DNA of 64,000 bases from Chitinolyticbacter albus (GTDB lineage Bacteria > Pseudomonadota > Gammaproteobacteria > Burkholderiales > Chitinibacteraceae): contig NZ_JANBVF010000014.1 in assembly GCF_024437655.1 (NCBI RefSeq), forward strand, positions 1 through 64,000, written 5' to 3'. A model generated the notes under the pieces. It searched no databases and had not been told where the DNA came from. It saw nothing but the letters and a program-made list of their open reading frames with translations. The translations under genes and the position numbers were made by a program. Shown here one piece after another: positions 1 through 64,000 of the stretch (within the stretch, counting starts at the first letter, position 1; each line of letters begins with the position of its first letter).

Positions 1-180
1 ACAGTCGGATACCACGAGCACATAGCGTTCCCACGCGAGCACATAACCGGCTACTTCTTCGAGCTTGCTGACTGCGCCGATGACGCGCTCGACCGGCATG
101 GAAAGGTCGATCAGCTTGCTTTCTTGCAGGAATTGCATGGCCTTGCGTGCATCAAAATCCGGATCTGGTCTGGTTGCCAT
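1..180 (-). CDS. Hypothetical protein, N-terminal part (cut by window edge)
   Basis: The minus strand has an open frame of 60 codons that starts with ATG at 180 and runs off the left edge of the window. A good ribosome binding site (GAGGTGA) lies about five bases before the ATG. The visible residues begin MATRPDPDFDARKAMQFLQ and are soluble and mixed-charge, with no signal peptide or membrane segment. I do not recognise the family. The start and binding site make it a likely real gene; its function cannot be judged from this fragment. Confidence 0.6.
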   Translation of the reverse strand, partial: MATRPDPDFDARKAMQFLQESKLIDLSMPVERVIGAVSKLEEVAGYVLAWERYVLVVSDC

Positions 181-686
181 ATCGCTCACCTCGCTTCACG
201 TATCACCACCGGTCATCACCGTACTGCGCCGGATCGTCGACCGGTTCACGACGACCTGGCAATACGTGGCGGGTGCGAGCGTTATTGGCTGGAACGCTTT
301 CTTTCTGCTTATGAAATGAAAAGCTAGGCTTGTCGCAGAGTTGCAGCAAGCCACTTGGCCGGGGGCTCGACGAGTGGCATGTGAACGGCATCAGCTGCGT
401 GCAGCCAGCTGCATAGGAACATCGCAAATCCCGACTTCAACTGTCATTGTCTGTTGTTGTCTCCTTGGCTGAATGTCATTGAGGCGACAGCAGGCTTGGG
501 TTGGCGCGAGGCAGTGCAGTTGCTCTCACGGCTACCTGGATTGTTTGCTGACAAGAAATGAAATAATTGGCCAAAAACAGCCTGACGAGCGGCCGTGCTC
601 GGCACGGCGGTGTCTACGCTTTGCAATCGGGTGTGCAGCGGCATCCGGTTTCATGCCGCTCGCGGCATGGAGGGTATCAGGGTAAT
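181..686. other. Intergenic stretch without a convincing gene
   Basis: About 500 bases lie between the divergent hypothetical gene and the GntR operator. The short frames here have no ribosome binding site and no recognisable protein. Two hairpin-forming inverted repeats are visible: GCCGTGC/GCACGGC at 592-608, and GCGGCAT paired with ATGCCGC near 638-659. Neither is followed by a T run, so they are not standard terminators. Promoters for the flanking divergent genes should lie here. Confidence 0.5.
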
Positions 687-709
687 ATTCATCCAATCAT
701 TGGATGAAT
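687..709. promoter_or_regulatory. Perfect inverted repeat, probable GntR operator
   Basis: The 10-base arms ATTCATCCAA (687-696) and TTGGATGAAT (700-709) are exact reverse complements separated by TCA. The repeat ends 9 bases before the ATG of the GntR gene. FadR-type GntR proteins bind short palindromes, and this location suggests autoregulation and control of the coupled transporter. Binding itself is inferred. Confidence 0.75.
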
Positions 710-718
710 TGGTGACGC

Positions 719-1393
719 ATGCCGATACAGAAACCTTCCCTGGTCGAGCTGACTGTGACGGCGCTACGCGGGCGTATCGCGGCAGGCGAGTGGCCGCTGG
801 GCGTACGCATTCCCATCGAGCCCGAACTCGCCCAACTGCTGGGCGTGAGCCGTAACACCGTGCGCGAGGCGGTACGGGTACTGGCATTTTGCGGCGTGCT
901 GTCGGTGCGTCAGGGCGATGGCACCTACGTGGTAAGCCGGCTCGATCCGGCGCAGGCCTTGCAGGCGCTGGCGCAGGCCGGGCTCGCCGAGCAACTGGAA
1001 ACCCGCGCCATGCTGGAGGTGGAAGCCGCCCGGCTCGCCGCGCTGCGCCGTAGCGACGCCGACCTGGCCGCATTGCGACTGGCATTGGTGGCGCGGGGAG
1101 AGCGGCTGCCGGGCGAGGCGCTCGATGGCTTTATCGCGCGCAACATGGCATTCCATCGTGCGGTGACGGCGGCGGCGCACAACGCATCGCTGGCGGCGCT
1201 CTATGATTTCTGCGCCGAATCGATCCGCCAGGCGCTGCGCTCGACGCTCGACGACACCAGCTTGCCCGAACCCGATCACGCTAAGCACGCCGCCATCGTC
1301 GATGCGATCGCCGCGGGCGACCCCGACGCGGCGGCCCGCGCCGCGCGTGCAGTGATCGCACCGACGCTGGCGCGGTTGGAGGTGAGCCGGTGA
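719..1393 (+). CDS. GntR-family (FadR subfamily, FCD domain) transcriptional regulator
   Basis: A 224-residue protein with an N-terminal winged helix-turn-helix (about residues 7-68; GVSRNTVREAVRVLA is the recognition region) followed by an alpha-helical FCD ligand-binding domain (about 90-215). FCD members sense small carboxylates or similar metabolites, but the ligand here is unknown. The gene overlaps the downstream MFS transporter by 4 bases, so the two are translationally coupled, and a perfect palindrome lies just upstream. By analogy with YeaM/NimR next to NimT, although that regulator is from another family, it likely represses the transporter until substrate is present. Confidence 0.88.
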   Translation: MPIQKPSLVELTVTALRGRIAAGEWPLGVRIPIEPELAQLLGVSRNTVREAVRVLAFCGVLSVRQGDGTYVVSRLDPAQALQALAQAGLAEQLETRAMLEVEAARLAALRRSDADLAALRLALVARGERLPGEALDGFIARNMAFHRAVTAAAHNASLAALYDFCAESIRQALRSTLDDTSLPEPDHAKHAAIVDAIAAGDPDAAARAARAVIAPTLARLEVSR

Positions 1394-2643
1394 AGCCGCT
1401 TGCCACGCCGCTGATCGACGCCGAAATTGATGACGCTGGCGTTGCGTCGCCCCGCGGTTTCAACCCGGTCTGGCTCTTGATCGGCATGTTCATGGTCGGG
1501 CTCAACTTGCGCCCGGCGCTGTCCAGTGTCGCGCCGGTGCTAGGCAGCCTGGGGCTGCCGGCCGCGGCGGCCGGTGTGCTCACCACGCTGCCGGTGCTAT
1601 GCCTGGGCCTGTTCGCACCGCTGGCGCCCCGGCTGGCGCGGCGCTGGGGCGCGGAGCGGGTCATCCTCGGCGCCTTGCTGGCGCTGGCCATGGCGCTGCT
1701 GCTGCGCGCGGCGGGCCACATCACCGCGCTTTACGCCGGCACCGTGCTGGCGGGCGCGGCCATCGGCATCGCCGGCGTGCTGTTGCCGGGCATCGTCAAG
1801 CGCGATTTCCCGCAACAGGCCGGCACCATGACCGGGCTTTATACAATGGCGCTGTGCCTGGGGGCCGCAGTGGCCGCAGGCGTGACGGAGCCGCTGCGCC
1901 TTGCCAGCGGCCACTGGCAGACCGCGCTGGCATTCTGGGCGTTGCCAGCGGTGATCGCGGCCGTGTTCTGGGCGCCGCAGCTGCGGCGCGCCGACCGCGG
2001 TGGGCACCGGCAGGCGTTTCGCGTCAGCAGCCTGTGGCGCGATCGCCTGGCGTGGCAGGTGACCGGCTATATGGGGCTGCAATCGTCACTCGCATACGCG
2101 GTGTTCGGCTGGCTGCCGACCTTGCTGATCGATCGCGGGCTGACCGCGTTGCAGGCGGGCTGGATGATGTCATTGTCGGTACTGGTGCAGCTCGTCACCG
2201 CGCTGACGGGGCCGTGGCTCGCCACCCGTGGGCGCGACCAGTGCTTGGCCATCGCCTGGATGCTGGCACTGACGCTGGCCGGTCTGCTCGGCTGCCTGTA
2301 TGCGCCGCTGTCGCAGCTGTGGTGGTGGGCCGTGCTGCTGGGCCTGGGGCAGGGCGGCACGTTCAGCGTGGCGCTGACGCTCTTGGTGCTGCGCTCGCGC
2401 GATCCGCACGTGGCTGCGCAGCTCTCCGGCATGGCGCAGGGCGTCGGCTATGCACTGGCGTCGCTCGGGCCCTTGCTAGTGGGGGTCTTGCACGACGTGG
2501 CGCGCCATCCGGCCGTGCTCGGCGTGTTCTTCACGCTGGTGGTGCTGGCGGCGCTGGTCTGTGGCTGGGCGGCAGGGCGCGACCGGCTGGTCGGCGCGCG
2601 CACGATCGCGCTCGATCAGGATCGATCGGCGAGCAGCTCGTAG
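1390..2643 (+). CDS. CynX/NimT-family MFS transporter
   Basis: A 417-residue integral inner-membrane protein with about twelve hydrophobic segments. The motif NLRPALSSVAPVL at the end of the first membrane helix is typical of the CynX/NimT branch of the major facilitator superfamily (cyanate, 2-nitroimidazole and drug transporters). It starts with GTG at 1390, overlapping the GntR stop codon (GTGA), so it is co-translated with its probable regulator. Its 3' end overlaps the convergent LysR gene by 28 bases. Substrate unknown; neither cyanase nor other cyn genes are nearby, so a cyanate role is not supported. Confidence 0.85.
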   Translation: MKPLATPLIDAEIDDAGVASPRGFNPVWLLIGMFMVGLNLRPALSSVAPVLGSLGLPAAAAGVLTTLPVLCLGLFAPLAPRLARRWGAERVILGALLALAMALLLRAAGHITALYAGTVLAGAAIGIAGVLLPGIVKRDFPQQAGTMTGLYTMALCLGAAVAAGVTEPLRLASGHWQTALAFWALPAVIAAVFWAPQLRRADRGGHRQAFRVSSLWRDRLAWQVTGYMGLQSSLAYAVFGWLPTLLIDRGLTALQAGWMMSLSVLVQLVTALTGPWLATRGRDQCLAIAWMLALTLAGLLGCLYAPLSQLWWWAVLLGLGQGGTFSVALTLLVLRSRDPHVAAQLSGMAQGVGYALASLGPLLVGVLHDVARHPAVLGVFFTLVVLAALVCGWAAGRDRLVGARTIALDQDRSASSS

Positions 2644-3545
2644 ACTTCGTTGCACATCGGCACATGCTCGGTGAGATAGTCGAGCAGTGCGCGCACTGCC
2701 GGCACCAGGCCGCGCCGTGACGGGAACACGGCGTGGAACAGGCCGGGCGGCAACGACCAATCCGGCAGCACCGGCACCAGCCGGCCATCGCGCAGTTCGG
2801 TCTCGCACATGTATTGCGGCAGGTAGCCCGCACCGATGCCAGCAAGTACCGCGAGCTGCAGCGTGAGCAGATCGTCGGCGATGTAGCGTGGGTAATGCTG
2901 GAAGGTGAACTGGGCGCCGCCTGGCCCGAGCAATTGCAGCGTGGCCCGACCATCGACCGCCGACATCGCCACCGTGTCGAGCCAGGACAGCTCCTGCGGT
3001 CGCGTGGGTTGGCCCTGGCGCAGCAATTGGCCGGGGCTGGCGACCAGCACCGTGGGCGTGCGGCCAAACTGTTTTACCACCAGGCTGCCGCTATCGGCCA
3101 GCGTGTGGCGCACCCGCAGCGCCACGTCCACGCCTTCCTCGACCAGGTCGACCACGCGGTTGCTTACTTGCATATCTACCTTCACCTGCGGGTAGGCGGC
3201 GAGAAAACCTGGCAGCAGGTGGCCGATCACCGTTTGTGCCAGCGTCACCGGGCAGACCAGGCGGATCGTGCCGCGTGGCTCCGCCTGCACGTGCGCCACC
3301 GCCTCACCGGCACGTTCCGCCTCATCGCGGATCGCCGCGCAATGGCGATAGTAGAGCTCGCCGGTGTCGGTGAGTGACAGCTTGCGTGTGGTGCGCTGCA
3401 TCAGCCGCACGCCGAGGCGCGCCTCCAGTTCGGCCACGCGCCGTGACAGCCGCGATTTGGGGATGCCGAGCGCCCGGCTTGCCGCGGCGAAGCCACCGCG
3501 ATCGACCACCTCGGCGAAATACAGCATGTCGTTCAGATCCTGCAT
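2616..3545 (-). CDS. LysR-family transcriptional regulator
   Basis: A 309-residue regulator with an N-terminal winged helix (residues 1-60, [27 protein letters not shown]) and a substrate-binding effector domain. It belongs to the branch that usually sits beside quinone or flavin reductases and pirins. I chose the ATG at 3545 ([10 protein letters not shown]) rather than an in-frame TTG at 3557, because the TTG would fall inside the inverted repeat that looks like the operator. It is divergent from azoR, so it likely controls azoR and itself in response to quinone or electrophile stress. The ligand is inferred from context only. Confidence 0.88.
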
Positions 3546-3556
3546 GGCACGGCTCA

Positions 3557-3578
3557 ATTGTTCTACTGGTGGGACAAT
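3557..3578. promoter_or_regulatory. Inverted repeat in the LysR/azoR divergent promoter
   Basis: ATTGTTC (3557-3563) faces GGACAAT (3572-3578), matching at six of seven positions with outer arms ATTGT/ACAAT. LysR boxes commonly have this dyad layout. It sits 11 bases upstream of the LysR ATG and about 100 bases before azoR, as expected for an autoregulatory and activator site. Confidence 0.55.
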
Positions 3579-3675
3579 CTATCGCATTTTTGCCGGCTTA
3601 TCACAGAATCGACGCAGTAGCAGAATGCACTCCAACACCACGACGCGTGGTGACGACCCGACAGGAGAAACCATC

Positions 3676-4287
3676 ATGAAGCTGCTGCACATCGATTCTA
3701 GTGTCCTTGCTGCCAACTCCGTTTCGCGCCAGCTGACCGCGCGCATCGCCGCCGAATGGCAAGCCACCCACCCGGGCACCCAGGTCGACTACCTGGACCT
3801 GGCGACCGACACCCCGGCCCACCTCTCCGGTGAAATCCTCGGCGCGCGCTTCACGCCGGCCGATGCGCACAACGCCGTGCAGAAGGCGGAAACCGAGCTC
3901 ACCGAGGCGCTGTTGGCGCAATTCCTGGCGGCGGATGTGATCGTGGTTGGTGCGCCGATGTACAACTTCTCGATCCCCAGCCAGCTCAAGGCGTGGATCG
4001 ACCGCATCGCCCAGGCCGGTCGTACCTTCAAGTACACCGAGACTGGCCCGGTGGGTCTGGCCACCGGCAAGACGGTGATCGTGGCCTCCAGTCGCGGTGG
4101 TGTGTACTCGGCAAGCGAGGCGCTGCGCGCGCTCGATCACCAGGAGGCGTATCTCAAGACGGTGTTCGGCTTCCTCGGCATCACCGACGTGCGCTTCGTG
4201 CGGGCCGAGGGCGTGAACATGGGCGAGGCCAAGAAGGCCGAGGCGCTGGCGCTGGCCGAGAAGGAAATCGTCGCCCTCGCCGCCTGA
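3676..4287 (+). CDS. azoR: FMN-dependent NADH:quinone oxidoreductase / azoreductase
   Basis: A 203-residue flavodoxin-fold protein, close to the usual 200 residues of AzoR. It reduces quinones, and azo dyes in vitro, by two electrons using NAD(P)H and bound FMN, protecting against thiol-reactive quinones. The start at 3676 has AGGAGA nine bases upstream; a longer upstream frame is not needed. Motifs include the N-terminal [12 protein letters not shown] phosphate-binding region, [19 protein letters not shown], and the SRGG loop. It is divergently transcribed from a LysR gene and followed by a strong terminator, so it is a single-gene unit. Confidence 0.92.
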
Positions 4288-4307
4288 TTGCAGCGGGATG
4301 TCGCCAA

Positions 4308-4331
4308 GGCCCGGCATCGCCGGGCCTTTTT
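4308..4331 (+). terminator. Rho-independent terminator after azoR
   Basis: An 8-bp GC stem (GGCCCGGC / GCCGGGCC) with a 3-base ATC loop is followed directly by five T residues, about 20 bases after the azoR stop codon. Confidence 0.9.
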
Positions 4332-4346
4332 ACTTGGAGCCGTACC

Positions 4347-4811
4347 ATGAAAACCGGAGGACTGGTCTGCGTGTTCGAAGACGCAAAAAAGCCGCTGGTG
4401 TTGGGGCTGCACGAAAGGCTGGAGCCGGGTGATTTGGCCTTGCTCGATACCGAACCGGCATTGGGCGAGGGCGCGTTCTGGTTGCCGGGGTACGCTGGCG
4501 CCTTTGCCACGCGCAGCAAGTGCCAGATGCCGGTGGTGCATGCCCCAGGCCTGCGGATACGCGTGCTCGCAGGCGTTTATGCTGGTGTAATCGGCGCCTT
4601 GCCCTGGCCCCGACTTTGCCTCGACGCCTACATGGCCACCTGTGCGGCGCTGCCGCTGCAGGCCGATGAACATTGGCAGGTGCTGCACGGCGAGGTGGTC
4701 AAAGAGCAAGGCCAACTGCGTGCCTTGCGGCCCAGCCATGTGCTGGTCTGGTCCGGTATCGCGGAAAACACCAACGCTGACCGGATGCTCGACAGTATTA
4801 GTTGCTGCTAA
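4347..4811 (+). CDS. Hypothetical protein, 154 aa
   Basis: The ATG at 4347 follows a TTGGAG ribosome binding site. The 154-residue product begins MKTGGLVCVFEDAKKPLVLGLHERLEPGD and shows no signal peptide, membrane helix or motif that I recognise. It has an even, soluble composition with a Cys-Cys pair at the C-terminus. It sits between the azoR terminator and a GNAT gene that starts 9 bases after its stop, so the two may form a short operon. Codon usage matches the neighbours, supporting a real gene of unknown function. Confidence 0.65.
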   Translation: MKTGGLVCVFEDAKKPLVLGLHERLEPGDLALLDTEPALGEGAFWLPGYAGAFATRSKCQMPVVHAPGLRIRVLAGVYAGVIGALPWPRLCLDAYMATCAALPLQADEHWQVLHGEVVKEQGQLRALRPSHVLVWSGIAENTNADRMLDSISCC

Positions 4812-4820
4812 AGTACTCAC

Positions 4821-5333
4821 ATGTCGTACTCCGCCAAATCCCTGTCCGCGCTGACCGTGCGCATAGCCGCTGCCGGCGATTTTGTCGGCATCTGGCCCAT
4901 CTTCCACGCCGTGGTTTCGCGGGGCGATAGCTACGTCTACGCGCCCGATACCGACGAGGCCGAGGCGGAGCGGATCTGGATGCAGCAGCCGCTGCGCACC
5001 TACGTCGCAGAGCTGGCGGGCGTCATCGTCGGCACCTACTACCTGAAGCCCAACCAACCAGGCCTGGGCGACCATGTGGCCAACGCGGCTTACATGGTCG
5101 CCGATGCCGCACGCGGTAAGGGCGTGGCCTCTGCCATGTGCGTGCATTCGCTCGATACCGCGCGTGCGCTGGGTTTCAGGGCCATGCAGTTCAATTTCGT
5201 CGTCAGCAGCAACCTAGGGGCAATCCGGTTGTGGGAGCGCCACGGCTTTTCCGTGGTCGGCCGCTTGCCCGGCGTGTTCCGCCATCCCGAGCTGGGCATG
5301 ATCCCGGCGCTGGTGATGCATCGCTTTCTCTGA
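4821..5333 (+). CDS. GNAT-family N-acetyltransferase
   Basis: A 170-residue single-domain acetyltransferase. The acetyl-CoA binding motif A is visible as YMVADAARGKGVASAMCVHSL (about residues 91-111, with the R/Q-x-x-G-x-G/A signature as ARGKGVA), followed by the typical NFVVSSNLGAIRLWERHGFSVVGRLPG. This C-terminal pattern is characteristic of YhhY/PhnO-like small-molecule acetyltransferases. The substrate is unknown. It starts 9 bases after the preceding hypothetical gene, suggesting cotranscription; the ribosome binding site is weak. Confidence 0.85.
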   Translation: MSYSAKSLSALTVRIAAAGDFVGIWPIFHAVVSRGDSYVYAPDTDEAEAERIWMQQPLRTYVAELAGVIVGTYYLKPNQPGLGDHVANAAYMVADAARGKGVASAMCVHSLDTARALGFRAMQFNFVVSSNLGAIRLWERHGFSVVGRLPGVFRHPELGMIPALVMHRFL

Positions 5334-5491
5334 GCCCGGTTGCTAGCCCAAACTGCGGTACCGAGTCGATCCCGGCACGTGGTAATAGAGGGGACTGATA
5401 AGCCGGACACGCCACCGCTGGCGATCCCTTGCCGCTGGAAGAGCAGCTCGCCACCATCGTGCAGGGCCTGTGGCAGGTCTGAATACGCAGC

Positions 5492-5516
5492 AAAAAGCCC
5501 CGCAGAGCGGGGCTTT
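5492..5516 (-). terminator. Terminator of the MarR-cyt b561-YceI cluster
   Basis: The stem GCCCCGC/GCGGGGC, extended by AAA/TTT, has an AGA loop. On the minus strand it ends in a run of T residues, 17 bases after the stop of the last yceI gene. Confidence 0.85.
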
Positions 5517-5532
5517 ATCCGGGCGCTGGCGC

Positions 5533-6096
5533 TTACTTCAGGCCAGCTTCCACCTGGATGGTCAGCTTCACTTCGTCGCCCACGGCCGGGACATAGGCAC
5601 CCATGCCGTAGTCGCTGCGCTTGAAGCTGGCGGTGGCTTCGGCGCCACACCATTGCTTCTTGACCATCGGGTGCTGGCCACACTTGAAGTTGGCGACCGT
5701 CAGCGTCAACGGCTTGGCGACGCCCAGCAGCGTGAAGGTGCCATCGATGCTCACCAACTTGTCGCCGTCGAAATTGAGCTTGTCCGATTTGAAGTTGGCG
5801 GTCGGAAATTTGGCGACGTTGAAGAATTCCTCGCTCTTGAGGTGGTCGTCGCGCTTGGCAAGGCCGGTATCAAGGCTGGTGGTGTCGACCGTGATGTCAA
5901 GGCTGCCGGACTTCTTGGCGCTGTCGATCACGATGGTGCCGCTGGTCTTGTCGAACACGCCATGCTGCACCGAGAAGCCCAGGTGGTTGAGCGCGAAGCG
6001 CGGGTAGGTGTGGGTCGAGTCGATTTCATAGGTTTGCGGGGCGGCGACGGCTGCGGTGGCAGCGACGGCGAACAAGGATGCGATCAGCAGTTTCAT
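5533..6096 (-). CDS. YceI-family periplasmic protein (distal copy)
   Basis: A 187-residue protein with a cleavable signal peptide (MKLLIASLFAVAATAAVAA) and the YceI lipocalin-like beta-barrel: YEIDSTHTYPRFALNHLGFSVQHGVFDKTSG is the hallmark N-terminal sequence, where the His/Asp region lines the isoprenoid-binding pocket. YceI proteins bind polyisoprenoid chains such as ubiquinone precursors in the periplasm; their physiological role is uncertain. It is the last gene of a minus-strand unit with a second yceI paralogue (18 bases upstream) and cytochrome b561. Confidence 0.92.
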   Translation of the reverse strand: MKLLIASLFAVAATAAVAAPQTYEIDSTHTYPRFALNHLGFSVQHGVFDKTSGTIVIDSAKKSGSLDITVDTTSLDTGLAKRDDHLKSEEFFNVAKFPTANFKSDKLNFDGDKLVSIDGTFTLLGVAKPLTLTVANFKCGQHPMVKKQWCGAEATASFKRSDYGMGAYVPAVGDEVKLTIQVEAGLK

Positions 6097-6114
6097 GGTG
6101 GTGTTCTCCAGTGT

Positions 6115-6675
6115 TTATTGGCCGGGCTTGCCGGCGAGGGTGAAGCGGAACTTGACTTGCACATCATCGGCGACGGTTTCGGTGTCGGCCCAGGCACCGT
6201 CGCCGAGCTTGTACTGCAGGCGCTTGAGCGCGAAGCCGCCGTCGAGCTGCAGATCGTTGCCGACGCTCTTGGCGGTGAACGGGGCGACGATATCGCGGCT
6301 GATGCCCTTGATCGTCAGCGGGCCACGCGCCTCGAACTTGCCGCCACCCAGCGCCTTTACGCTCTTGGCGGTGAACGTGGCCTTGGGATGGGTGGCGACG
6401 TCGAACCAGGCTTTCTTCTTGGCCTCGGCATTGCCGTCCGGGCCACCGACATCGATGCTGACCAGATCGACCGTGAAGGTGGCCTGCGTCGCCTCGGGCT
6501 TGGCCGGGTCGAACGCGAGCTGAGCGGCGAAGGTCTTGAAGCTGCCGTCGACACCCACGCCCATCTGCTTGAAGGCAAAGCCGATCTGGCTCTTGGCGGG
6601 GACCAGCGTCTGCGCGGCAAAGGCCGGGGCGGCAAGGGAAAGCGCGACAAGCGCGCCAGCTAGCATGCGTTTCAT
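6115..6675 (-). CDS. YceI-family periplasmic protein (proximal copy)
   Basis: A 186-residue exported protein (signal peptide MKRMLAGALVALSLAAPAFA) with a divergent YceI fold: LVPAKSQIGFAFKQMGVGVDGSFKTFAAQLAFDP, then a DVATHPKATFTAKSV strand typical of the family. It lacks the canonical DxxHT start of the distal copy, so the two paralogues have diverged. Its ATG lies 2 bases after the cytochrome b561 stop, and the AGGAG site overlaps that stop, so expression is tightly coupled. The pairing of b561 with YceI recalls yceJ-yceI of E. coli. Confidence 0.88.
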   Translation of the reverse strand: MKRMLAGALVALSLAAPAFAAQTLVPAKSQIGFAFKQMGVGVDGSFKTFAAQLAFDPAKPEATQATFTVDLVSIDVGGPDGNAEAKKKAWFDVATHPKATFTAKSVKALGGGKFEARGPLTIKGISRDIVAPFTAKSVGNDLQLDGGFALKRLQYKLGDGAWADTETVADDVQVKFRFTLAGKPGQ

Positions 6676-6677
6676 GG

Positions 6678-7226
6678 TTACTCCTGGGTATTGTGCTTAC
6701 AGGGCAGCATGCGCTTGAGCGTAGTGTCCCGATCAATGAAATGGTGTTTGAGCGCGGCGGCCACATGCAGTCCGATCAGCACCAGCATCGTATAGGCGAC
6801 GATCTCGTGCGCCTGCTCCAGCACTTCGCCCAGCACTTCGCTCTTGGGTACGAAATCGGGCAGCGGCAACACGCCGAACAGCACCACCGGAAAGCCCTTG
6901 GCCGAGCTCATGGCCCAGCCCAGCAGTGGCACGGTGGCCATCAGCAGATAGAGCAGGTGGTGCGCGCCGTCGGCGGCCTTGGCCTGCCAGGCCGGCTGGC
7001 CCGGCAGCGCGCCGGGGGTGCCATGCCGGACGCGCCAGATCAGCCGCGCTGTGAACAGGATCAGTACGCTGATGCCGATCCACTTGTGATACGAGTACAG
7101 CTTGAATTTGAGCGGCGACAGCGGCAGTGAGTTGATGTACCAGATCAGGCCGAAGGCACAGAAGATCAGCAGCGCGATCAGCCAGTGCAGGCTCTTCTGT
7201 ACGCCATCGTAACGTTCTGCGGCCAT
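6678..7226 (-). CDS. Cytochrome b561 family protein
   Basis: A 182-residue inner-membrane protein with four hydrophobic helices and paired His ligands for heme b (QKSLHWLIALLIF, LYSYHKWIGISVL, AHEIVAYTMLVLIGLHVAAALKHHFIDRD). The C-terminal LHxxAALKHHFIDRDxTLxRM segment is diagnostic of the CybB/YceJ family, which passes electrons between ubiquinol and periplasmic acceptors, including superoxide in the case of CybB. It is followed without a gap by two yceI genes, suggesting a quinone-linked periplasmic redox unit, probably under the upstream MarR protein. Confidence 0.92.
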   Translation of the reverse strand: MAAERYDGVQKSLHWLIALLIFCAFGLIWYINSLPLSPLKFKLYSYHKWIGISVLILFTARLIWRVRHGTPGALPGQPAWQAKAADGAHHLLYLLMATVPLLGWAMSSAKGFPVVLFGVLPLPDFVPKSEVLGEVLEQAHEIVAYTMLVLIGLHVAAALKHHFIDRDTTLKRMLPCKHNTQE

Positions 7227-7326
7227 GTGATTTTTCCTAGGGGCTGGGCGGGTAACGCCCGGTTCGCAAGCAGTGACGCTGCATCATAGACGCAATGTTT
7301 CCGCCGAAAATCGTGAGGATGCGAGA

Positions 7327-7788
7327 TTAATTATTCAGCTTTTCGCAACAATCGCCGAAGCCTTGCTCCATGACCGAACGCAGCTGCTTAAGGCTGGCCT
7401 CGATGGTGGATAGTTCCGTGGCGGAAAGCTGGGCGAAGGCCGGTTCAAGATAGGCGACATGCGGCGAAAATACGTCCTCGAACACCGAGCGGCCGGCGTC
7501 GGTGAGCGTAACGGTGAGGCTGCGTCGGTCGCCCGGCGTGGTCTCGCGGCGAATGAGGCCACGCTCGACCAGGCGATCGAGCACGCCGGTCAACGTGCCC
7601 TTGGTGATCAGCGTGCGCTCGCCCAGTTCGCGGCAGCTCATGCCGCAGGTGTTGCCCAGCGTGGCGATCACGTCGAACTGGCCCGGCGTGAGGCCGACCT
7701 GGCGGATATGGTGGCCCGACAGGCGTTCAAACGCCTGGTAGCAACAGGCCAACTCGCGCAGTACCGGCAGGAACGGGGCTTGCGACAC
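7327..7788 (-). CDS. MarR-family transcriptional regulator, cysteine-rich
   Basis: A 153-residue winged-helix regulator: LTPGQFDVIATLGNTCGMSCRELGERTLITKGTLTGVLDRLVERGLIRRETTPGDRRSLTVTLTDAGR covers the DNA-binding domain and wing. It starts with GTG at 7788, preceded by AGGAGG with ideal spacing. Three Cys groups (residues 15-16, 48 and 52, and 147-148) suggest redox or electrophile sensing, as in OhrR and related MarR proteins, but this is inference. It lies 100 bases upstream of the b561-yceI-yceI genes in the same direction, making it the probable regulator of that unit. Confidence 0.88.
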   Translation of the reverse strand: MSQAPFLPVLRELACCYQAFERLSGHHIRQVGLTPGQFDVIATLGNTCGMSCRELGERTLITKGTLTGVLDRLVERGLIRRETTPGDRRSLTVTLTDAGRSVFEDVFSPHVAYLEPAFAQLSATELSTIEASLKQLRSVMEQGFGDCCEKLNN

Positions 7789-7924
7789 GATAACCTCCTG
7801 ATTATCCTAGTTAGAACTGTTTATGTAACGTAATCAACGTCAGGCCGCAAGCGGGTTTGCCTGTACAATCGCCGCCGACCAGTTAGCTAGCCGCACATCG
7901 CGGCGTGGATCAGGGAGTGAACGT

Positions 7925-8566
7925 ATGTCCGATGTCGACAAGCTGATAGGCGGCTTCCGCCGCTTCCAGAACAAGTATTTCGCCGGCGAAGGCCAGCTCT
8001 TCGAAACGCTGAAGCGCGGTCAGAACCCCAGTACCCTGTTTATTGCCTGCTCCGACTCACGAGTCGATCCCGCACTTGTCACCGACTGCGATCCAGGCGA
8101 TATCTTCGTAGTGCGCAATGTCGCCAATCTGGTGCCGCCGTACGAAGTCGATGGCACCTATCACGGTGTGTCCTCGGCGATCGAATACGCCGTGTGCGTG
8201 CTCAAGGTGAAGCAGATCATGGTGCTGGGGCACTACGGCTGCGGCGGCATCCGCGCGCTGGTCGAAGGCTACGAGCCGCAGACCGATGCCGATTTCGTCG
8301 GCCGCTGGATGCGCATCGCCGAGCGCGCGCGCTACCAGGTGCTGGCGCCGGGTGATAACCCTTCCGTGCGGCTGCGCCGCTGCGAGATGGCCGCCATCGT
8401 CGTTTCGCTCGACAACCTGTTGAGCTTCCCGTTTATCGCTGAGCGCGTCGCCAATGGCGAACTCGAACTCGCCGGCTGGTATTTCGATCTGGAGCAGGGC
8501 GCGCTCTATCAGTACAACCGGGACGCCGGTGCCTTCGACGTGCTGGTCGGCTCGCTCTCGACTTAA
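7925..8566 (+). CDS. can: Beta-class carbonic anhydrase
   Basis: A 213-residue cytoplasmic zinc enzyme that interconverts CO2 and bicarbonate. Zinc ligands are visible in the motif ACSDSRVDP (Cys42, with the Asp44-Arg46 dyad) and in GHYGCGG (His103, Cys106). The length matches bacterial Can/CynT2 proteins. The start has GGGAG upstream. It is a stand-alone gene ended by a long hairpin and has no cyanase nearby, so housekeeping bicarbonate supply is the likely role. Confidence 0.95.
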   Translation: MSDVDKLIGGFRRFQNKYFAGEGQLFETLKRGQNPSTLFIACSDSRVDPALVTDCDPGDIFVVRNVANLVPPYEVDGTYHGVSSAIEYAVCVLKVKQIMVLGHYGCGGIRALVEGYEPQTDADFVGRWMRIAERARYQVLAPGDNPSVRLRRCEMAAIVVSLDNLLSFPFIAERVANGELELAGWYFDLEQGALYQYNRDAGAFDVLVGSLST

Positions 8567-8582
8567 GTGCGCCACGCCCCAA

Positions 8583-8612
8583 CGACAACAGGCCCCACGG
8601 GGCCTGTTGTCG
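8583..8612. terminator. Long hairpin between convergent genes
   Basis: The arms CGACAACAGGCCCC and GGGGCCTGTTGTCG are perfect complements around a central AC dinucleotide (14 pairs if fully closed). It lies between the carbonic anhydrase stop and the convergent TPR gene. T-rich tracts at both outer edges are weak, so it probably acts in both directions. Confidence 0.75.
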
Positions 8613-8622
8613 TATCCATCAC

Positions 8623-9114
8623 TCAGTGGTGCGCCGCGTGCCACTGGGCAATGGCGGCCTTGAGATCCTGGTACTGCTCGCATTCGCCGCATAGCTTGGC
8701 GAGCTGGGCGAGATCGGCCTCGGCCGCTTCAGGCTGGTTCGCCATCAGCCAGGCTTCACCACGATACTCATAGGCACCCAGGTGCTTGGGGTCGAGCGCC
8801 AAGGCCTTGTCGTAGGCGGCAAGCGCCTCGGTCACCTGTCCCTGCTTGCGGTGGACATAACCGGTCCAGTTCCAGGCATCGGCGCTATTCGGATCATCGG
8901 CACGCGCGCTGTCGAGCTTGCTCTTGGCAGCTTGCCAGTCCTGTCGTTCGATATCGCGCTCAGCCTCTTGCAGCGCGGTGGGCGAGCCAGGTTTTGCTAC
9001 AGCTTCACCCTTGCCGCCACCGGAACCGCCACCTCCGCCACCACCGGCGGCGAACAGCAACGCGGACACGCTCATGGCGAGCAGGGCAAGTAGGGGTTTC
9101 ACAGTCGTTTGCAT
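8623..9114 (-). CDS. Exported TPR protein with glycine-rich N-terminus
   Basis: A 163-residue protein that starts at the ATG at 9114 (MQTTVKPLLALLAMSVSALLFAA, a signal peptide). The mature N-terminus is a run of glycines (GGGGGGGSGGGKGE), followed by two to three tetratricopeptide repeats (about residues 48-150; DAWNWTGYVHRKQGQVTEALAAYDKALALDPKHLGAYEYRGEAWLM). Two cysteines near the end (LCGECEQY) could form a disulfide or bind metal. TPRs mediate protein contacts; partners are unknown. It lies downstream of the HAD gene on the same strand. Confidence 0.8.
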   Translation of the reverse strand: MQTTVKPLLALLAMSVSALLFAAGGGGGGGSGGGKGEAVAKPGSPTALQEAERDIERQDWQAAKSKLDSARADDPNSADAWNWTGYVHRKQGQVTEALAAYDKALALDPKHLGAYEYRGEAWLMANQPEAAEADLAQLAKLCGECEQYQDLKAAIAQWHAAHH

Positions 9115-9189
9115 GATGGCGACACTCCGCGAGGGGGACTCCCTGTTCCTAGCACAACCGAGGCGCAGTGGCACTGCGCGGGGCGCCGA

Positions 9190-9984
9190 TCAGATGCCAA
9201 AGAGTTCGTGCAGCTTGAGGGCTACGCCGGCTTCGGCATTGCTGGCGATGCGCGGCAGATGGGGCAGGGCTTCGACCAGGCGCGGATTGGCATTGCCCAT
9301 GATGAAGGGGTGGCCGGCAGTCTGCAGCATTTCCTTGTCGTTCAGATTGTCACCGAAGGCCGCGCAGTGTTCGGCATCGATGCCAAGCTCGCCCAGCACC
9401 ACGGTCAACGCGTGCCCTTTGGAGACGGTGGGTGCCATCACTTCCAGGCAGTCCAGCGCCGAGAAGGTCACGTACAGCTCGTCGGCAAAGCGCTCGCGGA
9501 TTCTGGTTTCCAGCTCGAGCAGGTGGGCGTGCTCGCCGATGTAGAGGATCTTGCCCACGTCCTCGCCGTCGTAGTTCGGCACGTCGGCCACGCGATAGAA
9601 GAAGCCGGAATCCTGGTGGTACTTCATCAGGTCCTCGTTCGGTGCGGCAATCAGCCACTCGTTGCTCAGGTAGAGGCTGAGCGACGTGCCGGCGGAGAAC
9701 TCGGGCTGGGTCAGCTCGCGCACGAGTTCGGGCTCGATGTTTTCGGCGTGGATCTGCACGTCGTCCGGATCGTGCACGCGCGCGCCGTTGGAGGTGATCA
9801 GGTAGGCGCGGATGCCGAGCACGCTGCGGATGGCCTTCACGTCGCAATAGTGACGGCCGGTGGCGATGGCGAACTTCACGCCCATGGCTTCCAGCTTTTG
9901 CAGCGTGGCGGCCGTATCCGGGTTCACGGTGTGGTCGGGGGCGAGCAGGGTGCCGTCGAGGTCGGTGGCGATCAGCTGGAGCAT
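9190..9984 (-). CDS. Cof-type HAD-superfamily phosphatase
   Basis: A 264-residue HAD hydrolase of the Cof (type IIB cap) group. Motif I is LIATDLDGTLL (nucleophile Asp8, acid/base Asp10), motif II is FAIATG, and motifs III and IV are near VSKGHAL and AFGDNLNDKEML (metal-binding Asp). Relatives such as YidA, YbhA and Cof dephosphorylate sugar phosphates, pyridoxal phosphate or nucleotides; the substrate cannot be read from sequence. A 13-bp inverted repeat (CCGAT-TTT-ATCGG, 10013-10025) lies just upstream of its start. Confidence 0.9.
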   Translation of the reverse strand: MLQLIATDLDGTLLAPDHTVNPDTAATLQKLEAMGVKFAIATGRHYCDVKAIRSVLGIRAYLITSNGARVHDPDDVQIHAENIEPELVRELTQPEFSAGTSLSLYLSNEWLIAAPNEDLMKYHQDSGFFYRVADVPNYDGEDVGKILYIGEHAHLLELETRIRERFADELYVTFSALDCLEVMAPTVSKGHALTVVLGELGIDAEHCAAFGDNLNDKEMLQTAGHPFIMGNANPRLVEALPHLPRIASNAEAGVALKLHELFGI

Positions 9985-10313
9985 GGCGATTCCGCAAGTC
10001 TATGAGCGAATACCGATTTTATCGGAGCTGACGCCATCCGCCGATGGGGAATTATGCCTACGCGGTATCAATATTCAGCCTTATGCCCCGGCGTTGGCCG
10101 GCGCGGCGCCTGGCCGGTATTACGCACAGCCGCACCCGATCATTTCAGCGCGCCGGGCCACGCTCGTTGCAGGGCTTGCTCGCCGGGCCGATCGCGGCGT
10201 CGAAGACGGCCTGGCCGCGTGCCGGCGGCGCCTTGCGCGTGGCCCGTCGATTGAACTTCCGACTAGTGGCTTAGCTGGTCGGCTGCAAATTGCACCGGGT
10301 AGTGCCGATCCGG
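9985..10313. other. Intergenic stretch without a convincing gene
   Basis: Between the HAD gene and the DUF924 gene there are 329 bases. The only features I see are a short inverted repeat at 10013-10025 close to the HAD start and GC-rich sequence with no plausible start signal. Short plus-strand frames here encode Arg/Ala-rich strings typical of chance translation. No RNA gene is recognisable. Confidence 0.5.
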
Positions 10314-10943
10314 CTAGAACTCGCCGCGTTCGGCCAGCCAGGCCGCCTCGCGCTCGGTGGTGGCGCGGCCCAGCACCGCGTTGCGGTGGGCAAAGTGGCC
10401 AAAGCGCCGGATCACCTCGCGATGGCTTAAGGCGTAGTCGTGGAAGGGGGCGAGTGCCATATCGCTGCGCCAGGGCGCAGTCAGCGCCACCATGCGATCC
10501 TGGTCGGCCAGGGTTTCCGCGTGTTCGAACGGCAGATAGAGGAACACTTGCTGCAGCGGCGGCAGACCCCGCTGCCAGCCCAGCTCCAGCGCATGCAGTG
10601 CGTGGCCGCGGGCTGCTGCATCACCCGCGAAGGCACGCGCCGAGCCGCGAAACAGGTTGCGCGGGAACTGGTCGAGCACGATGACGAGCGCCAGCGTGCC
10701 ATCCGCATCGCAAGCCCAATGATCGAGTGCCCCGGCAAGCGCCGTTTCGACCGTGGCGAGAAAGCGGTCGCGGATTGCCATATCGAATTCGTCGTCACGC
10801 TGGAACCATTGCTGCCGCAACGCTGGTGTCTCGCCGGGCGGCCCGAACCAGAAGGCCAGCACGTCCTGCGGCTGTACGGCGTTGATGTTGCGACCGCTTT
10901 TGACACGGCCTTCGGGGCTGCTGCGACGGATCAGTGAGGTCAT
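10314..10943 (-). CDS. DUF924 family protein
   Basis: A protein of about 209 residues with the DUF924 (TPR-like helical) signature: QDVLAFWFGPPGE near the start, LALVIVLDQFPRNLFRGSARAFAGD in the middle and QQVFLYLPFEHAETLADQDRMV. The family is widespread and has no established biochemical role. I use the ATG at 10943; an in-frame GTG further in, closer to the conserved start, is also possible because neither has a strong ribosome binding site. It follows the membrane-protein gene at 10958 with the stop and start separated by 14 bases, so it may be the last gene of that unit. Confidence 0.85.
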   Translation of the reverse strand: MTSLIRRSSPEGRVKSGRNINAVQPQDVLAFWFGPPGETPALRQQWFQRDDEFDMAIRDRFLATVETALAGALDHWACDADGTLALVIVLDQFPRNLFRGSARAFAGDAAARGHALHALELGWQRGLPPLQQVFLYLPFEHAETLADQDRMVALTAPWRSDMALAPFHDYALSHREVIRRFGHFAHRNAVLGRATTEREAAWLAERGEF

Positions 10944-10957
10944 GGTTGGTCTGACCA

Positions 10958-11764
10958 CTATGGTTGCATGCGAGCGGTGCTATTTCCGCTGTGCCGTTGC
11001 GGGCGTGGAGGACTGCCTTGAGATGGCATCACGTTCGATGCATCGAATACGGGGCTTCGGCGTCGCATGAGTAACAATGCTGCGCCGCCCAGGCTGGCCA
11101 CGGAGAGCCCCCCAAAACCACAGACAGCGATCAGCCAAAGTCGGGCATGCAGGGCGGTGAGGTAAGCCTCTCCCCCTTCAAGCCGTTTCAAGTTGCGCTG
11201 CAAGCGCCGTTGCTGCGTCGACGTGAGGCGAGAGGCATCGATGAATTCGCGCTCCAATACCTCGATGGATGCGGATGCCGTGCTTTCGAGGAATGACTTC
11301 TGCCACGCTGTGGCGACACACAGTATGGCTGCAGCAAACCCAAGCCACAGCAGAACCAGAATCACGCTGCGAAACGGATGAACCAGACGAAGTGACGGGG
11401 GAGGCAACGTAGGATGAGCCAGTTTATTGACGGTGCCTGTTTCACGGCCGGAAGAGGACTCCCGAAGGTTGTCCGCCCTTTTCAGGTCAGCCACGCGAGT
11501 CGGGTAGCTTGCTTTGATAACCTGCCCGCAGAACAGGATGTGCCAGTCCGGATCGAATTCATTGCGCGGATAGATTTGCAAGCCCGTATCCGAGTAGGCG
11601 ATCGAGACGGGGAGTAGGCCAGTGGTGGGTCTGGCCAATAGCTGAATTTCGTGTCCGGGCGAAAGATAAACCTCCTCGCACGCGCATTCGAGAAACATAC
11701 GAATGTCATGGTCGCTATCGTTGCGGAACGAGCCGATCACGACGAGTTCTACAGTTTTCATCAT
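10958..11764 (-). CDS. Unrecognised two-pass membrane protein
   Basis: A 268-residue protein starting with a double ATG (MMKTVELVVIGSFRNDSDHDIRMFLECACEEVYLSPGHEIQLLA). The first 80 residues form a compact beta-rich cytosolic-looking domain with an NDSDHDIRMFLE core. After a polar linker come a membrane helix (about 134-154), a charged helical stretch (about 155-205, ending STQQRRLQRNLKRLEGG), and a second membrane helix (about 213-237). It starts 5 bases after the FecR-like gene, so the two form an operon. I do not recognise the family. Confidence 0.7.
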   Translation of the reverse strand: MMKTVELVVIGSFRNDSDHDIRMFLECACEEVYLSPGHEIQLLARPTTGLLPVSIAYSDTGLQIYPRNEFDPDWHILFCGQVIKASYPTRVADLKRADNLRESSSGRETGTVNKLAHPTLPPPSLRLVHPFRSVILVLLWLGFAAAILCVATAWQKSFLESTASASIEVLEREFIDASRLTSTQQRRLQRNLKRLEGGEAYLTALHARLWLIAVCGFGGLSVASLGGAALLLMRRRSPVFDASNVMPSQGSPPRPQRHSGNSTARMQP

Positions 11765-11769
11765 TGCGC

Positions 11770-12414
11770 CTAGCGCTCCGAATATGGCACCACTTCCACC
11801 TCGGCGCCCCGTTGCGGCGCCATCGGCAGGTTGAGTGCGACGAGGTGGGCCGAGAGCCGGGCGAGTTCGGTGTTGCGCGGCTGGCGGCGGACCATCTCGG
11901 CCAGCGTGGCCTGCAGGCCCAGGCCGTCGCGGGCGGCGAGCTGCACGTCGAGCAGGTAAAGCTCCGGGGCGACATCGTCGCGGGCGAACTGCTTGCGCCA
12001 TTGCAGGTATTGCTGCTGCGCGCGCTTGAGTCTGGCGCTGATCACGCGGCTGGGCAGATCGTCGCCCAGTGTGGCTACCTTGGCGAGGTTGTCCGGCGCA
12101 CGCTCCAGCGCCTGGCGCAGCGCGGCGGGCAGGGCGGTACGCTCGCGGGCGTCGGCGCCATCGCTGCGGCGCGGTCCGCTGGCGGCGAGTTGTAGCGTGG
12201 CGGGTCCGGTCCAGAGCCCGCTGCGTGCCCGGGCCGTATCGGCGATGCGCAACGTCGCCCCGGCAGCAAGCTGTATCGCTTCGGCGCCGTCGAGCGTCCG
12301 CAGTGCCGTCACGGAGGTGTTGCCCTGGCGCACATCGCCTTCGACGGCGGTGACGATCAGCGCGGCGTGGGCGAGCGGGGCAAGGCAGAGCAGGGGCAGC
12401 AGGCGCAGACGCAT
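11770..12414 (-). CDS. Exported FecR-like domain protein
   Basis: A 214-residue protein with a signal peptide (MRLRLLPLLCLAPLAHA, start 12414). The N-terminal half (LIVTAVEGDVRQGNTSVTALRTLDGAEAIQLAAGATLRIADT) resembles the FecR/LysM-associated beta-sandwich pattern of a repeated 'value, limit, threshold' strand set. The C-terminal half is helical (QQYLQWRKQFARDD..LYLLDVQLAARDGLGLQATLAEMVRRQPRN) and could be TPR-like. No sigma factor or TonB receptor is nearby, so a classical FecR role is unlikely. It is the first gene of a unit with the membrane protein downstream and is divergent from the HI0933 gene. Assignment is tentative. Confidence 0.6.
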   Translation of the reverse strand: MRLRLLPLLCLAPLAHAALIVTAVEGDVRQGNTSVTALRTLDGAEAIQLAAGATLRIADTARARSGLWTGPATLQLAASGPRRSDGADARERTALPAALRQALERAPDNLAKVATLGDDLPSRVISARLKRAQQQYLQWRKQFARDDVAPELYLLDVQLAARDGLGLQATLAEMVRRQPRNTELARLSAHLVALNLPMAPQRGAEVEVVPYSER

Positions 12415-12512
12415 GGCGGTCTCGGTCGGGTGGAATCGGCAGTGTACGGGACACGCGGGTGCATGTTCCATCGCCGCCTCGCTTACAATCGCGGCCTGGC
12501 GAGGATAGACAG

Positions 12513-13685
12513 ATGACGATGCAGACTACCGACGTGGTGGTGATCGGGGCCGGGGCCGCCGGCATGATGTGCGCGGCCACGGCGGGCGCGCGCGGTCGGC
12601 TTGTGACGCTGATCGACCACAGCGAGAAGCTGGCGGAGAAGATCCGTATTTCCGGCGGCGGGCGCTGCAACTTCACCAATCTCGATGCGCGGCCGGAATG
12701 CTATCTGTCGCAGAACCCGCACTACTGCAAGTCGGCGCTGGCGCAATACACGCAGCATGACTTCATCAAGCTGGTGCAAAAGCACGGCCTGGGCTTCCAT
12801 GAAAAAACGCTGGGCCAGTTGTTCTGTGACGACGGCTCGCAGGCCATCATCGATATGCTGAAAGCCGAGGTCGACGCTGCTGGTGTCGTCTGGCGCATGG
12901 GCACCGGCGTGTTCGGCATCGAGCGCAGCGCATCCGGTTTCGTGGTGCGTACCGCTGCGGAAACCTGGCAGTGCGAGGCCCTGGTGATCGCGAGTGGCGG
13001 GCTGTCAATTCCGCAGATCGGTGCCACCGCCTTCGGCTACGAGGTGGCCAAGCAGTTCGGCCTTGCCATCGTGCCGACCACGCCGGCATTGGTGCCGCTC
13101 ACCTTCCAACCGCACGACCTGTGGGAGGAGCTCGCCGGCGTTGCCATCGAGGATGCCGTGGTGTCCTGCGGCAAGACCCGCTTTCGCGAGGCCATCCTGC
13201 TCACGCACCGCGGCGTGTCAGGGCCCGCCATCCTGCAGATTTCGTCGTACTGGCTGCCGGGCCAGCCGATCAGCGTCGATTTCATGCCGGAGGTGGACGC
13301 TGCCGAGTTTCTGGCTACCGCCAGTCGTGATGCGCTGCTCTCCACCGTGCTCGCCGAGGTGCTGCCACGCCGGTTGGCGCAGGCGATTGCCGCCGAGTTC
13401 GGCGAGGTAAAGCCGCTCAAGCAATATGGCGCCAAGCAACTGGCGCAACTGACGGAGCGGCTCAAGCGCTGGCAGGTGATCCCGTCCGGCACCGTGGGCT
13501 ACAAAAAAGCCGAAGTGACGCGCGGTGGCGTCGATACGCGGGGCCTTGATTCCAGGACCATGATGGCCAAGTCGGTGCAAGGCCTTTTCTTCATTGGCGA
13601 GGTGGTCGACGTGACGGGTTGGCTGGGCGGCTACAACTTCCAGTGGGCGTGGTCATCCGGCTTTGTCGCCGGCGGCCATGCCTAG
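12513..13685 (+). CDS. HI0933/YhiN-family NAD(P)/FAD-dependent flavoprotein
   Basis: A 390-residue protein from the ATG at 12513 (GAGGA nearby upstream). It has a Rossmann FAD motif VVVIGAGAAGMMCAATAGARG, the family signature KIRISGGGRCNFTN, and the C-terminal GLFFIGEVVDVTGWLGGYNFQWAWSSGFVAG that closes the FAD site. HI0933-like proteins (YhiN, BaiN-type) are predicted flavin reductases or dehydrogenases; BaiN is a bile-acid enzyme in gut clostridia, but most members are uncharacterised. Single gene, divergent from the FecR-like operon. Confidence 0.9.
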   Translation: MTMQTTDVVVIGAGAAGMMCAATAGARGRLVTLIDHSEKLAEKIRISGGGRCNFTNLDARPECYLSQNPHYCKSALAQYTQHDFIKLVQKHGLGFHEKTLGQLFCDDGSQAIIDMLKAEVDAAGVVWRMGTGVFGIERSASGFVVRTAAETWQCEALVIASGGLSIPQIGATAFGYEVAKQFGLAIVPTTPALVPLTFQPHDLWEELAGVAIEDAVVSCGKTRFREAILLTHRGVSGPAILQISSYWLPGQPISVDFMPEVDAAEFLATASRDALLSTVLAEVLPRRLAQAIAAEFGEVKPLKQYGAKQLAQLTERLKRWQVIPSGTVGYKKAEVTRGGVDTRGLDSRTMMAKSVQGLFFIGEVVDVTGWLGGYNFQWAWSSGFVAGGHA

Positions 13686-14018
13686 CCGTATCGCAGCGAC
13701 TTTTGACTCGTAATAACCCGCAAGGTTCGACGCGTCGTTTCTGTATTTGATGCGCATCAGGGGCAGGGTGACCGTTCGTGAAATTAGTGTTGAAAACCAC
13801 GTGTCACGGGCGTAGGTTGATATTGTCTTCGGGGCCACGAGTCGGCCTGATGGCGATGAATCGGAAGATCGTTCTTTAGCATCCACCTTGGCAAAAGGCG
13901 TGGCCGCAATGGTGCGGGCACGATGTAGGACAGGTCCGCACGCGGCATGCAGCGTGCACATGAGCCCGTACCCGGGCGCAGGCCAAGCACTCGATTTGAT
14001 CCGGACTCGAAGACCCGC
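13686..14018. other. Gene-free stretch, possible non-coding RNA region
   Basis: About 330 bases separate the flavoprotein gene from a strong terminator-like hairpin. No frame has a credible start or family. Several short inverted repeats lie between about 13890 and 13990 (for example GCCCGTACCCGGGC), so a structured transcript ending at the hairpin at 14019-14047 is possible, but no known RNA family is recognised. Confidence 0.35.
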
Positions 14019-14047
14019 GGGGCGCCAGATGGCGCCCCGTTTCTTTT
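14019..14047 (+). terminator. Strong terminator-like hairpin
   Basis: The stem GGGGCGCC/GGCGCCCC with an AGAT loop is followed by GTTTCTTTT. It is the only good plus-strand terminator after the flavoprotein gene, although 330 bases away, and could instead end a small RNA. Confidence 0.75.
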
Positions 14048-14086
14048 GGGGCGCGCCATTGCGGCGGGCCAACACCGTGCTTGTCC

Positions 14087-14112
14087 AAAACAGTGGGGCG
14101 CCGTAGTGCCCC
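14087..14112 (-). terminator. Probable terminator of bamE-dapB
   Basis: On the minus strand a GGGGC/GCCCC stem (14095-14112) is followed by ACTGTTTT. It lies 19 bases after the dapB stop codon. Confidence 0.5.
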
Positions 14113-14130
14113 ATCGTCTGTTGCCTAGCC

Positions 14131-14931
14131 TCAGTTGAGGCCCAGCACGTCCTGCATACTGAAGTGGCCGGATGTACGGCCGGCGAGGAAACGCGCCGCG
14201 CGCAGGCTGCCCTGCGCGTAGATCGTGCGGTTGCTTGCCTTGTGCGTGACTTCGATGCGCTCGCCGGGGCCTGCGAACACGGCGGTGTGATCGCCGATCA
14301 CGTCGCCGCCGCGCAACGCGGCAAAGCCGATGCGGCCATCCTCGCGCTCGCCGGTGATGCCCTCGCGCGACCAGGTGGCGATGTTTTTCAGCTCCTGATC
14401 CCAGGCGCGGGCCACGGCTTCGCCCATGGCGATGGCGGTGCCCGATGGCGCGTCGACCTTGTGTTTGTGGTGCATCTCGACGATTTCGACGTCGTAACCC
14501 TGGTTCAGCACCTTGGCGGCCACCTCCAGGAGCTTGAACACCAGGTTCACGCCCACGCTCATGTTGTAGGCCGAGACGATGGCGATGTCGCCGCTGGCGG
14601 CCTTGATTGCTTCGCGTCCCGCTTCGTCGAAGCCGGTGGTGCCGATGATCATGTTCACGCCATGCTCGCGGCAGAGCGCGAGGTGCGCCAGCGTGCCCTC
14701 GGGACGGGTGAAGTCGATCAGCACATCGGCGCCCTTGAGCGCGGCCAGGTCGGCGCTGATGACCACGCCGCTTTGCTTGCCGAGAAAGGCGGAGGCGTCC
14801 GTGCCGATGCTGTCACCGCCTGCCCGATCGAGCGCGGCGTGGAGTTCGCAGTCGGGCGCGGCGAGCGTCGCCTCGATCAGCATGCGGCCCATGCGCCCGG
14901 AGGCGCCGGCAATCGCGATCTTGATCGCCAT
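14131..14931 (-). CDS. dapB: 4-hydroxy-tetrahydrodipicolinate reductase
   Basis: A 266-residue enzyme of lysine and meso-diaminopimelate synthesis that reduces 4-hydroxy-tetrahydrodipicolinate with NAD(P)H. The dinucleotide motif [13 protein letters not shown] is at the N-terminus, the catalytic region [15 protein letters not shown] lies near residue 155-170, and IIGTTGF and [11 protein letters not shown] are further family blocks. Length is typical. It starts 2 bases after the bamE stop, so the two are cotranscribed. Confidence 0.97.
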
Positions 14932-14933
14932 GC

Positions 14934-15401
14934 TCAGAATTCCTTGTCGAGCAGCGGTTTGACCTCGACGTCCTTGCCGGTGCCCGCGGCACCCGGGTTG
15001 AGTTCCGAGCTGATGGTGTCGTCCTTCTTCTGCTCGGGCGCGAGCTTGATCGCGCGCTGGTCTGTGAGTGCAGGCAGTGTGTCACCTTCCCAGCGGGCCA
15101 GGCTGTCACCGTCAAAGAAGATGGCGAGGGTCTTCTTCTGCTTCAGCTTGCCACCCTTGGCGTCGCTGTAGACATAGTCCCAGCGGTCGGCATGGAAGGG
15201 ATCGGTCAACAGTGGCGTGCCGAGCAGGAAGCGGACCTGGCTGCGGGTCATGCCAACCTTGAGCTGAGCGGCCTTGTCGGCCGTGATCTCGTTGCCTTGC
15301 GGTATGTCGAGCTTGTAATGGGGGACGGCGTTCAGGGCGCCGCAGCCCGCGAGCAGCGCTACAAGCGCCAGCGAGAGCAGAGTCGGTTTGATGGTGTGCA
15401 T
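14934..15401 (-). CDS. bamE: Outer membrane assembly lipoprotein BamE (SmpA/OmlA)
   Basis: A 155-residue lipoprotein: signal sequence with lipobox LLAGC (Cys20 lipidated), then the BamE fold with [43 protein letters not shown], the family's conserved block. It is part of the BAM complex that inserts beta-barrels. I used ATG 15401; a GTG four codons upstream is in frame. The C-terminal 50 residues are a Gly/Lys/Glu-rich tail. The divergent bamE/fur arrangement is common in beta- and gammaproteobacteria. Confidence 0.95.
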
Positions 15402-15471
15402 GCCTGGGTTCACGAGGAAAGCGGGGGCTCTGCGCGCAGCGCCCGACGATGGTTACGGGCCGCGCGGCGGT

Positions 15472-15500
15472 TTGGTCGTACGGATCAAAGGCTATATCAT
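15472..15500 (+). promoter_or_regulatory. Probable fur promoter
   Basis: A -10 hexamer TATCAT (15495-15500) sits 17 bases after TTGGTC (15472-15477), giving a start about 30 bases before the fur ATG. The region is shared with the divergent bamE gene. Confidence 0.45.
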
Positions 15501-15536
15501 ACCGAGGTTGAACACTTGCCGCAGCCGAGGAAGACC

Positions 15537-15968
15537 ATGAGCAACGCCGCCGACCTGAAAGAAGCCGGATTGAAGGCCACCGGACCGCGTCTGAAGATCC
15601 TCAATCTGTTCGAGCACAGCGAACAGCGTCACATGACGGCGGAAGACGTCTACCGCTTGCTGCTGAACGATCACACCGATGTCGGACTTGCCACCGTCTA
15701 TCGCGTGCTGACCCAGTTCGAGCAGGCCGGCATCCTGGTACGCCACCACTTCGAATCGGGCAAAGCGGTTTTCGAACTCAACCAGGGCGGCCACCACGAT
15801 CACCTGGTCTGCGTGAAATGCGGCAAGGTCGAAGAGTTCTACGATCCCGAAATCGAAAAGCGCCAGGATGCGATTGCCGATAAGCACGGTTTCGAAATTC
15901 AGGACCACGAGCTTTATCTCTACGGCGTGTGTGCGGAGTGCCAGCAAAAACGCCCCAAGCGGGGCTGA
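15537..15968 (+). CDS. fur: Ferric uptake regulator
   Basis: A 143-residue metalloregulator. The winged helix occupies residues 1-80 ([33 protein letters not shown]), and the dimer/metal domain carries [16 protein letters not shown] (about 86-101) and CAECQQ (132-137), the metal-binding His and Cys pairs. Fe2+-Fur represses iron uptake genes and often itself. The start at 15537 has GAGGA upstream; the longer open frame upstream reads through bamE in antisense. aat begins 14 bases after its stop. Confidence 0.97.
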
Positions 15969-15982
15969 TCGCCCGTAGCCGC

Positions 15983-16696
15983 ATGGCAATGATTTCCTGG
16001 CTGGGTGAGGCGCCGCTGTTTCCGCCGCTGTCGCGCGCGCTGGTCGAACCCAACGGCCTTCTGGCCGCCGGCGGCGATCTCGCTCCGGATCGCCTGCTCG
16101 CGGCCTATCGCGCCGGCATCTTCCCCTGGTTCATGCCGGGCGAGCCCATCCTGTGGTGGAGCCCGGACCCACGCACCGTGCTCTATCCGGCCGAGCTGCA
16201 CGTGCCGCGCTCGCTGGCCAAGGTGATCCGCCATCGCAGCTACACGGTGCGCTTCGATACCGCATTCGACGAAGTACTGGCCGGTTGCGCCGGCCCGCGC
16301 ACCGGCGTGCGTGGCACCTGGATCACCGACGAGATGCGCGCCGCTTATGGCGAGCTGCACCGGCTGGGCCATGCGCATTCGGCCGAATGCTGGATGGACG
16401 GCGAGCTCGTGGGCGGCCTGTATGGCGTCGCTATCGGCCAGATGTTCTACGGCGAATCGATGTTTGCGCGCGCCGCCGACGCTTCCAAGATTGCCTTCGT
16501 CCACCTGGTGCGCTGGCTGGACGCGGAGGGCTTTGGCCTGATCGACTGCCAGATGCGCACCGACCACCTGGTCCGCTTTGGCGCGCGCGAGATTGCTCGT
16601 GACGATTTTATTGCTACGCTGGCTGTATTGACCGGGCGAACGGTAACACCCCAGCGCTGGTCCTATCTGCATCACAACCCCGGAGTCCTGACATGA
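15983..16696 (+). CDS. aat: Leucyl/phenylalanyl-tRNA--protein transferase
   Basis: A 237-residue cytoplasmic enzyme that adds Leu or Phe from tRNA to N-terminal Arg or Lys, marking proteins for ClpS/ClpAP. Family blocks: [35 protein letters not shown], and [24 protein letters not shown]. An ATG two codons further in is also possible. It overlaps bpt by 4 bases (ATGA), so both N-end rule ligases are made together. Confidence 0.97.
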
Positions 16697-17409
16697 ATCC
16701 GCGCGGCCACGCGATTCAATTGCAGTTCTACGCCACCGCTCCCTACCCGTGCAGCTATCTGCCCGACGAGATGGCGCGCTCGCAGGTGGCCGTGCCGTCC
16801 GAGCTGATCGACACGCGCACCTACAGCCAGCTGGTGCAGCACGGTTTCCGCCGCAGCGGCCAGTTCGTCTATCGCCCGCATTGCGATACCTGCCAAGCCT
16901 GCGTGCCGGTGCGGCTGCCTGTGGCCGATTTCGAGCCCAATCGCAGCCAGCGCCGGGCCAGCAGGCTGCACGCCAATCTCAAGAGCCGCATCCTCGGTCT
17001 CGAGTATTCGGAGGCGCATTTCCGGCTGTACCAGCGTTACCAGGCGGCGCGCCATAGCGGCGGCGGCATGGATGAAGATGGCCGCGAGCAGTACGAAAGT
17101 TTCATCCTCAAGAGCAATGTCGCAAGCTTTCTCGCCGAGTTCCGCGATGGCGGAACGGTGCGCATGGTCAGCCTGATCGACCAGTTGGAAGATGGCCTGT
17201 CGTCGGTCTACACCTTTTACGACCCGGAGATCGAACACGCGAGCTTTGGCGTGTTCAACGTGCTGTGGCAGGTGGGCCTCGCCCGCCAGCTCGGCCTGCC
17301 CTACGTCTATCTCGGCTACTGGATCGGCGAGTGCCGCAAGATGGCGTACAAGACGCAATACCAGCCCATCGAAGGCCTGATCGCCGGTGAATGGCAGCCC
17401 ATGGCCTGA
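16693..17409 (+). CDS. bpt: Aspartate/glutamate leucyltransferase
   Basis: A 238-residue transferase that conjugates Leu to N-terminal Asp or Glu, the bacterial counterpart of eukaryotic Ate1. The conserved N-terminal cysteine block is PYPCSYLP with [15 protein letters not shown], and the C-terminal half has YYDP-like [39 protein letters not shown] and [12 protein letters not shown]. Translationally coupled to aat. Ends in a perfect 12-bp inverted repeat shared with the convergent giant gene. Confidence 0.96.
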
Positions 17410-17423
17410 ACCGCCGCGCTAGC

Positions 17424-17457
17424 CGTCAACGTGCCTCATGCCGCCGGCACGTTGACG
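17424..17457. repeat. 12-bp perfect inverted repeat at the convergent gene junction
   Basis: CGTCAACGTGCC (17424-17435) and GGCACGTTGACG (17446-17457) are exact reverse complements with a 10-base loop. The repeat covers the stop codon and last codons of the glucan synthase gene. There is no T run, but the position between convergent genes suits bidirectional termination or 3' end protection. Confidence 0.75.
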
Positions 17458-20400
17458 ATGACGCGATGTTCCTGACCGTCGTTCACCAGCGCAATCTCGG
17501 CATGGGGCAGAACCTGGCCATCCAGCGTCAGCTGTAGCGCGGCGACGTCGGCGTTACGCGCAACCTCGATCCGATAGCGGGTCTGGTGGAAGCGATATTG
17601 CAACGCGTAGCCGCGCCAGCTGGCGGGCAGCTGCGGCGCCAGATGCAGCGTTTCGCGCTCGCGCGTCAGGCCCAGCAGCGATTCCACCATCAGGCGGTAC
17701 ATCCAGCCAGCCGATCCCGTATACCAGCTCCAGCCGCCGCGGCCGGTGTCATGCGGCAAGGCATAGACGTCGGCGGCGACCACATAGGGCTCGACCCGGT
17801 AACGTTCCATGGCCTCGGGCGTGTTGGCATGATTGACCGGATTGATCAGTGCCAAGAGCTCCCAGGCGCGCTCGGCTTCACCCAGGGCGGCGAAGGCCAT
17901 CACGGTCCAGATCGCGCCGTGCGTGTACTGGCCGCCGTTCTCGCGCACGCCGGGCACATAACCGCGGATATAGCCGGGATTGAGGCGGGTGTGATCGAAA
18001 GGCGGGGTGAACAGGTTGATCAGCCCATGTTCGCGCCGTACCAGGCGCTCGTCGACGGCCTGCATCGCCTGCCGTGCCCGCTGCGGATCGCCGGCGCCGG
18101 ACAAGACGGACCAGCTTTGCGAAATCGAATCGATCTGGCATTCGCTGTTGCTCGATGAGCCCAGCGGCGTGCCGTCGTCGAAGTAGGCGCGACGATACCA
18201 GGCGCCATCCCAGCCGTGGGTCTCGATGTTGTGGCGCAGCTGCTCCCCCTGGTCGTTGCAGAACCCCGCGAAGGCCTCGTCGCCGCGCTGGCGGGCGATG
18301 GGTTCGAAACGGCGCAACACGTCATGCAGGAAGAAGGCGAGCCAGATGCTCTCGCCCTTGCCCTCGCGCCCCACCAGATCCATGCCATCGTTCCAGTCGC
18401 CCGATCCCATCAAGGGCAGGCCGTGTTCGCCCATGCGCAAGCCGTGCTGGATGGCGCGCATGCAGTGCTCGTACAGTGTGGCCACTTCGCTCGCCTGGCC
18501 GGGCAGGTCGTAGTAGGACTCGGCCTCCGCCGGCACCGGTCGGCCTTCGAGGAAGCCCGTGCTCTCGTCAAGCACGCCGGTGTCGCCGGTCACTTCCACG
18601 TAGCGGGCCGTCGCCAGCGGCAGCCACAGGTAGTCGTCCGAGCAATGCGTGCGCACGCCACGCCCGGCCGGCGGGTGCCACCAGTGCTGCACGTCGCCCT
18701 CGCGGAACTGGCGGCTGGCGCACAGCAACAGATGCTCGCGCACCAGCGCCGGCTGCGCGTGGACCAGCGCCATCACATCTTGCAACTGGTCGCGGAAGCC
18801 AAAGGCGCCGCCAGACTGGTAGAAGCCGCTGCGCGCCCAGATCCGGCAGGCCAGTGTCTGGTAGACCAGCCAGCCGTTGGCGAGCACGTTGACTGCCGCA
18901 TCCGGTGTCTCGACCTGGATGGTGCCCAGCGTATCGTTCCAGTGCGTCCACACCGCATCGAGTGCGGCCTGTGCGGCGGCCGTGCCGCGAAAACGCTGCA
19001 CCAGCTGCTCGGCCTCCTCGCTGTTGTGGCCCAGGCCCAGACGGAACACCAGCTCGCGGCTCTGGCCTGTGGGCAGCTCGAACGGCACCTGCAGTGCTGC
19101 ACACGGGTCGAGCCCGGCGCCGACGCGGCCGGACAGATGCTGGCGGCCCAGTGCCGCCGGCTGCTGTACCGTGCCATTGCGGCCCAGGAACTCCGCCCGA
19201 TCGCCGGTCACGCTGCGGCTGACGCCGTCGACATCGAAAAACGCCACTTGCTCGGAGAACTCGGTGTTGTAGGGGTTGCGGGCGAAGAGGGCACCGCTGC
19301 GCGCGAGTTCGATGCTGATATGCATGGCCGACTTCGCCCGCAACTCGCCCAGCACCCATTCGACGTAGCCGGTCGCCGAGAGCTTGCGGCTGCGCCCCGA
19401 TTCGTTGCGGATCTTCAGCACCGAGAACTTCACCGCCGCATCGGTCGCGACATAGATCCACAGCTCGCTGACGATGCCGTCGACGCGCGTCTCGAACACG
19501 CTGTAGCCGAAGCCGTGCCGCACGCGATAGTGGACGGGCAGGTGCACCGGCAGCGGCGTGGGTGACCAGACGAGGCCGCTTTCCTCGTCGCGCAGGTAGA
19601 TGGCCTCGCTCGGTGGATCGCTGACGGCGTCGTTGTGCCACGGCGTCAGTCGATATTCGTGCGCATTGCCGGCCCAGGTGTAGGCGCTGCCGCTCTCGGA
19701 AACGATGGTGCCAAAGGCCGGATTGGCCAGCACGTTGACCCAGGGCGCGGGTGTCACATCGTCCGGACCGAGCTCGATCACGTATTCGCGGCCATCGCGG
19801 GTAAAGCCGCCGAGCCCGTTGTCCTGGATCAGGTCGGTGCGCCGTGGCGAGGCTGCTTGCGCATGCAGGCGTGGCGCAATGATGGGAACCAGGCGCGGCA
19901 CCTTGACCTGGGTCTGTGTGATCTGGTCGAGCTGCTCGGCGAGCGTGCCGCGCTGGTCCGAGATGATGGCGCGGGCCACCGCCTGCAGCAGTACGCGATC
20001 CTCGGCGGGGATCTGCTCGGCCGGGCGCACGAAGATGCCGCCAGGCTTGTCGAGCGAGGCCGCCTCGGTGCCCGAGGCGATCAGGCCGATGATCTGTTCC
20101 TGCAGGCTCTGCCGATAGCCGGAGTAGCCCTCGTTCCAGATCACGAGATCGACCAGCAGGCCCTTCAGCCGCCAATAGGCGTGGGCCTTGACCAGCTGGC
20201 GGACCAGATCGAGGCTGGTGGTGTCGCCCACCTGCAGCAGCACGATGGGCAGATCGCCCGAGATGGCGTAGCCCCATAGGCCGGACTGGCCGCGCCGGTT
20301 GGCCTGCAGGATGGCCGAATTGGCGCGCAGCCCGCAGTGCTGGTACAGCACGGCGCTTGCGAGCCGGGCATAGAGCTGCACGTCCGATTCGTTGGCGTTG

Positions 20401-23400
20401 ATCTGCATCAGCGCCACCTGGGCATGGGTCCACGCCAGATCGAACACGCGATCGGCCAGCCGGCGATCCTGGTATTTCTCGATCAGCTCGTGCGCCTGCT
20501 CCCGGGTGCCGGCCATGCCGGTGACGATATCGACGGTGATCGCTTCGTCCGGCTGCAGCACCACGCGTTGGCGTATGGCCACGATGGGGTCGAGCACCGA
20601 ACCCTCGCTGTCGTCCAGCGCGTCCTGTCGCAGCGCCTGCGGCGCGATGGTGCTGTGGCCGCGACCGATGAAACGCATGCGATCGGTTGCGAACGAGGTC
20701 GAGCCACGGGTTTCGCCGTGCACCGACATCAGGTGCAGTAGCCATGGCGCGTTTTCGTCGAGCGAGCGCGGCCGGCGGGTGGCGAGGATGGCGTTGCGTG
20801 CTCGCACGATCTCGGTCTGCACGAAGAGGTTGCTGAACGCCGGGTGGGCGGCGTCTGCCGCCGCCATCGCAATCACTACCTCGGCATAGCTGGTGAGATC
20901 GATCTCGCGCCGCTCGTCCGACAGGTTGGTGATACGCACGCGCCGCAGCTCGATATCGTCCTCGGGCGAGACCACGACGTCGGTATGGGTCTCGATCTCT
21001 GCTTTGTCCTCGCCCACGATGTCGCGCCGGCGGAATTCCGCCCGGCCTTCCGAGAACACCACGTCGTAGCTCGCGGGGAGGGTCAGCGTGGGCTGGTAGG
21101 CGCTGGACCAGCAGGTATCGCTCTGGACGTCGCGCAGGTAGATGAAGGCGCCCCAGTTGTCGCGCGTGGTGTCCTCGCGCCAGCGGGTGACCGACAGGTC
21201 GTGCCAGCGGCTGTAACCACCGCCGGCATTGCTCACCATCACGTGGTAGCGGCCATTGGACAGCAACTGCACCGCGGGAGTCTGGGTGTCGGCGTGGCTA
21301 TAGGTGCGCAGCGGTATCTCGCTGGCGGTGGATGCGTTGCTGTCGTCGATGCGCTGCGCCGTTTCGAGGAACAGCGGCATGGTCTTGGGGATGCGTTCCT
21401 GCAGCAACAGGATATTGGCCTGGAACTGGCGGTTGGCCTCGAATCGGCGCTGCATGGGCTGACCGAGCAGCGCGTGGGAGAGCGACAACAGGCTCATGCC
21501 CTGATGATGCGACATGAAGGCGTGGACGATGGCGCTGGTCTGGCCGCGGCGCTGGCGCACCGGTGTGTAGTCGACGGCCTCATAGAAACCGAAATGGCCG
21601 GTGTAGCCGCTGGCCGCCATCTTCTGCAGATTGTGGCAGGCGGCATCGGGCGCCACCATCAGCGCCATCACCGAGGCGTACGGCGCGATCACCAGATCCT
21701 CGGCCAGGCCGCGCTTGAGCCCCAGACCCGGTACGCCAAAGGCGTGGTACTGATAGTTGAGGTGCTGGTCGACCGTGTTGTAGCCCGATTCGGAAATCCC
21801 CCAGGGCACGCCGCGCAGCTTGCCATATTCGATCTGGCGCGCGACGGCTGCGCGGCAGGTCTGGTCGAGCAGCGTGTGCGCGTAGCTGGGCATCACCAGC
21901 ATGGGCATCAGGTACTCGAACATCGAACCGCTCCACGAGAGCAGCGCCGGCTCGCCGCTGGTATTCACCAACAGCCGGCCGAGCGCGAACCAGCTCTCCT
22001 GCGGTACGCGGCCCTGGGCTATCGTCACGAAACACGCCAGCCGCGCCTCGGAGGCGAGCAGATCGTAATAGCCGGCGTCGGCACGGTGCTCGCTGACGTT
22101 GTAGCCGATTATGAACAAGTGACGACGCGCGTCGTAGAGGAAATCGTGCTCCATCTCGGCCATCTGGCCGGCTTCCTGCGCCAGTGTCTCAAGCTCGGCG
22201 ATACGACGGCGCGCGAGCTCGCTGCCGACGATCACCTGCTGCTGCAACACGGCCAGCCAGTCGCGCTGCGGCTCGCCCAGCACCGCTTCGAGCTGGGCGC
22301 GGATGCGCGGCAGCACGCGCGTCTCGAGCTCGGCGAGCTCCCGCAGCGTGGGAATGCCGGTGACGGCGGTGAAAGGCTCGACGCCGGAGGGCGCGGGGGG
22401 CAGCGACAGCCAGGGCGCGAGCCGCATCAGATCGTCGAGCGCGTCGTGACACTGGCGGGCCAGCGCGGCGGCCCAGTCGCGGGCTTCGCGGGTGGGCGAG
22501 TCCTTGTCTTGCGAGGTATCCGGTATCTGCGCGACGAGCTCGGTGGCGGCGCCAGCGAGTTCCACCAGCCGCAGGCATACGTTGGCGAGGTTGGTCGGTG
22601 GGGCCGCCGTGATCGCGGCCAGCATGTTGCGGAAACGGCGCAGCGCGTTGGCGGCCAGGCCGTTGCTAGCTTCGGTCAGCACGGCCAGGGTGTCGGCAAG
22701 GCCGGCGAACAGCTGCTCGGACAGGATGCGGCGCTCGGCCAGCTCCTGCAAGCCGGTCTGCAGGATCATCAGGTGCCCGGCGAGGTTGCCGCTATCCACC
22801 GTCGACACATAGCGCGGATAAAGCGGCTCCAGCGTGCGTGTGTCGTACCAGTTGTACCAGTGGCCGCGATAGCGTTCCATCCGCCGCAGCGTATGCAGCG
22901 TGTTGGCAGTACGGAACACCAGCTGCCCGGTGGAAATGTAGCCGAAGTCGTAGGCGGTGAGGTTGGCGAGCAGGCCCAGGCCGATATTGGTGGGCGAGGT
23001 GCGATGCGCCACCATCACCTGGCGGTATTGCTGGTAGTTGTCCGGCGGCAGCCAGTGATCGGTCGGCCCGGCCAGATGTTCGAAAAAGGCCCAGGTGCGC
23101 CGTGTCACGCCGCGCAGGAATCGGATCTGGCTGGCGGACAGCGTCGTTTCGCGAAGTTCGATCGGCTGGCTGAACCAGCTGGCGATCGCCGGAGAGAACA
23201 GCCACAGCAGCAGTATCGGCGCCGCGGCCAGCATGGGCGCCGCTCCCAGCTGGGCGACGGCAGCGCCGGTCGCGATGGCCGTGACGGGGGCCACCCACAT
23301 CCGGCGCAGCATCATGCCCAGCGTTGGCGGGCCACGCCGGCTGGCGGCGCGTTCCACCTCGCTCGAGGCGTTCCATTCCAGCAGGTGGCGACGGATCACC

Positions 23401-26207
23401 AGCATGCGCCAGCCGGTACGCACGATCGCATCGAGCGTGTACCACGCCTCGTAGGGCAGGCAGGCAAGGTGGAACAGCACCTGGCTCACGCTGCGCCCGA
23501 GCGCGTGGGCCCGGCTCACCGCATGCTGGCGCCACAACAGCTGTGACGGCTTGCGTACGAAATCGAACAGCGCCCCGCACAGCACGGGCAGCAGCAGGAA
23601 GGTGAACAGCAGCAGCGTCCACTGCCAGGGTGCGGCCACCAGCAGCCAGCCGGCGATCCACAGCGGCAGCAGGGCGATGGGGACGAGGCTGCGTCGCAAG
23701 TTATCGAACAGCTTCCATTGCGACAGCACCGACAGCGGGTTACGACGCTCGCCGCGCTGGCCGGGCACGCGTGGCAGCAGCCAGCCGGCCAGTTGCCAGT
23801 CGCCGCGTATCCAGCGGTAGCGCCGTATCACGTCGTTGTCGTAGCGGGTGGGTTGATCCTCGTAGACCTGCACGTCGCTGAGCAGGCCGGAGCGCGCGTA
23901 GCAGCCTTCCAGCAGATCGTGGCTCAGCACGTGGTTGCACGGCAGGCGTTCGCCCAGCGCCTGCTCGAAGGCGTCGAGGTCGTAAATGCCCTTGCCGATG
24001 AAAGAGCCTTCGCAGAACACGTCCTGGTACACGTCCGACACCGCGCGCGTGTACGGGTCGATGCCGGCATCGCTGCCGTAGAGCGCGGCGTAGTGCGAAC
24101 GCTGCGCGTTGGCGAGCGTGGTGGCGACGCGCGGCTGCAGGATGCCGTAGCCGCTGACCACCCGCTGGCGCGCCGGATCGTACAGCGGGCAGTTGAGCGG
24201 ATGGCTCATCGCGCCGACCATCTGCCGCGCCGCGTCGCGCGGCAACAGCGTGTCGGTGTCGAGCGTGATCACGTATTTCACGCCATAAAGTGGCTCGATC
24301 TGGCCCTCGATCAACGAAAAGCCGGTGCCGGCCGGATCGCGGTGGCCATGCCGCAACAGCGCGTTGAGTTCGGCGAGCTTGCCGCGCTTGCGCTCCAGCC
24401 CCATCCATACGCGCTCCTGCGGGTTCCAGCGGCGCGGGCGGTGGAACAGGAAGAAACGGTCCGGCTGCGTGATGCCGCCGTCGCAATCGTATTTGCCATT
24501 GAGCGCGGCCACGCCAGCCTGTGCCTGCGCGAGCAGGGCAGAATCGATGGGCAGGGTTTCGTCGTCGGCATCGCAAAAATCGGTCAGGAGGCCAAAGAAC
24601 AGCTGCTCGTCCCGGTTGGCAAGAAAGCGCACTTCCAGCGCTTCCAGCAGCGACTCCACTCCCTCGGCGCTCGACAGCATGGTCGGCACGACCACCAGCG
24701 TACGGGCCTGGACCGGAATGCCGTGCTCGAAATCGAGCCGTGGCAGCAGTTGCGGCGCCGCCAGGAGCGTCGCCATCCAGTTCACCAGCGAAACCGCCAG
24801 CTGGCTCGCCACGATGATCACCGGCAGCGCGAGCAGCGCCTGGGCCCAGAGCGGCAGTACCGCACCGAGCTGGCTGGCCTGAGCCAGCGCCAACAAGCCC
24901 CAGCTCAGCAGCGCGGTGAGCAACGCGATGCCGCCCAGATAGAGCGACAACGGCCAGCGCTCCGCCGCCTGGCGCAAGCGTTGCCACAGCGGCAGGTGAG
25001 CCGATACGGCGTGCTCCAGCGCCGGCATCCCGGCATCGACGAGGTAGAAACCGACGTGGCGGCGGCGATCATCGGCATGTTCATGCCCGGCGCCCGCGAG
25101 GGTCGCGAGCGTAACCGCGTGCCGCGCGATCTCGCCCTCCGACAGCGGGCTGTACTTGCCCAGCGATTCGATCACATGGCGATAGCGATCGCGCGTGGCG
25201 AAATCCATGCGCGGGTAGGTCGCGGCGGGGTCGTCGCGCAGGATCTGCTCGACCACGCTCTGCGATTCGACGAACTCGCGCCACTCGATCGCGGAGAGCG
25301 CCCGCAGGCTGCCTATGCTGTTGCTGATCGAAACCTGGTCCGCCGCCTGTTTCTGGTTTTCCTGATGGACGAGTTGCTCCACCGTGAGGCCGACTTCGGC
25401 CAGCCATTGTTCGACCCAGGTGAGCGGTAGCGCCAGGCTGGGGCCGCGCCCCTGCAACCGTCGGGTCAGCTCGGAGACGAAGCTGCTCGTCATCGGCAGG
25501 TCGGAGCGCGCCATGTCCGCGACTTCGAGGATCAGGTTCTTCGGGTTTTCCTCGGCGATCTGCAGCATGCGCTCGGCCCAGTCGTCCGCGACCATACGAT
25601 CGGTCCAGCTCCTGGAGATCTGTACTGCCACGCGGCGCAGGTTCTCGATCAGCGCCAGGCGCAGCATGATGGGCACCGCCCACAATTCGCCCAGCTTGAG
25701 CGGACTGATGCTCTGGTAGGCTGCGATAAAGCGCCCCAGGCTTTCCGCGTCCACCCGGCCGTCGCCATGCGACACCGCTTCGAGTGCGATGTCGTAGACG
25801 CGCGGCAGGCCGGCCACGGGTTCGCCCGCCAGGCGCGGCAGCTCCACGCTATAGCCTTTGGGCAGGTGGCGCTTGGCGGTGCCGATCTGCGTTTCGATCA
25901 GATAGAAGTTGTCGAGCAGCCAGGTTCCGGCCGGGGTGATGCTGCGCTTGGCATCCCCCTGGGTGAGCAGGCGACAAGCCTCGATCAGGCAGGACTCGTT
26001 GTCGGCCAGGCGCGCGAGCAGGCGATCCGGGACGCGCGCACTGGAGAGTGTGTGCGAGGCCGCCAACGCGCGGCCATGCTGCGCCAATTGGTCGGCACTG
26101 AAGAGTTCCGCCCGCAAGGGCAGGTCGCTGGCGGGCAGTTGGCTGGACATGCTGTCTGGAAGCCACATCCGCCGCGCAGAGGGAAGGAAGTTGATGCCGA
26201 GGGTCAC
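17436..26207 (-). CDS. Cyclic beta-1,2-glucan synthase-like protein (GT84 + GH94)
   Basis: A 2923-residue inner-membrane enzyme, the size of NdvB/Cgs. The first about 400 residues are soluble and helical; membrane helices occur near 412-480, 830-880 and 960-1020. The GT84 glycosyltransferase has a DTDTLLPRDAARQMVG block (about 650) and YEDQPTRYDNDVIRRYRWIRGDWQ (about 790). A glycoamylase-like region follows, then glycosyltransferase-36-associated beta-sandwiches and a C-terminal GH94 phosphorylase domain with MGSGDWNDGMDLVG (about 2600; the Asp is the catalytic acid of the family). In Brucella and rhizobia such proteins initiate, elongate and cyclise beta-1,2-glucans that work in osmoadaptation and host contact. 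The GTG start is supported by AAAGGA; ATG codons lie 13 and 19 codons further in. No ndvA exporter is adjacent. Confidence 0.9.
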   Translation of the reverse strand: MTLGINFLPSARRMWLPDSMSSQLPASDLPLRAELFSADQLAQHGRALAASHTLSSARVPDRLLARLADNESCLIEACRLLTQGDAKRSITPAGTWLLDNFYLIETQIGTAKRHLPKGYSVELPRLAGEPVAGLPRVYDIALEAVSHGDGRVDAESLGRFIAAYQSISPLKLGELWAVPIMLRLALIENLRRVAVQISRSWTDRMVADDWAERMLQIAEENPKNLILEVADMARSDLPMTSSFVSELTRRLQGRGPSLALPLTWVEQWLAEVGLTVEQLVHQENQKQAADQVSISNSIGSLRALSAIEWREFVESQSVVEQILRDDPAATYPRMDFATRDRYRHVIESLGKYSPLSEGEIARHAVTLATLAGAGHEHADDRRRHVGFYLVDAGMPALEHAVSAHLPLWQRLRQAAERWPLSLYLGGIALLTALLSWGLLALAQASQLGAVLPLWAQALLALPVIIVASQLAVSLVNWMATLLAAPQLLPRLDFEHGIPVQARTLVVVPTMLSSAEGVESLLEALEVRFLANRDEQLFFGLLTDFCDADDETLPIDSALLAQAQAGVAALNGKYDCDGGITQPDRFFLFHRPRRWNPQERVWMGLERKRGKLAELNALLRHGHRDPAGTGFSLIEGQIEPLYGVKYVITLDTDTLLPRDAARQMVGAMSHPLNCPLYDPARQRVVSGYGILQPRVATTLANAQRSHYAALYGSDAGIDPYTRAVSDVYQDVFCEGSFIGKGIYDLDAFEQALGERLPCNHVLSHDLLEGCYARSGLLSDVQVYEDQPTRYDNDVIRRYRWIRGDWQLAGWLLPRVPGQRGERRNPLSVLSQWKLFDNLRRSLVPIALLPLWIAGWLLVAAPWQWTLLLFTFLLLPVLCGALFDFVRKPSQLLWRQHAVSRAHALGRSVSQVLFHLACLPYEAWYTLDAIVRTGWRMLVIRRHLLEWNASSEVERAASRRGPPTLGMMLRRMWVAPVTAIATGAAVAQLGAAPMLAAAPILLLWLFSPAIASWFSQPIELRETTLSASQIRFLRGVTRRTWAFFEHLAGPTDHWLPPDNYQQYRQVMVAHRTSPTNIGLGLLANLTAYDFGYISTGQLVFRTANTLHTLRRMERYRGHWYNWYDTRTLEPLYPRYVSTVDSGNLAGHLMILQTGLQELAERRILSEQLFAGLADTLAVLTEASNGLAANALRRFRNMLAAITAAPPTNLANVCLRLVELAGAATELVAQIPDTSQDKDSPTREARDWAAALARQCHDALDDLMRLAPWLSLPPAPSGVEPFTAVTGIPTLRELAELETRVLPRIRAQLEAVLGEPQRDWLAVLQQQVIVGSELARRRIAELETLAQEAGQMAEMEHDFLYDARRHLFIIGYNVSEHRADAGYYDLLASEARLACFVTIAQGRVPQESWFALGRLLVNTSGEPALLSWSGSMFEYLMPMLVMPSYAHTLLDQTCRAAVARQIEYGKLRGVPWGISESGYNTVDQHLNYQYHAFGVPGLGLKRGLAEDLVIAPYASVMALMVAPDAACHNLQKMAASGYTGHFGFYEAVDYTPVRQRRGQTSAIVHAFMSHHQGMSLLSLSHALLGQPMQRRFEANRQFQANILLLQERIPKTMPLFLETAQRIDDSNASTASEIPLRTYSHADTQTPAVQLLSNGRYHVMVSNAGGGYSRWHDLSVTRWREDTTRDNWGAFIYLRDVQSDTCWSSAYQPTLTLPASYDVVFSEGRAEFRRRDIVGEDKAEIETHTDVVVSPEDDIELRRVRITNLSDERREIDLTSYAEVVIAMAAADAAHPAFSNLFVQTEIVRARNAILATRRPRSLDENAPWLLHLMSVHGETRGSTSFATDRMRFIGRGHSTIAPQALRQDALDDSEGSVLDPIVAIRQRVVLQPDEAITVDIVTGMAGTREQAHELIEKYQDRRLADRVFDLAWTHAQVALMQINANESDVQLYARLASAVLYQHCGLRANSAILQANRRGQSGLWGYAISGDLPIVLLQVGDTTSLDLVRQLVKAHAYWRLKGLLVDLVIWNEGYSGYRQSLQEQIIGLIASGTEAASLDKPGGIFVRPAEQIPAEDRVLLQAVARAIISDQRGTLAEQLDQITQTQVKVPRLVPIIAPRLHAQAASPRRTDLIQDNGLGGFTRDGREYVIELGPDDVTPAPWVNVLANPAFGTIVSESGSAYTWAGNAHEYRLTPWHNDAVSDPPSEAIYLRDEESGLVWSPTPLPVHLPVHYRVRHGFGYSVFETRVDGIVSELWIYVATDAAVKFSVLKIRNESGRSRKLSATGYVEWVLGELRAKSAMHISIELARSGALFARNPYNTEFSEQVAFFDVDGVSRSVTGDRAEFLGRNGTVQQPAALGRQHLSGRVGAGLDPCAALQVPFELPTGQSRELVFRLGLGHNSEEAEQLVQRFRGTAAAQAALDAVWTHWNDTLGTIQVETPDAAVNVLANGWLVYQTLACRIWARSGFYQSGGAFGFRDQLQDVMALVHAQPALVREHLLLCASRQFREGDVQHWWHPPAGRGVRTHCSDDYLWLPLATARYVEVTGDTGVLDESTGFLEGRPVPAEAESYYDLPGQASEVATLYEHCMRAIQHGLRMGEHGLPLMGSGDWNDGMDLVGREGKGESIWLAFFLHDVLRRFEPIARQRGDEAFAGFCNDQGEQLRHNIETHGWDGAWYRRAYFDDGTPLGSSSNSECQIDSISQSWSVLSGAGDPQRARQAMQAVDERLVRREHGLINLFTPPFDHTRLNPGYIRGYVPGVRENGGQYTHGAIWTVMAFAALGEAERAWELLALINPVNHANTPEAMERYRVEPYVVAADVYALPHDTGRGGWSWYTGSAGWMYRLMVESLLGLTRERETLHLAPQLPASWRGYALQYRFHQTRYRIEVARNADVAALQLTLDGQVLPHAEIALVNDGQEHRVIVNVPAA

Positions 26208-26348
26208 ACCGTATCCTTTGCCCGCCGCGTGGCGAGGCCGAAAATTATTTTTGCTTACAGGTGCATCGTACTTGGCAATTTTGCTCTTTCGATGTGCGTA
26301 ATTACATAGATGGACGGTGTGAGCGACGAACGTAACCCAGCGCCAATT

Positions 26349-26373
26349 AAAAAAGCCCGGCCAGAGGCCGGGC
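26349..26373 (-). terminator. Terminator after the GH16 gene
   Basis: On the minus strand, the stem GCCCGGCC/GGCCGGGC with a 3-base loop is followed by six T residues. It lies 18 bases after the GH16 stop codon. Confidence 0.93.
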
Positions 26374-26391
26374 TCGCAGGTAATACAGTGC

Positions 26392-27729
26392 TTACTTTTG
26401 TTTCCAGAGGGCGGGCACTACCTCCGGCGTCCAGCCACCGCCCACCGGAGCAGTATGGGCGATCAGGCAGCTGTATTGCCTGCCGTTGTAACTGACGCAC
26501 TCACCGATCGAGTAGGCGCGGCCTTCCTGCCAGGCGCTGCAGCCGGCGACCGGCGTGGGTGTCGGTCGCGGCGTGGGTTGCGCGGTGGGCACCATGGTCG
26601 GCGCCGGTGTCGGCGCCTTGGTCGGTTGCGGGGTAGGCGCGGTGGTCGGCGTGCTTGCGTTGCCGCAAACGCCTACATCCTTCCATACGCCCCAGGCACC
26701 CGATTGCGCCGGGTTGTCGCCCTGAGTCCACCAGCGGGCTTCGTAGAGCCGCCCGCCGTAGCTGGCACGCTGGCCACCGGTATAGACGGCGCTGGCGCTC
26801 CAAGCCGCAACGGCGCAACCGGCTACCGGCGTCGGCGTGGCCACCACGGGCGTCGGGTTGGTGGTCGGCACCACTGTGGGCTTGGGCGTGGGCAAGGAGG
26901 TCGGTTTGGGCGTGGGCAGCGGCGTCGGGGTCGGCCCGTTGCCGTAGGGCTGGTAGCTAAAGCCCGTGAGCACCACTTCGGCTTCCTGGCCGTTGGCCGG
27001 GGCCTTGCCCTCGAACTGCCAGAAATTGATCAGGAATTGCTGCTGCTTCTGCGACACGCAGCGACTGGCATCGTTGTTCGGGCACTTGTAGCGGCGCAGC
27101 CAGTTGTTCGGGTCTTCCGCCTTGGGGAACTGCCAGCGCAGGAACTCGCCGCCGTTGTCGCTCACGCCGACATGACCGTTCAGCGCCTGGTAGGTGATGC
27201 CGGACGACAGCCAGGTGAAGCGATGGGTGGTGCGATCGGTGCTCAAAGCATCGTTGGAGCCGGCCCAGCTCGCTTCGATGCCGACTTCGTTCGGGTAGAC
27301 CGTGTAGTTGAGCCAGGGGTAGGTATCGTTGCCCCAGCGAGCGAATTCGATGTCGATCTCGTGCGTGGCGTTGGGGCCGACGTCGGCGCTGGGATAAGTG
27401 AAGAAGCCGAACACCGTGTTGCGATCGAGCTGATCCGGGCGGCCCAGCATCTGGAACTGGTAGGTGCCGAAACCGACCCGCGCCGGGTTCAGCAACTGCA
27501 CCTCGGCCGAGCTCCAGCTGCCGTTGCGATTGGCGATCTTCAGGTGCAGGTAGCCGCTGGCGTCGACCCAGGCGTTGTTTTCATCCCAGTTGTTGGGGCC
27601 AGGGCCGCCGCCGCCGGCGCGCACGTTCCAGTCGTAGCCGGCCCAGCGCAGTGTCTTGGCTTCGACACTGATCAGCATTAGTGCCAGAGGCAATGCCGCC
27701 AGCGCTGCGATCCTTGTTGCGTGTTTCAT
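26392..27729 (-). CDS. Secreted GH16 glycoside hydrolase with two CBM5/12 chitin-binding modules
   Basis: A 445-residue secreted protein: signal peptide (1-24), a GH16 beta-jellyroll (about 25-263) with the catalytic motif HEIDIEF (Glu124 nucleophile, Asp126, Glu128 acid/base), a Pro-Thr linker, a CBM5/12-like module (CAVAAWSASAVYTGG..YEARWWTQGDNP..WGVWKDVGVC), a second Pro-Thr linker, and a C-terminal ChtBD3 module (AWQEGRAYSIGECVSYNGRQYSCLIAHTA..WTPEVVPALW). GH16 members cleave beta-1,3/1,4-glucans, agar, carrageenan, or transfer chitin-glucan links; the substrate here is unknown, but the binding modules point to chitin-containing material. It lies 140 bases downstream of the GH18 chitinase on the same strand and ends at a strong terminator. 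Confidence 0.88.
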   Translation of the reverse strand: MKHATRIAALAALPLALMLISVEAKTLRWAGYDWNVRAGGGGPGPNNWDENNAWVDASGYLHLKIANRNGSWSSAEVQLLNPARVGFGTYQFQMLGRPDQLDRNTVFGFFTYPSADVGPNATHEIDIEFARWGNDTYPWLNYTVYPNEVGIEASWAGSNDALSTDRTTHRFTWLSSGITYQALNGHVGVSDNGGEFLRWQFPKAEDPNNWLRRYKCPNNDASRCVSQKQQQFLINFWQFEGKAPANGQEAEVVLTGFSYQPYGNGPTPTPLPTPKPTSLPTPKPTVVPTTNPTPVVATPTPVAGCAVAAWSASAVYTGGQRASYGGRLYEARWWTQGDNPAQSGAWGVWKDVGVCGNASTPTTAPTPQPTKAPTPAPTMVPTAQPTPRPTPTPVAGCSAWQEGRAYSIGECVSYNGRQYSCLIAHTAPVGGGWTPEVVPALWKQK

Positions 27730-27830
27730 TCCATCCTCCGGTTCTCTGTTATTTGGCTGTGCGGGCTACCCGCCCGCCGGGCCACCAGGGCCTTGCTGCG
27801 CCTGTTTGGGGGGTGGGCCCGAAACGGCGA

Positions 27831-27852
27831 CGCCCCGACCGGAGTCGGGGCG
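27831..27852 (-). terminator. Hairpin after the chitinase gene
   Basis: A 9-bp stem CGCCCCGAC/GTCGGGGCG with a CGGA loop lies 18 bases beyond the chitinase stop. It lacks a proper T run on the minus strand, so partial termination or RNA stabilisation is as likely as full termination. Confidence 0.55.
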
Positions 27853-27869
27853 ATGTGCGATGTGCGTGG

Positions 27870-29060
27870 TTAGCGCAGATTGCTGGTCAATGTGTGCAGC
27901 AGCGAGTGCTCGGCATCATCCTGCGTCAGCTCCCAGATCATCACGCCACCGAGTTGCTGCGCCTTGACGAAGTCCGCCTTGACCTTGAGCGATTGCGGAT
28001 CGTCATAGCTGAGGAATTCCTTGCGCTCGGCGCTGTAGAGGTAGGGCGCGTCGCCGTGTTCCTTGCTGCGGAACGATTTCCAGCCCGGCTTGCCGAGAAT
28101 CTGCGCCTTCATGTCGGCGTAGGTGATGGTGCCCGGATCGGGCTGGTCCTTGAGGCCCGGCCCCTTGGATGATTGGCCAAGGCCATCGCCATTGGGGCCA
28201 GGTGGCACCTCGGCCTGAGCGCGGGCGTAGAACGGTACGCCCAGCACCAGCTGCGACGGCTTGAAGCCCTGGTTCAGGAAGTACTGCACGCCGGCTGCGC
28301 CGTTGAGTATGCCGCTGTCCGGATCGGACTTGATCGGGTAGAGCGTGGCGTGCAGGCCGGCCACCTTGCTCCAGGCGCCGTAGATGTCGTAGCTCATCAG
28401 GTAGACGCGATCGAGCAGCGGCACCGCGCCCTTGAGCTGGTAGCCCGACAGCACCCAGCCGCCGTTCAGGTTGGGAATGGCGGCAGTCAGCATGTAGCGC
28501 TGGCCATCCTTGGCGCCCTGGGCGTCGAGCGCCGTGCGCAGTGCCTGCAGCAGCTTCACCCAGTTGTCGCGGTCGGCTTCGGAGGCATCGGCCGCGTAGT
28601 CGCCGCCGGTGACCGGGTGTTCCCAGTCCAGATCCAATCCCTGGCAATCGTATTCGCGCATGATGGCGACCGAGGTGCTGGCGAGCTTGGCGCGGCCGGC
28701 TTCGGTCTGCGCCACCTTGGCGATGTTGCGTGAGCCGGTCCAGCCACCGATCGCCCACTGGCAGGCCAGCTTGGGATTGGCCTTGCGCGCCTTGGCAAAG
28801 GCCTGCTTCCAGGTCTGTGCCACGGGCTTGCTGGCATCGGCGACGAAGCCCGTGCCATCGGGCTTTACCTCGATGAAGGAGTACACGCCGACGCTGAGCT
28901 CGTGCAGCACGTCGGCGGCGCGGGCGCGCGCCTCGTCCGATTGCCAGTTGGGCAGGTAAGACACGAGCTGGTAGCTGTTGGCGGGGGCGGGTGCCTGCTG
29001 GGCGGTGCTGGCGCAGGCGGCGACGAAGGGCAGCAACAACAATGAAAGGCGACGCGACAT
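27870..29060 (-). CDS. GH18 chitinase, lipoprotein
   Basis: A 396-residue GH18 TIM-barrel enzyme. The start at 29060 has GAGGAG. A lipobox (FVAAC, Cys16) predicts a lipid-anchored protein in the outer membrane or periplasm. The SxGG-type strand reads QWAIGGWTGS, the catalytic strand reads CQGLDLDWEHP (Asp143, Asp145, Glu147 acid), and YLMSYDIYGAW holds the Met-Tyr-Asp motif near the substrate. The first Asp of the usual DGxDxDxE is Gln140. There is no chitin-binding module. Lipid anchoring suggests cleavage of chitooligosaccharides at the cell surface or in the periplasm. It is divergent from an AraC gene that probably controls it. Confidence 0.92.
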   Translation of the reverse strand: MSRRLSLLLLPFVAACASTAQQAPAPANSYQLVSYLPNWQSDEARARAADVLHELSVGVYSFIEVKPDGTGFVADASKPVAQTWKQAFAKARKANPKLACQWAIGGWTGSRNIAKVAQTEAGRAKLASTSVAIMREYDCQGLDLDWEHPVTGGDYAADASEADRDNWVKLLQALRTALDAQGAKDGQRYMLTAAIPNLNGGWVLSGYQLKGAVPLLDRVYLMSYDIYGAWSKVAGLHATLYPIKSDPDSGILNGAAGVQYFLNQGFKPSQLVLGVPFYARAQAEVPPGPNGDGLGQSSKGPGLKDQPDPGTITYADMKAQILGKPGWKSFRSKEHGDAPYLYSAERKEFLSYDDPQSLKVKADFVKAQQLGGVMIWELTQDDAEHSLLHTLTSNLR

Positions 29061-29111
29061 CGGTGACTCCTCGTTATGGGACTTGTTCGAGGCAGACAGT
29101 AAGCGATTGAG

Positions 29112-29126
29112 CATTCCGCTGGAATG
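29112..29126. promoter_or_regulatory. Palindrome in the chitinase/AraC divergent promoter
   Basis: CATTCC and GGAATG flank GCT, a perfect 15-base dyad midway in the 112-base region between the two start codons. It is the best candidate operator for control of the chitinase-GH16 genes. AraC proteins usually prefer direct repeats, so another regulator could bind it. Confidence 0.5.
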
Positions 29127-29172
29127 TCGCAATCTGATGGTCATTTTTGTCCAAATCCAGCACGAGGGCGTC

Positions 29173-30057
29173 ATGTCGACGATCTATCAGGAAATGTTCG
29201 ATGTCGGCGAGCAAGCCTGGCAAAAATCGGTGGGCTCGCGCATCTTCCACCACCCGCATCTGCGCGCGCTGGTGGACCATGACCTGCTGTTGGTCGGGCA
29301 TTCCGACGCACGGGGCAAATTGCAGGTCGAGCGTATCGGCGCCCCGTTTCATGTGGTGCTGGTCGGGGTGGAAGGCGAGGGCGAGGTGATCGACGGCGAC
29401 AAGCGCCTGCCGGTCTCCCCTGGCCAGATGGCGGTGCTGCCGGCATTGGGGCATCGTGGTTTTCGCCTCACTGGCGCGCATTGGCGCATGGCCTGGTTCC
29501 TGGTCAACGACACGCCGCGCTGGTCCATGCTGGCGGGCAGCCAGGCCAGCGTGCGACCCATACTGCACGGCGACAGCCTGTATCACGCGGTGGCGCTGCT
29601 GTGCGAGGAAGTGAAAATCGCGCACGGCAGCCACGCAGGTCCCGCGCTATTGCTGGTGGTCGATCTGCTCAATCGCATGCTGGCCAGCACCGAGGCGGGC
29701 GATGCGGTGAAGGCGCGGCTGGAAGCGCTATTCGATCAGGTCAGGCGCGATCCGGCGGCCGAATGGCGGGTGGAGACGCTGGCTGCCGAATATGGCGTGA
29801 GCCCGGCGCATCTGCAGCGGCTGTGCGTGCGCCATCTGGGCGCCGCGCCACAACAGTTGATCATCGCCCGCCGCATGGCGCGGGCGCGCGAGTTGTTGCT
29901 GGCGGGTGCGGGCAATGTCGGTGAAGTGGCGAGCAGCGTGGGTTACCTGGAAATCGCCAGTTTTTCGCGGCGGTTTCGCCAGCACTTCGACATCAATCCC
30001 GGCCAGGTCTTGCAGGAGCTCAAGCGGGCGCCGCGCGAGATCGGCGAGCCAAGCTGA
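29173..30057 (+). CDS. AraC/XylS-family transcriptional regulator
   Basis: A 294-residue regulator starting at ATG 29173 (GAGG upstream). The N-terminal 160 residues form a cupin-like sensing domain (FHVVLVGVEGEGEVIDGDKRLPVSPGQMAVLPALGHRGFRLT), and the C-terminal 100 residues contain two helix-turn-helix units (VETLAAEYGVSPAHLQRLCVRHLGAAPQQLIIARRMARARELL and VGEVASSVGYLEIASFSRRFRQHFDINPGQVLQE). It is divergent from the chitinase gene with a palindrome between them, so it likely responds to a chitin breakdown sugar; the ligand is inferred. Confidence 0.9.
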   Translation: MSTIYQEMFDVGEQAWQKSVGSRIFHHPHLRALVDHDLLLVGHSDARGKLQVERIGAPFHVVLVGVEGEGEVIDGDKRLPVSPGQMAVLPALGHRGFRLTGAHWRMAWFLVNDTPRWSMLAGSQASVRPILHGDSLYHAVALLCEEVKIAHGSHAGPALLLVVDLLNRMLASTEAGDAVKARLEALFDQVRRDPAAEWRVETLAAEYGVSPAHLQRLCVRHLGAAPQQLIIARRMARARELLLAGAGNVGEVASSVGYLEIASFSRRFRQHFDINPGQVLQELKRAPREIGEPS

Positions 30058-30122
30058 GCCGCGAGTTCGCGCTGACCCGCGAATCTGACGATAATCGAAC
30101 CTTACCTTCCCCGCGCGACACC

Positions 30123-31208
30123 ATGATTCCAACTCCCGCAATCTGCTGTGCCCTGCTCGCGCTTGTGCTCACGACGGTCCATGCCAGTGAAACCGTGTTC
30201 CTGCCCGGCCCCAAGGGGGCGGCGCAGGTCGACGTGCTGTACGTGAACCGCAGCGACGTCCCCGAGGTGGTGACGCCGACCGCCACGCTGACCTGCCCGG
30301 GGTCGCGCGCCTGCCAGTTGCAGGGGGATGCCGAGCCGTTTGAGCTGGCGCCGGCCTCGGCGCGCTTGCTGCGTTATGCGGTGCCGGAGACACCCGCCGA
30401 GGTAGCAGCCGTCGCCACGGCGCCTGCCGCGATCGATCCCGAGCACGAAACAGTGCAAGCTGCGGAATCGCAGATCCAGAACACTGCGCTTCAAAACTTT
30501 GCCGGGGCGCGTTTCGCGCCGCACGAGCCGATGTATTTCCTGTTCAACGGCAATGGCGAGGACGCGCGGTTCCAGTTCAGCTTCCGTTACCAGATCTTCG
30601 ATCCCGACAGTGTCATCGCCCAGCGCTACCCCTGGCTTGGGGGACTGCGCTTTGCCTATACCCAGACGTCGCTGTGGGATCTGAGCGCGGATTCCACGCC
30701 GTTCTACGATACAAGCTACAAGCCTGAGCTGTTTTACGAGCGCGCCAACTTCATCCGGCTGCCTTTTGCCGACCGCTTCGATCTGGCCTTGGGTTTTCGC
30801 CATGAGTCCAACGGCAAGGGCGGTGACGAATCGCGCGACCTGAACCAGCTGTTCCTGACGCCGACGCTGACCTGGGGGGATGTCAATGGCCACCACCTGG
30901 TGTTCTCGCCGGTCTTTGCCGCTTATGTGACCGATATGGACAACAACAAGGACATCGCCGATTACCGCGGTCACGTCGACTGGCGCTTCCGGGCGGGCGA
31001 CGGCCAGGGGCTGACCGTGGGCTCGCTGGCCCGCATCGGCAACAGCGGCAAGGCGGGCGCGCAGGTCGATATCGCCTATCCGCTCAAGGCGCTGACCGGC
31101 CTCGACCTGTTTGCCTACCTGCAGTACTGGAAGGGCTACAGTGAAACGCTGCGCACCTACAACCAGAAGACCGAGGGGTTACGCATCGGCGTGGGGCTGG
31201 TGCGTTGA
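30123..31208 (+). CDS. pldA: Outer membrane phospholipase A with N-terminal extension
   Basis: A 361-residue protein with a signal peptide (MIPTPAICCALLALVLTTVHA). The active-site block GFRHESNGKGGDESRDLNQLF matches outer membrane phospholipase A: His227 and Ser229, and Asn241 at the expected +14 from His. OMPLA is a Ca2+-dependent dimeric barrel that removes phospholipids misplaced in the outer leaflet. The barrel part is about residues 130-361; the preceding 100 residues (VDVLYVNRSDVPEVVTPTATLTCPG..) are an additional domain longer than in E. coli PldA (289 aa). The stop overlaps the ATG of the following hydrolase gene. Confidence 0.92.
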   Translation: MIPTPAICCALLALVLTTVHASETVFLPGPKGAAQVDVLYVNRSDVPEVVTPTATLTCPGSRACQLQGDAEPFELAPASARLLRYAVPETPAEVAAVATAPAAIDPEHETVQAAESQIQNTALQNFAGARFAPHEPMYFLFNGNGEDARFQFSFRYQIFDPDSVIAQRYPWLGGLRFAYTQTSLWDLSADSTPFYDTSYKPELFYERANFIRLPFADRFDLALGFRHESNGKGGDESRDLNQLFLTPTLTWGDVNGHHLVFSPVFAAYVTDMDNNKDIADYRGHVDWRFRAGDGQGLTVGSLARIGNSGKAGAQVDIAYPLKALTGLDLFAYLQYWKGYSETLRTYNQKTEGLRIGVGLVR

Positions 31209-32014
31209 TGGCCCGCGACATCGAGCTCATCCATCGTCCGCCCACCGGCGTGCCGCGGCGCGCGCCGCCGCTTCTGTTCGTGCATGGCGCCTATGTCGGC
31301 GCCTGGTGCTGGGCCGAGACCTTCATGCCTTATTTCTCGGGGCTGGGCTACGACTGCCACGCCCTGAGCTTGTCCGGTCACGCCGGCAGCGCGGGCAGGG
31401 AACGGCTCGACTGGCTGGGATTGTCCGATTACCAGGCCGACCTGGCACAGGCCTGCGCTGGCCTCGCCCAGCCGCCGATCCTGATCGCGCATTCGCTGGG
31501 TGGCCATATCGCCCAGCGCTACGCCCGCGAGGCGCCGTTGGCTGGACTCGCGCTCCTGGCCAGCGTTGCGCCATATGGGCTGGCCGCGTCGTTCGCGTTC
31601 ATGGGGTGGTCCGCGCCGCATTTGCTGCTGGGCCTCAATCGTTTCCAGTGGCACCTGGGGCTGGAAACGCTGGACATGGCGCTGCTGCGCGAGTTGCTAT
31701 TCAGCCCGGAACTGGGGCGAGAGCAGCTCGCGTCCTTTGCCGCGCGGGCGCAACCCGAATCCTCGCTGGCGCTGGCCGAACTGATGATGCCGCACCCGTT
31801 GCTGATGGTGCGCAACCCTGCCGACCTGCCTTGCCTGGTGTTGGGGGTGGAACATGACCGCATCATTCCCCACATCGATGTCCGCAGCACCGCACACGCC
31901 TGGCACGTCGAACCGCAATGGGTGAACGGTGTAGGGCACGCCTTGATGATGGATGCCGGCTGGGAAACGGCGGCAAGCCGTGTGGCCAACTGGTTGATCA
32001 CCGGCTGGGGTTAG
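31208..32014 (+). CDS. Alpha/beta-fold hydrolase
   Basis: A 268-residue serine hydrolase of lysophospholipase/esterase type. Oxyanion region FVHGAYVGAWCW, nucleophile elbow IAHSLGGHIAQ (Ser near 98), acid in VEHDRIIPH, and His in VNGVGHALMMDAGW. No signal peptide, so cytoplasmic. The ATG overlaps the pldA stop by one base (TGATG), so it is translationally coupled to phospholipase A, suggesting a role in handling lysolipids or released acyl products; this is inference. Confidence 0.88.
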   Translation: MARDIELIHRPPTGVPRRAPPLLFVHGAYVGAWCWAETFMPYFSGLGYDCHALSLSGHAGSAGRERLDWLGLSDYQADLAQACAGLAQPPILIAHSLGGHIAQRYAREAPLAGLALLASVAPYGLAASFAFMGWSAPHLLLGLNRFQWHLGLETLDMALLRELLFSPELGREQLASFAARAQPESSLALAELMMPHPLLMVRNPADLPCLVLGVEHDRIIPHIDVRSTAHAWHVEPQWVNGVGHALMMDAGWETAASRVANWLITGWG

Positions 32015-32016
32015 GC

Positions 32017-33540
32017 ATGGCGACTGAAGCGCAGGCGCTCGAGGCCGGTATCGCCGCTTGCCGTGCCGGGGATTTCGGCAAGGCTCGCCATTTGCTCGAA
32101 GCCGCGCTTGCCGTTGCGCCACAGGCGGTGGCGGGCTGGGCGGCGCTCGGTCAGGCGTGCGCGCGGCAGGGCGATCACGCCGCCGCCAGCCGGGCCTTGC
32201 AGCGCGCGATCGCCATCGATCCGCAATCGAGCGCGCTGCGGCTGAACTGGGCCTTTGTGTTGCGCGTGCAAGGGGACGCGCCGGCTGCGCGGCGCGAACT
32301 GCTGGCGATATTGCAGCGCGAGCCGGGCAACGCACTGGCCCACTACAACCTGGGCAACCTGCTGCTCGAGCTGCGCGAGGCGGACGCTGCGGAACAGCAC
32401 TATCAGGCCGCGCTGGCGCACGCGCCTGGCAACACCGAAGCCCGTTACAACCTGGCTTGCCTGTGGCGCGACCGCGGCGACGTGAGCGCCGCACTGGCGC
32501 TCTTGCGCGAGGTACTGGCGCAGGCGCCGCGCCATGCCGGCGCCTGGCACAACCTTGCCGGTTGCCATCGCGCCCTGGGCGACTGGCCAGCGGCCCGCGA
32601 CGGCTATCGGCAGGCATTGACCATCGAGGACAGCGCCCTCAGCCGCTACGCGCTGGCCACGCTGGACCTGCTCGAAGCGCGCTGGCAATCAGGCTGGGCC
32701 GGCTACGAAGCGCGCTGGCAGGCATGCGGCATTGCCGAGCCGGCGATTGCGCTGGAACGCTGGCAAGGCGCCGCCGTTGCGCCGACGGCCCGCCTGTTGA
32801 TCATTGCCGAACAGGGTTTTGGCGATGTGCTGCAGTTCGTGCGCTTCGTGCCTGCGCTGCGTACCCGCTTTGCCCATGTCACTCTGGTTTGCCCCACGCC
32901 GCTATGGCGCTTGCTCGCAGCCAGCCTTGGCGACACGGTCACCGTGCTCGATGCCATTCCAGCGCAGGATGGCTATACGCACTGGTTGCCACTGATGTCG
33001 CTGGCGCGCGCGCTAAAGATCGATGAGGCAGCGCTGGCGGCTTATGCCACACCCTATCTGCGCAGCACGCAGCCGCCAACGCGCTTTGAGACCGGCAGGC
33101 GACGGATCGGCCTGTGCTGGACCGGTAGCACCACCCAGGCGGACAACGCGCGGCGTTCCGTGCCACTGGGCCTCTTGCGCCAGCTTGCCACCGTGCCTGG
33201 GGTGTGCTGGCACAACCTGCAACAGGGCAAGGGGCAGGAAGCGAGCGCCGCCGGCTTCGAGTTGGTCGATGACAGTGGCAGCTGGCGGGATTTCGACGAT
33301 ACCGCGGCTTATATGGCCGGCCTCGATCTGATCCTGACTTCGTGCACCTCGGTGGCGCACCTGGCTGGTGCGCTGGGCAAGCCGGTGTGGCTGATGAGCC
33401 GCTTCGACGCCGATTGGCGCTGGCTGCTGGATCGCGATGACAGCCCGTGGTATCCCAGCCTGCGGCTCTTTCGCCAGCCGCGTCCCGGTGACTGGCCGGC
33501 GGTGGTGGCCGCCGTGGCACAGGCGATAAATGCGCCCTGA
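32017..33540 (+). CDS. TPR-repeat protein with GT41/GT9-like glycosyltransferase domain
   Basis: A 507-residue protein. Residues 1-230 contain about six tetratricopeptide repeats (for example WAALGQACARQGDHAAASRALQRAIAIDPQS, HYNLGNLLLELREADAAEQHYQAALAHAPG). The C-terminal part has a GT-B-like domain with LLIIAEQGFGDVLQFVRFVPALRTRF, GLCWTGSTTQADNARRSVPLGLLRQL and LILTSCTSVAHLAGALGKPVWLMSRFDADWRW, the pattern of bacterial TPR-glycosyltransferases related to heptosyltransferases and O-GlcNAc transferase. Donor and acceptor are unknown. It starts 2 bases after the hydrolase stop codon, completing a three-gene unit. Confidence 0.87.
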   Translation: MATEAQALEAGIAACRAGDFGKARHLLEAALAVAPQAVAGWAALGQACARQGDHAAASRALQRAIAIDPQSSALRLNWAFVLRVQGDAPAARRELLAILQREPGNALAHYNLGNLLLELREADAAEQHYQAALAHAPGNTEARYNLACLWRDRGDVSAALALLREVLAQAPRHAGAWHNLAGCHRALGDWPAARDGYRQALTIEDSALSRYALATLDLLEARWQSGWAGYEARWQACGIAEPAIALERWQGAAVAPTARLLIIAEQGFGDVLQFVRFVPALRTRFAHVTLVCPTPLWRLLAASLGDTVTVLDAIPAQDGYTHWLPLMSLARALKIDEAALAAYATPYLRSTQPPTRFETGRRRIGLCWTGSTTQADNARRSVPLGLLRQLATVPGVCWHNLQQGKGQEASAAGFELVDDSGSWRDFDDTAAYMAGLDLILTSCTSVAHLAGALGKPVWLMSRFDADWRWLLDRDDSPWYPSLRLFRQPRPGDWPAVVAAVAQAINAP

Positions 33541-33547
33541 TTTGGTG

Positions 33548-33565
33548 CGCATTCGATAGAATGCG
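33548..33565. promoter_or_regulatory. Inverted repeat before the HPP-CBS gene
   Basis: CGCATTC and GAATGCG flank GATA as a perfect 7-bp dyad just after the TPR-glycosyltransferase stop. It contains TAGAAT (33557-33562), a possible -10 element 26 bases before the ATG at 33589, so it may be an operator-promoter overlap or a small hairpin. Confidence 0.4.
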
Positions 33566-33588
33566 GCATCCCGTTTCGCCCCATTGCC

Positions 33589-34689
33589 ATGTTTTCTGCC
33601 TCCAGCCGCTGGCCGCGCCGCTTTGCACGCTTTTTCCCGCCACCCGCCCAGGTCGGGCACATGGAACGCTGGCGCGCCGGCGTGTTTGCCGTATTGGGCA
33701 TCTTCATCACCGGTTGGGTGACCCATGGCGTGGTGGGCGGCGACGCGGCACCCTGGCTGGTGGCCTCGATGGGCGCCTCCTCGGTGATCGTGTTCGGCCT
33801 GCCGCATAGCCCCTTGGGTCAACCCTGGCCCTTGGTGGGCGGGCAGGTGATCTCCGCCTTGGTCGGGGTGGCCTGCGCCCGTTACCTGCCTGCAACGTGG
33901 CCGGTGGCCGGCATCGCTGTCGGCGCGGCCATCGTCGCCATGCATTACACACGCAGCCTGCATCCGCCAGGTGGTGCCGCTGCATTGACCGCAGTGATCG
34001 GCGGCGCCAGCGTGCACCAGCTCGGCTTCGGCTTTGCCTTGCTGCCCGTGGGCCTGAATGCCTTGCTGCTGCTGGCCGTTGCCTTGCTCGCCAACAATGC
34101 GGTGCGCGGTCGGCGTTACCCGGCGCAACGCGATACCGAGCGGGCCACCTCGACTGTCACGCGGCTGGCAGAAGAAGACCTGGTTGCCGCGCTGGCCGAG
34201 GCGGGCGAAGTGGTCGATATCACGCCGGAAACGCTGGCCGAGCTCATGGCCGGTGTGCAGCGCCATGCGCTGGGTCGGCGCCCCGGAGCGCCCCGTTGCG
34301 GCGATCTGGCGGTGCCGGTGCCGGCTGTAGTCGGCCCGCAAGCTGCAGTGAGCGACGTCTGGCCGCTGCTATTGAGCCACGGCGACGTTGCGGTCGCGGA
34401 TGATCAGCACCGCTTGCTAGGGCGCGTAGGCTGGCGCGAGCTGTGCGATGCGGGACCTGCCAGCACGCAGGTGGTGGCGGTCGCCGAGGCCATGCTGCGG
34501 CGCGCCTCGGGTGAGCATGTGGTCGTGGTGATGCGGGAAGCCGCTTCGGTGCAGGCACACTTGCCGTGGACCGTGCTGATCCCCATGTTGCAAGAGCATG
34601 CGCTGGTTTACGTGATCGACGATGCGCATAGACTGGTGGGGCAGGTCCGGGCCGCGCAGTTGCTGGAGCCGTCGCTGCGCCGGATGTGA
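33589..34689 (+). CDS. HPP-family membrane protein with CBS domain pair
   Basis: A 366-residue protein. The first 165 residues hold about five membrane helices and the HPP signature ([31 protein letters not shown] and [21 protein letters not shown]). The C-terminal part, after a linker, has two CBS-like repeats ([44 protein letters not shown] and the region ending [18 protein letters not shown]), which in other proteins bind adenine nucleotides. Some HPP proteins are nitrite transporters in cyanobacteria and plastids; for this CBS-fused form the substrate is unknown. Confidence 0.87.
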
Positions 34690-34705
34690 TAAGGAGTGCA
34701 AATCG

Positions 34706-35104
34706 ATGAGCGACAAGATCGTGAAGAGCGATGCCGAGTGGCGGCAACAGCTGTCGGCTGAGCAATATCGGGTGACCCGCCAGGCGGGTACCGAGCGGCC
34801 CTACACGGGCGAGCACTATCGGCGCAGCGAGACGGGTGACTATCGCTGCATCTGTTGCGGCACGCTGCTCTTTCATTCGGATACCAAGTTCGACGCGGGT
34901 TGTGGCTGGCCCAGCTTCTGGCAGCAGGCCGATGCTGAAGCCATCGTCCGCATTGCCGACTACAGCCACGGCATGGCGCGCGTGGAGGTGCGCTGCGCCC
35001 ATTGCGATGCTCATCTGGGCCATGTCTTCCCCGATGGTCCCGAGCCGACGGGCGAGCGCTATTGCATCAATTCGGTTGCGCTGAATTTCGATCCGGCACG
35101 TTGA
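34706..35104 (+). CDS. msrB: Peptide-methionine (R)-S-oxide reductase
   Basis: A 132-residue enzyme that repairs methionine-R-sulfoxide. Zinc is held by Cys48/Cys51 and Cys97/Cys100, the catalytic Cys is in RYCINSVAL (Cys120), and a resolving Cys66 is in DAGCGWPSF. The start follows AAGGAG. It is 16 bases after the HPP-CBS gene, so they may be cotranscribed. No msrA is next to it. Confidence 0.96.
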
Positions 35105-35225
35105 CGGTGGATATGCATGTTTGTGGCGACGTTGACCACCGATTTTGATGTGATCGATACCACAAGCCGAATGTGGGTGTTATTCTCTGGCCCTGCAGAT
35201 GTGAAGCAAACCTAGGGGGACCACC

Positions 35226-35855
35226 ATGCAGAAGAAAACGACGAGACTGGCCGTGGTTGTTGTGCTGGCCGCACTGGGCCTGGCCGCTTGTGGCAAATCG
35301 GGCGAAGAGCAGAAATCCACTGCCGTTGACCAGCAAGAGCTGGTGAATTCGATCAACAGCTTTCTCAGCACCGCTGAAAAGACCTGCATTCCGATGCCGG
35401 TCCGCTTTGGCGAGCCGGTCGACGAGAAATACGAAGCGCTGACCGCGCCCAATGGCGCCCAGCTTGCCGCCCTGGTGAAGGCCGGCCTCGTCCAGGTGGG
35501 CCCGGTGGAAGGCGAAGCTGGCAAGGTGCAGTTCACCGTCACTGAAGACGGCACCAATTTCTACACTGGCCTGACCGAACCCGCAGGCCCGGGTTTCTGC
35601 AGCGGTACCTTGGAAGTCGACAAGGTGGCCGAAGACAAGGTGGCCGAGGAAACCTCGAACTACAGCCGTCATTCGCTCAGCTATACCTACAAGATCGCCA
35701 ACCCGGCGCCTTGGCAGACCAACGCCGATGTCCTGGCACAGTTCCCCAAGTTCGCCGAATTGGTGAATGGCGCGGGTACCGCCAAGCTGAGTTCGGACGT
35801 GGAAAATCGTGGCAAGGGCTGGAATGTGGTCGAAGCGAGCGCGTTCTCCAATTGA
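35226..35855 (+). CDS. Hypothetical lipoprotein
   Basis: A 209-residue protein with a signal sequence and lipobox LGLAACGKS (lipidated Cys22). The mature part is acidic, with two Cys residues (TCIPMP and GFCSGT) that could form a disulfide, and no known domain. An A/T-rich leader and an AGGGGGA site precede the ATG; a strong terminator follows. Cell-envelope location is predicted; function unknown. Confidence 0.75.
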   Translation: MQKKTTRLAVVVVLAALGLAACGKSGEEQKSTAVDQQELVNSINSFLSTAEKTCIPMPVRFGEPVDEKYEALTAPNGAQLAALVKAGLVQVGPVEGEAGKVQFTVTEDGTNFYTGLTEPAGPGFCSGTLEVDKVAEDKVAEETSNYSRHSLSYTYKIANPAPWQTNADVLAQFPKFAELVNGAGTAKLSSDVENRGKGWNVVEASAFSN

Positions 35856-35871
35856 GCGCGGCCTTCCCGAT

Positions 35872-35899
35872 AAAAAACCCCGCCAGTGCGGGGTTTTTT
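35872..35899. terminator. Bidirectional terminator
   Basis: CCCCGC/GCGGGG with a CAGT loop, flanked by six A on the left and six T on the right, terminates the lipoprotein gene on the plus strand and the che-EAL-HDOD unit on the minus strand. Confidence 0.95.
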
Positions 35900-35937
35900 A
35901 TCGCCGGAGTTCTGCCGGTTTCGGGGTGGTCGGTGTT

Positions 35938-37158
35938 CTAGACACCGAGTTCCTCGACCCAGGACAAGGCTTGCACATGAGCCCGGTTGAGCATTTCCGG
36001 GGTGATCTGCAGCTGTTCGGTCAGGCGCGGTACCTCGCTCATGCCCGGGTCTTCGCACGCTTCCGCGAGTTCGAGGAAGGGGCCGTACATGCCGGAGCGG
36101 CTGATCAGGGCATCGGTGATCGATTCGGGCAGGATCAGCGTTTCCAGGATGCGATCGAGCGGCATGTCGAGCAGTACGTCGAGCAGCGAGAACATGCCGA
36201 CGATGAACAGGTTGTCGCGGTCCTGCCCGTCGAGCAGATGGCTACCCAGCAGTTCGACCAGGCGGCCACGGGTGACGGCGGTCTTGAGAAGGGCTGGCGG
36301 CGCGCCGGTTTCGGCGCCGGCAGTCACCAGGAGCAGCGTCAGCCAGCGATACAGCTTCTGGTAACCCAAGATGGTGACGGCGTGGCGGAACGACTGGATC
36401 TCGCACGACAGGCCGAAACCGACCGAGTTGATGTAGCGCAAGAGCTTGAACGACAGCGCCACGTCGCGCTTCAACGCATTCTCGATGTCGCGGATCTCGG
36501 CGTTGTTCCGCAGCATGTTCAAGAGATTGAGGATGTTGGCGTAGCTGGGGTTGATCACCTTGGCCGACAGAGTTTCCGGGTGGGCGAAGTAATAGCCCTG
36601 GAAGCAGTCGAGCCCGATATCGAGGCACTGCTTGAACTCGTCCTTGGTCTCGACCTTCTCGGCCACTTGCAGCACCGGGAACTTGCGCAGCTCCTTCGAC
36701 AGTGCCGGCACCTGCGGCAGGCCGAGCTGCTGGATGTCGAGCTTGATGTAGTTGGCGTACTCCATGAACGGCGCGGTCTGCGGCGTCAGCACGAAGTCGT
36801 CGAGCGCAACGCCGAAACCCTGATTGCGCAGCTCCTTGAGGCGGGCCAGCAGCTCTGGCGTCGCATGCGTGGTCTCTACGATTTCGAGCACCACGCGCTG
36901 CGGGTTCAGCAGTTCCAGGAAATTGCTTTCCAGCATCGATTCGGCGACGTTGATGAAGGCAAGCTTGCTGCCTACCAGCCAATCGGTGCCCATGTTGGAA
37001 ATCGTGTTGGCCAACACGTTGGTGCCAGCCTGCATATCGCTGGAGAATTCAGCGCTGACGGCTTCCTTGTTCAGGCGGAACAGCAGCTCGTAACCGATGA
37101 TCTGCTGTTGCCGGTTCAGAATGGGTTGGCGGCCTATAAATGCGTGTTCTTGCGTCAT
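35938..37158 (-). CDS. EAL-HDOD domain protein
   Basis: A 406-residue cytoplasmic signalling protein. The N-terminal EAL domain (1-200) is degenerate: EAL is GYELLFRL (Glu24), and the DDFG-T-S loop reads LDDFVLTPQ, although FINV Asn, LEIVET Glu, DD, Lys, EKVE and FQGYYF Gln are kept. The C-terminal HDOD domain covers about 205-395. YuxH-type proteins of this layout usually bind rather than hydrolyse c-di-GMP, or only act as scaffolds. It is 79 bases downstream of cheA and in the same direction, so it probably links c-di-GMP or stress signals to motility (CdgJ of Vibrio cholerae is a comparable protein). Confidence 0.9.
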   Translation of the reverse strand: MTQEHAFIGRQPILNRQQQIIGYELLFRLNKEAVSAEFSSDMQAGTNVLANTISNMGTDWLVGSKLAFINVAESMLESNFLELLNPQRVVLEIVETTHATPELLARLKELRNQGFGVALDDFVLTPQTAPFMEYANYIKLDIQQLGLPQVPALSKELRKFPVLQVAEKVETKDEFKQCLDIGLDCFQGYYFAHPETLSAKVINPSYANILNLLNMLRNNAEIRDIENALKRDVALSFKLLRYINSVGFGLSCEIQSFRHAVTILGYQKLYRWLTLLLVTAGAETGAPPALLKTAVTRGRLVELLGSHLLDGQDRDNLFIVGMFSLLDVLLDMPLDRILETLILPESITDALISRSGMYGPFLELAEACEDPGMSEVPRLTEQLQITPEMLNRAHVQALSWVEELGV

Positions 37159-37237
37159 CGTCTCGAATCCTGGGGGGCGGGGGCTGCTTGAATATCAGAG
37201 TCGGCTAATTCTATCGTCGGCCTTTCTAGTCTGCCAT

Positions 37238-39151
37238 TCAAGTCGCATTTTCAACCAGTCGTGAAATTTTCACCGCCGAACTATCGGCATTAGTCGACGA
37301 AAGCAGGTCTTCCATATCGAGCACCAGTACCACCGAGCCGTCGCCGGTCAGCGTGGCACCGGCAACACCGCGTGGCCGGATGTTCTGCAGTGGCTTGATC
37401 ACCACGTCGTCGCGACCGACAAAGCTGTCGACGGCGAGAATGAAGGAGTGTTCCGCCGATTGCATCAGCACGCCGAACTGCGGGACCTGGGTTTCCTCCC
37501 AGCCAATCAGCGCAGCCAGCGATTTCACCGGCAGGATCTCGTCGCGCACCACGATGGTGGCGCGACCGGAAACTTCCTGAACCTGATCGCCCCGGATCGG
37601 GATGATCTCGCGCACCATCGCGAGTGGCACGGCAAACGCCTGCTCGCAGACCTTGACCACCAGCACCGGCAGGATGGCGAGCGTGAGCGGTAGCGAGATC
37701 GCGAAGCGCGAACCTTCGCCGACGACCGACTGGATATCGATACGGCCGTTCAGCCGCTGGATGTTGGTCTTGACCACATCCATGCCAACCCCGCGGCCGG
37801 ACACGCTGGAAATCTGGTCCTTGGTCGAAAAGCCGGGCAGGAAGATCAGTTGCAGGCTCTGCTTGTCATCGAGGCTGTTGGCGGTTTCGGCGTCGATCAG
37901 ACCCTTTTCGACCGCTTTCCTGCGGATGGCGTCCGGTCGTATGCCGCGGCCATCATCGGTGATTTCGATCAGGATATGGTCGCCGACCTGGGTGGCCGAC
38001 AGCTCGACCACCGCCTTGGACGATTTTCCCGCGGCAATCCGCTCTTCGATCGTTTCGACACCATGATCGACCGCGTTGCGCACCAAGTGCACCAGCGGGT
38101 CGTTCAGATCCTCGATCATGGTCTTGTCGAGCTCGGTCTCCTCGCCGATGATGACGAGCTCGACGTCCTTGCCCAGCTGACGGGCGAGATCGCGCGCCAG
38201 GCGCGGGTATTTCTGGAACAGCCGGCCGATGGGCTGCATCCGCGTCTTCATTACCGCGTTCTGCAGATCGCTGACCAAGAGGTCGAGCTGGCTGATGGCC
38301 TCGTCCAGCGCCTTCAGCGTGGTGGTATCCATGCGTCCGGCCATGATGTCGCTGCGCAGCGTGGTCAGCCGGTTCTTGGTGAGGCCGATTTCGCCCGACA
38401 GGTTGAGCACCTGATCCAGGCGGACGGTATCGATGCGGATCGACGTTTCCTGCGTGGCTGCAGACAGTTGCTGGCTCGGCGCCGGCGCGGCCTTGACCGC
38501 TGGCGCAGGCTTGAGCGCCTGCATCGGTTCCTGGATGGCCGCTGCCACGGGAGCCGCCGCCACAGGGGCTGCCACCACGGGCTTGGGCGCGGCAGGGGCC
38601 GGCACCGGCGCAGCTTGGGCAACGACCTCGACACCGAGCAGGGCGTTATAGAGCCCACCCCAATCCGGGCCATCGCCGGCAGGCGCTGCGGCGGGGGCCT
38701 GCGCGGGCGCCGCCACCGGCGTGGGAGTGGCTACGGGTTCGGGCGCCGGCGCAGCGGCTTGGCCACTCAGAACGGCGTCAAGCTCGGCGATCAGTTCGGG
38801 CGATGCGCCTTGTGGCGCACGCCCTTGTGAGAGCGAGCCGAACATGTCGCGCACCACGCCGGTGGCGGCGAGGATGCTGTCCATGATCTCGGGGTTGAGC
38901 TTGAGCTCGTCGTTGCGCAGTTTGTCGAACAGGTTTTCGGTGCGGTGGCACAGGCTGACCATGACGTCGACGTTCAAAAAGCCTGCGCCACCCTTGATCG
39001 TATGGAAGCCGCGGAAAATATCGTTCAGCAGGTGCTTGTCGTCCGGCCGCTTTTCCAGCTCGACGAGCTTGTTGTCGACCTCGGATAGTAAATCCGACGC
39101 TTCGGTCAGGAAATCCTGCAGCAAGTCTTCCATGCCGGCAAAGTCACTCAT
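37238..39151 (-). CDS. cheA: Chemotaxis histidine kinase CheA
   Basis: A 637-residue kinase: HPt domain with phospho-acceptor His50 (GFHTIKGGAGF), a long Ala/Pro linker (about 130-235) where the usual P2 CheY-docking domain is missing, P3 dimerisation domain (from about 238), P4 ATPase with HLVRNAVDHGVE (N box), DDGRGI (G1), and GRGVGMDVVK (G2), and a CheW-like P5 domain (about 510-625). It phosphorylates CheY and CheB from membrane receptors. Receptors and cheW are not in this cluster. It follows cheY and cheZ in a minus-strand operon. Confidence 0.96.
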   Translation of the reverse strand: MSDFAGMEDLLQDFLTEASDLLSEVDNKLVELEKRPDDKHLLNDIFRGFHTIKGGAGFLNVDVMVSLCHRTENLFDKLRNDELKLNPEIMDSILAATGVVRDMFGSLSQGRAPQGASPELIAELDAVLSGQAAAPAPEPVATPTPVAAPAQAPAAAPAGDGPDWGGLYNALLGVEVVAQAAPVPAPAAPKPVVAAPVAAAPVAAAIQEPMQALKPAPAVKAAPAPSQQLSAATQETSIRIDTVRLDQVLNLSGEIGLTKNRLTTLRSDIMAGRMDTTTLKALDEAISQLDLLVSDLQNAVMKTRMQPIGRLFQKYPRLARDLARQLGKDVELVIIGEETELDKTMIEDLNDPLVHLVRNAVDHGVETIEERIAAGKSSKAVVELSATQVGDHILIEITDDGRGIRPDAIRRKAVEKGLIDAETANSLDDKQSLQLIFLPGFSTKDQISSVSGRGVGMDVVKTNIQRLNGRIDIQSVVGEGSRFAISLPLTLAILPVLVVKVCEQAFAVPLAMVREIIPIRGDQVQEVSGRATIVVRDEILPVKSLAALIGWEETQVPQFGVLMQSAEHSFILAVDSFVGRDDVVIKPLQNIRPRGVAGATLTGDGSVVLVLDMEDLLSSTNADSSAVKISRLVENAT

Positions 39152-39183
39152 GTGGACCTCCGATCTCTATCCGTTGTCCGCGC

Positions 39184-39930
39184 TTAGAAGCCCAGGCTTT
39201 CGAGCAGGTCATCCACCTGCTCCTGGTTGGTGACCACGTCGGTCCGGCCTTCGCTGCTGACCACGGGCCCGGCCAGTAGGCCTTCCTCGTGCTTGGCCGG
39301 CGAGAACGCCACCAGGAATTCGAGCAGCTGGCCTTCCATGTCCTTGACCATGGTGAGCACTTTCTTGATCACCTGCCCAGTCAGATCCTGGAAATCCTGC
39401 GCCATCATGATTTCCAGCATCTGCGCGTTGATCCGGTCGGTTTCACTGCCAGTGGCCTTGAGATGGGCGCGGGTCTTTTCGACCAGTGCCTTGAACTCGT
39501 CGACCGACAACTGGTTGGCATAGAGCTTGTCCCAATCGGCAGTCAGCGACTGCGAACGTTCCGCAATGCCATCTTGCAGCGGGCGGGCGGTATCGAGCGC
39601 GTTGAGTGTACGCTCGGCGGCCTTCTCGGTCATGGTGGCGATGTAGCTCAGCCGGTCGCGCGCATCCGGAATCTGCGAGGCAGCTTTCTCCAGCGACTTG
39701 TCGAGGCCCAGCTCGCGCAAGGTGTCGTGCAGCTTGCGGGTAAGGTGGCCGATCTGCGCGAACATCGAGCGTGCAGGCTCGGCCAGATCCTCCAGGTTGG
39801 CGGGCTTGCCACCGCTTGCGCCGGCGTCGCTTGCACTTGCGGGGGTATCTTCCTGCTGCGAATGCACAATGCTGTCGAACAGTGCTTCGAGTTCGGCGGA
39901 ATCGCCGCTATTGAGGGCTTGATCACTCAC
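39184..39930 (-). CDS. cheZ: CheY-P phosphatase CheZ
   Basis: A 248-residue, mostly helical protein that forms a four-helix bundle and dephosphorylates CheY. The catalytic Gln is in MAQDFQDLTGQVIKK (Gln181), and the C-terminal peptide QVDDLLESLGF is the CheY-binding tail. It lies between cheY (26-base gap) and cheA (32-base gap). Confidence 0.96.
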   Translation of the reverse strand: MSDQALNSGDSAELEALFDSIVHSQQEDTPASASDAGASGGKPANLEDLAEPARSMFAQIGHLTRKLHDTLRELGLDKSLEKAASQIPDARDRLSYIATMTEKAAERTLNALDTARPLQDGIAERSQSLTADWDKLYANQLSVDEFKALVEKTRAHLKATGSETDRINAQMLEIMMAQDFQDLTGQVIKKVLTMVKDMEGQLLEFLVAFSPAKHEEGLLAGPVVSSEGRTDVVTNQEQVDDLLESLGF

Positions 39931-39956
39931 GTCCTGCCTCCTGTCTGAGCCTGTTC

Positions 39957-40346
39957 TTACTTGTTCATATTGGCGAAGATTTTCTTCAGCTTCTCGTCGA
40001 GAGTCGCCGCGGTAAACGGCTTGACGATGTAGCCGGAGGCTCCCGCAGTGGCGGCTTCAATGATGTTTTCTTTCTTCGCCTCGGCGGTGACCATCAGCAC
40101 CGGCAGATGCTTGAGCTGGGCGTCGGCCCGGATGGCGCGCAATAGCTCGATACCCGTCATATTGGGCATGTTCCAGTCGGTCACGACGAACTCGTACGTG
40201 GTGTTCTTCAACTTGTGTAGCGCCACCTGGCCATCCTCCGCCTCTTCGACGTTGGAAAATCCCAGTTCCTTCAACAGGTTGCGTACGATGCGTCGCATGG
40301 TGGAAAAATCGTCCACCACAAGGAAACGCATATTGTTGTCTGCCAT
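39957..40346 (-). CDS. cheY: Chemotaxis response regulator CheY
   Basis: A 129-residue single receiver domain with the full active site Asp12, Asp13, Asp57 (phosphorylated), Thr87 and Lys109, almost identical in layout to enterobacterial CheY. CheY-P binds the flagellar switch protein FliM and reverses rotation. Cotranscribed with cheZ and cheA. Confidence 0.98.
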
Positions 40347-40402
40347 CTTTCAAGCTCCATGCGCCAGCCTGCGGGCGGGCGTTTCATATCGTTTATTCGT
40401 GT

Positions 40403-41344
40403 TTAACCGGAAATGAATGGCGTGATCGTGTCGGCCAGCACCACAGGATCGAATTTTGCCACATAAGCATCAACACCTACTGATGCACCCATGGCGCGGT
40501 TGGCATTGGACGACAGTGAGGAATGCATGACGACGGGAATGCCGGAGAAACGATGGTCGGACTTGATGTACTTGGTCAGCACGTAGCCATCCATTTCCGG
40601 CATCTCGGCATCGACCAGGATCATTTTGAGCTTTTCCCGCAACAGCTCGCCATCGTGCGATGCGCGGTTGGCGAGGTTCTGCAGCTTTTCCCACGCTTCC
40701 TTGCCGTTGTTGGCCTGGTGGTATTTGATGCCGATCTTGTCGAGTACCCCGACGATTTCCTTGCGCGCGACCACGGAGTCGTCGACGAAGAACATGAAGG
40801 CGTCCGAGCTGATATGCGCGGTCTGCAGATCAGGGATGACCGGTTCGCCAATCACGCTGGAGAGGATCTGTTCGACATCGAGTATCGAGACGAGCTTGCC
40901 GTCCGGCAGCTCGGTCAGCGCCGTGATCAGCGCCTGATTGCCCGCCAGCATCGATTCAGGGGCGCGCACCTTGTCCCAGTCGACGCGGATGATGCGGTCC
41001 ACCTCGTGTACCAGGAAGGCCTGGGTGTGTTTGGAGAACTCGGTGACGATCATCGTACTGTTGGCGTTCGGCGGGCGATCTTGCGTGGCAACGAACTTGG
41101 ACAGCGAGATCACCGGAATGATGTTGCCGCGCAGCGAGATCACCCCTTCCACGCCCAGTGGCATATTGGGGGTCTTGGTGATCTTGGGCGTTTGCGAGAC
41201 TTCACGCACCTTGAACACGTTGATGCCGAAGATTTCACGCGTGCCAAGCGTGAACAGCAGGATTTCCATCTTGTTCGAGCCGGCCAGCTTGGTGCGGGCG
41301 TCGATGCTTTCGAGAAGATTGGCTTGGGCGGCGATCAGGCTCAT
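40403..41344 (-). CDS. cheV: CheV coupling protein (copy 1)
   Basis: A 313-residue protein: CheW-like domain (about 25-165; FGINVFKVREVSQTPKITKTPNMPLGVEGVISLRGNIIPVISLSKF) joined to a receiver domain (about 183-313; FFVDDSVVARKEI, ILVDAEMPEMDG with the phospho-Asp, and VAKFDP Lys). CheV couples receptors to CheA and helps adaptation. GGAG lies seven bases before the ATG. A second cheV is directly upstream in the same operon. Confidence 0.95.
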   Translation of the reverse strand: MSLIAAQANLLESIDARTKLAGSNKMEILLFTLGTREIFGINVFKVREVSQTPKITKTPNMPLGVEGVISLRGNIIPVISLSKFVATQDRPPNANSTMIVTEFSKHTQAFLVHEVDRIIRVDWDKVRAPESMLAGNQALITALTELPDGKLVSILDVEQILSSVIGEPVIPDLQTAHISSDAFMFFVDDSVVARKEIVGVLDKIGIKYHQANNGKEAWEKLQNLANRASHDGELLREKLKMILVDAEMPEMDGYVLTKYIKSDHRFSGIPVVMHSSLSSNANRAMGASVGVDAYVAKFDPVVLADTITPFISG

Positions 41345-41383
41345 GAAGTCGCTCCGGGATTACGGGGTCAGGGGCGGCGCCGC

Positions 41384-42337
41384 TCAGGCGTCCTTGAGCA
41401 GGAAGCCTGCGATCATTTCCGACAGTTTGTGCGGTTCGAACTTCGAGACATAGCCATCCACCCCGACCGACTGGCCGAGCTTCTGGTTGGATACGCCGGA
41501 GAGGGACGAGTGCATCAGCACCGGGATGCCAGCGAAGCGCGCATCGCTCTTGATCAGCTTGGTCAACATATAGCCGTCCATTTCCGGCATCTCGACGTCG
41601 GTGAGCACGAGTTGCACCATCTCGCGCACCGTCTTGCCGTGAACATCCGCCGATTGCGCGATGCGCTGCAGCTCGTCCCAGGCCCGCTTGCCATTGATGG
41701 CATGCTGGTGGTGCACGTTCATTGCATCGAGCGTCAGCGTGATCTGGCGGCGTGCCACGATGGAGTCGTCGGCGAAGAACACCGTCTTGTCGGCGAGTTC
41801 GTGATCCTGCACAACGAGGCTGGTGTCGATGGTCTGGTCGGTTTGCGTGGTTTCGGCCAGGACCTTTTCCACGTCCAACATCATCACCAGCTTGTTACTG
41901 TCGAGCTCGGTCACCGCGGTGACGAGGCCACCCATCTGGGTGACCAGCATATCGGGCGGCACGCGCATCGACGACCAGTCGAGCCGCAGGATGGTATCGA
42001 CCGCTTCGACCAGAAAGCCTTGCGTGTGGCCGTTGTACTCGGTCACGATCATGATTTCGGGCCGGGATCCGGTGGCGATACCGGCGTAGCGCGCCAGATC
42101 GATCACCGGCACCAGCGTGCCGCGCAAGCTGACCATGCCTTCGACCGAGTTAGGCATTTCTGGCGCCTGGGTGATTTCCGGCGTACGCATGACCTCGCGT
42201 ACCTTGAATACATTGATGCCGAAGTTCTCCCTTCTGCCGGAGCGTTGGTCCACGCCCAGCGTAAAGAGCAGAATTTCCAGCTTGTTGGTGCCGGCGAGCT
42301 TGGTTCTGGCATCGATGGTTTTCAACAGGTCGGACAC
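41384..42337 (-). CDS. cheV: CheV coupling protein (copy 2)
   Basis: A 317-residue CheW-receiver protein, first gene of the che operon. I chose the GTG at 42337 (VSDLLKTIDARTKLAGTNKLEILLF), which has GGAG seven bases upstream and aligns with the start of the other CheV; the longer frame is unsupported. The receiver has FFADDSIVARR, LVLTDVEMPEMDGYML and VSKFEP. The CheW-like domain carries a short insertion (GVDQRSGRRENFG) absent from copy 1. The two copies share most motifs, indicating an old tandem duplication. Confidence 0.93.
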   Translation of the reverse strand: MSDLLKTIDARTKLAGTNKLEILLFTLGVDQRSGRRENFGINVFKVREVMRTPEITQAPEMPNSVEGMVSLRGTLVPVIDLARYAGIATGSRPEIMIVTEYNGHTQGFLVEAVDTILRLDWSSMRVPPDMLVTQMGGLVTAVTELDSNKLVMMLDVEKVLAETTQTDQTIDTSLVVQDHELADKTVFFADDSIVARRQITLTLDAMNVHHQHAINGKRAWDELQRIAQSADVHGKTVREMVQLVLTDVEMPEMDGYMLTKLIKSDARFAGIPVLMHSSLSGVSNQKLGQSVGVDGYVSKFEPHKLSEMIAGFLLKDA

Positions 42338-42459
42338 GATGCGACTCCAAAGCACAAGGCCAGGAACTGGCCAGTAAGAATAATGATGAAGCGGACCCAA
42401 TTGCCAGTGCGATCATGGCTCGCTTGTCAGAATGGCGATACCCGCTTGGCGAGTCAATC

Positions 42460-42477
42460 GGTTTTAACCCTAGAATT
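42460..42477 (+). promoter_or_regulatory. Shared flagellar promoter element (copy upstream of kinase gene)
   Basis: GGTT-TT-AACCCTAGAATT lies in the 214-base region between the divergent che and flr operons. The same element with one extra spacer base recurs in the fliE leader (48035-48053). It contains TAGAAT, a possible -10 hexamer, and a GGTT/AACC dyad. Confidence 0.45.
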
Positions 42478-42513
42478 GGCGCAAATCAAGGCAGGGTGCG
42501 GATTTACGGTCTT

Positions 42514-42519
42514 TATAAT
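42514..42519 (+). promoter_or_regulatory. Possible -10 element of the kinase operon
   Basis: A consensus TATAAT 33 bases before the TTG start codon of the sensor kinase gene. No good -35 is seen at the right distance, so activation by a protein is possible. Confidence 0.35.
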
Positions 42520-42551
42520 GCAAAAGCCTAAAAGCAACAAGGAGCGTTCTG

Positions 42552-43727
42552 TTGGCTGATCCTGCGGCGGGGATGGACCCCAAAGAGCTGGAAACGGCGT
42601 TTTCGCTATTTGCTGTTGCTTCCGAGCAGCTTACTGAGGCTTACTCTGAGCTGCAGAGGCAGGTCGAATCGCTCACGCGCCAACTCGAAATTGCCAATGG
42701 CAATTTGCGACGGGAATTGGAGCAGAAAGCTGCGCTATCACGACGCTTGTCGCTACTGTTGGCGCATTTGCCGGCGGGCGTGGTCGAAATAGACGGCGAA
42801 GGCCGGGTGATTGCGCTTAATCCGGCCGCACGCCGGATGTTGACGCCGTTGAAAGAGGGCGAGCTGTTTCAACAGTTTGCCGCGACCCATTTGCAGCGTG
42901 ATGAGGCTTCGGACTCCTGGCTCAACCCGTGCGAGACCGGGCAGCTGCGCCTGGGGGTGCTCTACAGCGACATGCCGGAGGAAACACATCGCATCGTGCT
43001 GGTGCAGGATCTGACCGAAAGCTGGAACCTGCAGCAGGATCTCGACCGGCACAAGCGACTGGCGGCGATGGGTGAAATGGCGGCGGGGCTTGCGCATCAG
43101 CTGCGCACGCCGCTGGCAACGGCACTGTTATATAGCGCTCACCTCACCAAGCCGGAGCTGGGCGACGTGGACAGGCGACGCTTCGCGGAGAAGACGCTGG
43201 CGCGCCTCAGGCACCTGGAGTCCCTGATCCAGAACATGTTGCGTTTCGTACGCGGCCAGACGCTGGAGCAGGAGGGGTTCGATTTGGTGGCCTGTGTGCG
43301 CGATGCGCTACAGACGATGCAGCCTTTGCTGGAGGGGGCTGGTTTGAAACTGGTAACCTTGCTTCCCGCTGATGCAATCGAAGTTGTGGCCAATCGAAAG
43401 GAACTGCAGGGCGTGGTTCTCAACTTGCTTGACAACGCCATGCATGCAACCCCGAGCGGTGGCACAATCACGGTGTCGGTCGCCGTCCTCGAGAGCGAGG
43501 CCAGGGTGGTGGTTGCCGATACCGGTGCGGGGATGTCGGACGCGGTTCAGGAGCGATTGTTCGAACCGTTCTTTACCACGCGCAAGGAAGGCACCGGGCT
43601 TGGGCTTGCCATCGTGCAAAACCTGATGTTGCAGTTCGGCGGGCAGGTTGCCATGGTGTCGGCGCCAGGTCAGGGGAGTGAATTCACGCTGCGGTTGCCT
43701 CTGGCAAGCGCGGCATCTAAGGTGTGA
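42552..43727 (+). CDS. FlrB/FleS-type flagellar sensor histidine kinase
   Basis: A 391-residue cytoplasmic kinase without membrane helices. It has an N-terminal coiled coil (about 25-70), a PAS-like domain (about 70-160), a dimerisation domain with His182 (GLAHQLRTPLATALLYSAHL), and an ATPase with NLLDNAMHAT, DTGAGMSD, FEPFFTTR and GTGLGLAIVQ. TTG at 42552 is the likely start because AAGGAG lies seven bases upstream; the next ATG is seven codons in and lacks a site. The domain plan matches FlrB/FleS, which phosphorylate FlrC/FleR to switch on middle flagellar genes. Three other genes separate it from the activator here. Confidence 0.87.
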   Translation: MADPAAGMDPKELETAFSLFAVASEQLTEAYSELQRQVESLTRQLEIANGNLRRELEQKAALSRRLSLLLAHLPAGVVEIDGEGRVIALNPAARRMLTPLKEGELFQQFAATHLQRDEASDSWLNPCETGQLRLGVLYSDMPEETHRIVLVQDLTESWNLQQDLDRHKRLAAMGEMAAGLAHQLRTPLATALLYSAHLTKPELGDVDRRRFAEKTLARLRHLESLIQNMLRFVRGQTLEQEGFDLVACVRDALQTMQPLLEGAGLKLVTLLPADAIEVVANRKELQGVVLNLLDNAMHATPSGGTITVSVAVLESEARVVVADTGAGMSDAVQERLFEPFFTTRKEGTGLGLAIVQNLMLQFGGQVAMVSAPGQGSEFTLRLPLASAASKV

Positions 43728-43800
43728 AGCGCCGCATCGCTGAATGGTGATGTCAGGCGAAGCATGAATCCAGTCGCAAGTAGAGAGAGGTTGCCGCGTT

Positions 43801-44106
43801 ATGACGCCTACCGTTGAGATCGAAGGTGATGTTGGCCGTGTCGTGCTGTCGGGCCAATTCGACTTCAGTGCCCACCGCGAATTTCGTCAGGTGTGCGAGA
43901 CACTGATTGCCGATCCGTCGGTAAAGGAAGTTCTGGTCGATTTCCAGAATGTGAACTACCTGGATAGCTCGGCACTGGGCATGTTGTTGTTGCTGAAGGA
44001 AAAAATCGGTGTGGCGAACAAGGCCTTGGCCCTCGTCAATTGTCGCGACACCGTGAAGCAGGTGCTCGAAATTGCCTGCTTCGGCAAAATTTTCACCATT
44101 CGCTAA
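43801..44106 (+). CDS. STAS-domain anti-sigma factor antagonist (HsbA-like)
   Basis: A 101-residue single STAS domain: VGRVVLSGQFDFSAHREFRQV, then VKEVLVDFQNVNYLDSSALGMLLLL, with the conserved phosphorylatable serine in LDSSALG (Ser56 or Ser57). In partner switching, the unphosphorylated STAS protein sequesters an anti-sigma factor. HsbA of Pseudomonas aeruginosa binds FlgM and so controls the flagellar sigma factor. The next gene encodes a protein that has both the matching kinase and phosphatase domains, 15 bases downstream. Confidence 0.88.
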   Translation: MTPTVEIEGDVGRVVLSGQFDFSAHREFRQVCETLIADPSVKEVLVDFQNVNYLDSSALGMLLLLKEKIGVANKALALVNCRDTVKQVLEIACFGKIFTIR

Positions 44107-44121
44107 ATTGCCGCCCAGCGC

Positions 44122-45825
44122 ATGAAAATACTGGTCGTCGACGATACCGAAGCAGTTCTGCTGTTGATTTCGCGGTTCGTCGAGGCCCTGGGGCACGTTG
44201 CCATCGTCGCACGCGATGGGGCCGAGGCGCTGGCAACGTGGCGGCGAGATCGCCCGGACCTCGTGTTGATGGACATGATGATGCCGGTGATGAGTGGCCC
44301 GGAGGCCGCCATCGCGATCAAGGAAGAGGCCGGCGAAAGCTGGGTGCCCGTGGTCTTCGTCACGGGCATCGGCGAGGAAAACCGGTTGGCCGAAGCCATC
44401 GAGCGGGGTGGCGACGGCTATATCAACAAGCCGGTCAATTTCCGCGTGCTGGAGGCCAAGCTCAAGGCCTTCGATCGCACCTTGGAACTGAATCGCAAGG
44501 TGCGTGAGCAGTCGGCCAAGCTCGCCGATTACTATGACCGCGCCGAAGAAGAAAAGCGCGTGGTGCGCCATCTGATGGAACAGATGGTGAACGCCGAGCG
44601 CCTGTATGACCCCCAACTCGACTATTGGCTCACGCCGGCGGAAAGCCTGTCTGGAGACTTGATCGCCGCAGCACGCACGCCAGGGCAATCGCTGTATGTG
44701 CTGCTGGCCGACGGCATCGGCCATGGCCTGACCGCGGCGCTCAATGTGCTGCCGCTGACACAGCCGTTCTACAGCATGACGGAGAAGGGCTATGCCATCT
44801 CGGATATCCTGACCGAGATGAACAACAAGGTGCGCCAGGTCTTGCCGGTGGGCCGCTTTGTCTGCGTGGTGCTGATCGCGATCGACGAGGCCAACGGGTG
44901 TGTCGATGTCTGGAATGGCGGCATGCCGGCCGTGCAGCTGATCGATGCCGATGGCACGGCGCGGCATCTGTGGAAGTCATCGCACCTGCCGCTCGGGATC
45001 GTGCCGACCGAAGCGATGGACGTGATCCCGGAGCGTTACTACCTCGATGGCCCAGGCACCGTGCTAGCCTATTCGGATGGCTTGATCGAGGCGCGCAGCC
45101 CCGTGGGTGAGGCGTTTGGCGCCCAGCGCTTGCTGGACCTGATTGCCCGCGCGCAACCCAAATCGTGGATGGGTGATGTGCAGCAGGCGCTGGCGGAGCA
45201 TCTGGACGGTGAGCTGCACCACGATGATATTTCGCTGATCATGGCGCATTGCGGCCTGCCACGGCCGACGCCGGTGCGTGGTGCCATGCGTGACGGAGCC
45301 ATGGTGCCGATACGGCTTCCCAGCCAGATCGAACCCGAGTGGCGTTACAGCATGCAGCTCGGTGCCAGCGAGCTGCGGCACATCAATACCGTGCCCTTCA
45401 TGATGAGTTTCATCAACAAGGTGCTCGGACAGCACGAGAGCCAATCCGACGTTTTTCTGATCCTGACCGAGCTGTTCGTCAATGCGCTCGACCATGGCGT
45501 GCTGGGCCTTGATTCATCGATCAAGCGCGAGCCTGACGGCATCGAGCAATATCTGGTCGAGCGTTCACACCGTCTTGCCGCGTTGAACTCGGGCTTCGTC
45601 GAAATCGACCTCTCCGGCTTGCACATCGAGGGCGAGAGCTACCTGCATGTCGTGGTGAAGGACAGCGGAACCGGTTTTGACGCCAGCACGTGGCTCGAGA
45701 CCGATCTTGCCACGGCGGGCGGCCTCTGTGGCCGCGGCATCGCGCTGGTGCGCTCGCTCTGCGCCACGGTGTTTTACCGCGGGTCGGGCAACGAAGTACA
45801 CGCCTACTACCGCGTACGGGAATAG
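44122..45825 (+). CDS. Receiver-PP2C phosphatase-HATPase regulator (HsbR-like)
   Basis: A 567-residue three-domain protein: receiver (1-120; Asp7, Asp8, phospho-Asp51, Lys near 107), a short coiled coil, SpoIIE/PP2C phosphatase (about 165-385; SLSGDLIAAARTPGQSLYVLLADGIGHG, AYSDGLIEARSP, HHDDISLIMA metal ligands) and an RsbW-like HATPase (about 420-567; LILTELFVNALDHGVLG, VKDSGTGFD, GRGIALVRSL). This layout matches HsbR, which both phosphorylates and dephosphorylates the STAS partner depending on receiver input. It lies between the STAS gene and cheB within the flagellar regulator operon. Its upstream kinase could be the FlrB-like protein or another sensor. Confidence 0.9.
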   Translation: MKILVVDDTEAVLLLISRFVEALGHVAIVARDGAEALATWRRDRPDLVLMDMMMPVMSGPEAAIAIKEEAGESWVPVVFVTGIGEENRLAEAIERGGDGYINKPVNFRVLEAKLKAFDRTLELNRKVREQSAKLADYYDRAEEEKRVVRHLMEQMVNAERLYDPQLDYWLTPAESLSGDLIAAARTPGQSLYVLLADGIGHGLTAALNVLPLTQPFYSMTEKGYAISDILTEMNNKVRQVLPVGRFVCVVLIAIDEANGCVDVWNGGMPAVQLIDADGTARHLWKSSHLPLGIVPTEAMDVIPERYYLDGPGTVLAYSDGLIEARSPVGEAFGAQRLLDLIARAQPKSWMGDVQQALAEHLDGELHHDDISLIMAHCGLPRPTPVRGAMRDGAMVPIRLPSQIEPEWRYSMQLGASELRHINTVPFMMSFINKVLGQHESQSDVFLILTELFVNALDHGVLGLDSSIKREPDGIEQYLVERSHRLAALNSGFVEIDLSGLHIEGESYLHVVVKDSGTGFDASTWLETDLATAGGLCGRGIALVRSLCATVFYRGSGNEVHAYYRVRE

Positions 45826-45900
45826 AAGCTTGCGGACGGCGGCTTTCGTCGCCCAGAATGACAGCAGGCGGCCGCCGGCCGTTTCCTCTCTTGTTCATCC

Positions 45901-46605
45901 ATGGCTGACGAGCTCGAACATCTCCGATCTACGCTGCGTGCCGCGCGCGAGCAGATGCCCACCCCAGTTGTGCCGCCCAGTCATAGCGCCGACGTGGTGT
46001 TGCCCTTGCAACCGCGGCTTCCGGCGTGCAGCGAGCGCGTGATCGTGGTGGGGGCCTCCACCGGAGGAACCGAAGCACTCAAGTTGCTGCTTTTGCCTTT
46101 GCCTGCCCATACGCCACCCATTCTGATCGCGCAGCACATGCCCGAGCTTTTCACCAAATCCTTTGCCGAGCGGCTCGACGCCATCTGCAAATTGCAGGTG
46201 AAGGAGGCGGAGCACGGCGAGCGGTTGCGGCCGGGGTGTGCCTATGTCGCACCGGGGCATTCGCATCTATTGCTGGCGCTGGGGCCGGCAGGCTATACCT
46301 GTGTGCTATCGCAGGCACCAGCGGTAAACCGACACCGTCCCGCGGTCGACGTGCTGTTCCGTTCCGCGGCCAATGTGGGTGGGGGCAATGTCGTGGGGGT
46401 GATCCTGACCGGCATGGGGCGCGATGGGGCCGTCGGCATGCGCGAGATGCACGATGCAGGCGCGTACACGCTGGCGCAGGACGAAGCCACCAGCGTGGTG
46501 TACGGCATGCCCAAAGAAGCGATTGCCATGGGCGGGGTGGACGAGGTCCTGCCGCTCAAGGATATTGCGCCCAGATTGCTGGCGCTGTGCGCCCGCCGCG
46601 ATTGA
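45901..46605 (+). CDS. CheB-type methylesterase lacking the receiver domain
   Basis: A 234-residue protein with only the catalytic CheB domain (about 45-232). The triad is Ser53 ([10 protein letters not shown]), His79 (IAQHMP) and Asp175 (GMGRDGA), with the same spacing (26 and 96 residues) as in E. coli CheB. CheB removes methyl groups from, and deamidates, chemoreceptors. The regulatory receiver is replaced by a 40-residue Pro-rich N-terminal tail, so control must come from elsewhere. It sits between the receiver-PP2C gene and the sigma-54 activator. No cheR is in the window. Confidence 0.92.
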
Positions 46606-46636
46606 AGCGCGGCTGAAACCGAATACGGAGAACACA

Positions 46637-47980
46637 TTGCCGCTGCCCATCCTCATCGTCGAAGACGACGACGACCTGCGCGAGGCGCTGACCGACACGC
46701 TGGAACTGGGCGGGCACGCGGTGGTGAGCGCGACCGACGGCGAGGCCGCGCTGGCCTTGCTGGAGCGTGAGCGCGTCGCGCTGGTGCTGTCCGATGTGCA
46801 GATGAAGCCCATGGATGGCGAGACGCTGCTGCTGGAGGTGAAGCAGCGCTATCCCGGCTTGCCAGTCATGCTGATGACGGCGTATGGCATGGTCGAACGT
46901 GCGGTGGCCGCGCTGCACGCGGGAGCCTGCCATTACCTGCCCAAGCCGTTCGAGCCGGACCAGTTGCTGCAGGAAGTGGCCAAGTACATGTTGCCAGGCA
47001 GCGAGGACGAAAGCGTCATCGCTGAAGACCCGGCCATGCGCGGCCTGCTCGACATCGCGCGCCGCGTGGCCGCCTCCGATGCCTCGATACTGATTTCCGG
47101 CGAATCGGGCTCCGGCAAGGAGGTGCTGGCTCGTTTCATCCATCGCGCCAGCAACCGCGCGGACCAGCCCTTTGTGGCCATCAACTGCGCGGCGGTCCCC
47201 GAGCAACTGCTCGAATCCACTTTCTTTGGCCACGAGCGTGGCGCGTTCACGGGCGCCGCTACCCAGCATATTGGCAAGTTTGAACAGGCCAATGGCGGCA
47301 CGCTGCTGCTCGATGAGGTCACCGAGATGCCGCTTGCGTTGCAGGCCAAGCTGCTGCGGGTGCTGCAGGAGCGCGAGGTCGAGCGGGTCGGTGGCAGCAA
47401 GGCGCTCAAGGTGGATGTGCGTGTCATCGCCACCAGCAACCGCGACGTGGCACAAGCCGTGGCGGCAGGGCAGTTCCGCGAGGATCTCTATTACCGGCTC
47501 AATGTGTTTCCGCTTGCCATTCCCGCGCTGCGCGAGCGAGCGGGCGACATCCTGCCGCTGGCGCGAGCCATGCTGGCCCGGCATGCTGCACGGATGGGCC
47601 GTCGCACGCCAACGCTGGATGCCGCGGCGCAGCGCCAGCTCGAAGTGCACGCGTGGGAGGGCAATATCCGCGAACTCGACAACGTGGTGCAGCGTGCGCT
47701 GATCCTGGCGCCGGGCGATCGGATCGAGTTGTCACACCTGTATTTGCCGCAGCAGGCGGCAAAGCCTGCCGCCGTGCCGGCAGTGCGCTCGCCCACACAG
47801 GCTGAGGAAAGCGCTGCGCCGACCGATATCAAGGGACTGGAGAAGCACCATATTCTGGAAACGTTGAAGGCGTGCGCGGGGGTGCGCAAGCTTGCCGCAG
47901 AGCGGCTTGGCATGAGCGAGCGCACGCTGCGGTATAAGCTGCAGCAATACCGTGAGGAAGATGGCGATCTGTCTGTTTGA
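46637..47980 (+). CDS. FlrC/FleR-type sigma-54-dependent flagellar activator
   Basis: A 447-residue NtrC-family activator: receiver (1-120; Asp53), AAA+ domain (about 130-365) with Walker A GESGSGKE (155-162), the sigma-54 contact loop GAFTGA (202-207) and Walker B TLLLDEV (DE at 226-227), and a C-terminal Fis-type helix-turn-helix (ACAGVRKLAAERLGMSERTLRYKLQQY). The start is TTG at 46637, with GGAG six bases upstream and the receiver beginning at once; upstream ATG codons lie within cheB. It should activate sigma-54 promoters of middle flagellar genes, including the fliE promoter just downstream. Confidence 0.92.
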   Translation: MPLPILIVEDDDDLREALTDTLELGGHAVVSATDGEAALALLERERVALVLSDVQMKPMDGETLLLEVKQRYPGLPVMLMTAYGMVERAVAALHAGACHYLPKPFEPDQLLQEVAKYMLPGSEDESVIAEDPAMRGLLDIARRVAASDASILISGESGSGKEVLARFIHRASNRADQPFVAINCAAVPEQLLESTFFGHERGAFTGAATQHIGKFEQANGGTLLLDEVTEMPLALQAKLLRVLQEREVERVGGSKALKVDVRVIATSNRDVAQAVAAGQFREDLYYRLNVFPLAIPALRERAGDILPLARAMLARHAARMGRRTPTLDAAAQRQLEVHAWEGNIRELDNVVQRALILAPGDRIELSHLYLPQQAAKPAAVPAVRSPTQAEESAAPTDIKGLEKHHILETLKACAGVRKLAAERLGMSERTLRYKLQQYREEDGDLSV

Positions 47981-48007
47981 GTGCCGCTTGTGCAACGTTG
48001 CTTGAGC

Positions 48008-48024
48008 TGGCGCAGGATTTGCTT
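48008..48024 (+). promoter_or_regulatory. Sigma-54-type promoter of fliE
   Basis: TGGCGCAGGATTTGCTT has the invariant GG (48009-48010) and GC (48021-48022) separated by exactly 10 bases, as in -24/-12 promoters. The start would be near 48034, about 40 bases before the fliE ATG. A sigma-54 activator gene ends just upstream. Confidence 0.7.
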
Positions 48025-48034
48025 GCTAGAGGCA

Positions 48035-48053
48035 GGTTACCAACCCTAGAATT
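48035..48053 (+). promoter_or_regulatory. Shared flagellar promoter element (copy before fliE)
   Basis: GGTT-ACC-AACCCTAGAATT matches the element at 42460-42477 except for one extra spacer base. Relative to the sigma-54 promoter it falls in the first bases of the transcript. It also contains TAGAAT, which with TTGCTA (48024-48029) upstream could be a second, sigma-70-type promoter. Confidence 0.45.
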
Positions 48054-48074
48054 CGCTGATAGGAAGGCGAGCCA

Positions 48075-48395
48075 ATGAGCGTGCAAGGAATCGACCAACT
48101 GCTGGGTGAACTCAAGGCCATGTCCTCGCTGGCGGCAGGCCAGCAGCCGGCTGCCGCGCCAGCGGCCGATACCCCCGACTTTGCCGATCTGCTCAAGAGT
48201 TCGCTCGATCAGGTCAACCAGATGCAGCAGGAATCGCAGGCCCAGCAGGCCGCGTTCCAGGCCGGCGACCCGCAGGCCGACCTGCAGGAAGTGATGGTCT
48301 CGTTGCAAAAGGCATCGCTCTCCTTCCAGACCATGGTACAGGTGCGCAACAAGCTCGTCAGTGCCTATCAGGAAATCATGAACATGCAGGTCTGA
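48075..48395 (+). CDS. fliE: Flagellar hook-basal body protein FliE
   Basis: A 106-residue rod-MS ring adaptor. The C-terminal two thirds (DFADLLKSSLDQVNQMQQESQAQQAAFQAGDPQADLQEVMVSLQKASLSFQTMVQVRNKLVSAYQEIMNMQV) match FliE closely, including the final NMQV. AGGAAGG precedes the ATG. First structural gene of the fliEFGHIJ operon. Confidence 0.97.
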   Translation: MSVQGIDQLLGELKAMSSLAAGQQPAAAPAADTPDFADLLKSSLDQVNQMQQESQAQQAAFQAGDPQADLQEVMVSLQKASLSFQTMVQVRNKLVSAYQEIMNMQV

Positions 48396-48429
48396 CCTGC
48401 GGTTCTGCTCGGGGTAATCACGGTAATCT

Positions 48430-50139
48430 ATGGCAGAGGCAGGCGTAGCGGCTGAGGGCAATCTCATTACTGCAGCAAGGCCCAATGCACTGCGCGAGCG
48501 CTTCGCCGCGCTGTCCGGGCCTCGCCGCATCGCCATCATGGTCGGCGTCGCGGCTGTCGTTGCGCTGATCATCGGTTTTTCGCTCTGGTCGCGCGAGCCG
48601 CAGTACCGCATCCTCTTCACCAATGTCCCCGATGCCGAAGGCGGCGCCATCGTCCAGGCGCTGCAACAGGCCAATGTGCCCTACAAGCTCGAAGGGGGTG
48701 GCACGATTTCGGTGCCTGCCGAGAAGGTTTACGACACCCGGCTGCAACTGGCGGCGCAAGGCCTACCCAAGTCCGGCAATGTCGGCTTCGAGCTGATGGA
48801 TAATCAGCGATTCGGTATTTCGCAGTTCGCCGAACAGGTGAACTACCAGCGCGCGATCGAGGGTGAACTCGCGCGCTCGATCGAAACCGTTGCTGCCGTC
48901 GAGAAGGCGCGCGTGCATCTGGCCACCCCCAAGCAGACCGTGTTCCTGCGCGACCAGCAAAAACCCACCGCTTCGGTGATGCTGACTCTGCGCCCGGGGC
49001 GCGTACTCGACGACGCGCAGGTGGCGGGGATCGTCCATCTGGTCTCGTCCAGCGTGCCGTCCTTACCGGTCAAGAACGTCACTGTGGTCGACCAGGATGG
49101 CAACCTGCTGTCGCGCTCGCCCGAATTCAACAATTCTAGCCTGGACGCACGCCAGCTGATGTATGTGCAGCACGTCGAGAAGAATTACGTCGAGCGGGTA
49201 CAGGCCATTCTCGAGCCCATCGTCGGCAAGGGCAATGTCCGCGCCGAGGTCACCGCCCAGCTCGATTTTGCCGAAGTCGAGCAGACCTCCGAGACCTTCA
49301 AGCCCAACAATGCCTCCGAAGCCGCCATCCGCAGCCAGCAATCGCTGAGCATGAATGGCAGCAATAACGAGCAAGCGCCGGCCGGTGTTCCCGGGGCCTT
49401 GTCCAACCAGCCCCCCGGGGCGGCCGCCGCGCCGATCACCGCGCCGGTGGCGGGTGCTGCATCGGCCGCTGCGGCGAGCAGCCGCAACAGTCGGCGCGAG
49501 TCGACCACCAACTACGAAGTCGACAAGACGGTGCAGCACGTCAAGCAGCCGGTCGGCTCGGTCAAGCGCCTTTCCGCTGCGGTCGTGGTCAACTACAAGC
49601 CCGGGGTCGACAAGATGGGCAAATCGACCTACGTGCCGTATAGCCCGCAGGAAGTGACGCAACTGACCAATCTCGTGCGCGAGGCCATTGGCTACAACGA
49701 CCGGCGTGGCGACTCGGTCAACCTCGTCAATGCAGCGTTTGCCGATTCGATGCCGCTCGAGGACAGGCCGCTGCAGGACAAGGCGCTCGATTACGTGAAG
49801 GCCAACTACGCCGAGCTGATCAAGCTCGCGCTGATCGGCCTCGTGGTGCTCTACCTGCTGTTCTTCGTGGTGCGTCCGTTGATGAAGGACATGGCACGGC
49901 CGCGCGAAGAGCCGGGTACCTTTGTGGTCGATCTGGGCGAGGGCGAGCCCGAAGACGAAGCCGCAGTCTTGGCGCGCGAGGCCGATGAAGAGCAGGATGC
50001 CGCCCGCTCCGCCGCCTTTGCCGATTTGCTGCAGCAGAGCAAGGAAATCGCCAAGACCGATCCACGCATGGTCGCGACCATCCTGCGCGAATGGATGAGC
50101 CAGGAAGAAGAATCCACCAACCCCAACAGGGTCGGCTAA
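48430..50139 (+). CDS. fliF: Flagellar MS-ring protein FliF
   Basis: A 569-residue inner-membrane ring protein. First membrane helix about 36-58 (IAIMVGVAAVVALIIGFSLW), ring-building motifs RILFTNVPDAEGGAIVQALQQANVPYKLEGGGTISVPAEKVYDTRLQLAAQGLP, a large periplasmic region with an Ala-rich loop (about 318-360), a second membrane helix (LALIGLVVLYLLFFVV, about 461-478) and a cytoplasmic C-terminal tail that docks FliG (MVATILREWMSQEE). Confidence 0.97.
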   Translation: MAEAGVAAEGNLITAARPNALRERFAALSGPRRIAIMVGVAAVVALIIGFSLWSREPQYRILFTNVPDAEGGAIVQALQQANVPYKLEGGGTISVPAEKVYDTRLQLAAQGLPKSGNVGFELMDNQRFGISQFAEQVNYQRAIEGELARSIETVAAVEKARVHLATPKQTVFLRDQQKPTASVMLTLRPGRVLDDAQVAGIVHLVSSSVPSLPVKNVTVVDQDGNLLSRSPEFNNSSLDARQLMYVQHVEKNYVERVQAILEPIVGKGNVRAEVTAQLDFAEVEQTSETFKPNNASEAAIRSQQSLSMNGSNNEQAPAGVPGALSNQPPGAAAAPITAPVAGAASAAAASSRNSRRESTTNYEVDKTVQHVKQPVGSVKRLSAAVVVNYKPGVDKMGKSTYVPYSPQEVTQLTNLVREAIGYNDRRGDSVNLVNAAFADSMPLEDRPLQDKALDYVKANYAELIKLALIGLVVLYLLFFVVRPLMKDMARPREEPGTFVVDLGEGEPEDEAAVLAREADEEQDAARSAAFADLLQQSKEIAKTDPRMVATILREWMSQEEESTNPNRVG

Positions 50140-50160
50140 AGGGCCTCTGGGAGCAGCAGC

Positions 50161-51168
50161 ATGGCAGCCAATATGAACGAGGAGGGCGTGCGCCGCAGTG
50201 CCATCCTCTTGATGACGCTGGGCGAGGAAGCCGCGGTCGATGTGTTCAAGTACCTCGGCCCCAAGGAAGTGCAGAAACTCGGCTTCGCCATGGCCAATAT
50301 GAACGCGGTCAAGCGCGAGGAAGTCGATACCGTGCTCGGCGACTTTATCTCCTCGACCCAGAACCGGGCCAACCTGGGCGCAGCCGACGAATACATCCGC
50401 TCGGTGCTGACCAAGGCGCTGGGCTCGGACAAGGCTGCCAACCTGCTCGATCGCATCTTGCAGGGAAACGACAACAACGGCATCGAATCGCTCAAGTGGA
50501 TGGATTCGGCCGCGGTGGCCGAACTGATCAAGAACGAACACCCGCAGATCATCGCCACCATCCTCGTCCACCTGGAACCCGATCAATCGTCCGAAATCAT
50601 GGCCGAGTTCACCGAGCGGCTACGCAACGACGTGCTGCTGCGTATTGCCACGCTCGAAGGCGTGCAGCCGGCGGCGCTCAAGGAACTGAACGACGTGCTC
50701 ACCCAGCTGTTGTCGGGCTCGGACAAGCTCAAGAAGAGCGCGATGGGTGGCGTGCAGATGGCCGCCGAAATCCTCAACTTCATGGGCGGGGTGGTCGAAG
50801 CCGCCGCGATTTCCAGCATCCGCGAATACGATCCGGAGCTGGCGCAGCGCATCCAGGACAAGATGTTCACCTTCGACAATGTGCTCGACATCGACGATCG
50901 CGGCATCCAGCTGCTGCTGCGCGAGATCCAGTCCGATTCGCTGGTGATCGCGCTCAAGGGCACCAGCCAGGCGCTGCGCGACAAGGTGTTCAAGAACATG
51001 TCGCAACGCGCCGCTGAAATGTTGCGCGACGACCTGGAGGCCAAGGGCCCGGTCAAGCTTTCCGAAGTCGAATCGGAGCAGAAGGAAATCCTCAAGATCG
51101 TGCGTCGCCTCGCCGACGAAGGCCAGATCGTGCTATCCGGCAAGGGTGACGAGGGCCTCGTCGAATAG
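50161..51168 (+). CDS. fliG: Flagellar motor switch protein FliG
   Basis: A 335-residue switch protein: N-terminal FliF-binding domain, middle domain with the EHPQIIATILVHLEPDQSSEIM motif (EHPQ), and C-terminal torque-generating domain with charged helix (RGIQLLLREIQSDSLVIALKGTSQALRDKVFKNMSQRAAEML). It starts 21 bases after fliF with GGGAG nearby. Confidence 0.97.
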   Translation: MAANMNEEGVRRSAILLMTLGEEAAVDVFKYLGPKEVQKLGFAMANMNAVKREEVDTVLGDFISSTQNRANLGAADEYIRSVLTKALGSDKAANLLDRILQGNDNNGIESLKWMDSAAVAELIKNEHPQIIATILVHLEPDQSSEIMAEFTERLRNDVLLRIATLEGVQPAALKELNDVLTQLLSGSDKLKKSAMGGVQMAAEILNFMGGVVEAAAISSIREYDPELAQRIQDKMFTFDNVLDIDDRGIQLLLREIQSDSLVIALKGTSQALRDKVFKNMSQRAAEMLRDDLEAKGPVKLSEVESEQKEILKIVRRLADEGQIVLSGKGDEGLVE

Positions 51169-51224
51169 CGGGCTCCCTCGCTGCGGGCTCGCCATATCCA
51201 CCGACTCGATTTATCCTTGTCTCA

Positions 51225-51249
51225 CAGGGCCGCATCGCAAGCGGCCCTG
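51225..51249 (+). terminator. Hairpin between fliG and fliH
   Basis: CAGGGCCGC and GCGGCCCTG form a perfect 9-bp stem with a 7-base loop in the 116-base gap inside the flagellar operon. It is followed by TTGCTT rather than a clean T run, so it may only attenuate transcription or mark an RNA processing site. Confidence 0.45.
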
Positions 51250-51284
51250 TTGCTTGCCACCCACTGCCCTTTGAGATTCCAGCC

Positions 51285-52139
51285 ATGCCCACGCCGCCGC
51301 GCCGCGTGATTCCCCGAGAAGACCTGACCGCCTGGGAGCGGTGGGAACTGGGTGCGCTGAACGAAGAGGCAGCTGAGCGCGACCGCGCCGAACAGGTCGC
51401 GCGTGAAGCGGCGCTGGCGGCCGAGCAGGCCGAAGCCGCAGCCCACGCTGCCGCGGCTGCTGCGGTGGCCGCAGTGCCGCCCGTGGTGGTTGAAGCCGAG
51501 CCGGTACCCGAAGCTGAGCCCGCGGTACAGTGGCCGACCGCGGAGGAAATCGACGCCATCCAGCAGCAGGCGCAGCGCGAAGGCTTCGAAGCAGGACTCG
51601 AAGCCGGGCGTCTGGCGGCAGAAGCGGAAACTGCGCGGCTCAAGGCGGTGTTGACGACCTTGGAAGGCATGGCCACGCGCTTCGAGACCGAGCTCGCCGA
51701 CCAGACGCTGGATCTGGCACTGGTGATCGCGCGCCAGCTGGCGCGCGAGGCGGTCAGCGCCGATCGCGCGCTGCTGCTGCCCTTGGTGCGCGAGGCGCTG
51801 GCCGGCCTGCCGCCCGCCAAGGCGCCGGCCAGGCTGCTGCTCAATCCCGATGATCTGGCCGCACTGGAAGTCCAGTTGACGGTGGAGCTGCCGCCCGAAG
51901 TGTGGCGATTGGTGCCTGATCCCACGATGGAATCCGGCGGCTGCAGGATCGATACCGCCAATACCCGGATCGAGTTGACCCTGGCCGAACGCTGGGCCCA
52001 CCTGACCCGCGTGCTGGGCCGCCAGCAACACCCCGATCTGGCGTGGCACGCCCCAGCTGCCGAACATGAACCGCCCGTAGCGCCACTGGCTGCCGAGGCC
52101 AGCCCGGCGCAGGTTGAGCCGGATGCGACTGATGAGTGA
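51285..52139 (+). CDS. fliH: Flagellar export apparatus protein FliH
   Basis: A 284-residue protein: N-terminal segment [21 protein letters not shown] typical of FliH, an Ala/Glu-rich coiled coil (about 30-80), then the conserved region [21 protein letters not shown] (GxxxG repeats) and the C-terminal FliI-binding domain. FliH holds the ATPase FliI and inhibits it until docked. It overlaps fliI by 8 or more bases. Confidence 0.93.
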
Positions 52140-53532
52140 CGCATTTGCAGCTGCCCAGCAGTATTTGCGCGATGCCCGCGATGCGGTGAACTGGGTGCGG
52201 CCGTGGACGCCACGCGGACGGCTGACGCGCGTGTCCGGCCTGGTGCTGGAAGCGGTTGGGCTCAAGTTGCCGATCGGCGCCTCATGCGACGTGATGACGC
52301 CGTCGGGTCATCCGGTCGAGGCCGTGGTGGTCGGGTTTCAGGAGGACAAGCTGTTTTTGATGCCGATCGCCGAGTTGTACGGCGTCGAGCCCGGTGCTGA
52401 AGTGACGCCGCACGAGGATATCGCCGCCTGGGTACCGGAATACGGCAAGTCGCGACCGCCGCAGCGCCGGCTGGAGGACCACGGTCGTCAGGTGCCGGTG
52501 GGCTGGGGCCTGCTCGGGCGCATCCTCGACGGGCTGGGGCGCCCGCTCGACAACAAGGGCAAGCTGGTGCAGGAAGGCTATATGCCGCTGTTTGCCCGGC
52601 CGTACAACCCGATGGATCGCGAGCCGGTGCGCCACGTGATGGATGTGGGCGTGCGCGCGATCAATGCCATGCTCACCGTCGGCCGCGGCCAGCGGCTGGG
52701 CCTCTTTGCCGGCTCCGGTGTTGGCAAGTCGGTGCTGCTGGGGATGATGGCGCGTTACACTACGGCCGATGTGGTGGTGGTCGGGCTGATCGGCGAACGT
52801 GGTCGTGAAGTGAAGGATTTCATCGAGAACATCCTCGGCGACGAGGGCCTGGCCCGCTCGGTGGTGGTGGCCGCACCGGCCGACACGCCGCCGCTGCTGC
52901 GGCTTTATGGCGCGGCCTACGCCACCAGCATTGCCGAATTCTTCCGCAACGAGGGCAAGCACGTTCTGCTGATCATGGATTCGCTGACGCGTTACGCGAT
53001 GGCGCAGCGCGAGATCGCGCTCGCTGTCGGCGAGCCGCCGGCGACCAAGGGTTATCCGGCCTCGGTGTTCGCCCGCTTGCCGCAGCTCGTTGAGCGGGCC
53101 GGCAACGGCCGCGAGGGCGGTGGCTCGATCACGGCGTTTTACACTGTGCTGTCCGAAGGTGACGATCAGCAGGACCCGATCGCCGACAATGCCCGCGCCA
53201 TCCTGGATGGCCACTTCGTGCTGTCGCGCCAGCTTGCCGAGGCGGCGCATTACCCGGCCATCGATATCGAGGCGTCGATCTCGCGGGTGATGCACGATAT
53301 CGTGCCGCACGAGGAGTTGGAGGTGGTGCGCAAGTTCAAGTATCTCTGGTCGCGCTACCAGCGCTCGCGTGACCTGATCGCGGTCGGTGCCTACGCGCCG
53401 GGTTCCGATCCCATACTCGACGATGCCATCCGCCGCCATCCGTCGTTCGAGCGCTTCTTGCAGCAGGCGGTGCATGAACGCGAATCCTACGCCGGCGCTA
53501 GAATGAAGCTCGCCCAGTTGTTCAGCAGTTGA
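52132..53532 (+). CDS. fliI: Flagellar type III export ATPase FliI
   Basis: A 466-residue rotary-type ATPase related to F1-beta. Walker [12 protein letters not shown] (about 190-200), [15 protein letters not shown], Walker [14 protein letters not shown], and the [20 protein letters not shown] loop are all present. I use the ATG at 52132 ([12 protein letters not shown]); an ATG three codons upstream is also possible, both inside the end of fliH. It supplies energy and unfolding for flagellar protein export. Confidence 0.96.
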
Positions 53533-53558
53533 TCCCATTTGCTTTCGGATACTGAGCC

Positions 53559-53990
53559 GTGGCCAAGTTTCGCTTCGCCTTCTTGCTTGAACTCGCGATC
53601 GACGAGCGCGAAGAGGCTGCGCGGTCCATGCAGGCTGCGCAGGCGGCCATCGTGTCGGCCACGCAGAAGCTGGAGCAGGTGGAAGTGTTTCGCGGCGAGT
53701 ATCGCAACCGCCTGATGGCGAGTGGGCAGGGTGGCATGACGGTGACCCAATACCGCGATTTCCAGCAATTTCTTGGCAAACTCGATGGCGCTGCAACGGC
53801 GCAGCAGGGTGAGATCGTCCGGCTGGAGCAGGTCTACACGCAGCAAAAGCAGGCGTGGCTGGAGTGCGAGAAGAAGGTGAAGGCGTTCGAAGCGCTCAAG
53901 GTGCGGCACGATCAGGATGAGCTCAAGCGCGAATCGCAGCGCGAGCAGAAGCTGATCGACGAATTCAACTCGCGGCCACGCGAGCGCTAG
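53559..53990 (+). CDS. fliJ: Flagellar export chaperone FliJ
   Basis: A 143-residue, almost wholly coiled-coil protein (MAKFRFAFLLELAIDEREEAARSMQAAQ) starting with GTG at 53559. FliJ fits the centre of the FliI ring like the gamma stalk of F1 and recycles export chaperones. It is the last flagellar gene in this run; fliK does not follow. Confidence 0.92.
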   Translation: MAKFRFAFLLELAIDEREEAARSMQAAQAAIVSATQKLEQVEVFRGEYRNRLMASGQGGMTVTQYRDFQQFLGKLDGAATAQQGEIVRLEQVYTQQKQAWLECEKKVKAFEALKVRHDQDELKRESQREQKLIDEFNSRPRER

Positions 53991-54001
53991 CCTTGAGCCT
54001 G

Positions 54002-54346
54002 ATGCGTCTGGCATGGGTACTGCTGTTCATGCCCGGAATCGCGCATGCCCACGGCGATGGCTTGTTCCTGGCGTTCGTCGGCATGCCGTTCCTGGCCTTG
54101 CTGTTCGTGGCGTTCTTGGCCTGGCAGACCGCTCGCGCCGGACGGGGAGGCCGCTTGTGGGCATTCTGTAAGAACCTGCTGCTCGCTCCGCTCTGGCTGT
54201 TCGTCTTCATTGCCCCGTGGTTTAACCGCAGTCTGGAGCGCGTGCTCAGCCCCTATGAGGTCGCCTGGACTTTCTTGATGCCGGTCGCGTTGTTCCTGGC
54301 CTCGCTTTGGCTCAGTGCCCGGCGGCGGCGGCGGGCAGGTTCGTAG
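54002..54346 (+). CDS. Small hydrophobic membrane protein
   Basis: A 114-residue protein starting at ATG 54002 (MRLAWVLLFMPGIAHAHGDG, signal peptide-like); a TTG at 53993, directly after fliJ, is the alternative start. Three further hydrophobic segments (FLAFVGMPFLALLFVAFLAW, LLLAPLWLFVFIAPWF, and VAWTFLMPVALFLASLWL) predict an inner-membrane protein with a basic C-terminus (ARRRRRAGS). No family recognised. It trails the fli operon by a few bases but has no known flagellar role. Confidence 0.6.
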   Translation: MRLAWVLLFMPGIAHAHGDGLFLAFVGMPFLALLFVAFLAWQTARAGRGGRLWAFCKNLLLAPLWLFVFIAPWFNRSLERVLSPYEVAWTFLMPVALFLASLWLSARRRRRAGS

Positions 54347-54374
54347 CCGGGCGGCTTCGGGCGGGCCACTGCCG

Positions 54375-54851
54375 TCAGTCGAGCTGCTTCTGCAGATACA
54401 CCAGCTCCACCGCGGGCGACAGCACCGCTGTATGGCTACGGACATAGCCATGGCGTTGGTAGAGCCGCAGATTGCCCTCGCTGCGGCTGCCGGTGAACAG
54501 CACCAAGCGTTCGGTGCCGCAGGCGGACTCGATGGCTCGCAGCAGTGCCGAGCCTATGCCTTGGCGCTGCCGCTCCGGGTGCACGATCAACCGGCCGATC
54601 CGGCCTTCCCCTTGGACCCGCAAGGCGCGTACCGAGCCGACCAACTCGCTGCCGTACTCGGCTTTCAGCACGATGCCGGATGCGAATTCTGCCTGTAGGG
54701 CCGCCAAAGTCTGGGTCAGCGGCGGCAGGGTCCAGTCATCGTACAGCTCGGCTTCGCTGCGATAGGCCAGCCGCTGCAGCGCCAGGATGGCCGGTGCATC
54801 TGCCAGCGTTGCGGGGCCTATCATCCACTCGATCGGCCCCGACTCGCTCAC
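54375..54851 (-). CDS. GNAT-family N-acetyltransferase
   Basis: A 158-residue acetyltransferase with motif A LIVHPERQRQGIGSALLRAIESACG (R-Q-x-G-x-G/A) and SRSEGNLRLYQRHGYVRSHTAVLSPAVELVYLQKQ at the end. The GTG start at 54851 overlaps the pepN stop (GTGA), suggesting translational coupling; an ATG nine codons in is possible. Substrate unknown; coupling to an aminopeptidase hints at amino acids or peptides, but this is inference. Confidence 0.85.
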   Translation of the reverse strand: MSESGPIEWMIGPATLADAPAILALQRLAYRSEAELYDDWTLPPLTQTLAALQAEFASGIVLKAEYGSELVGSVRALRVQGEGRIGRLIVHPERQRQGIGSALLRAIESACGTERLVLFTGSRSEGNLRLYQRHGYVRSHTAVLSPAVELVYLQKQLD

Positions 54852-57505
54852 TGCTGCAGCGCCTTGCTCACGATCTCGAAGGTGTCGGGTGACAGGCCGG
54901 CGGTGGCGGCGATGCGTTCGAGTTCGCCCTTCATCAGCGCGCGACGTGCCGGTTCGAGCTTGGTCCAGCGGTTGAAGCAGGCTGCCAGCCGTGCGGCGAT
55001 CTGCGGGTTGATGCGATCGAGTTCGATGATGCGGTCGGCGGCGAAGGCGTAGCCATAACCGTCGCTGGCATGAAAGTGCAGCAGGTTCTGGTGGCAGAAG
55101 GCGCTGATCAGCGCGCGCACCTTGTTCGGGTTCTTCAGCGAGAACGCCGGGTGGCTCATCAGCGCTTCGACGCGCGAGCGCGCGCCCTCGCGCCGGCTGA
55201 TCGCCTGCAGCGTGAACCACTTGTCCATCACCAGCGCGTCGTCCTGCCACATCTGCGCGAAGTCCTCGACGAACTCCTCGGGATGCTCGCGATTGGCCAG
55301 CGCCTTCAGCGCGGCTAGGCGATCGGTCATGTTGTCGGCGCGGCGATACTGGTTGGTCAAGAGTTCCGCGACCATGGGGCCTTCGCGCTCGGCCAGGATG
55401 GTCAGGCACACGTTCTTCAGGCTGCGGCAGGCGATGGCTTCGCCGTCGAAGCGATAGGGCATTCCGTCATTCAGCCGCTGGTAGGTGGCGAGCAGGGGGC
55501 CGCGCAGCTCCCGCGCCAGCGTTTCCAGCACGCTGGTGCGCACCTGGATCAGCAGGCCGGGGTCGACTTCGTTCAGCGCTTCGAACAGGAACTGCTCGCT
55601 TGGCAGCTCCAGCATCAGCGCAACGAGGGCAGGGTCGAGCCTGTCGTTGGCGAGCAGCTTGCCCAGCGCATCGATGTAGCCTGCGGGCACCGTGACTACC
55701 TCGCCACGCTGCGCCGCCGCGTAGCCATCGAGCAGCAGGCGCGTGCCATAGCTGTTGGCGGCTTCCCAACGGGCGAAGGCGTCGTCGTCGTGGGCGATCA
55801 GGAAGGTGAGTTCCTCGTCGGTGTACGGGTAGTTCAGACGCACCGGCGCGGAAAAGTCGCGCAGCAGCGAAGGGATGGGGCGCTCGGCAATGCCCACGAA
55901 TACGAAGCGCTCTTGCGCCTGACGTAGCTGCAGCACCCGGCTCGTCGCCTCGCTTTGCACTTCGCCATCCAGCATCAGCGCCAGCGGCTGACCACGGCTG
56001 CCGAACAGCGCGACCGAGAGCGGAATGTGGAACGGCAGCTTGTCGGGCTGGCCCGGCGTGGCAGGGCACGATTGGCGCACCGTCAGCGTGTAGCTCTGCG
56101 CGGCTGCGTCGTAGACGCCTTCGACATCGAGCACCGGCGTGCCGGCCTGGCTGTACCAGCGGGCAAACTGGTCGAGGTCGGCGCTGTTGGCATCCGCCAT
56201 CGCGGCGCGGAAGTCGTCGCAGGTTACGGCCTGGCCGTCGTGGCGCTTGAAGTAGAGGTCCATGCCCCGGCGAAAGCCCTCGCGGCCGAGCAGCGTGGCG
56301 TACATGCGCACCACTTCGGAACCCTTCTCATACACGGTCCAGGTATAGAAGTTGTTGATTTCGAGGTAGCTGTCGGGCCGTACCGGATGCGCCTGCGGGC
56401 CCGCGTCCTCGGCGAACTGGTATTCGCGCAGGCTGCGCACGTTCTGGATGCGTTGCACCGCGCGGCTGCCGACGTCGCTGGAGAATTCCTGGTCGCGATA
56501 GACGGTGAGGCCTTCCTTGAGCGAGAGCTGGAACCAGTCGCGGCAGGTGACGCGGTTGCCGGTCCAGTTGTGGAAGTATTCGTGCGCCACCACCGATTCG
56601 ATGCCGTCGAAGTCGGCGTCGGTGGCGGTCTCGGGCTTGGCCAGCACGTACTTCGTATTGAAGATGTTGAGGCCCTTGTTCTCCATGGCGCCCATATTGA
56701 AGTCGGACACCGCGACGATCATGTAGGTATCGAGGTCGTACTCCAGGCCGAAGCGTTCCTCGTCCCAGCGCATCGCCTTCTTGGCGGAGGCCATCGCGTG
56801 ATGGCACCGATCGACATTACCGGGCTCGACGTAGATCTCGACGTTCACCGCGCGGCCGGAGCCGGTGGTGTAGCGGTCGGCCAGCGACACCAGCTTGCCG
56901 GCGACGAGGGCGAACAGGTAGGACGGCTTCTTGAACGGGTCGACCCACTTCACCCAGTGCCGGTTCTTGTCGAGCTGGCCCTCGCCGACGCGATTGCCGT
57001 TGGACAGCAGCACCGGCCAGCGGCTCTTGTCGGCGATGATGGTGGTGGTGAACTTGGCCATCACGTCCGGCCGATCGAGGTAGTAGCTGATCTTGCGAAA
57101 GCCCTCGGCCTCGCATTGGGTGAAGAAATTTCCGCCCGACACGTAGAGCCCCATCAGGCTGGTATTGGCGGCCGGGTTCACCCGGGTGACGATCTCGACG
57201 ATGGCGTCGTGCTCGAGCCCGGGCAACGTCAAGGTGGAGTCAGAGCGCTCGTACTCATGTGGCGCGAGCTGGCGACCATCGAGCTTCACCGATTCCAGCA
57301 ACAGCGCCTCGCCGTCGAGCACCAGCGGTGCACTCGTATCGGCGGCCGCCGGATTGCGCTTGACCACCAGCCGGTTCAGCACCTTGGTATTGCTCTCGTC
57401 GAGCTCGAAGGTGAGGTCGACGCGGTCGATCAGAAAGGCAGGGGGCGTGTAGGCAAGACGCTGAATGGACTGGCGGTGGGCGGTCATTGGATATGGCGTG
57501 GCCAT
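54848..57505 (-). CDS. pepN: Aminopeptidase N (M1 family)
   Basis: An 885-residue zinc metallopeptidase closely resembling E. coli and Neisseria PepN. The exopeptidase motif GAMENKGLNIFN is near residue 272, and the zinc site HEYFHNWTGNR with the distal Glu in SLKEGLTVYRDQEF is near 307-330. TQCEAEGFRKISYYLDRPDVMAKFTTTI is another family block. It releases N-terminal residues from peptides in the cytoplasm, completing protein turnover. I use ATG 57505 (MATPYPMTAH); the ATG six codons in is equally likely since neither has a clear ribosome binding site. Confidence 0.96.
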   Translation of the reverse strand: MATPYPMTAHRQSIQRLAYTPPAFLIDRVDLTFELDESNTKVLNRLVVKRNPAAADTSAPLVLDGEALLLESVKLDGRQLAPHEYERSDSTLTLPGLEHDAIVEIVTRVNPAANTSLMGLYVSGGNFFTQCEAEGFRKISYYLDRPDVMAKFTTTIIADKSRWPVLLSNGNRVGEGQLDKNRHWVKWVDPFKKPSYLFALVAGKLVSLADRYTTGSGRAVNVEIYVEPGNVDRCHHAMASAKKAMRWDEERFGLEYDLDTYMIVAVSDFNMGAMENKGLNIFNTKYVLAKPETATDADFDGIESVVAHEYFHNWTGNRVTCRDWFQLSLKEGLTVYRDQEFSSDVGSRAVQRIQNVRSLREYQFAEDAGPQAHPVRPDSYLEINNFYTWTVYEKGSEVVRMYATLLGREGFRRGMDLYFKRHDGQAVTCDDFRAAMADANSADLDQFARWYSQAGTPVLDVEGVYDAAAQSYTLTVRQSCPATPGQPDKLPFHIPLSVALFGSRGQPLALMLDGEVQSEATSRVLQLRQAQERFVFVGIAERPIPSLLRDFSAPVRLNYPYTDEELTFLIAHDDDAFARWEAANSYGTRLLLDGYAAAQRGEVVTVPAGYIDALGKLLANDRLDPALVALMLELPSEQFLFEALNEVDPGLLIQVRTSVLETLARELRGPLLATYQRLNDGMPYRFDGEAIACRSLKNVCLTILAEREGPMVAELLTNQYRRADNMTDRLAALKALANREHPEEFVEDFAQMWQDDALVMDKWFTLQAISRREGARSRVEALMSHPAFSLKNPNKVRALISAFCHQNLLHFHASDGYGYAFAADRIIELDRINPQIAARLAACFNRWTKLEPARRALMKGELERIAATAGLSPDTFEIVSKALQQ

Positions 57506-57648
57506 GGGCTGTAAAAGAAGCGAAAGCTTATCGGCTGACCGTGACAACCGCAATCGCCATCTTCCTGGATGGCAGCCCGCCGCGCGGGGATGAGAATGGC
57601 TCGCAATGCCCGCCGTGCTTAGCACCGCGCGCTTCATCCATATAGAAA

Positions 57649-57705
57649 ATCGGTTTTTTTATCTATCGATAACACTGATATCATCTGGCCATCTTTATCG
57701 GTTTT
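57649..57705 (+). promoter_or_regulatory. Repeat-rich promoter region of the sulfite reductase operon
   Basis: An A/T-rich island holds a direct repeat ATCGGTTTT (57649-57657 and 57697-57705, 48 bases apart), a dyad TTATC-TATC-GATAA (57659-57672), and an extended -10-like TGATATCAT (57676-57684) that would start transcription about 30 bases before the ATG. CysB-like control is plausible but not shown. Confidence 0.45.
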
Positions 57706-57718
57706 GTAGTCATACATC

Positions 57719-59401
57719 ATGTACCAGTACGATCCGATCGACCAAGGTATCGTCGATGCGCGCGTTGCGCAGTTCGGCGACCAGACCCGCCGCTATCTCG
57801 CCGGCGAGCTCACCGACGACGAATTCCGCCCGCTGCGGCTGCAGAATGGCCTCTATATCCAGCGCCACGCGCCCATGCTGCGCGTCGCCGTGCCCTACGG
57901 CATGCTGGCGAGTTACCAGGTGCGCAAGCTGGCGCATATCGCGCGCACTTACGATCGCGATTACGGCCACTTCACCACGCGCCAGAACATCCAGTACAAC
58001 TGGCCCGAACTGAAGGACGTACCGGCCATCCTCGGTGAGCTCGCCTCGGTGCAGATGCACGCGGTGCAGACTTCCGGCAACTGCGTGCGCAACACCACCA
58101 CCGACCAGTTCGCCGGCATCGCCCACGACGAGATCGTCGATCCGCGGCCGTGGTGCGAGATCATCCGCCAGTGGTCGACCTTCCACCCCGAGTTCGCCCA
58201 CCTGCCGCGCAAGTTCAAGATCGCGGTGAATGGCGCGCTGGAAGACCGCGCCGCCATCCTGGTGCACGACATCGGCATCAATATCAAGCGCAACGACGCG
58301 GGCGAGATCGGTTTCGAGGTCTATGTCGGCGGTGGCCTGGGGCGTACCCCCATGGTCGGCGCGCTAATCAAACCGTGGCTGGAACCCAGACACCTGCTGT
58401 CCTACCTCGATGCCACGCTGCGTGTGTACAACCGCTATGGCCGTCGCGACAACAAGTACAAGGCGCGGATCAAGATCCTGGTGAAGGCAATGACGCCCGA
58501 GGCCTTCGGTGCCAAGGTCGAGGCCGAGTGGGCGCATTTGAAGGATGGTCCGACCACGCTGACGCAGTCCGAGATCGACCGCGTCAGCCGCTTCTTCACC
58601 GCGCCGGCGTACGAGGTGCTGCCGGGCGACGATGCGGGTTTCCGCAAGTTGCAGGGCGAGGACAAGGCCTTTGCCCGCTGGATCGAGCGCAACGTGTTCG
58701 CCCACAAGCAGCCAGGCTACGCAGCAGTGACGCTGTCGCTCAAGCAAACCGGCGTACCGCCGGGCGATGTGACGGGGGCCCAGCTCGACGCGGTGGCGGA
58801 TCTGGCCGATGCATACAGCTTTGGCGAGGTGCGTGCGTCGCACGAGCAGAACCTGATCCTGGCGGACGTGAAGCAGTCCGAGCTTTATGCGCTGTGGCAG
58901 AAGGCCAAGGCGCTGGGTTTCGCCACGCCTAACGTGGGCCTGCTCACCAACGTGATCTGCTGCCCGGGTGGCGATTTCTGCTCGCTGGCCAACGCCAAGT
59001 CCATCCCGATCGCCAAGGCCATCCAGGAGCGGTTCGACGACCTCGACTACCTGTTCGATCTGGGCGAGATTGACCTCAACATGTCCGGCTGCATGAACGC
59101 CTGTGGCCATCACCACGTTGGCAATATCGGCATCCTCGGCGTCGACAAGAACGGGTCCGAGTGGTACCAGGTCAGCCTGGGCGGCCGGCAAGGCAACAGC
59201 GCCTCCATCGGCAAGGTGATCGGGCCATCGTTCGCGCAGGACGAGATGCCGGACGTGATCGCCAAGATCATCGACGTATTCGTCGAGCGCCGCGAAGGCG
59301 AGGAGCGCTTTATCGACGTGGTCGACCGTCTCGGCATCGACCCGTTCAAGACCCGCGTCTACGGCGAAAAGGCTGCCAGGAAGGAGACCGTCGATGCCTA
59401 A
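57719..59401 (+). CDS. cysI: Nitrite/sulfite reductase hemoprotein (CysI type)
   Basis: A 560-residue siroheme and [4Fe-4S] protein with the duplicated ferredoxin-like plus siroheme halves. Cluster ligands are in NVICCPGGDFCSLANAKS (about 414-431) and NMSGCMNACGHHHVGNIGILG (about 453-473). HFTTRQNIQYNW and TSGNCVRNTTTD are conserved binding blocks. It reduces sulfite to sulfide for cysteine synthesis; no CysJ flavoprotein is adjacent, so ferredoxin or another donor is likely. It overlaps the DUF934 gene by 8 bases, the usual partner in proteobacteria. Confidence 0.93.
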   Translation: MYQYDPIDQGIVDARVAQFGDQTRRYLAGELTDDEFRPLRLQNGLYIQRHAPMLRVAVPYGMLASYQVRKLAHIARTYDRDYGHFTTRQNIQYNWPELKDVPAILGELASVQMHAVQTSGNCVRNTTTDQFAGIAHDEIVDPRPWCEIIRQWSTFHPEFAHLPRKFKIAVNGALEDRAAILVHDIGINIKRNDAGEIGFEVYVGGGLGRTPMVGALIKPWLEPRHLLSYLDATLRVYNRYGRRDNKYKARIKILVKAMTPEAFGAKVEAEWAHLKDGPTTLTQSEIDRVSRFFTAPAYEVLPGDDAGFRKLQGEDKAFARWIERNVFAHKQPGYAAVTLSLKQTGVPPGDVTGAQLDAVADLADAYSFGEVRASHEQNLILADVKQSELYALWQKAKALGFATPNVGLLTNVICCPGGDFCSLANAKSIPIAKAIQERFDDLDYLFDLGEIDLNMSGCMNACGHHHVGNIGILGVDKNGSEWYQVSLGGRQGNSASIGKVIGPSFAQDEMPDVIAKIIDVFVERREGEERFIDVVDRLGIDPFKTRVYGEKAARKETVDA

Positions 59402-59888
59402 GCTGATCGTCAATCGAGAAATCGTCGAAGACCGTTGGACCCGGATCACCGCCGCCGACGACGGCAGCGTGACGCTGCCGGCCGAAGGCGCCGTCATCGT
59501 GCCTTACCAGTACTGGCTCGCCCACCGCGACGAGCTGGCCGGTCGCGAGATCGGCGTGTGCTTCGCGCCGGATGATGAACCCGAATCGCTACCGGTCGAT
59601 GCCAACCACTTCGGCGTGATCGCCGTCGATTTCCCGGCCTTCACTGACGGGCGCGGTTTCTCGATCGGCCGCTTGCTGCGCGAGCGCCATGGTTACACCG
59701 GCGAATTGCGCGCGGTGGGTGACGTGTTCAAGGACACGCTCAACTACCTGTGGCGTTGTGGTTTCAATGCCTATGCGGTGCGTTCCGACAAGAACCTGGA
59801 AGATGCCTTGCTCGGCCTTGACGATTTCACCGAGGCCTACCAGGCGAGCGTGGCCCATCCACAACCCTTGTTCCGCCGCCGCGCCTGA
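59394..59888 (+). CDS. DUF934 protein, sulfite reductase partner
   Basis: A 164-residue DUF934 protein (AVIVPYQYWLAHRDEL, IGVCFAPDDEPESLPVD, VIAVDFPAFTDGRGFSIGRLLRERHGYTGELRAVGDVFKDTLNYLWRCGFNAYAVR). These proteins are almost always encoded directly after this cysI type and are thought to assist sulfite reduction; the biochemical role is not settled. AAGGAG lies 8 bases before the ATG inside cysI, so translation is coupled. A terminator follows. Confidence 0.93.
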   Translation: MPKLIVNREIVEDRWTRITAADDGSVTLPAEGAVIVPYQYWLAHRDELAGREIGVCFAPDDEPESLPVDANHFGVIAVDFPAFTDGRGFSIGRLLRERHGYTGELRAVGDVFKDTLNYLWRCGFNAYAVRSDKNLEDALLGLDDFTEAYQASVAHPQPLFRRRA

Positions 59889-59916
59889 TCGCTACGTATC
59901 CGATCGGCACGTATGG

Positions 59917-59942
59917 AAAGCCCTCCTGACGGAGGGCTTTTT
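59917..59942 (+). terminator. Terminator after the sulfite reductase operon
   Basis: AAAGCCCTCC and GGAGGGCTTT around TGAC form a 10-bp stem followed by further T residues, 28 bases after the DUF934 stop codon. Confidence 0.93.
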
Positions 59943-60032
59943 CATGGGCGGGCGATCGGCGGTGTGCCGCCGCATGGCGGTGCCCGATGGCGCTGGCGGT
60001 GGTGGCGCGCGCTGCTACGATGCTGGCGGCAT

Positions 60033-60052
60033 GGCGACAAAAACGTGTCGCC
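60033..60052. promoter_or_regulatory. Inverted repeat upstream of the subtilase gene
   Basis: GGCGACA and TGTCGCC flank AAAACG as a perfect 7-bp dyad 35 bases before the protease ATG. It could be an operator or a leader hairpin. Confidence 0.4.
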
Positions 60053-60086
60053 GCGCTAACACGAATAACGACAGGTGGGGATCAGC

Positions 60087-62057
60087 ATGGTCAGGTTTAC
60101 ACTCAAGGCACTCGTCTGGACCACGTTGTTGGCGAGCGCGTGGCAGGCGCAGGCGGATGAAGTTGCAACGGTCCAGAATCGCCCGGACGACAGTACCGAC
60201 CGGCTGATCATCAAATACCGCAACCAGCCGCTGCTGCGCAGCCAGGCAGTAGCCGATCTGTCGGCCAGTACCGAATCGATCGGTGCGGCGCGCCTGGGTG
60301 TCTCAATGCGCAAGTTGCGTGACATGCACAACGGCGCGCGCGTGGTGAAGCTCGATCGCCGGGTCAGGGTGGAGCGACTGCGCGAACTCGCGCGCGAGCT
60401 CGCCGCCGCCGATCCCAGCATCGAGTACGTCGAGGCCGATACACTCAATTACGCCGATGCCACCACTAACGATCCGCAGCTGGGCTCGTTGTGGGGCTTC
60501 AAGGACACGGCCGCCGGCAGCAATGTGCTCGGCGCGTGGGATATCACCACCGGCCAGGGCGTGGTGGTGGCGGTGATCGATACCGGCTACCGGCCGCACC
60601 GCGATCTTGTGGCCAACATCCTGCCCGGTGCCGACCTGATTGCCGAGGCGACCCGCGGCAACGATGGCGACGGCCGTGACCTCGATGCCAGCGATCCGGG
60701 CGACTTCGGCACTTGCGACGGCACGCAGCGCAACAGCGGCTGGCACGGCACCCACGTGGCCGGCACCATTGCCGCCGTCGGCAACAATGGCGAAGGCGTG
60801 GCCGGCGCGGCGTATGGCGCCCGTGTGGTACCGGTGCGCGTGCTCGGTGTGTGCGGTGGCTATACCTCGGATATCGCCGACGGCATGATCTGGGCTGCCG
60901 GCGGCGATGTGCCGGGGCTGACCCGCAACGCCAATCCGGCCAGGGTGCTGAACTTGAGCCTGGGCGGCACCGGCAGCTGCGGCACCACCTACCAGAACGC
61001 GATCAATTACGCGCGCGCTCAGGGCGCGGTGGTCGTGGTGTCCGCCGGCAACGACAATGTCGATGCCAGCACCAAGCGCCCGGCCAGCTGCAACGGCGTG
61101 ATCACCGTGGCGGCGACGACCAGCAGCGGCGCGCGCGCCAGCTATTCCAACTTCGGCAGCATGGTCGAGATCGCCGCGCCGGGCTCGTCGGTGCTCTCCA
61201 CCGTCAATACTGGCACGACCAATCCGGTGGCGGATGGCTACGGCAGCAAGAGCGGCACCAGCATGGCTGCGCCGCACGTATCGGCTGTCGCTGCTTTGAT
61301 GCTGTCGGCGAACGCCAAGCTCACGCCCGATCAGGTCGACCAGATCCTGCGCAGTACCGCCAAGCCCATGCCCGTGGCCTGCCCTGAAGGCTGCGGCGCC
61401 GGCCTGATGAACGCTCGTGCCGCCGTTGAGCAAGCCAAGGCGCTGGTGGTCACCACACCGACGCCGGCGCCTACCGCTGTGCCGACTCCGACCAAGGTGC
61501 CGACTCCCACGCCGACCAAGGCACCGACCCCGGTGACGCCAACGCCGGTCTCGAGCAGCTGCTATGCGGCCTGGAGCAGCAGCGCCGTTTACACGGGTGG
61601 CCAGCGCGTGACCTATAACGGCCGCAACTACGAGGCCAAGTGGTGGACGCAGAACAACGTGCCTGCCGGCAGCACCGGCGAGGGCAAGCCGTGGCTCGAG
61701 TTGGGCGCCTGCGGCGGCAGCGTGCCGACTGCAACTCCGCAGCCGACCCCGCAGCCGACAGCGACGCCCACGCCGCGCCCCGCCGTGACGCCCACGCCGC
61801 AACCGACAGCCATACCCACACCGGCGCCGACCCCCCGTCCGACCAGCACACCGCTGCCCACCTCGGCGCCGACACCGACTTCGGTGGTGACGCCCGCGGC
61901 CTGCTACGCCGGCTGGAGCGCCGACGCGATCTACATGGCTGGCAACCGCGTCACCTACAATGGCGTGAACTACGAGGCCAAGTGGTGGACCCGCGGCGAG
62001 AATCCCGTCCAGTCCGGCCAGTGGGGCGTCTGGAAGATGGTGGGCGCATGCCGATGA
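60087..62057 (+). CDS. Secreted subtilisin-like serine protease with two chitin-binding modules
   Basis: A 656-residue S8 protease: signal peptide (1-23), I9-type propeptide (about 38-120; RLIIKYR ... PSIEYVEADTL), catalytic domain (about 135-450) with Asp165 (VIDTGYRPH), His220 (WHGTHVAGT), oxyanion Asn322 (SAGND) and Ser392 (GTSMAAPHVSA). Then a Pro-Thr linker, a CBM5/12-like module (YAAWSSSAVYTGGQRVTYNGRNYEAKWWTQ), a second Pro-Thr linker and another module (YAGWSADAIYMAGNRVTYNGVNYEAKWWTRGENPVQSGQWGVWKMVGAC). I use ATG 60087 (GGTGGGG upstream) instead of GTG 60075. It probably digests proteins embedded in chitin. A small lipoprotein gene follows by 21 bases. Confidence 0.93.
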   Translation: MVRFTLKALVWTTLLASAWQAQADEVATVQNRPDDSTDRLIIKYRNQPLLRSQAVADLSASTESIGAARLGVSMRKLRDMHNGARVVKLDRRVRVERLRELARELAAADPSIEYVEADTLNYADATTNDPQLGSLWGFKDTAAGSNVLGAWDITTGQGVVVAVIDTGYRPHRDLVANILPGADLIAEATRGNDGDGRDLDASDPGDFGTCDGTQRNSGWHGTHVAGTIAAVGNNGEGVAGAAYGARVVPVRVLGVCGGYTSDIADGMIWAAGGDVPGLTRNANPARVLNLSLGGTGSCGTTYQNAINYARAQGAVVVVSAGNDNVDASTKRPASCNGVITVAATTSSGARASYSNFGSMVEIAAPGSSVLSTVNTGTTNPVADGYGSKSGTSMAAPHVSAVAALMLSANAKLTPDQVDQILRSTAKPMPVACPEGCGAGLMNARAAVEQAKALVVTTPTPAPTAVPTPTKVPTPTPTKAPTPVTPTPVSSSCYAAWSSSAVYTGGQRVTYNGRNYEAKWWTQNNVPAGSTGEGKPWLELGACGGSVPTATPQPTPQPTATPTPRPAVTPTPQPTAIPTPAPTPRPTSTPLPTSAPTPTSVVTPAACYAGWSADAIYMAGNRVTYNGVNYEAKWWTRGENPVQSGQWGVWKMVGACR

Positions 62058-62078
62058 GGCTGCACCGGGGAAAGAGCG

Positions 62079-62375
62079 ATGCATGAACGATGGTGGGCCG
62101 CCGCGCTGGCGGCCGTGATGATCAGCGCCTGCGCCAGCCCGGTTGAAACTGGGCCCGCGCTCATCGTCAAGTTCAGGGATGATGGCCGGCGCGAGTCCGT
62201 GCTGGCCGAGCAGGCCAAACGACACGGCGTGACGCTGGGGCCGGGGCGCCCCCTTTCGCTCGGCACCTGGCTGTACCCGGTGACGGGGCGGGGCCGCGAT
62301 GCCTTGCTCGCCGATCTCGTCAAATCCCCCGAGGTCGATTACGCGGAATGGGACAGCCTCGTCACCACGCAATGA
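62079..62375 (+). CDS. Small lipoprotein resembling a free-standing subtilase propeptide (I9-like)
   Basis: A 98-residue protein with a signal sequence and lipobox ISAC (Cys18). The mature part follows the I9 pattern of the upstream protease propeptide: ALIVKFRDD aligns with RLIIKYRNQ, a central helix-rich segment follows, and DALLADLVKSPEVDYAEWD aligns with RELARELAAADPSIEYVEAD. GGGGAAAGAG precedes the ATG. It starts 21 bases after the protease stop. A role as membrane-anchored inhibitor or intermolecular chaperone of the protease is inferred from this likeness and location. Confidence 0.72.
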   Translation: MHERWWAAALAAVMISACASPVETGPALIVKFRDDGRRESVLAEQAKRHGVTLGPGRPLSLGTWLYPVTGRGRDALLADLVKSPEVDYAEWDSLVTTQ

Positions 62376-62436
62376 CCGTGCCCGTCCGACGCGGGCCAGC
62401 GCGATGGCCTGCGCTCGGATTGGGCTATAGTTGGGC

Positions 62437-64000
62437 ATGCCCGACATGACCCCCTCCTCCGAACCGAATAGCGAACCGCTGCTCGATGTTGCCGGCCTTC
62501 AGGTACGCTATCCGGGCCACGACCACCCTGCAGTGCACGAGGTGGCCTTCACGCTACGCCCCGGGGAGACACTGGCACTTGTCGGCGCCTCCGGCTCGGG
62601 CAAGAGCGTGACCGCGCGCGCCATGCTGCAGCTCGATCCGGGTGCGCAGTACGCCGGCAGCATCCGGTTTGCCGGTGAGGAATTGCTCCAGGTCGGCGAG
62701 CGCAGGCTGCGGCAAATCCGTGGCGAAGGCATAGGCATGGTGTTCCAGGAGCCTTTGTCAGCGCTGAACCCGCTGCATACGGTGGGCCAGCAGATCGGCG
62801 AGACGCTGGTGCTCCACCGCGGGCTTGCCGGTGGGGCGCTGCGCGATGCGGTGGTCGCGCTGCTGCACAAGGTGCACCTGGCCGATGCCGAGCGCTTTGT
62901 CGGGGCCTATCCGCATCAACTGTCCGGCGGCCAGCGGCAGCGCGTGCTGATCGCGATGGCTATGGCGTGCGCGCCACGCCTCTTGATCGCCGACGAGCCC
63001 ACCACCGCGCTCGATGCCCATCTGCGGGTACAGATACTGCAATTTCTCAAAGGGCTCGCGGTCAGTGAAGGCTTGGCGCTGCTGCTGATTTCGCACGATC
63101 TCGCGCTGGTGCGCGGTTTTGCCGATCGCGTGGCGGTGATGTCCGAAGGGCGCATCGTCGAAACCGGGGCCCCGGCGACCGTGCTGGCCGCGCCCTCGCA
63201 CCCGGCGACTCGCGCGCTGCTGGCGGTGCGCGAGGCCAGATTGGCGCCGCCGCTGGCACTCGAGCATGACGTCAGCTTGCGCGTCAGCAACGTGAGCTGC
63301 GTGTATCGGCAACGTGCCAGCGTATTTGGCAAGGTACGCACGATCACTGCGCTGGCACCGGCCGATTTCGAATTGGCACGTGGGGAAACGCTGGGCATCG
63401 TCGGCGAGTCCGGTTCCGGCAAAACGACGCTGGCCCTCTCCATACTGCGGCTGGTGCGCGAAGCCAGCTGTGAAATCTCGCTGGGCCAGGGCGAGCACCA
63501 GGTGCGATTCGACGCGCTCGCGGGCGCCCGGCTGCGCGCTGCACGCAGCCGCATGCAACTGGTGCTGCAGGATCCGTTCTCGGCGCTGTCGCCGCGGATG
63601 ACGGTGGCCGAGATCGTCGAGGAGGGCTTGCTGGTGCATAAGCCCGAACTCAGTGCCGCGGCGCGCCATGCCCGCGTGATCGCGGTGCTGGCCGAGGTGG
63701 GGTTGGGCACCGAGGTGCTCAATCGCTATCCACACGCGTTTTCTGGCGGCCAGCGCCAGCGCATCGCGATCGCCCGCGCGCTGATCCTGCACCCTGAGGT
63801 GCTGATCCTTGACGAGCCGACTTCGGCGCTCGATGCCCACATCGGCCTGCAGGTGCTCAAGCTCTTGGCGGAACTGCAGCGCAACCATGGTCTTTCCTAC
63901 CTGCTGATCACCCACGATCTGACGGTGATACGCGCGCTGGCGCACAACGTGATGGTGCTGCAGCACGGCGAAGTGGTCGAACGCGGGTCGGTCGAAACGG
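62437..64000 (+). CDS. Double-ATPase peptide ABC transporter subunit (YejF/DppDF type), 3' end missing
   Basis: At least 521 codons, open to the window edge. Two fused ABC ATPase domains: first with Walker A GASGSGKS (about 49-56), signature LSGGQRQR and Walker B LLIADEPTTALD; second with GESGSGKT (about 323-330), FSGGQRQR and LILDEPTSALD. Q loops (VFQEPLSALNP and VLQDPFSALSPR) mark the oligopeptide/nickel family. Fused pairs of this kind are YejF-like and power uptake of peptides through separate permeases, which may lie outside the window. The ATG at 62437 follows a TATAGT (62426-62431) so closely that the mRNA might be leaderless; ATG 62446 is the alternative. Confidence 0.93.
   Translation, partial: MPDMTPSSEPNSEPLLDVAGLQVRYPGHDHPAVHEVAFTLRPGETLALVGASGSGKSVTARAMLQLDPGAQYAGSIRFAGEELLQVGERRLRQIRGEGIGMVFQEPLSALNPLHTVGQQIGETLVLHRGLAGGALRDAVVALLHKVHLADAERFVGAYPHQLSGGQRQRVLIAMAMACAPRLLIADEPTTALDAHLRVQILQFLKGLAVSEGLALLLISHDLALVRGFADRVAVMSEGRIVETGAPATVLAAPSHPATRALLAVREARLAPPLALEHDVSLRVSNVSCVYRQRASVFGKVRTITALAPADFELARGETLGIVGESGSGKTTLALSILRLVREASCEISLGQGEHQVRFDALAGARLRAARSRMQLVLQDPFSALSPRMTVAEIVEEGLLVHKPELSAAARHARVIAVLAEVGLGTEVLNRYPHAFSGGQRQRIAIARALILHPEVLILDEPTSALDAHIGLQVLKLLAELQRNHGLSYLLITHDLTVIRALAHNVMVLQHGEVVERGSVET

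What the first reader, a model, noticed from the sequence alone, without database searches (positions are those of the whole stretch)
60087..62375. Chitin-binding subtilase paired with a lipid-anchored, free-standing propeptide-like protein
The 98-residue lipoprotein downstream of the S8 protease keeps the pattern of the protease's own I9 propeptide (LIVKFR versus LIIKYR; VDYAEWD versus IEYVEAD) but has its own lipobox and no protease domain. Stand-alone I9 inhibitors are known (fungal Pleurotus inhibitor, yeast IB2, some bacterial propeptide-like proteins), yet a lipoprotein form in an operon with a chitin-anchored protease could be a self-protection device: the cell surface would carry the inhibitor while the protease works on chitin at a distance.
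Basis: partly seen in the sequence, partly recalled or inferred. Interest (0 to 1): 0.75.

Follow-up and report, generated by a model that had tools for sequence, protein, structure and literature searches.

The report
Lipid-anchored inhibitor paired with subtilase
A small lipoprotein that looks like a detached copy of a protease's own built-in brake sits beside that secreted protease in many bacteria, and its tail often ends exactly where the protease would normally cut, so it is probably a safety catch that keeps the cell from digesting itself.

Summary
ORF 62079-62375 (98 aa) has a lipobox and an I9-propeptide-like domain, 21 bp after a CBM5/12 subtilase (60087-62057). Pfam misses the I9 homology, but a profile made only from protease prodomains finds it (iE 3.2e-8); in the PDB the five best sequences for the stand-alone profile are subtilase propeptides, weakly (E 0.003-0.14). 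The pair is conserved: in the window's family 13 of 13 genomes with the protease have the lipoprotein, against 2 of 24 without; of 33 members found genome-wide 29 adjoin an S8 gene, in either order. Evidence on function: the Glu-x-Asp cap is kept; 14 of 35 members stop exactly at the propeptide's P1; nine carry Pro at P1'; tails resemble the partner's propeptide tail (12 lineages, p 0.00085), though not well in the window itself. Best reading: a lipid-anchored, product-like I9 inhibitor protecting the envelope from an exported subtilase. Binding and inhibition are unshown. Chitin is local: 7 of 10 partner proteases scanned lack CBM5/12. New variant of a known kind.

The parts
59917..59942 (+). 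terminator-like hairpin with T run after the DUF934 gene, separating it from the pair
   Evidence: read by eye in the sequence; the consensus scan did not list it
60087..62057 (+). secreted S8 subtilase: signal peptide, I9-like prodomain, catalytic domain, two CBM5/12 domains
   Evidence: GTG 60075 is an alternative start
60147..60458 (+). prodomain stretch (residues 21-124), ends VEAD-TLNYAD; predicted cut before A125
   Evidence: homology to mature enzymes of known structure: residue 2 of chain 5yl7 aligns with residue 126; profile matches
60552..61400 (+). Peptidase_S8 domain, PF00082
   Evidence: E 2.9e-61
61569..61688 (+). CBM5/12 copy 1
   Evidence: residues 495-534
61902..62054 (+). CBM5/12 copy 2 (limits by eye)
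   Evidence: one search reports two stretches; limits read from the repeat
62079..62375 (+). stand-alone I9-like lipoprotein, 98 aa
62079..62132 (+). lipoprotein signal peptide with lipobox ISA-C18 (+2 residue Ala)
   Evidence: sequence
62154..62354 (+). predicted alpha/beta domain, residues 26-92
   Evidence: block means of pLDDT 91-95 for residues 31-90
62346..62354 (+). E90-x-D92, equivalent of the propeptide residues that cap helices of the catalytic domain
   Evidence: nearly invariant in A3; role from passages of PMC6993865
62355..62372 (+). C-terminal tail SLVTTQ, six residues, ending at the P1 position of the propeptide register

Best explanation
The lipoprotein is a stand-alone I9 inhibitor of the neighbouring subtilase, tethered by lipid to the cell envelope (most likely the outer membrane, facing the periplasm). 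The protease is made with its own prodomain, crosses the inner membrane, folds and cuts itself in the periplasm, and is probably exported by a type II system. If active enzyme appears too early or stays behind, the lipoprotein docks like a propeptide: its beta-sheet on the enzyme's surface helices, capped by E90 and D92, with its C-terminal tail in the non-primed sites up to S1. Because the chain stops at P1 (or carries Pro at P1' in a sister clade) there is no bond to cut, so it stays as a product-like stopper. The exported enzyme leaves the tethered inhibitor behind. Shown: homology, linkage, lipobox, cap and tail register, likeness of tail to the partner's propeptide across the family. Inferred: binding, inhibition, location, purpose.
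For: Homology: prodomain-only profile hits the lipoprotein at iE 3.2e-8; the five best PDB sequences for the stand-alone profile are subtilase propeptides (E 0.0032, 0.0039, 0.05, 0.082, 0.14; matches mostly over the last 23-38 profile positions). Linkage: 13 of 13 family genomes with the protease have the lipoprotein against 2 of 24 without (Fisher 2.9e-8, kinship ignored); 29 of 33 genome-wide finds lie beside an S8 gene on the same strand; over all 31 adjacent pairs 15 are downstream and 16 upstream, five with 4-bp overlaps. Lipobox: 31 of 35 by one rule, none of the 31 with Asp at +2. Cap: Glu in 33 of 35 and Asp in 33 of 35 (motif placed by me). Tail: 14 of 35 end exactly six residues after the motif, three end at five, nine have Pro at P1'; 0 of 28 readable partner prodomains have Pro there. 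Partner likeness: all 28 pairs, mean BLOSUM62 3.29 against -2.34 shuffled; one pair per lineage (12, chosen by me) p 0.00085. In L038 P1 is Gln in both proteins where its eight clade relatives have Met in both. The partners keep a prodomain of their own, so a chaperone in trans is not needed on that ground. The genome has a GspD over the curated cut-off. In print: giving YIB2 and POIA1 the six C-terminal residues of the BPN' propeptide raised their potency on subtilisin BPN' (passage of PMC10580911).
Against: No binding or inhibition data. The complex model failed (mean pLDDT 42.8). Foldseek's top matches are ACT, acylphosphatase and S6 folds; a 91-residue chain of an Aspergillus alkaline protease entry, presumably its propeptide, is only rank 16. 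In the window itself P1 is Gln where the own propeptide has Asp by homology, and the six-residue tails are not alike. Nine of 35 tails run past P1 without Pro at P1'. Four of 33 members are orphans. Most protease relatives in the class sample lack such a neighbour: 9 of 69 places have one. [quoted passage not shown]
Confidence: 0.67

Rival explanations
1. It is mainly a membrane-tethered folding helper (second propeptide or foldase) for the protease, as ORF2 is for the Aeromonas sobria protease or Lif for lipases, and inhibition is secondary.
For: Partner gene with propeptide homology beside the protease, like asp-orf2; ORF2 is both chaperone and inhibitor (IC50 84.3 nM), and asp-orf2-like operons are reported in Vibrio, Shewanella, Chromobacterium and Pseudoalteromonas (passages of PMC5638518). 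The membrane tether resembles Lif (recalled).
Against: ASP is a propeptide-deficient protease that needs ORF2 (title of reference 17 and passages), whereas the proteases here keep a prodomain. Tails without a cuttable bond fit an inhibitor at least as well. In two Chitiniphilus species the lipoprotein is present where the neighbouring protease is absent.
Confidence: 0.17
2. It is an inhibitor, but its main target is another protease: a second S8 enzyme of the cell, or proteases of competitors or hosts.
For: Orphan copies in G003, G013, G452 and G446; G003 and G013 have S8 genes elsewhere, and their tails lost the TTQ end. The window's own tail does not resemble its neighbour's propeptide tail, and its genome has a second S8 gene.
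Against: 29 of 33 lie beside an S8 gene and over the family tails match the partner's propeptide better than shuffled partners.
Confidence: 0.11
3. It is a non-functional or decaying duplicate of a prodomain that happens to carry a signal peptide.
For: Short, no database family, orphans exist.
Against: dN/dS about 0.15, with dS near saturation; conserved cap residues, lipobox and tail in distant lineages, both gene orders.
Confidence: 0.05

Closest known systems
Stand-alone propeptide-like inhibitors of eukaryotes: POIA1, yeast YIB2 (IB2), Arabidopsis SPI-1, TgMIC5, Plasmodium SUB1-ProM
   Same: Detached propeptide-like domain that inhibits subtilases; short C-terminal tail toward the active site; the SUB1-ProM gene lies next to three of four subtilisin-like genes (passages of PMC6993865; PMC10580911)
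   Different: Here bacterial, with a lipobox, in an operon-like pair, and with tails that often stop at P1 or, in one clade, carry Pro at P1'
Aeromonas sobria ASP and its external chaperone ORF2
   Same: Gene just downstream of the protease, C-terminal residues at the catalytic site, inhibits the enzyme; similar operons in four other genera (passages of PMC5638518)
   Different: ASP is propeptide-deficient and depends on ORF2; no lipid anchor is mentioned in the passages read; homology with ORF2 was not tested here
I9-type prodomains of the Pseudoalteromonas arctica and Dichelobacter AprV2/BprV subtilase group
   Same: The window protease's catalytic domain is closest in the PDB to these; the lipoprotein is homologous to prodomains of the wider group
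   Different: Separate gene with lipobox, no protease domain
Lipase-specific foldase Lif (recalled)
   Same: Membrane-tethered partner encoded beside a type II-secreted hydrolase
   Different: Unrelated domain; a foldase, not a propeptide mimic

Membership tests
Peptidase inhibitor family I9 (propeptide-like) | Sequence homology to subtilase propeptides | tested here: met
   prodomain-only profile iE 3.2e-8; best five PDB sequences are subtilase propeptides, weak E
Peptidase inhibitor family I9 (propeptide-like) | Match to Pfam PF05922 above its cut-off | tested here: not met
   no hit for the window lipoprotein; 2 of 24 members match at E up to 1, best 0.2; 7 of 24 match the prodomain model PF22148, best E 0.00065. 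The window protease's own prodomain also misses PF05922, so the model is not sensitive here
Peptidase inhibitor family I9 (propeptide-like) | Beta-alpha-beta-beta-alpha-beta fold | tested here: inconclusive
   predicted order E-H-E-H-E with short bridges between, pLDDT block means 91-95 for residues 31-90; alignment of 4 rows, one of them a prodomain; Foldseek and VIA-align matches are generic plait folds
Peptidase inhibitor family I9 (propeptide-like) | Helix-capping Glu-x-Asp, and a tail that reaches P1 | tested here: met
Peptidase inhibitor family I9 (propeptide-like) | Inhibits a subtilase | not testable with these tools
   needs purified proteins
Bacterial lipoprotein | Signal peptide with lipobox cysteine | tested here: met
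   ISA-C18; 31 of 35 members by one rule. Lipidation itself is not testable here
ASP/ORF2-type external chaperone | Partner protease lacks its own propeptide | tested here: not met
   the window protease and 27 other partners whose tail could be read carry a prodomain
ASP/ORF2-type external chaperone | Homology to ORF2 | not tested
   the ORF2 sequence was not compared

The most novel reading that the evidence does not exclude
A widespread, so far unnamed family of lipid-anchored 'stopper' proteins in Pseudomonadota gives the producing cell immunity to its own exported subtilases, much like an immunity protein for a toxin. Each stopper has evolved an uncuttable product tail, by ending at P1 or by Pro at P1', that tracks the specificity of its own protease.
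Probability: 0.48. Interest if true: 0.75.

Novelty: new variant of a known kind. Interest (0 to 1): 0.62.

Why it matters
It would help explain how Gram-negative bacteria that pass a potent subtilase through their periplasm avoid digesting their own envelope, and it would give a bacterial counterpart to the eukaryotic propeptide-like inhibitors. The tail register makes each gene pair a natural readout of protease specificity and allows simple tests: tail truncation, one added residue, P1 swaps. The protease group includes AprV2/BprV-type enzymes, which are of interest in disease and industry (recalled).

Tried and rejected
Pfam and NCBIfam for the lipoprotein: no family. A single-protein scan of genome contigs found nothing; the full alignment had no conserved stretch; a narrower one gave two Chitiniphilus records. 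The viral-contig scan with the catalytic domain found no relative. Complex of lipoprotein and catalytic domain: the alignment had 3 rows, the catalytic part was not folded, so docking is untested. Recent duplication of the neighbour's own prodomain: the tree puts the window-clade lipoproteins and their proteases' prodomains on separate starred branches, but the AU test does not reject joining them (p 0.435), nor a single origin of the 24 stand-alones in that tree (p 0.213): the number of origins is unresolved. In the 50 rows shown I see no subtilase propeptide by title; that is no evidence against the fold. A possible further stand-alone frame at G866:C4 (304 aa) was not examined; a two-domain I9-like protein (L167) was left out of all counts. 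In some searches at most 12 and 11 first-look candidates per genome were scored, and one search missed the L162 gene that one search found, so counts of stand-alones are lower bounds. Promoter scan: none found. Papers: the listings of searches showed no paper on a lipid-anchored bacterial I9 protein (search 30 listed 20 of 126, search 60 10 of 617; only open-access texts are held; one search was on the chitinolytic host and gave nothing of use). PMC12546842 (passages) was not relevant. The 2015 paper on the ASP-ORF2 complex is not held. Representatives for the tail test: the 17 left out L109 and L273, whose partner tails were readable; adding them back gives p below 1 in 20000, and all 28 pairs likewise.

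Full report
What is there. The window holds a 656-residue secreted subtilase at 60087-62057 and, 21 bp downstream on the same strand, a 98-residue ORF at 62079-62375. Pfam gives Peptidase_S8 at residues 156-438 and two CBM5/12 stretches for the first, and nothing for the second. Upstream lie a nitrite/sulfite-reductase gene and a DUF934 gene, followed by a terminator-like hairpin that I read by eye at 59917-59942; downstream an ABC transporter ATPase ORF starts at about 62431. The scan listed no + strand terminator-like site between protease and lipoprotein (it also missed the hairpin just named).

Is the lipoprotein an I9-type domain? Pfam I9 does not see it, nor the protease's own prodomain. 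I therefore used profiles. A profile from stand-alone lipoproteins picks up the prodomains of neighbouring proteases. In reverse, a profile made only from the stretches before the catalytic domain (92 proteases in 87 of 89 loci; those with more than 60 residues before the domain) picks up the window lipoprotein at iE 3.2e-8. Against the PDB sequences the stand-alone profile's five best sequences are proteinase K (matched in its propeptide part), an extracellular serine proteinase propeptide, and prosegments of subtilisin BPN' (two) and subtilisin E; the E-values are weak (0.0032 to 0.14), the matches cover mainly the C-terminal third, and the next hits are unrelated at 0.2. The predicted model has the order E-H-E-H-E with pLDDT block means of 91-95 for residues 31-90; the alignment had four rows, one of them a prodomain. 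Foldseek returns the generic ferredoxin-like plait (ACT, acylphosphatase, S6), with short chains of an Aspergillus alkaline protease, presumably its propeptide, at ranks 16 and 17. So the homology rests on sequence profiles; the fold agrees but is not specific.

Is the pair conserved? In 37 genomes of the window's family, 13 have the protease at E 1e-40 or better, and all 13 have the lipoprotein; 2 of the other 24 have it too. Over the searches that looked for the lipoprotein anywhere in a genome (61 genomes, 43, 369, 398, 63, 31; the sets overlap), I counted 33 stand-alone members by a short open frame or, for G003 and G013, an internal start. Of these, 29 lie directly beside an S8 gene on the same strand; the four others (G003, G013, G452, G446) do not. 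For one of the 29 (L276) the protease is cut by the contig end and was judged by eye. Two more members were found by looking beside proteases (L162, L191), giving 35 in all, 31 of them adjacent: 15 downstream and 16 upstream of the protease. L162 lies between two proteases and is counted as upstream. Five pairs overlap by 4 bp (L034, L107, L108, L110, L191). Both gene orders speak for a functional tie and not for one frozen neighbourhood. The tie is not universal: of 69 protease places in the class sample 9 have such a neighbour (8 genes), several of the 69 being cut by contig ends.

Orphans. Both genomes have other S8 genes. Their tails end GRVAR and GAAARR, while the four paired members of this clade end in TTQ or HTQ. 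This is what relaxed or redirected selection would give.

The tail. Solved mature enzymes of this group begin at or next to the residue aligned with A125 of the window protease (residue 2 of 5yl7 aligns with 126), which is the seventh residue after the E-x-D motif; the sixth is P1. The same count gives a plausible cut in most prodomain tails that could be read. In the stand-alones 14 of 35 end exactly at the sixth residue and three at the fifth; nine, all of one clade of the window's family (genera g5 and g11), run three residues further with Pro at P1' in all nine; the other nine run past P1 by 1 to 16 residues without Pro at P1'. None of 28 readable partner prodomains has Pro at P1'. Counted by lineage, 6 of 15 end exactly at P1 (the grouping is mine). 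Peptide bonds before Pro are poor substrates for serine proteases (established knowledge), so both solutions leave nothing easy to cut. The tail residues resemble the partner's own propeptide tail more than those of other partners: all 28 pairs 3.29 against -2.34 shuffled; 17 representatives p 0.00025; one pair per lineage, 12 chosen by me, p 0.00085. Kinship is thinned, not removed. P1 is identical in 13 of 26 pairs with a full tail, nine of these from the one clade. L038 has Gln at P1 in both proteins where its eight clade relatives have Met in both; in L277 and L279 P1 is Arg in both. The window itself is a counter-example: Gln against Asp, SLVTTQ against TLNYAD.

The motif before the tail. 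E90 and D92 are near invariant: Glu in 33 and Asp in 33 of 35. The corresponding Glu69 and Asp71 of the BPN' propeptide cap helices of the enzyme, according to passages of PMC6993865. The same paper describes SUB1-ProM, a stand-alone propeptide-like inhibitor encoded next to subtilase genes in Plasmodium; there the C-terminal segment with the capping residues was not required for parasite growth.

Lipid anchor and route. By one fixed rule 31 of 35 stand-alones have a lipobox, against 17 of 96 proteases; a looser rule gives 34 of 35, the exception being L191. None of the 31 has Asp at +2; by the E. coli rule (recalled) this means the outer membrane. The genome has a GspD over its cut-off (E 1.1e-182), so type II secretion through the periplasm is likely for the protease.

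How it most likely works. See Best explanation. Homology, linkage, lipobox, cap and tail register are shown; docking, inhibition, location and purpose are inferred. The nearest bacterial precedent, ASP with ORF2, combines chaperone and inhibitor (IC50 84.3 nM), and like operons are reported in four other genera (passages of PMC5638518); but ASP lacks a propeptide, whereas the proteases here keep theirs. That, the uncuttable tails and the tether make an inhibitor likelier than a folding helper.

Chitin. Ten partner proteases were scanned, of 31: 3, all of the window's family, have CBM5/12; four have the S8 domain alone, one a PPC and two a PKD domain. Chitin binding belongs to the protease of this family, not to the inhibitor pair as such.

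Origin. The 80-column tree cannot settle whether stand-alones arose once or several times: best tree 7 changes, one clade not rejected (p 0.213); joining the window clade with its own prodomains is not rejected either (p 0.435).

Corrected: partner proteases without CBM5/12 (7 of 10), class places with a neighbour (9 of 69), wording of model confidence and papers. The poor tail match in the window and its second S8 gene raise the 'other target' rival slightly and lower the best explanation from 0.68 to 0.67.

Noticed in passing
L029 5096-7006 and 2949-5024; L274; L162: The same-genus genome G001 has two subtilases in tandem followed by one lipoprotein; L274 has one lipoprotein before two proteases, and in L162 one lies between two.
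   Followed up: no
L036 3026-5839: An S8 protease of G015 has a lipobox of its own (LLTAC), so the protease itself may be a lipoprotein with an I9-like prodomain.
   Followed up: no
L167 2487-3254: A 255-residue protein beside a subtilase seems to hold two I9-like stretches in tandem and ends six residues after QPN.
   Followed up: no
L034 2710-4380; L040 3018-5009; L045 3087-5072; L046 2624-4858: Several related proteases end in a Gly-rich stretch, a hydrophobic segment and basic residues, like GlyGly-CTERM sorting signals (name recalled).
   Followed up: no
L117 5971-6285 and L118 5896-6213: Two Chitiniphilus species keep the lipoprotein after the DUF934-like gene without the protease, and its tail sequence has changed.
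   Followed up: partly
L269 3875-4327 and L271 3854-4345: Two genomes of another class carry the lipoprotein with no S8 gene found within the fetched 10 kb.
   Followed up: partly
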